Source of the DNA: a bacterium
Lineage (GTDB): Bacteria > UBA9089 > CG2-30-40-21 > SBAY01
Length of the DNA stretch: 15,873 nt
NCBI GenBank assembly: GCA_040757115.1
Contig: JBFLYA010000081.1
Coordinates: 1 to 15,873 of the forward strand
Direction of reading: 5' to 3'
Numbering within the stretch: the first letter of the stretch is position 1; each line of letters starts with the position of its first letter. Both the position numbers and the translations under genes were made by a program. This document shows, one piece after another, positions 1-15,873 of this stretch. The notes under the pieces were generated by a model, which saw only the letters and a list, made by a program, of their open reading frames with translations, was not told the DNA's origin and did not search any database.

Positions 1-1362
1 TAGGGAAACACCGATATTACTTAAATTCATAATTGCTACTTGAAAACTCACATTTTTTTCTCCTTGAGTAACTACATCAGGAAAAACAGAATTGTTTATT
101 TCTTGTAGTAATGGAGGATTTTCTACTGTTCTAATGGTAGTCTGAGTACTTCTGATACCGATAACAGCAAATTTGATTGTCCAGGTACCAGGGTTTTCAT
201 CATAATAATAAAAGTCTATCGTACTGGTACCGTCAGGTATTGTAAGAGTGGTTACAGAACCTCCTTCTGGGGTTAATCGAAATTCATAAGGATGATCTGG
301 AGTAGAATATGGAGTAATGATTAGTGAATCCTGGGTTATAGGATTATTAAATTCATCCTGTCGCTCGAGTCTAAATACCTCTGAGACACTTCCCGCAACC
401 GCAAATTGAGGTGCCAAAAGAAGGACTAAATGCTTTTCAGACGGGGTTAAAATACAGCCGTGTAGAGATATGGTTGTTTGGGTGTCGGAAGTAGCTAAAT
501 ACAACTGGCTATTGTAAGTTCCAGGGGATTGTCCCACCGGATAATCTAACCATAGGTATAGGGTTTGTGTTGCCCCTTGTTCTGAAGTAGCGGGATAAGT
601 GTGTATAGTTTGATAAGTAGGCGTGACGGTATTCTGAAGACTACTCGTATTGGTTAAGGCATAACCTAACGGGCCAGGCAAGGATATAGTGCCACCATTT
701 TCACCAATAAAATCCTCTGCCTTAATTTGTAAGATATAGTTGCTGTTAGAAATAATATTGAGATTAATAGGAGAAGTAAGCGGATTATCATTTGTATCGG
801 CAAAAGAAGAGGTAAAAAAGGCATCCTGGCTATCAATGTTTATCTCGCTGTAATAGGCGTTACTAATATTTATTTCACCTGATACATCCTGGGATTGGTT
901 TGTATAACATACGACCACTTTAATCTTCCAATCAGAATTTTGTTGATACCTTGCTATTTTGCCTGGAGTAAAAACTAATTTCAAAGTTCCTGTCCCGGTA
1001 GTAGAAGTAGCAATTTTACAATTATCTTTATCAATAGTCCAGATAGAACTTAATGGACCAACTAATTTCCAGCCGTCATTTTTACTCCATTGATAAGTAG
1101 CGTGGTCAATTGGGGTATCTGTTCCTTTTTCTGAATTTGTTGTTCTATCCCAGATATAGAAATTAACTCCATAGATAACATCAGATTCATCAAAGAACTG
1201 GACCAAAAGTGTCATTTCATCATTTGGAGTCATTTGTGAAGTAGAAGTAGTAGTTTGGCCGTTATCATCTTCAAAAAGTGTTACTGTTCCTACTTGCGGG
1301 ATATAAGCCTCGCTGAGATTACAAGTCAGGATTAAAAATCCTATTAAAATAATATATCTCAT
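1..1362 (-). CDS. Large secreted/surface protein, N-terminal part (runs off the left edge)
   Basis: The gene is open from ATG at 1362 to the window edge (454 codons) without a stop. Residues 1-19 form a Sec-type signal peptide: short basic start, hydrophobic IILIGFLIL core, and SEA before a likely cleavage site. A Cys at residue 14 does not fit a lipobox, and the paralogue at 14657-15727 has Tyr there. The mature part is rich in Thr, Ser, Asn, Gly and aromatic residues with alternating beta-strand patterns, as in exported beta-sandwich or Ig-like proteins. I recognise no named family. Codons 1-346 are nearly identical to the right-hand paralogue. Beyond residue 346 this copy continues for more than 100 residues, so it is the more complete one. 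A promoter-like TTGACA/TATAAA pair lies so close upstream that the mRNA would have almost no leader. TTG at 1365 is an alternative start. Confidence 0.8.
   Translation of the reverse strand, partial: MRYIILIGFLILTCNLSEAYIPQVGTVTLFEDDNGQTTTSTSQMTPNDEMTLLVQFFDESDVIYGVNFYIWDRTTNSEKGTDTPIDHATYQWSKNDGWKLVGPLSSIWTIDKDNCKIATSTTGTGTLKLVFTPGKIARYQQNSDWKIKVVVCYTNQSQDVSGEINISNAYYSEINIDSQDAFFTSSFADTNDNPLTSPINLNIISNSNYILQIKAEDFIGENGGTISLPGPLGYALTNTSSLQNTVTPTYQTIHTYPATSEQGATQTLYLWLDYPVGQSPGTYNSQLYLATSDTQTTISLHGCILTPSEKHLVLLLAPQFAVAGSVSEVFRLERQDEFNNPITQDSLIITPYSTPDHPYEFRLTPEGGSVTTLTIPDGTSTIDFYYYDENPGTWTIKFAVIGIRSTQTTIRTVENPPLLQEINNSVFPDVVTQGEKNVSFQVAIMNLSNIGVSL
325..1353 (-). repeat. Long direct repeat, left copy
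   Basis: It aligns without gaps to 14672-15700, both spans being 1029 bp, with about 18 mismatches counted by eye. It covers most of the signal peptide and the first roughly 346 codons of the secreted-protein gene. The sequence outside both ends differs between the copies: here the reading frame continues leftwards, and the 5' end has a different start codon and promoter region. Confidence 0.93.
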
Positions 1363-1627
1363 CAATATTATTTATACCATAATTATTTCTAATTGTCAAT
1401 CAAAGAAACAAAAATGGGTGCGTGTAAAATTTGTAGGTAAAGTGTAAAAAAGGGGTTAGGGGAATAGTGGAGATATAGAAATGGCGTTCCTTCTTTTATT
1501 TTCGGCATAACTAATAATTTTCTTTATCTCTTTTTTCTTTTCTTTTTGATAACTTATTTAGTCTCTCTCCTTTTTTAAAAAAAGATGGGGAAGTTCTGTA
1601 TGGGGCTCTTTAGATATTCATTTATGT
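1363..1627. other. Intergenic region downstream of the signalling operon
   Basis: Apart from the promoter at 1371-1399, I see only AT-rich sequence with long purine/pyrimidine tracts. The T6A7 stretch at 1572-1584 could fold into a weak A/T hairpin. There is no convincing GC-rich stem followed by a U tract, so no intrinsic terminator for the operon is called. A minus-strand frame of about 40 codons ending near 1392 has no Shine-Dalgarno and looks spurious. Confidence 0.5.
1371..1399 (-). promoter_or_regulatory. Putative sigma-70 promoter for the left secreted-protein gene
   Basis: On the minus strand TTGACA (1394-1399) is followed after exactly 17 bp by TATAAA (1371-1376), a near-consensus pair. 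The predicted transcription start is only 1-3 nt before the ATG at 1362, so the transcript would be leaderless or nearly so. The paralogue at 14657-15727 has unrelated upstream DNA. Confidence 0.6.
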
Positions 1628-3349
1628 TCACATATTTTTGCTTTTACTTTCCTTTTTGATGTTCTGCAGACGCTGGATGGTTTTTTGAAGGTCATCAATA
1701 GATATATCCAGTTTATCAGCTAATTTTTCCTGGTTTTTTTCATACCTGGTAAGTTTTTCTTCAATAAACTTGAGGATTCTATTTTGCTTACTAAGTGCCA
1801 CTCTTAGATGCTCAGCTGATACCCCCCAACTTTCTGCCAATGCCTCAATATTTCCATGATGACCAGCCAGAGAGATAAATATGTGCTCCTTCTCTTGCTC
1901 AAAGTACTTATGCACTGTAGCATGGGAAATCTGTAGTCTTTTGCTTACCTGCTCCAAATTACCTCCTTTTTCTATATAGGTTTGGAGAAATTTAGAGCAT
2001 GGAGATTGTATTTTGGAGATTATAGGTTGAGGTGCTTTTGTAAGACTTGATTTATCAATGGGAGTTAATAGTAGCTTTTCAGAAGCAATAAAGTTCTTTA
2101 TCTCATCTATGGTTATTATATTATTACTCCGAAAATATACTGCCCGTTCAAGGATATGTTCCAGCTGTCTAACATTACCAGGATAATCAAACCCTTTCAG
2201 ATATTCTATAGCCTTATCTTCAAGAGATAACTCTTCTTTTTCCTCAATGCCAAATTTATGGATAAAGTGCCTTGCCAGATTTGGGATATCCTCAAGTCTT
2301 TCTCGAAGAGACGGGATATGAATTGGTATAACATTAAGTCTATAATACAAATCCTCTCTAAAAAAGCCTTCTTTTACTGCTTTTGCCAAATCCTTATTCG
2401 TAGCGGCAATTATCCTAACATCAATTGGAATTGGGTTAGGTGAGCCAAGGCGTTGAATTACCTTTTCCTGAATAGCTCTGAGTAACTTAGTTTGAATTTC
2501 TCCTGAAATCTCACCAATCTCATCTATAAATAGAGTAGTTCCATCTGCCTTTTCAAAATAGCCCACTTCATCCTTTATAGCACCAGTATATGCTCCTTTA
2601 TTATGTCCAAATAATGCTGATTCAATTAGATTTGATGAAAGGGCAGGGATAGATACTTCAATCATAAGGTTATTTTTACGAGGACTATTATAGTGAATAG
2701 CCGCCGCAATCATACCTTTTCCTGTTCCAGTTTCGCCTGTGAGTAATATTACTGGTTCGTATTTCTTCTGGCTAATTTTCTCAATAGTTTCATAGATATT
2801 ACGCATTGAAGAACTATTTCCTACTAAATTACCAAGATGATATTCGATTCCTTCAGCCTTTCTTAATTCATCAAAATTATATCGTTTCCTTTGGCGTTCT
2901 ACAGAATATTGAGTTTGACTTGAAAGTCGTAATTGAATCTTTTTATCCTTTACTTTCTCCAATGCGTTCCTGATAGCAGTCTGTAATCTTGTTGGGTCAT
3001 CACTCATTCTATCTTTAAGGATATAGTCGAATGCCCCTTTTTTCATCGCCTTAGTAGCATCATCTGCCCCTACTCCTACACCTGTAAGGACAATTACTTG
3101 AATCATAGAATCAAATTCTTTAATTTTCTCCAATAATCTAAATCCAATCTCTTCTGTGGCAAACCCTCCTTTTTCATGGGGTAACCGCAAGTCTAAAATA
3201 ACCACTTCTGGTTGTAACTTAAGGTTTTCAATTACTTCCTTTCCACTTGCCGCCTCATATACGGTATAATCTGATTTTAACTTTTTTACCACAAAGTGGC
3301 GAAAGGTTTCTTCATCTTCTACTACCAAAATGACATTACTTTTTGCCAT
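1628..3349 (-). CDS. Receiver-AAA+ sigma-54-dependent transcriptional activator (NtrC type)
   Basis: An NtrC-type response regulator, 573 aa from ATG 3349. A TTG at 3370 would add seven residues, but GAAGGGG lies just before the ATG, so the ATG is preferred. Residues 5-130 are a receiver: acidic VEDEE, phospho-acceptor Asp53, Lys in ILKD, and an 8-residue loop insertion after LRLP. Residues about 175-405 are a sigma-54 AAA+ domain: Walker A GETGTGKG at 205-212, GAYTGA at 252-257 (normally GAFTGA, the sigma-54 contact), Walker B LFIDE near 273, and arginine-finger region FREDLYYRLN. The C-terminus (about 450-565) does not look like one Fis helix-turn-helix but like two or three successive Fis-like units. 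This last gene of the operon presumably carries the transcriptional output; the sigma-54 promoter at 12270-12285 is an obvious candidate target. Confidence 0.95.
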   Translation of the reverse strand: MAKSNVILVVEDEETFRHFVVKKLKSDYTVYEAASGKEVIENLKLQPEVVILDLRLPHEKGGFATEEIGFRLLEKIKEFDSMIQVIVLTGVGVGADDATKAMKKGAFDYILKDRMSDDPTRLQTAIRNALEKVKDKKIQLRLSSQTQYSVERQRKRYNFDELRKAEGIEYHLGNLVGNSSSMRNIYETIEKISQKKYEPVILLTGETGTGKGMIAAAIHYNSPRKNNLMIEVSIPALSSNLIESALFGHNKGAYTGAIKDEVGYFEKADGTTLFIDEIGEISGEIQTKLLRAIQEKVIQRLGSPNPIPIDVRIIAATNKDLAKAVKEGFFREDLYYRLNVIPIHIPSLRERLEDIPNLARHFIHKFGIEEKEELSLEDKAIEYLKGFDYPGNVRQLEHILERAVYFRSNNIITIDEIKNFIASEKLLLTPIDKSSLTKAPQPIISKIQSPCSKFLQTYIEKGGNLEQVSKRLQISHATVHKYFEQEKEHIFISLAGHHGNIEALAESWGVSAEHLRVALSKQNRILKFIEEKLTRYEKNQEKLADKLDISIDDLQKTIQRLQNIKKESKSKNM

Positions 3350-3366
3350 TTTTTTATCCCCTTCTT

Positions 3367-3747
3367 TCAAGATTTTTTAAGGCATTTCTCAATAATATCA
3401 AGTACCTTTTCAAAAACTCCAAGAGTATCTTTCAGCAGACATTCAAAAGCACCTTTCCTCTTAGCATCTTCATAATCAAACTCCTTTGAACTCAAAATAA
3501 TTACCTGAATTTTAGGATTAGTTTTCTTGATTTTTTCTAATACCTCAAATCCCATATCAGTTTCCACCACTCCTCCTTGCTCTTCAGGAAATTCCATATC
3601 TAATATGACTACATCAGGATTAGTTTTAAGTTCTTCAATTGCCTCTTTTGCAGTCATAGCACTGCGTACTTCATATAACGGACTTATCTTTTCTTTCAAA
3701 AGATGACGGTACTCTTTTCTATCTTCCACAATAAGAATTTTAGCCAT
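3367..3747 (-). CDS. Stand-alone response-regulator receiver
   Basis: A 126-aa protein made of one receiver domain and nothing else. Acidic pair Glu8-Asp9, phospho-acceptor Asp50 in VILDME, the Ser/Thr switch position in ILSS near 86, and the conserved Lys at 106 (LLKD) are all present, so it should be phosphorylatable. Like its neighbours it carries an extra loop of about eight residues with a GG pair after the Asp-x-x-x-Pro segment. The start ATG is preceded by AAAGGAG. Its stop lies 17 nt before the ATG of the sigma-54 activator gene. Single-domain receivers usually act as phosphate shuttles or sinks or by protein binding (CheY, Spo0F). Between two kinase genes and several receiver-effectors, a shuttle or buffer is the natural guess, by inference from context. 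Confidence 0.93.
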   Translation of the reverse strand: MAKILIVEDRKEYRHLLKEKISPLYEVRSAMTAKEAIEELKTNPDVVILDMEFPEEQGGVVETDMGFEVLEKIKKTNPKIQVIILSSKEFDYEDAKRKGAFECLLKDTLGVFEKVLDIIEKCLKKS

Positions 3748-3770
3748 TCTTTTATTCCACTCCTTTCTAT

Positions 3771-4763
3771 TTAAGGTTTATATGAAAATGCTATGATTTT
3801 ATCCTCGGGTAATTCCGTAGCATCAGAAAATTTATCCTTCCTTTTAATTATATCTCGTGTAGATTTAGAAATCAGTATCCCGTTTGTATCTGCGTTTTTT
3901 TGTAAATGTCCAGTGATATGGAGTACTTCTCCAAATGCCTTTTTTTCTTCCGAACTTAATATTACCTTCCCCGTATGAATCCCTATTCTAAAATTAAACT
4001 CCTCTTTTAATCTGTTCCTTTCCTTATTAAACCTACCTCTTCCCTCCAAAATACTAATTCCTGCATCTATTGCCTCATTTGGGTCTTCAAAATAACACAT
4101 TCCTTCGTCTCCAACTGAATTTAAAATCTCTCCCTTATGTTTAAGAACTGTCTCCTTAACATACTCATGATACTCATTTAACGAATAGATAATATTGATG
4201 TCTTTTCTTTCGTGATTTTTTTCTTCTCTCAGCATCTTTGTTGATTTAACCAGGTCAATGTCAAGGAATGTATATGTCTTAGTAAATTCTTTTCTAATGA
4301 TGTTATCTAATTCAAGTATCCTTTTGATTATTTCTATTAATGATAATGATTTTTCTGGTAAAATTTTTTGCCTTTTTAATAATGCCTTTTTTATCTCATC
4401 GATTAACTCTTGAGAATTTACCTCATCTTTTAAGAAATAGCTTACTGCTCCTTTATTAAAAGCCCGCCGAATAAACTTTCCATCATCCACTGTTCCACTA
4501 ATCATTATTATTTGAATATTAGGTTCAAATTCTAATACTATCTCTAATAAATCACCGCCAATTATCTCTGCCATACCCCCGATTCGCCATGGTAGCCCTA
4601 CATCCAGGATAATCACATCTGGCTTCAGGAGCATAATTCTTTTAAGCAATTCTATGCCTGTTCCCGCTTCAAATACTTCATAATTTGGTTTGAGCCACTT
4701 AACTATTCTTTTACGATAGTGATTATCATCATCAACCACTAAAATGATATTCTTTTCACCCAT
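3771..4763 (-). CDS. Receiver fused to a class III nucleotidyl-cyclase homology domain
   Basis: A 330-aa two-domain protein. Residues 5-130 are a receiver: DDD at 11-13, phospho-acceptor Asp54 in IILDVG, Lys112 in FLKD, and the extra GG-containing loop shared with neighbouring receivers. After a helical linker, residues about 160-328 match the class III adenylyl/guanylyl cyclase fold: FLDID (Asp168), SVGDEG (Asp219), GIHTGKV and LHITGHLQ. Both metal-binding Asp positions are kept. The position usually occupied by the adenine-recognising Lys is Asn215, and the usual transition-state Asn and Arg (VNxAxR) are His282 and His286. It may therefore be an inactive nucleotide-binding domain, or a cyclase with altered chemistry or base preference. 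ATG 4763 is preceded by AAGGATAG. Fold assignment is firm; enzymatic activity is doubtful. Confidence 0.9.
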   Translation of the reverse strand: MGEKNIILVVDDDNHYRKRIVKWLKPNYEVFEAGTGIELLKRIMLLKPDVIILDVGLPWRIGGMAEIIGGDLLEIVLEFEPNIQIIMISGTVDDGKFIRRAFNKGAVSYFLKDEVNSQELIDEIKKALLKRQKILPEKSLSLIEIIKRILELDNIIRKEFTKTYTFLDIDLVKSTKMLREEKNHERKDINIIYSLNEYHEYVKETVLKHKGEILNSVGDEGMCYFEDPNEAIDAGISILEGRGRFNKERNRLKEEFNFRIGIHTGKVILSSEEKKAFGEVLHITGHLQKNADTNGILISKSTRDIIKRKDKFSDATELPEDKIIAFSYKP

Positions 4764-4786
4764 TTCTATCCTTATTCTTTTTCTTT

Positions 4787-5674
4787 CTAAATAAGATTTC
4801 TTTTCTTCATAAAAAATTCTCTATCTTGTTCTGATGTCCAACATTTCCCAATGTATTCTTTTAGTAATATTACCCGATTATCTGCTGATACAAATTCTTT
4901 TATTCTATAATCATCCATTAATACAATGCTAATTTTATTCTCCCTTATGAGAACATCTTTAATATCGCTGGTAAAACCACTTGGAGAAATGTAAAGTGCA
5001 ACATTACACGATTCAAATCTAATATTCTCACTAATCTTACGAATAAATGCCCTCATCATTTCTGAATCCACTTTTTCTGACAGATTCTTACATTCAACAG
5101 GAATATTATATCCTACTCTCTGCCAGAATCCAAACCCAATCTCATTATTAATAAGAATATCTATTTCTGCAGCCGGTGGTCTTACATTTTTCCTTGCCGA
5201 AAAGCCATCAATACCGTTGAAAATATACTCCATAAGACTTTCTAAAATAGCACCTTTTTTGTTATTGTTATCTATTTCATTTAAACTTAGGCAAAATTCT
5301 ATGAGTAACAAAATAAATTCTAACGGTGACTTTTCTTTTCTTAACTGGAAATAAGGACTAATTTTCCCGAGAGGTTCTTTATAAATCTCTGTTTCTGTCC
5401 CGGTATAAATAATTATTTCTACATTTGGTCTGGTTTGTTTAATCTTTTCAAAGTAGTGCTCATCTATAACTTTTTCTATTCCATTTTTAAATTCCTTAAG
5501 TTTAAGGTCGGTAATAAGCAATTTGATATTGTCGGATGTCAATTTATCTATTACTTCCTCCTCAGAAGTGACTAAGATAGGAGTATAATTTCTTTTGCTC
5601 AATTCATCTTCTAAAAACTTTAAAGATATTTCATCATTGCATGCTATCAGAATATTCGGTTTTTGATTGTTCAT
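4787..5674 (-). CDS. Receiver-like domain fused to a PD-(D/E)XK (Mrr-like) nuclease domain
   Basis: A 295-aa protein. Residues 6-130 resemble a receiver: Asp14-Glu15 after the first strand, Asp56 in LLITDL, Thr91 in IIYTGT, and Lys113/115. It is more diverged than its neighbours and carries the same extended loop after the Asp. Residues about 138-255 look like a restriction-endonuclease fold: a helix with Glu145, then AEIDIL (Asp172), a strand with IPVECKN (Glu194-x-Lys196), then an alpha-beta unit ending in VALYISPSG. This spaced D...ExK pattern is the catalytic signature of PD-(D/E)XK/Mrr-like enzymes. No specificity domain is visible. The start codon overlaps the preceding stop (ATGA), so translation is coupled to the hybrid kinase gene. 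The likely role is a phosphorylation-controlled nuclease; DNA or RNA target unknown. The nuclease call rests on motifs only. Confidence 0.85.
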   Translation of the reverse strand: MNNQKPNILIACNDEISLKFLEDELSKRNYTPILVTSEEEVIDKLTSDNIKLLITDLKLKEFKNGIEKVIDEHYFEKIKQTRPNVEIIIYTGTETEIYKEPLGKISPYFQLRKEKSPLEFILLLIEFCLSLNEIDNNNKKGAILESLMEYIFNGIDGFSARKNVRPPAAEIDILINNEIGFGFWQRVGYNIPVECKNLSEKVDSEMMRAFIRKISENIRFESCNVALYISPSGFTSDIKDVLIRENKISIVLMDDYRIKEFVSADNRVILLKEYIGKCWTSEQDREFFMKKRNLI

Positions 5675-7272
5675 GATAAATTATTTCCTGCCTTAATAGG
5701 TAATTCAATAGGTAATTCAACACTAATCTTAGAACCTTCTCCTATTTTAGTCCACTCCACAAATATATCCCCTTTGTGTTTCTTCATAATGGTTTTACAA
5801 GATGATAGTCCCAAACCCATCCCTGTTTCCTTTTTAGATGTGACAAATAAATCAAAAATTTTCTCCCTCTCATCCTCTCTAATTCCACAACCATTATCTT
5901 CAAAAGATATAAAAATCTTCCTCTTATCCTCAGCAATAGATACGGTTATTCTAAGTATTCCTTCTTGTATATTTTTTATCTTTATGGCATCAATAGCATT
6001 TGAAATTAAATTACTAAAGACCATACCTATTTTCCCCTTATCAATATTAATCTCAATATCTTCTTTTGTAGGAATATCAGGCAATTTCGGAGGCTTTATC
6101 TTATTTTCGCTCATTTTTCCCCAATATTGGGTTAAGGCTTCTTCAAGGAGTTCATTTATAGTATTTATCCTGCAAGGTAATAAATTAAGTTCCCTTCTTC
6201 CTTTAGTGTAATTTCTTAACTCATCAACTATCATTTTTAATCTTTCTTTAATTCTTGTAATCTCTTGTAAGTTCTTTGTTTTAATATACTCTTCAAGAGG
6301 CATTATCAGGGGACTAATTTCATGAACTATTCCTCCACTTAATTTACCTAATTCTGCCTCTGTTTCTAATCTTTTTACTTCTCTAACTGATTCAATATAT
6401 TGAACGAAAATGGCAAGATGAGTGGCAATCTTTTGGATAAAAGGGATATCTTCCCTTAAGACTTCATGCTCTTTGGTCGTATAGATATTTATAAATCCTA
6501 TAAGTTTATTTCCTACTTTCAGGGGGATTAAAAGAAGAGTTTGACTTTCCTTAATAAGTTTTAACTCTTTGGACAAGGGATATAAAGGGTCACCTATTTT
6601 AATATCTCTTATCATCTTTATTTTTCCATCCTGGAGCAGCTTTAAATCAGATGATTTTAATTCTATCGACTTTTCTATCACATCTTTCTCTTTTTTTTCA
6701 GATACTTTTAAGCAAGATTTGATTATTGCTTTACTATCTCTTATAAGGAGAAGAACTCCTCCATCACATTTAAATAAGTGTTCCAACTTATTTATTAGAT
6801 GTAATACTTCTTCCAATCCTAACTCTTCTGTAACAAACTTCTCTGTAATAAGAAATAGATTTTCTAATTCTATAATCTTACGGTCTAATTCTGCCTTCAT
6901 CGCATGGTATTGAAATGCCTTTTCTATAACAACCCGAAGAGCCTCATTACTAAAAGGTTTTGTAATGTAATTAAAAGCTCCATCCTTCATTGCCTTAACT
7001 GCTGTGGAGATATTATTTACAGCCGTTAACATTATCACTTCCATCTCTGGTGCAAATTTCTTTATCTCAGATAAAACCCTCATCCCTTCATCAGATGTAT
7101 CCATAATTATATCCAGAAGTATCACTTGTGGTCCTTTATCTTTAGCTAATCTTATACCTTCTTCTCCATTAGGAGCTAATAATACCATATATCCTTCTTC
7201 TTCTAATGTTCTTTTCAACATATAGCGATGATTTTCATCATCTTCAATAACTAATAACTTTTTCTCCTTCAT
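5671..7272 (-). CDS. Receiver-GAF-histidine kinase hybrid, soluble
   Basis: 533 aa from ATG 7272, which has AAAGGAG about ten bases upstream. A GTG at 7281 would lie one base from that Shine-Dalgarno and is less likely. Residues about 5-120 are a receiver with IEDDE, Asp54 (LLDI) and Lys105 in TKPF. Its loop is near normal, unlike the other receivers here. Residues about 130-290 are a GAF-like sensor, with strands VLLLI and LLLIPLKV. The kinase core follows: H-box IVHEISP with His317, N-box with Asn425, G1 DNGCGI at 459-464, and G2 GMGLGL at 484-489. No membrane segment is visible. Receiver-first hybrids usually take phosphate from another kinase or gate their own kinase domain. The preceding gene, 15 bases upstream, encodes a full kinase, so a two-kinase relay is plausible. 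Confidence 0.95.
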   Translation of the reverse strand: MKEKKLLVIEDDENHRYMLKRTLEEEGYMVLLAPNGEEGIRLAKDKGPQVILLDIIMDTSDEGMRVLSEIKKFAPEMEVIMLTAVNNISTAVKAMKDGAFNYITKPFSNEALRVVIEKAFQYHAMKAELDRKIIELENLFLITEKFVTEELGLEEVLHLINKLEHLFKCDGGVLLLIRDSKAIIKSCLKVSEKKEKDVIEKSIELKSSDLKLLQDGKIKMIRDIKIGDPLYPLSKELKLIKESQTLLLIPLKVGNKLIGFINIYTTKEHEVLREDIPFIQKIATHLAIFVQYIESVREVKRLETEAELGKLSGGIVHEISPLIMPLEEYIKTKNLQEITRIKERLKMIVDELRNYTKGRRELNLLPCRINTINELLEEALTQYWGKMSENKIKPPKLPDIPTKEDIEINIDKGKIGMVFSNLISNAIDAIKIKNIQEGILRITVSIAEDKRKIFISFEDNGCGIREDEREKIFDLFVTSKKETGMGLGLSSCKTIMKKHKGDIFVEWTKIGEGSKISVELPIELPIKAGNNLS

Positions 7273-7287
7273 CTTTTTCACTCTCCT

Positions 7288-10134
7288 TTAAACTGGTAAT
7301 TTGATGGTAAATGTTGTCCCTTCACCTTCCTTACTATCTACTTTAATGTTTCCTTTATGCTCTTTAATAATCCCACGACATATCCATAACCCTAATCCCT
7401 TACCTTTATGGCTCCCTCTGGTAAAGAATGGGTTGAAGATTTGATTAATATCTTTCTCGGGAATTCCCCCACCCGTATCTGATATTTCCACCTTTACAAA
7501 ATCATCTGTTGGAGGAAAAGTTTTTACCTCTAAACTACCTCCCTTTGACATAGACTGAATAGCATTTTTGATGATATTTATAAACACCTGCCCCAATTGT
7601 AATTGGTCAGCATTGACAGGAGGTAAATCTGGAGCTAAAACTATACTCGGAGTAATTGAATATTGGTGTAACTCTTGTTTTAACTGTCCTAATGCATCAT
7701 TTATGATGGTATTAATATCAATTGGTCTAAGATGAGGTGCTGATATTTTTGCCTCTTGTAAGCCATCAATCACCATTTGTGCTTGGTCAGTAGCCAGTTG
7801 TATCCTTCTTAAATCTTCATTTTGTGGCTCTTTTTTAAGCAATAATCCACTTAGTCCTTTAATAGTGCTTAATGGATTGCTAATCTCATGTGCCGCCCTA
7901 TCAGCTAATTCACCAATTGAGATTAATCTTTCAGATTCTAATCGTTCCATCTCTCTCTTTAATCTTTCCTCATATATCTTATTATATTTCTGGTTTACCT
8001 TTTCAACCATCTCTTCCTCATTAACTACCATACCAATTTGCTCTCCAACAATTGATAAGAATTCCATATCATCATTGTCAAAAGAGTTGGGTATAACACT
8101 TTGGACTGCTAATACCCCAACGGTATTCCCCTCAAATTCTGAAGGCACTGCTAATTCCTCTCCATTTCCATTTATTTTAGAAATTTTGTGTGATTTTCTC
8201 TCCCTCCCAACTATTCCAATGACTCCATCTCCTAATTTATATTCACTTGCCTGTGACCAATTTATATCAGATTTTATCTTTAATCTTCCGTCTTTGAGTT
8301 CAAAAAAGGCACATTCAGCCACATTAATTCCTTCAAATACCTTTTTTACAATTTGGGACAAAATGGTTGAAAATTCCTTATCAGAAGATATTATTTTTGA
8401 GATTTCATTTAATATATGTAGTTGTTCACAGATAGTCTTATGTTTAATCATAAGGGTTATTTGCTCGGTTAAAAAAGAGATGAAATTTCTATCTGTTTCA
8501 CTTATTGGAGAGTTTGAGTTATAGACAGCTAATATACCAAGAGATTTATTTTCATTTACTAAAGGAATTGCCAATACTGAACCTTTCTCTCCAAACTGAA
8601 GTTTAAGAAAAGAATCTGTTTTTGCATCTTCTTCTATATCAGGATTAAAATAGTCCTGCCCTTCTAATATAACCTCAACAAGATGTGGTTTTCTTTCTAT
8701 TTTCTGTGTAAGATCAATCCAAAATTTATCTTTAGAGATTTGATTTTCAGAGTCAACTATCTGGTCACATTTAAGTTTTCCTTCCTTTCTATCTATCAAA
8801 TATAAATAACTCCTTTCAAAATTGAAGTATTTTACAATTGCCTCTAATATATTCTTCAATATTGTATCAAGAGGAAGTTTATTTAACATTGAGATAGTAA
8901 CGTTAGTGATTAGACCTACCTGCATTTGAGAAATTCTTGCCACATTCTTTAACTCATCTTGCTTCATATTGTCATAATAATCCTTAAAATCTATGGATGC
9001 CTTTCCATATTCTTTTTTTCTAATGTAAATTCGAGCAAAGTACTCTTTAGTGAAATGTCTCTTTAAAATATCCTTATAAAGAGGAGTTCTTATTTTAATC
9101 TTATTACCATCTCTGATAATTATTCCCGATAACTCAAGTTTTCTAAAACTTGCATCCCATTGACCAACAATATAGATATCTTCTTTGTCATAGAGCAAAG
9201 TTTCTAATATCTTCAATAATTCTAAGTCTTTCTCCAAATCCCGTTCAATTTTTAAAGTTAGGAAAGTAAAAGTTTCATCTTCATCCATTCCTATTTGCTC
9301 AACAGATTCTTTAAATTCTTCCATGGTTATATGTTCTATTCCTTGTTTTAGCTTTCGTTGGGCTGTATCAAATAAGATATAACATATTTTTTGAACTAAG
9401 TAAGGGTGCCCTTTTGTTATCTCATAAAGTCTATTAACACAATCTGGAGTTATCTTAATTCCAAATATCTCAAGTTGTTGAATAAACACTAATACTTCTT
9501 CCTTTCGAAAATCCCGTAGGATTATTGGTTTGGCTATATTAAAAGGAGAAGTTTTATCATCTTGTCCTATTGTTAGCTCAAATAAATCTACTGTTCCTGA
9601 AATTAAAATATTAATCTTTGAATAACTTGGATTTATAGTAGATTCATTATATATTGTCCTTAAAACCAATAGCAATTCTCTGGCTATTTCTTTAGGTAAA
9701 ATCTCTATCCCATCAAGTAAAAATAATATCTTAGAATCTATCTTTGATGCAATATTTTCAAGGAAATATCTAAAGAGACTTGCATTTCTTATGATTGTTC
9801 CTCCAGTCATCCCACCCAGTCCTTTTTTTCGGACATGAAAAATAATATACTGGGCTAAATGTTGGTAGAAGGTTTCTAAGTTATAATCTTTAATCTTTTC
9901 AAAATTAATATAAATGGAATAATAATGAAGGTGGTTGTCTTTATTAATTTCGCCCATCAGTTGGTAAATAAATGTTGTCTTACCTGTATGATTAGGGGCT
10001 AATAGACTAAAGTAATTTCCCCTTTTTAGACCAATTATTACATCATCTATTTCTGCCTTTCTAATAATGGACACTGCCTTATCTTTCTCCTGGTCAAGCG
10101 CTCTATCATAGACAAATGGATTTATCTTTTCCAT
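7288..10134 (-). CDS. AAA ATPase-GAF-GAF-histidine kinase, cytosolic sensor
   Basis: A 948-aa sensor kinase. Residues 1-260 are an AAA_35/STAND-like NTPase: Walker A APNHTGKTT at 46-54, Walker B ILFLLDGIE at 136-144, then an ISGT strand and a helical lid (KGHPYLVQKI). Residues about 290-370 look like a winged-helix segment closing that module. Two GAF-type domains follow at about 405-565 and 575-705, then a charged coiled coil (705-738). The kinase core has H-box AAHEISNP with His749, N-box with Asn857, G1 DTGGG at 886-890, F-box NPFF, and G2 GKGLGL at 911-916. No transmembrane helices are seen, so signals must be intracellular. ATG 10134 lies two bases after the upstream stop, with AAAGGAGGGG before it, so co-translation with the RapZ-STAND protein is expected. 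The fused ATPase may act as an oligomerising sensor. Confidence 0.95.
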   Translation of the reverse strand: MEKINPFVYDRALDQEKDKAVSIIRKAEIDDVIIGLKRGNYFSLLAPNHTGKTTFIYQLMGEINKDNHLHYYSIYINFEKIKDYNLETFYQHLAQYIIFHVRKKGLGGMTGGTIIRNASLFRYFLENIASKIDSKILFLLDGIEILPKEIARELLLVLRTIYNESTINPSYSKINILISGTVDLFELTIGQDDKTSPFNIAKPIILRDFRKEEVLVFIQQLEIFGIKITPDCVNRLYEITKGHPYLVQKICYILFDTAQRKLKQGIEHITMEEFKESVEQIGMDEDETFTFLTLKIERDLEKDLELLKILETLLYDKEDIYIVGQWDASFRKLELSGIIIRDGNKIKIRTPLYKDILKRHFTKEYFARIYIRKKEYGKASIDFKDYYDNMKQDELKNVARISQMQVGLITNVTISMLNKLPLDTILKNILEAIVKYFNFERSYLYLIDRKEGKLKCDQIVDSENQISKDKFWIDLTQKIERKPHLVEVILEGQDYFNPDIEEDAKTDSFLKLQFGEKGSVLAIPLVNENKSLGILAVYNSNSPISETDRNFISFLTEQITLMIKHKTICEQLHILNEISKIISSDKEFSTILSQIVKKVFEGINVAECAFFELKDGRLKIKSDINWSQASEYKLGDGVIGIVGRERKSHKISKINGNGEELAVPSEFEGNTVGVLAVQSVIPNSFDNDDMEFLSIVGEQIGMVVNEEEMVEKVNQKYNKIYEERLKREMERLESERLISIGELADRAAHEISNPLSTIKGLSGLLLKKEPQNEDLRRIQLATDQAQMVIDGLQEAKISAPHLRPIDINTIINDALGQLKQELHQYSITPSIVLAPDLPPVNADQLQLGQVFINIIKNAIQSMSKGGSLEVKTFPPTDDFVKVEISDTGGGIPEKDINQIFNPFFTRGSHKGKGLGLWICRGIIKEHKGNIKVDSKEGEGTTFTIKLPV

Positions 10135-10136
10135 GA

Positions 10137-12200
10137 TTATATTATCCCCTCCTTTAGACTTTCTTTTAATATATATTTTCTCTCTATATTATTTTTTATT
10201 ATTGTTGGAAGTCTATCGAATAAAAAGGAATATTCTTTTCCATTCTTATCCAATACTCCTAATAGAATGAGATTATCCATATCTTTATCCACCTCATCAA
10301 TTTTAATAACTATTCCTTCGTTCTTCAGGGTATGGTGAATTGTCTCAAAAGAAATAGGTGGTTTCATATTGATAATATTAAAAATGATACTCCGCTTCAG
10401 GTTATCTTTATCAAAGGTTGGCAAAAATATGTTAAGGAGATCCCTCTCAAAATTAGAATCCATATAAATTCTATTAATTAAACTATCCGAGACAATCCTA
10501 TTATTACTCTTTGACAAACTTTCAATCAATTTCTCACAAAAAGCCTGGATACAACTTGGATGAAGTGATACTAAATTAAGAATTTTATCGATATTTTTTA
10601 TAGGGTCTATAAAGCTTACGCCAAGGTTTCCCATTGGTTCTCGAATTAAATTCTCTCCACCTGGTTTGTCTAAGACAGAAAGATGAATAGATTTAGTAAA
10701 GTGATAAAGAGGTGAATCTATATCTTTAGTTTGAAAATATAGCACCTTAAATCCAGCCATAATACATCTACAATAACCGTTAAATGCTAAATCCCTGAGG
10801 GCTGAGATGAGTAAATATCCATTCTTTTTATCTATATCAATAAGATTGTCAATCTCATCCAGCAAAAAGATAACCCTTTCATTTTTAACACTGAAATACC
10901 TAAAAAATGATAACATATCCTTTATTTCCTCCGTTGGGATTTCTAACCGGTGACATACTAATGAGAAGAAGTCTTCATAATCTCTACAAATACTGCAGTC
11001 AATAAAGATAACCTTACTATCTCCATTCTTTTCCATCTCTTTCTTTACTTTTAATAGTAAGGATGTTTTACCCATCCTTCGTCCTCCAACAATGGTATAA
11101 TTTACACCTTTATTCTCCATAAGTTCTTTGATTTCTTTTTGTCTGCCATAGAAATTTTTTGTAGGACCAAGTGAACAATATGGAGATACCTGACGCAAAC
11201 CTATCTGCTCAACTATACATTTGATAAAGGCTTTCTTAGAATCATAGGCAGAAAATACCTTTTTTAAATCCTCCTTATTTAGTACCACAAGTTGATAAGC
11301 AGAATTTTTTACCCATTGCTTAAGTTTTGTAGAATCTTTATCGGCTATGATAAAAGATATATCATTTTGAACCTTTTCTCTTCTGATAATATTTTCTATA
11401 TTCGAAATAATATCCTTATTTATTTCTGGCACTACCATAAATAGAGAATCCTCCTTCTTCATTTTAATTCTCATCCTTTCTATGTCAATCTTAAAATAGA
11501 TTATTTGTTGTGCAGAAACTTGTTTTTTAATCTCAAATCCTACAAATTTCGCCAAATTACCTAATAAGTTAGATAATCTCTCACCATCTCCAGTTTCAAT
11601 TGATTCTAAACTATCAAGAATTGGAGATATAATCCTTCGCCGCTCGTCACTCAATAGTACCTCAGGAAGAATATTATCCTTTCCTATACCTGAAATAGTC
11701 ATTTTTGCTTCTTTTCTGTTGTCAACCACACATTTTTCTAAAATCAACCTAATGTCTTGTAAAGTAAATTCCGAGGTATCTATGACTAAATTCGCCTCTT
11801 TTCTTAATCCTTCTAAATATCTCCGTTCAATTTTAATATTCTCTAATAGTCCTCTCCGTCTTCCCCATGGATGTGGTCTTCCTGTCTTTTCATATCGATG
11901 TTTAATTACCTCATCAGAAGCATCTAAGAATATAAGTTTATAATCAATACCTATTTCAGATAGTTTCTTTAGATTAGAAAATACTCCATTTGAAAGTCCT
12001 ACTTCTCCTGTATCAAGTACAAGACAATAGGATTTTCTCTTACTTTTACCGTTAATACAAGTTCTTACAAATTCTGGTAGTAGAGAGGGAGGTAAATTCA
12101 CTACATGATGATATTCCATATCCTTAAAACATTTTGCCGCTTCGCCTTTACCTGCACCAGAAATACCGGCAATAATAACAAATTTAATCATTTTAGCCAT
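10137..12200 (-). CDS. RapZ-type P-loop domain fused to a STAND/Orc-like ATPase
   Basis: First gene of the operon, 687 aa from ATG 12200. GGGGTGA lies eight bases upstream of that ATG, which makes it a better start than the GTG at 12212. Residues about 4-160 match the N-terminal nucleotide-binding domain of RapZ/YvcJ: Walker A GISGAGKG at 12-19, then VVNLPPSLLPEF, FLDASDE, and VIDTSEFTL near 139. The RapZ C-terminal RNA-binding domain is absent. Residues about 165-340 are an alpha/beta stretch I do not recognise. From about 343 a second ATPase begins: SPYCSLGP...YGRQKEI, Walker A GGRRMGKTS at 372-380, Walker B VIFLLDEID at 443-451, and a C-terminal region (600-675) resembling a winged helix. 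Two NTPase modules in one chain suggest a ligand-sensing or scaffold component. It could signal to the AAA kinase encoded next to it; that link is inferred. Confidence 0.9.
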   Translation of the reverse strand: MAKMIKFVIIAGISGAGKGEAAKCFKDMEYHHVVNLPPSLLPEFVRTCINGKSKRKSYCLVLDTGEVGLSNGVFSNLKKLSEIGIDYKLIFLDASDEVIKHRYEKTGRPHPWGRRRGLLENIKIERRYLEGLRKEANLVIDTSEFTLQDIRLILEKCVVDNRKEAKMTISGIGKDNILPEVLLSDERRRIISPILDSLESIETGDGERLSNLLGNLAKFVGFEIKKQVSAQQIIYFKIDIERMRIKMKKEDSLFMVVPEINKDIISNIENIIRREKVQNDISFIIADKDSTKLKQWVKNSAYQLVVLNKEDLKKVFSAYDSKKAFIKCIVEQIGLRQVSPYCSLGPTKNFYGRQKEIKELMENKGVNYTIVGGRRMGKTSLLLKVKKEMEKNGDSKVIFIDCSICRDYEDFFSLVCHRLEIPTEEIKDMLSFFRYFSVKNERVIFLLDEIDNLIDIDKKNGYLLISALRDLAFNGYCRCIMAGFKVLYFQTKDIDSPLYHFTKSIHLSVLDKPGGENLIREPMGNLGVSFIDPIKNIDKILNLVSLHPSCIQAFCEKLIESLSKSNNRIVSDSLINRIYMDSNFERDLLNIFLPTFDKDNLKRSIIFNIINMKPPISFETIHHTLKNEGIVIKIDEVDKDMDNLILLGVLDKNGKEYSFLFDRLPTIIKNNIERKYILKESLKEGII

Positions 12201-12269
12201 TTCATTTGTCACCCCCCTATCATCTTATTTAATATTTCTTAATAAATTTCCCTTTTGTCTTAAAAGAGT

Positions 12270-12285
12270 AGCAAATTTTATGCCA
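12270..12285 (-). promoter_or_regulatory. Putative sigma-54 (-24/-12) promoter of the signalling operon
   Basis: The minus strand reads TGGCATAAAATTTGCT. This matches TGGCAC-N5-TTGCW, with GG and GC exactly 12 bp apart and deviations only at the two bases after TGGCA. The predicted start near 12259 gives a leader of about 58 nt before ATG 12200. It is the only site of this kind I noticed in the window, and it lies directly upstream of an operon whose last gene encodes a sigma-54 activator. Confidence 0.7.
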
Positions 12286-12415
12286 GGGTAGCAGTAAATT
12301 TAGTTTTCATCCCAATAGAGTAAAACAATACATACATTTTTAATCTTATCACTTATCCATGACCAAAATTTCCTATCCGTCCTTTACTATACAAATTTCA
12401 ACTTTCTGCATATAC

Positions 12416-12444
12416 ATTTTACCAAAGATTGTATAAAAAAGCAA
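12416..12444 (-). promoter_or_regulatory. Weak sigma-70-like promoter candidate upstream of the operon
   Basis: On the minus strand TTGCTT (12439-12444) is followed after 17 bp by TAAAAT (12416-12421). The -10 is good but the -35 is poor. It could give basal expression in addition to the sigma-54 site. In AT-rich DNA such pairs arise easily by chance. Confidence 0.25.
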
Positions 12445-12458
12445 GTTGTTTTTCAACT
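12444..12458. repeat. Small inverted repeat between the IS end and the operon promoter
   Basis: AGTTG and CAACT arms surround five T residues. On the minus strand the hairpin is followed by TGC and six T's, so it could weakly terminate transcripts leaving the IS. The 5-bp stem is too short to be confident. Confidence 0.3.
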
Positions 12459-12461
12459 GAG

Positions 12462-12477
12462 CTGATAAATCGAAAGT
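12462..12477. repeat. Terminal inverted repeat, left end of the IS
   Basis: The inward-reading sequence CTGATAAATCGAAAGT is the exact reverse complement of 14517-14532. It lies 60 bp beyond the transposase stop. Confidence 0.9.
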
Positions 12478-12537
12478 AAAAATTTACGGATTGGGAGTAA
12501 AGAGTGGATTTGTAAAAAATATGACCGATTAAGTAAT

Positions 12538-14039
12538 CTATCTATTCTCTTTGGGGTGAAGCAGGGCAAGAATTTCTTTTATCGTCTGTCCGTGGGCCTC
12601 CGCAGATTCAAGAATGTTTACGATACGGTTTCTCTCTGCCTCTTTAACTAAATTTCCATATTGCCTCGTGGTAAATAAACCAAGTCCCCCTTTTGGTGTA
12701 TATACAACTATACTTAACCCTCCTAATCCAGTCGCCCATTTTCCTGAAAGTCTATACCTCTGATCCTGCCAGGCATCAGGATGTCTCATCTTCATAATAT
12801 GTTCCGAGTTGTAAAGCATTAACGCAAAAGTAATCCGTGCATTTATCGTATTAAATTTACGACCTGCAAGCCTCTCAATTTTCCATCGCTGGTTAAGTTC
12901 CCTAAACCCCTGATTCTCAATTATCCATCTTGAACGATAATAATTCCTTATTTTAAAAGGGTTCTTTATCGTAGGTAAAGAAGTGATATACTGAACTGGA
13001 CGACGGATACTGCTATCCTCATTATGAAGAGAATTCCCTTTTATGTCCCTCTCATCCGAAACAACTGCATTAGTTAACCCTATTTGATTGCCCTTTTCAT
13101 CATAAAGAGGGATACCTTCAATCCCTGTTGATCTAACCTTTATCTCGCCAAATTGGCTGTGTTCCTCCCTCCTCCATATCCACTTAACATCCCCTCCTTC
13201 TATACACATCTCTATATATTTAACTACCTCAAGCCTTTCATCTCTGGCTCTGGTTACATAATCTATTCCAAAATCCCTCTTTAATCCTGTCAAATATTCA
13301 GCCCCCCACTATCCTCTATCCATGGCTAACACATCCATCCACTCTCTCAATGGTGCAATCTCCTGGTTAAGACGCAAAAGCATCTCACGAAGCATTACCT
13401 TCTCACTGGTCTGAAGCGGTACCAGAGAAAAACCAACTATCCGTTCACGATTAGCCGTTATATTCAACAACAACACCAATTTGTATCCCCTCTTACTTCC
13501 TACTTGCCCAATGTTCTCATACTTCTTCCCATAGGGAATAATTATCTCCATAGCATCTGCAAGGTATACCTTACCACGAATCCAACGTCGTTCCCTCAAT
13601 AGACGAACATGCTTTGTAAAATTATGCAAAACATTTGAAACTCCAATCCTTGCAAGATGATTAGACAGTATCTCAGGATCAATAACCAATTTACCTCTCT
13701 TTTTTGCCAACTCTACATCCTCTACATTAAAAATCCAGCAACTAACATCAATCGTGCATCGGATAATACCTTCCCACACTGACTGATTGCTTCTATATCT
13801 GCTAATTCGCGAAGGATTTCTATACTATTAAGAACTCGGGGAGATTTGCCATTTTCCTTCTTCAACTCTGTAGGCTGCATACTTACCATCGTTTCCCATA
13901 ACCCACTCCTCACCAAAAATTCTATCCAAAAATCATTCTCCCCATAACCTGATAAAACCGCCTCATACTCCTCCTTTTCCACTATTGCTTTCTCACAAAC
14001 AGAATTGTTGTGAAACCAAACCTTATACCCTTTATCCAT
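12538..14039 (-). pseudogene. IS4-superfamily-like DDE transposase, broken by a frameshift and a TAG
   Basis: Three consecutive minus-strand segments together read as one transposase of about 500 residues. Segment 1 (14039 to about 13730) is the N-terminal part and starts with ATG overlapping the end of the accessory ORF. At the T-run at 13729-13733 the frame shifts by -1. Segment 2 then continues to 13309 and carries the first catalytic Asp (LADAMEI) and the second (LAMDRG). There an in-frame TAG (13309-13311) interrupts the likely DRG-Y-WG motif. The same frame then continues to 12538 with the IS4-type Y-x2-R-x3-E signature (YRSRWIIENQ) carrying the catalytic Glu. The three acidic residues are therefore all present, but not on one polypeptide. 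Programmed frameshifting or TAG read-through cannot be excluded, but two lesions favour decay. Confidence 0.85.
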
Positions 14040-14412
14040 CTTTTTCCTCCTCCCTAAAGGGTTCTTTAGATTGTGCCTTTCCTAATTCCCTGAACAATTC
14101 CCTAACTTCATTACTTATCTTCCACCACTTTGTAAGATATCTATTGAATTCGCACCACTGGGAAGTTTCCTTCTTCATCCGTAGCAATTCTTGTTTTTTG
14201 ACATATTTCAATTTGGTTTTCCCAGATATCTTGCCTGATAAATAATAAGCAGAAGAACTTCTCTTCTTTGCTGATGTTCCAAGTCTACGTTTAATCAAAC
14301 ATACCATTATCATCTCTCTGTGTCTTAAAAGAGCTTTTTCCATATCTTGTTTCTCTTCAAGTTTTCTGGAAATTTTCTGTCTTATTTGATTTGCCATTTG
14401 CCTATCTTTCAT
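14032..14412 (-). CDS. Small basic IS accessory protein (DUF6788-like)
   Basis: A 126-aa protein rich in Lys and Arg. An N-terminal coiled-coil-like helix is followed by a YYLSGKISGKTKLKYVKKQ segment and a C-terminal helix. This layout resembles the small DUF6788-type proteins often encoded beside transposases, though the usual Cys cluster is missing. ATG 14412 directly abuts the 10-bp palindrome, so an mRNA from the predicted promoter would be leaderless. ATG 14397 has GATAGG upstream and is a good alternative start. Its stop overlaps the transposase start, indicating translational coupling. A DNA-binding or regulatory role for transposition is inferred from charge and position only. Confidence 0.7.
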   Translation of the reverse strand: MKDRQMANQIRQKISRKLEEKQDMEKALLRHREMIMVCLIKRRLGTSAKKRSSSAYYLSGKISGKTKLKYVKKQELLRMKKETSQWCEFNRYLTKWWKISNEVRELFRELGKAQSKEPFREEEKDG

Positions 14413-14440
14413 AGTATCAGTATTATATATTACTGATACT
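14413..14440. promoter_or_regulatory. Perfect 10-bp palindromic operator in front of the IS genes
   Basis: AGTATCAGTA and TACTGATACT are exact inverted repeats separated by eight A/T bases. The palindrome overlaps the predicted -10 and abuts the first ATG of the IS, as expected for an operator that blocks transcription. The accessory protein or the transposase would be the obvious binder. Confidence 0.7.
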
Positions 14441-14446
14441 TGTCAA
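14422..14446 (-). promoter_or_regulatory. Putative promoter of the IS accessory and transposase genes
   Basis: On the minus strand there is a consensus -35 TTGACA (14441-14446). A consensus TATAAT lies at 14422-14427, but the 13-bp spacing is short. TAATAC, at 15 bp, is the other option. The palindromic operator occupies the spacer and the -10. Confidence 0.5.
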
Positions 14447-14516
14447 GAAAAAAATACAGATAGGATAAAAATTTTTTGCCCTATCTGTAACTATTGATAT
14501 TTATTGATGTTACAGA

Positions 14517-14532
14517 ACTTTCGATTTATCAG
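14517..14532. repeat. Terminal inverted repeat, right end of the IS
   Basis: It is the exact reverse complement of 12462-12477 and lies on the promoter side of the IS genes. Confidence 0.9.
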
Positions 14533-14540
14533 TCATTTTT

Positions 14541-14578
14541 GGGAGAAGGGAACTGCATCGTTCCAGTCCCCTTCCCCC
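14541..14578. repeat. GC-rich imperfect hairpin next to the IS
   Basis: Arms 14541-14555 and 14564-14578 pair at 13 of 15 positions around an 8-base loop. The G/C-rich sequence stands out from its AT-rich surroundings. It is followed within 140 bp by another inverted repeat and a T-tract. It may be a REP- or MITE-like remnant; no family recognised. Confidence 0.55.
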
Positions 14579-14606
14579 AAACCTCTGTCCTCTGCGATAC
14601 GCCTTG

Positions 14607-14671
14607 ACAGCCGTGATAATTGGGTGGTAGGGGATCGCTTTGCTCCCTTTTTTTTATTATATTACGGCTGT
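14607..14671. repeat. Inverted repeat ACAGCCGT/ACGGCTGT enclosing a hairpin and T-tract
   Basis: ACAGCCGT (14607-14614) and ACGGCTGT (14664-14671) are perfect 8-bp inverted repeats. Between them, GGGA(TC)GC-TTT-GCTCCC followed by eight T's (14631-14655) resembles an intrinsic terminator on the plus strand, but no plus-strand gene feeds it. The outer arm ends exactly where the 1029-bp repeat begins, and it supplies the last codons (TAVI) and stop of the truncated secreted-protein gene. Confidence 0.5.
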
Positions 14672-15727
14672 TGAATCTTTGGTTATAGGATTATTAAATT
14701 CATCCTGTCGCTCGAGTCTAAATACCTCTGAGACAGTCCCCGCAACCGCAAATTGAGGTGCCAAAAGAAGGACTAAATGCTTTTCAGACGGGGTTAAAAT
14801 ACAGCCGTGTAGAGATATGGTTGTTTGCGTGTCGGAAGTAGCTAAATACGACTGGCTATTGTAAGTTCCAGGGGATTGTCCCACCGGATAATCTAACCAT
14901 AGGTATAGGGTTTGTGTTGCCCCTTGTTCTGAAGTAGCGGGATAAGTGCCCATAGTTTGATAAGTAGGCGTGACGGTATTCTGAAGACTACTCGTATTGG
15001 TTAAGGCATAACCTAACGGGCCAGGCAAGGATATAGTGCCACCATTTTCACCAATAAAATCCTCTGCCTTAATCTGTAAGATATAGTTGCTGTTAGAAAT
15101 AATATTGAGATTAATAGGAGAAGTAAGCGGATTATCATTTGTATCGGCAAAAGAAGAGGTAAAAAAGGCATCCTGGCTATCAATGTTTATCTCGCTGTAA
15201 TAGGCGTTACTAATATTTATTTCACCTGATACATCCTGGGATTGGTTTGTATAACATACGACCACTTTAATCTTCCAATCAGAATTTTGTTGATACCTTG
15301 CTATTTTGCCTGGAGTAAAAACTAATTTCAAAGTTCCTGTCCCGGTAGTAGAAGTAGCAATTTTACAATTATCTTTATCAATAGTCCAGGTAGAACTTAA
15401 TGGACCAACTAATTTCCAGCCGTCATTTTTACTCCATTGATAAGTAGCGTGGTCGATTGAGGTATCTGTTCCTTTTTCTGAATTTGTTGTTCCATCCCAG
15501 ATATAGAAATTAACTCCATAGATAACATCAAATTCATCAAAGACCTGGACCAAAAGTGTCATTTCATCATTTGGAGTCATTTGTGAAGTAGAAGTAGTAG
15601 TTTGGCCGTTATCATCTTCAAAAAGTGTTACTGTTCCTACTTGCGGAATATAAGCCTCGCTGAGATTATAAGTCAGGATTAAAAATCCTATTAAAATAAT
15701 CTGGAGTTTCGTGAATTTATTCATCAT
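14657..15727 (-). CDS. Truncated copy of the large secreted/surface protein
   Basis: A 356-aa protein. Its first residues (MMNKFTKLQ) differ from the left paralogue. From IILIGFLIL to PITKDS (about residues 10-352) it matches codons 4-346 of the gene at 1-1362 with few changes. Residues 1-25 form a Sec signal peptide ending in SEA. The frame then diverges and stops after four foreign codons, whereas the left copy continues for over 100 further residues. The 3' part has therefore probably been lost or replaced at the junction at 14671. The stable N-terminal part could still be exported, but it may be a pseudogene. There is no strong Shine-Dalgarno; the ATG overlaps a 6-bp inverted repeat (15726-15738). 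Confidence 0.75.
   Translation of the reverse strand: MMNKFTKLQIILIGFLILTYNLSEAYIPQVGTVTLFEDDNGQTTTSTSQMTPNDEMTLLVQVFDEFDVIYGVNFYIWDGTTNSEKGTDTSIDHATYQWSKNDGWKLVGPLSSTWTIDKDNCKIATSTTGTGTLKLVFTPGKIARYQQNSDWKIKVVVCYTNQSQDVSGEINISNAYYSEINIDSQDAFFTSSFADTNDNPLTSPINLNIISNSNYILQIKAEDFIGENGGTISLPGPLGYALTNTSSLQNTVTPTYQTMGTYPATSEQGATQTLYLWLDYPVGQSPGTYNSQSYLATSDTQTTISLHGCILTPSEKHLVLLLAPQFAVAGTVSEVFRLERQDEFNNPITKDSTAVI
14672..15700 (-). repeat. Long direct repeat, right copy
   Basis: It matches 325-1353 in the same orientation, with no gaps and about 18 differences by eye. The two copies are offset by 14347 bp, so homologous recombination between them would delete the whole signalling operon and the IS. 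Confidence 0.93.
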
Positions 15728-15742
15728 GGTTTAACCATAACC

Positions 15743-15806
15743 TTGGAATATAAATTCCAAATTTCAAATAACAAATTCCAAATAAATTCCAAGCACCAAA
15801 TTCCAA
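15743..15806. repeat. Cluster of degenerate AAATTCCAA direct repeats
   Basis: Copies or near copies of AAATTCCA begin near 15752, 15773, 15784 and 15798, with a diverged copy (ATTTCAAA) near 15761, at irregular spacings of 10-14 bp. The first, with TTGGAAT just before it, forms a 7-bp perfect inverted repeat. The units are too short and irregular for a CRISPR. It looks like a low-complexity intergenic repeat between genes. Confidence 0.6.
15747..15774 (-). promoter_or_regulatory. Weak sigma-70-like promoter candidate for the right secreted-protein gene
   Basis: On the minus strand TTGTTA (15769-15774) and TATATT (15747-15752) are 16 bp apart. The pair lies inside the AAATTCC repeats and next to an ATTCCAA/TTGGAAT inverted repeat (15743-15760). 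The surrounding A/T repeats make a chance match likely. Confidence 0.3.
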
Positions 15807-15809
15807 AAC

Positions 15810-15872
15810 CTATTGCTTTATCAATTTTGTTAAAGGGAGTTGAATATTTTGCTCAATAATGTCAGATTTAGG
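15810..15872 (-). CDS. Possible C-terminal tail of an upstream gene (partial)
   Basis: A minus-strand frame enters from the right edge, reads 20 codons ending in LPLTKLIKQ, and stops with TAG at 15810-15812. The sequence is protein-like (amphipathic, mixed charge) and ends just before the intergenic repeats. Only this fragment is visible and I do not recognise it. It may be chance. Confidence 0.35.
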   Translation of the reverse strand, partial: PKSDIIEQNIQLPLTKLIKQ

Positions 15873-15873
15873 T

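Follow-up and report, generated by a model that had tools for sequence, protein, structure and literature searches.

A degenerate receiver domain joined to an Mrr-type nuclease in a seven-gene signalling operon with a consensus sigma-54 site

Detocs consists of a kinase (DtcA), a lone receiver (DtcB) and a receiver-effector protein (DtcC), and a phospho-relay triggered by phage reportedly reaches the effector. Nuclease effectors are said to be present in some of the DtcC variants. The response regulator PorX also has a receiver and a hydrolase output, which has the PglZ fold and not that of the PD-(D/E)XK nucleases. Effectors from the PD-(D/E)XK superfamily are found in proteins gated by other signals, and one of these, bNACHT25, degrades DNA upon phage sensing (PMC12169576). 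Receivers that have lost the residues for phosphorylation are now defined as pseudo-receivers, and how those of bacteria are switched is an acknowledged open question (PMC12632262).

The locus examined here is in a stretch of 15,873 bp (the window; positions 1 to 15,873 of contig JBFLYA010000081.1, GenBank assembly GCA_040757115.1), to which all coordinates refer. Seven genes are found on one strand, the minus strand, and are separated by 2-23 bp or overlap by 4 bp. The first (10137..12212) encodes a RapZ-like N-terminal domain and an AAA/STAND-type ATPase, and the second (7288..10134) an AAA_35 ATPase-GAF-GAF-histidine kinase. They are followed by a REC-GAF-histidine kinase with a canonical receiver quintet and the H-box VHEIS (5671..7281), the REC-nuclease gene (4787..5674), which is the fourth of the seven, a REC-adenylate/guanylate cyclase with a canonical receiver (3771..4763), a stand-alone receiver with the canonical quintet (3367..3747) and a REC-sigma54 activator that includes AAA+ and HTH domains (1628..3370; the ATG at 3349 may be a better start). 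Through the REC-cyclase, the operon of the REC-nuclease also has an arm for second-messenger signalling. The cyclase portion gives a weak match to the model of the Pycsar cyclase PycC (18.8 bits, E 2.1e-4). Elsewhere, homologues of the ATPase part of the first gene product carry beta-propellers in place of the RapZ-like domain, which has therefore apparently taken the place of a sensor module.

A perfect match to the sigma-54 promoter consensus, TGGCATAAAATTTGC, is located at 12271..12285 on the minus strand, about 58 bp before the first gene. RpoN is encoded in the genome, and there are 10 consensus sites in the 4.3 Mb (both strands) versus 2 for the reversed control. Four other sites were checked, and two of these precede genes, one being ahead of a run of receivers, while two are inside ORFs. 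As a sigma-54-like site in contig C26 of the same genome falls within a gene, not every consensus match is a promoter. Contig C3 of the same genome (L139:8019-10973) has a run of receivers, distinct from that of the operon, near a consensus sigma-54 site. Because the site at 12271..12285 precedes an operon that encodes a REC-sigma54 activator, we infer that this activator would autoregulate positively.

Just upstream of the promoter, a broken DDE_Tnp_1-type transposase is spread over several frames (12538-14412). The signalling cluster is flanked by two direct copies of a 1,029 bp segment, 98% identical, at 325-1353 and 14672-15700, which are part of a gene for a secreted-type protein. These copies could mediate gain or loss of the cluster, or could mark an assembly repeat. 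Large STAND-type ATPases, one of which has a cyclase domain, are densely clustered in contig C26 of the same genome (locus L077).

The REC-nuclease gene is a single intact ORF that spans exactly 4787-5674 on the minus strand, and its start shares 4 bp (ATGA) with the stop of the REC-HK gene upstream. The only Pfam domains in its 295 aa product are Response_reg and Mrr_cat; a NACHT module is absent, and none of the PADLOC models matches the protein. The nuclease domain (aa 137-265; 4880..5266) is defined by profile, alignment and fold. When compared to 24,736 Pfam models, aa 144-260 match Mrr_cat (PF04471) with 24.1 bits (cut-off 21) and E 4e-5. Distant homologues, with 25-38% identity, were found in Alphaproteobacteria, Bacteroidota and haloarchaea, and the relatives found independently, from Kozakia, Sphingomonas, Gluconacetobacter, Arthrospiribacter and haloarchaea, keep E145, D172, E194 and K196. 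In the nine-sequence alignment the invariant columns are G141, E145, D172, E194, K196, N197 and G233.

The AlphaFold model is confident across most of the nuclease, and the stretches of low confidence in the full-length model are aa 58-70, 94-114 and 275-295. The core order is alpha-beta-beta-beta-alpha-beta, and the catalytic residues are on the expected elements, namely helix 137-153, the start of strand 173-177 and strand 190-195. The closest solved structures are the small subunit of R.BspD6I (2p14; Z 11.2, 147 residues, rmsd 3.2), 1y88 (Z 11.2) and FokI (Z about 10, 149 residues), and the next are the CRISPR effector nucleases Card1 and Can2 (Z about 9, 128-151 residues). The preliminary description, which was made from the sequence alone, had proposed a receiver and a PD-(D/E)XK nuclease in one protein, and this is borne out by Pfam, by the relatives and by the predicted folds. 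It had also correctly picked Glu145, Asp172 and Glu194-x-Lys196 as the nuclease residues (codons at 5240-5242, 5159-5161, 5093-5095 and 5087-5089, respectively), all of which are kept in 9 of the 9 aligned sequences. As three independent lines (profile, distant homologues and predicted fold) lead to the same assignment, a receiver-nuclease fusion with a complete PD-(D/E)XK active site, encoded beside histidine kinases, is well supported. Judged by these residues, the Mrr-type nuclease is catalytically complete; it is probably a DNase.

A second occurrence of this domain pair was sought. Searched with the whole protein, 98 genomes gave only receivers or distant nucleases, as did up to 386 genomes searched with the nuclease, and the nuclease alone had no match among viral contigs, phages and plasmids (the last at a strict E). 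No REC-Mrr_cat fusion was found in the sister species, in other searched members of the phylum or elsewhere in the genomes searched. Another nuclease-like frame of the genome, in contig C93, is without a receiver. Among the Mrr-type frames of the genomes searched, about 110, none was found to carry a receiver by an HMM that picked up 13 frames in the control loci. This fits the earlier remark that nuclease outputs are rare, though PADLOC does hold a model that combines REC and Shedu. However, the absence of the fusion elsewhere is weak evidence, because the genome-wide scan rested on two short peptide patterns.

The nuclease class is found with other partners. Mrr-type domains form the N-terminal part of NACHT proteins from the phylum, the sister species included, and this is where bacterial NLR-like defence proteins have their effector. 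In other proteins the fusion partner is a nucleoside-deoxyribosyltransferase-like domain or an unrelated N-terminal region. With NACHT, nucleoside-deoxyribosyltransferase-like and unrelated N-terminal modules all represented, the nuclease behaves as a portable effector. Candidates for NLR-like proteins in the sister species and the phylum have the arrangements Mrr-type nuclease-NACHT-WD40 and Mrr_cat-NACHT-FGE-sulfatase (L084:439-3567, L087:215-2686 and L088:729-3053). On a Kozakia plasmid (L042), the gene for a relative of the nuclease is followed by genes for a SIR2 protein and an ATP-binding protein, and two toxin-antitoxin pairs lie before it.

The signalling cluster is absent from the sister genome (G001) and from two further relatives (G002 and G003), and hence is not a core function. 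In G002 and G003, relatives of the AAA-GAF protein were found without the kinase core and without the cluster. In G016, a propeller-STAND ATPase directly precedes a homologue of the AAA-GAF-HK protein, and in G283 the kinase is missing from a related pair. As such pairs are present in both G016 and G283, the ATPase-ATPase sensor pair probably predates the receiver cluster.

The receiver-fold domain occupies aa 4-131 (5282..5665). The Response_reg match (PF00072; aa 8-99) has an E of 2e-5 and, at 25.1 bits, is under the cut-off of 30.2. A model of aa 1-135, made together with the operon's other receivers, shows all the elements of the (beta-alpha)5 fold in order and matches response regulators, KdpE among them, with VIA Z values as high as 18.1 (120 residues). 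A beta3-alpha3 insertion is common to this receiver and its operon neighbours. Kept are D56 (codon 5507-5509), T91, a small Gly at T+1 and an aromatic residue, F109, at K-3 (Y-T coupling). The position of the conserved Lys is occupied by Arg112, directly after beta-5, and the Pro at D+4 is replaced by Lys60. The positions of the acidic pair correspond to C12/N13 in the Pfam alignment, in each of two HMMs (the first made from the operon's remaining four receivers without the query, the second from 15 generic receivers) and by the start offsets of the structure alignments. These offsets were read against the DD positions of DivK, Spo0F, ArcA and KdpE. MAFFT placed N13/D14 at the acidic positions instead, and this register was set aside in favour of C12/N13 on the basis of the HMM and structure registers; C12/N13 is favoured and N13/D14 less likely.

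In both registers at least one acid is missing from the metal-binding pair, and neither supports the Asp14-Glu15 pair of the preliminary description, which was misregistered. Its Lys113/115 also did not stand, the residue being Arg112, while its D56 and T91 did. The canonical quintet (two acids, Asp, Thr/Ser and Lys) is therefore incomplete in the nuclease-fused receiver, and loss of the acidic pair and Lys fits the published definition of a pseudo-receiver (PMC12632262). By that definition, and going by its residues, the domain is a pseudo-receiver under either register. In the other four receivers of the operon all five active-site residues are intact, and the acidic pair and Lys are lost only in the one fused to the nuclease.

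Because one gene of the operon joins a degenerate receiver to a nuclease with all of its catalytic residues, a two-component-type system probably commands the nuclease directly, perhaps not via phosphorylation of the receiver fused to it. The reading we prefer, tentatively and while remaining almost evenly divided about it, is that the effector of the operon is a complete Mrr-type nuclease, probably one that cuts DNA, fused to a pseudo-receiver that gates it through contact with a partner and not through phosphorylation of D56. The two ATPases and the GAF domains would act as sensors that feed the two histidine kinases, and phospho-transfer would reach the canonical receivers of the operon. 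Acting at the operon's own sigma-54 promoter, the REC-sigma54 activator would then increase the transcription of all seven genes. The nuclease would most likely be docked by its pseudo-receiver, either on a kinase or on a sister receiver that carries a phosphate; it would be freed or dimerized by that contact and not through D56 phosphorylation, and the outcome would be growth arrest or defence. The absence of the cluster from G001, G002 and G003 and the lack of a PADLOC match for the REC-nuclease protein count against this reading. The sequence itself shows the domains, the nuclease residues, the gene order and the promoter match, while an active nuclease, its gating, DNA as its substrate and a suicide or defence role are inferred. 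A defence or DNA-damage output, as previously suggested, is plausible by analogy, since the same nuclease class is found on NACHT proteins in the sister species and bNACHT25 degrades DNA. In the fullest version, which we put forward with considerable doubt, the operon would be a two-component defence or suicide system that amplifies itself, its ATPase sensors and histidine kinases acting on the DNase via protein contact of the pseudo-receiver, with a cyclase arm and sigma-54 feedback.

The main rival is the original proposal that phosphorylation switches on cleavage, with a kinase of the operon phosphorylating D56. The retention of D56, T91 and the Gly at T+1 is in its favour, as are the two histidine kinases of the operon, one translationally coupled, and the persistence of D56, T91 and F109, which is compatible with some phospho-sensing, counts against the contact model. 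However, the Mg-binding acidic positions are C12/N13 (or N13/D14), the Lys is an Arg, the Pro at D+4 is lost and the receiver fits the pseudo-receiver definition (PMC12632262). As the acidic pair and Lys are lost in this receiver alone of the operon, the proposal is weakened and a phospho-switch at D56 is doubtful; a binding partner, either kinase or receiver, fits better.

An unlikely alternative is that the domain binds DNA, or serves as a repair nuclease or one resembling type IV restriction enzymes, with an activity ungated by signalling and a receiver that only localizes or dimerizes it. The structural neighbours of the model do include restriction and repair nucleases (1y88, EndoMS and FokI), and relatives without a receiver exist, one a stand-alone protein of 178 aa. 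Fusion to a receiver and co-transcription with six signalling genes from a sigma-54 promoter would, however, be odd for a constitutive enzyme. The degenerate receiver with the beta3-alpha3 insertion of its neighbours and the lack of an orthologue in the genomes searched (a point also against the contact model) might suggest that the fusion is inactive and decaying, left behind when receivers were duplicated within the operon. This is very improbable given the intact frame, the full set of nuclease active-site residues and the translationally coupled start.

If gating of the nuclease by contact is correct, two-component signalling would reach a DNase directly, with no transcription step, via a receiver that lacks the phospho-chemistry. 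The switching of a pseudo-receiver would also be easy to assay with a nuclease as the read-out and with four canonical paralogues and two kinases encoded alongside.

Among known systems, the Mrr_cat (PF04471) restriction endonucleases are similar in the E...D...ExK core and predicted PD-(D/E)XK fold, with a score above the curated cut-off. They differ in context, as the others met were stand-alone, on NACHT proteins or on other N-terminal modules, with no receiver among the approximately 110 frames. The profile of Shedu SduA (DUF4263; PADLOC PDLC00405) has a receiver-like N-terminus, and its positions 1-134 are matched by the four canonical receivers of the operon, so the pairing of REC with PD-(D/E)XK seems to be catalogued already. 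In contrast, the REC-nuclease protein is not matched by SduA, and its nuclease belongs to Mrr_cat rather than to DUF4263. A search for SduA in 242 genomes gave no match even in the controls and so carries no information.

Detocs is similar in outline, as its operon too combines kinases with a lone receiver and with receivers fused to effectors. It differs from the present locus, which has seven genes, a sigma-54 activator, a cyclase, AAA/RapZ ATPases and a pseudo-receiver on the effector. In PADLOC 2023, which may lack Detocs models, no match carried the Detocs name. Can2 and Card1, CRISPR ancillary nucleases, likewise have a sensor domain followed by a PD-(D/E)XK nuclease of similar fold, but the sensor here is Response_reg by sequence and fold, not CARF, and CRISPR genes were not noticed in the window. 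With PorX, which has been solved with pGpG, the resemblance is in the combination of receiver and hydrolase, and the match is limited to the PorX receiver. bNACHT25 and bNACHT32 are signal-gated effectors from the same nuclease superfamily, and Mrr_cat-NACHT proteins are present in the phylum, whereas the REC-nuclease polypeptide is without NACHT or a sensor. A receiver with a nuclease output is thus rare and has precedents, and what is new here is Mrr_cat as the partner, a receiver that has lost its phospho-chemistry and an operon of seven genes with a sigma-54 site.
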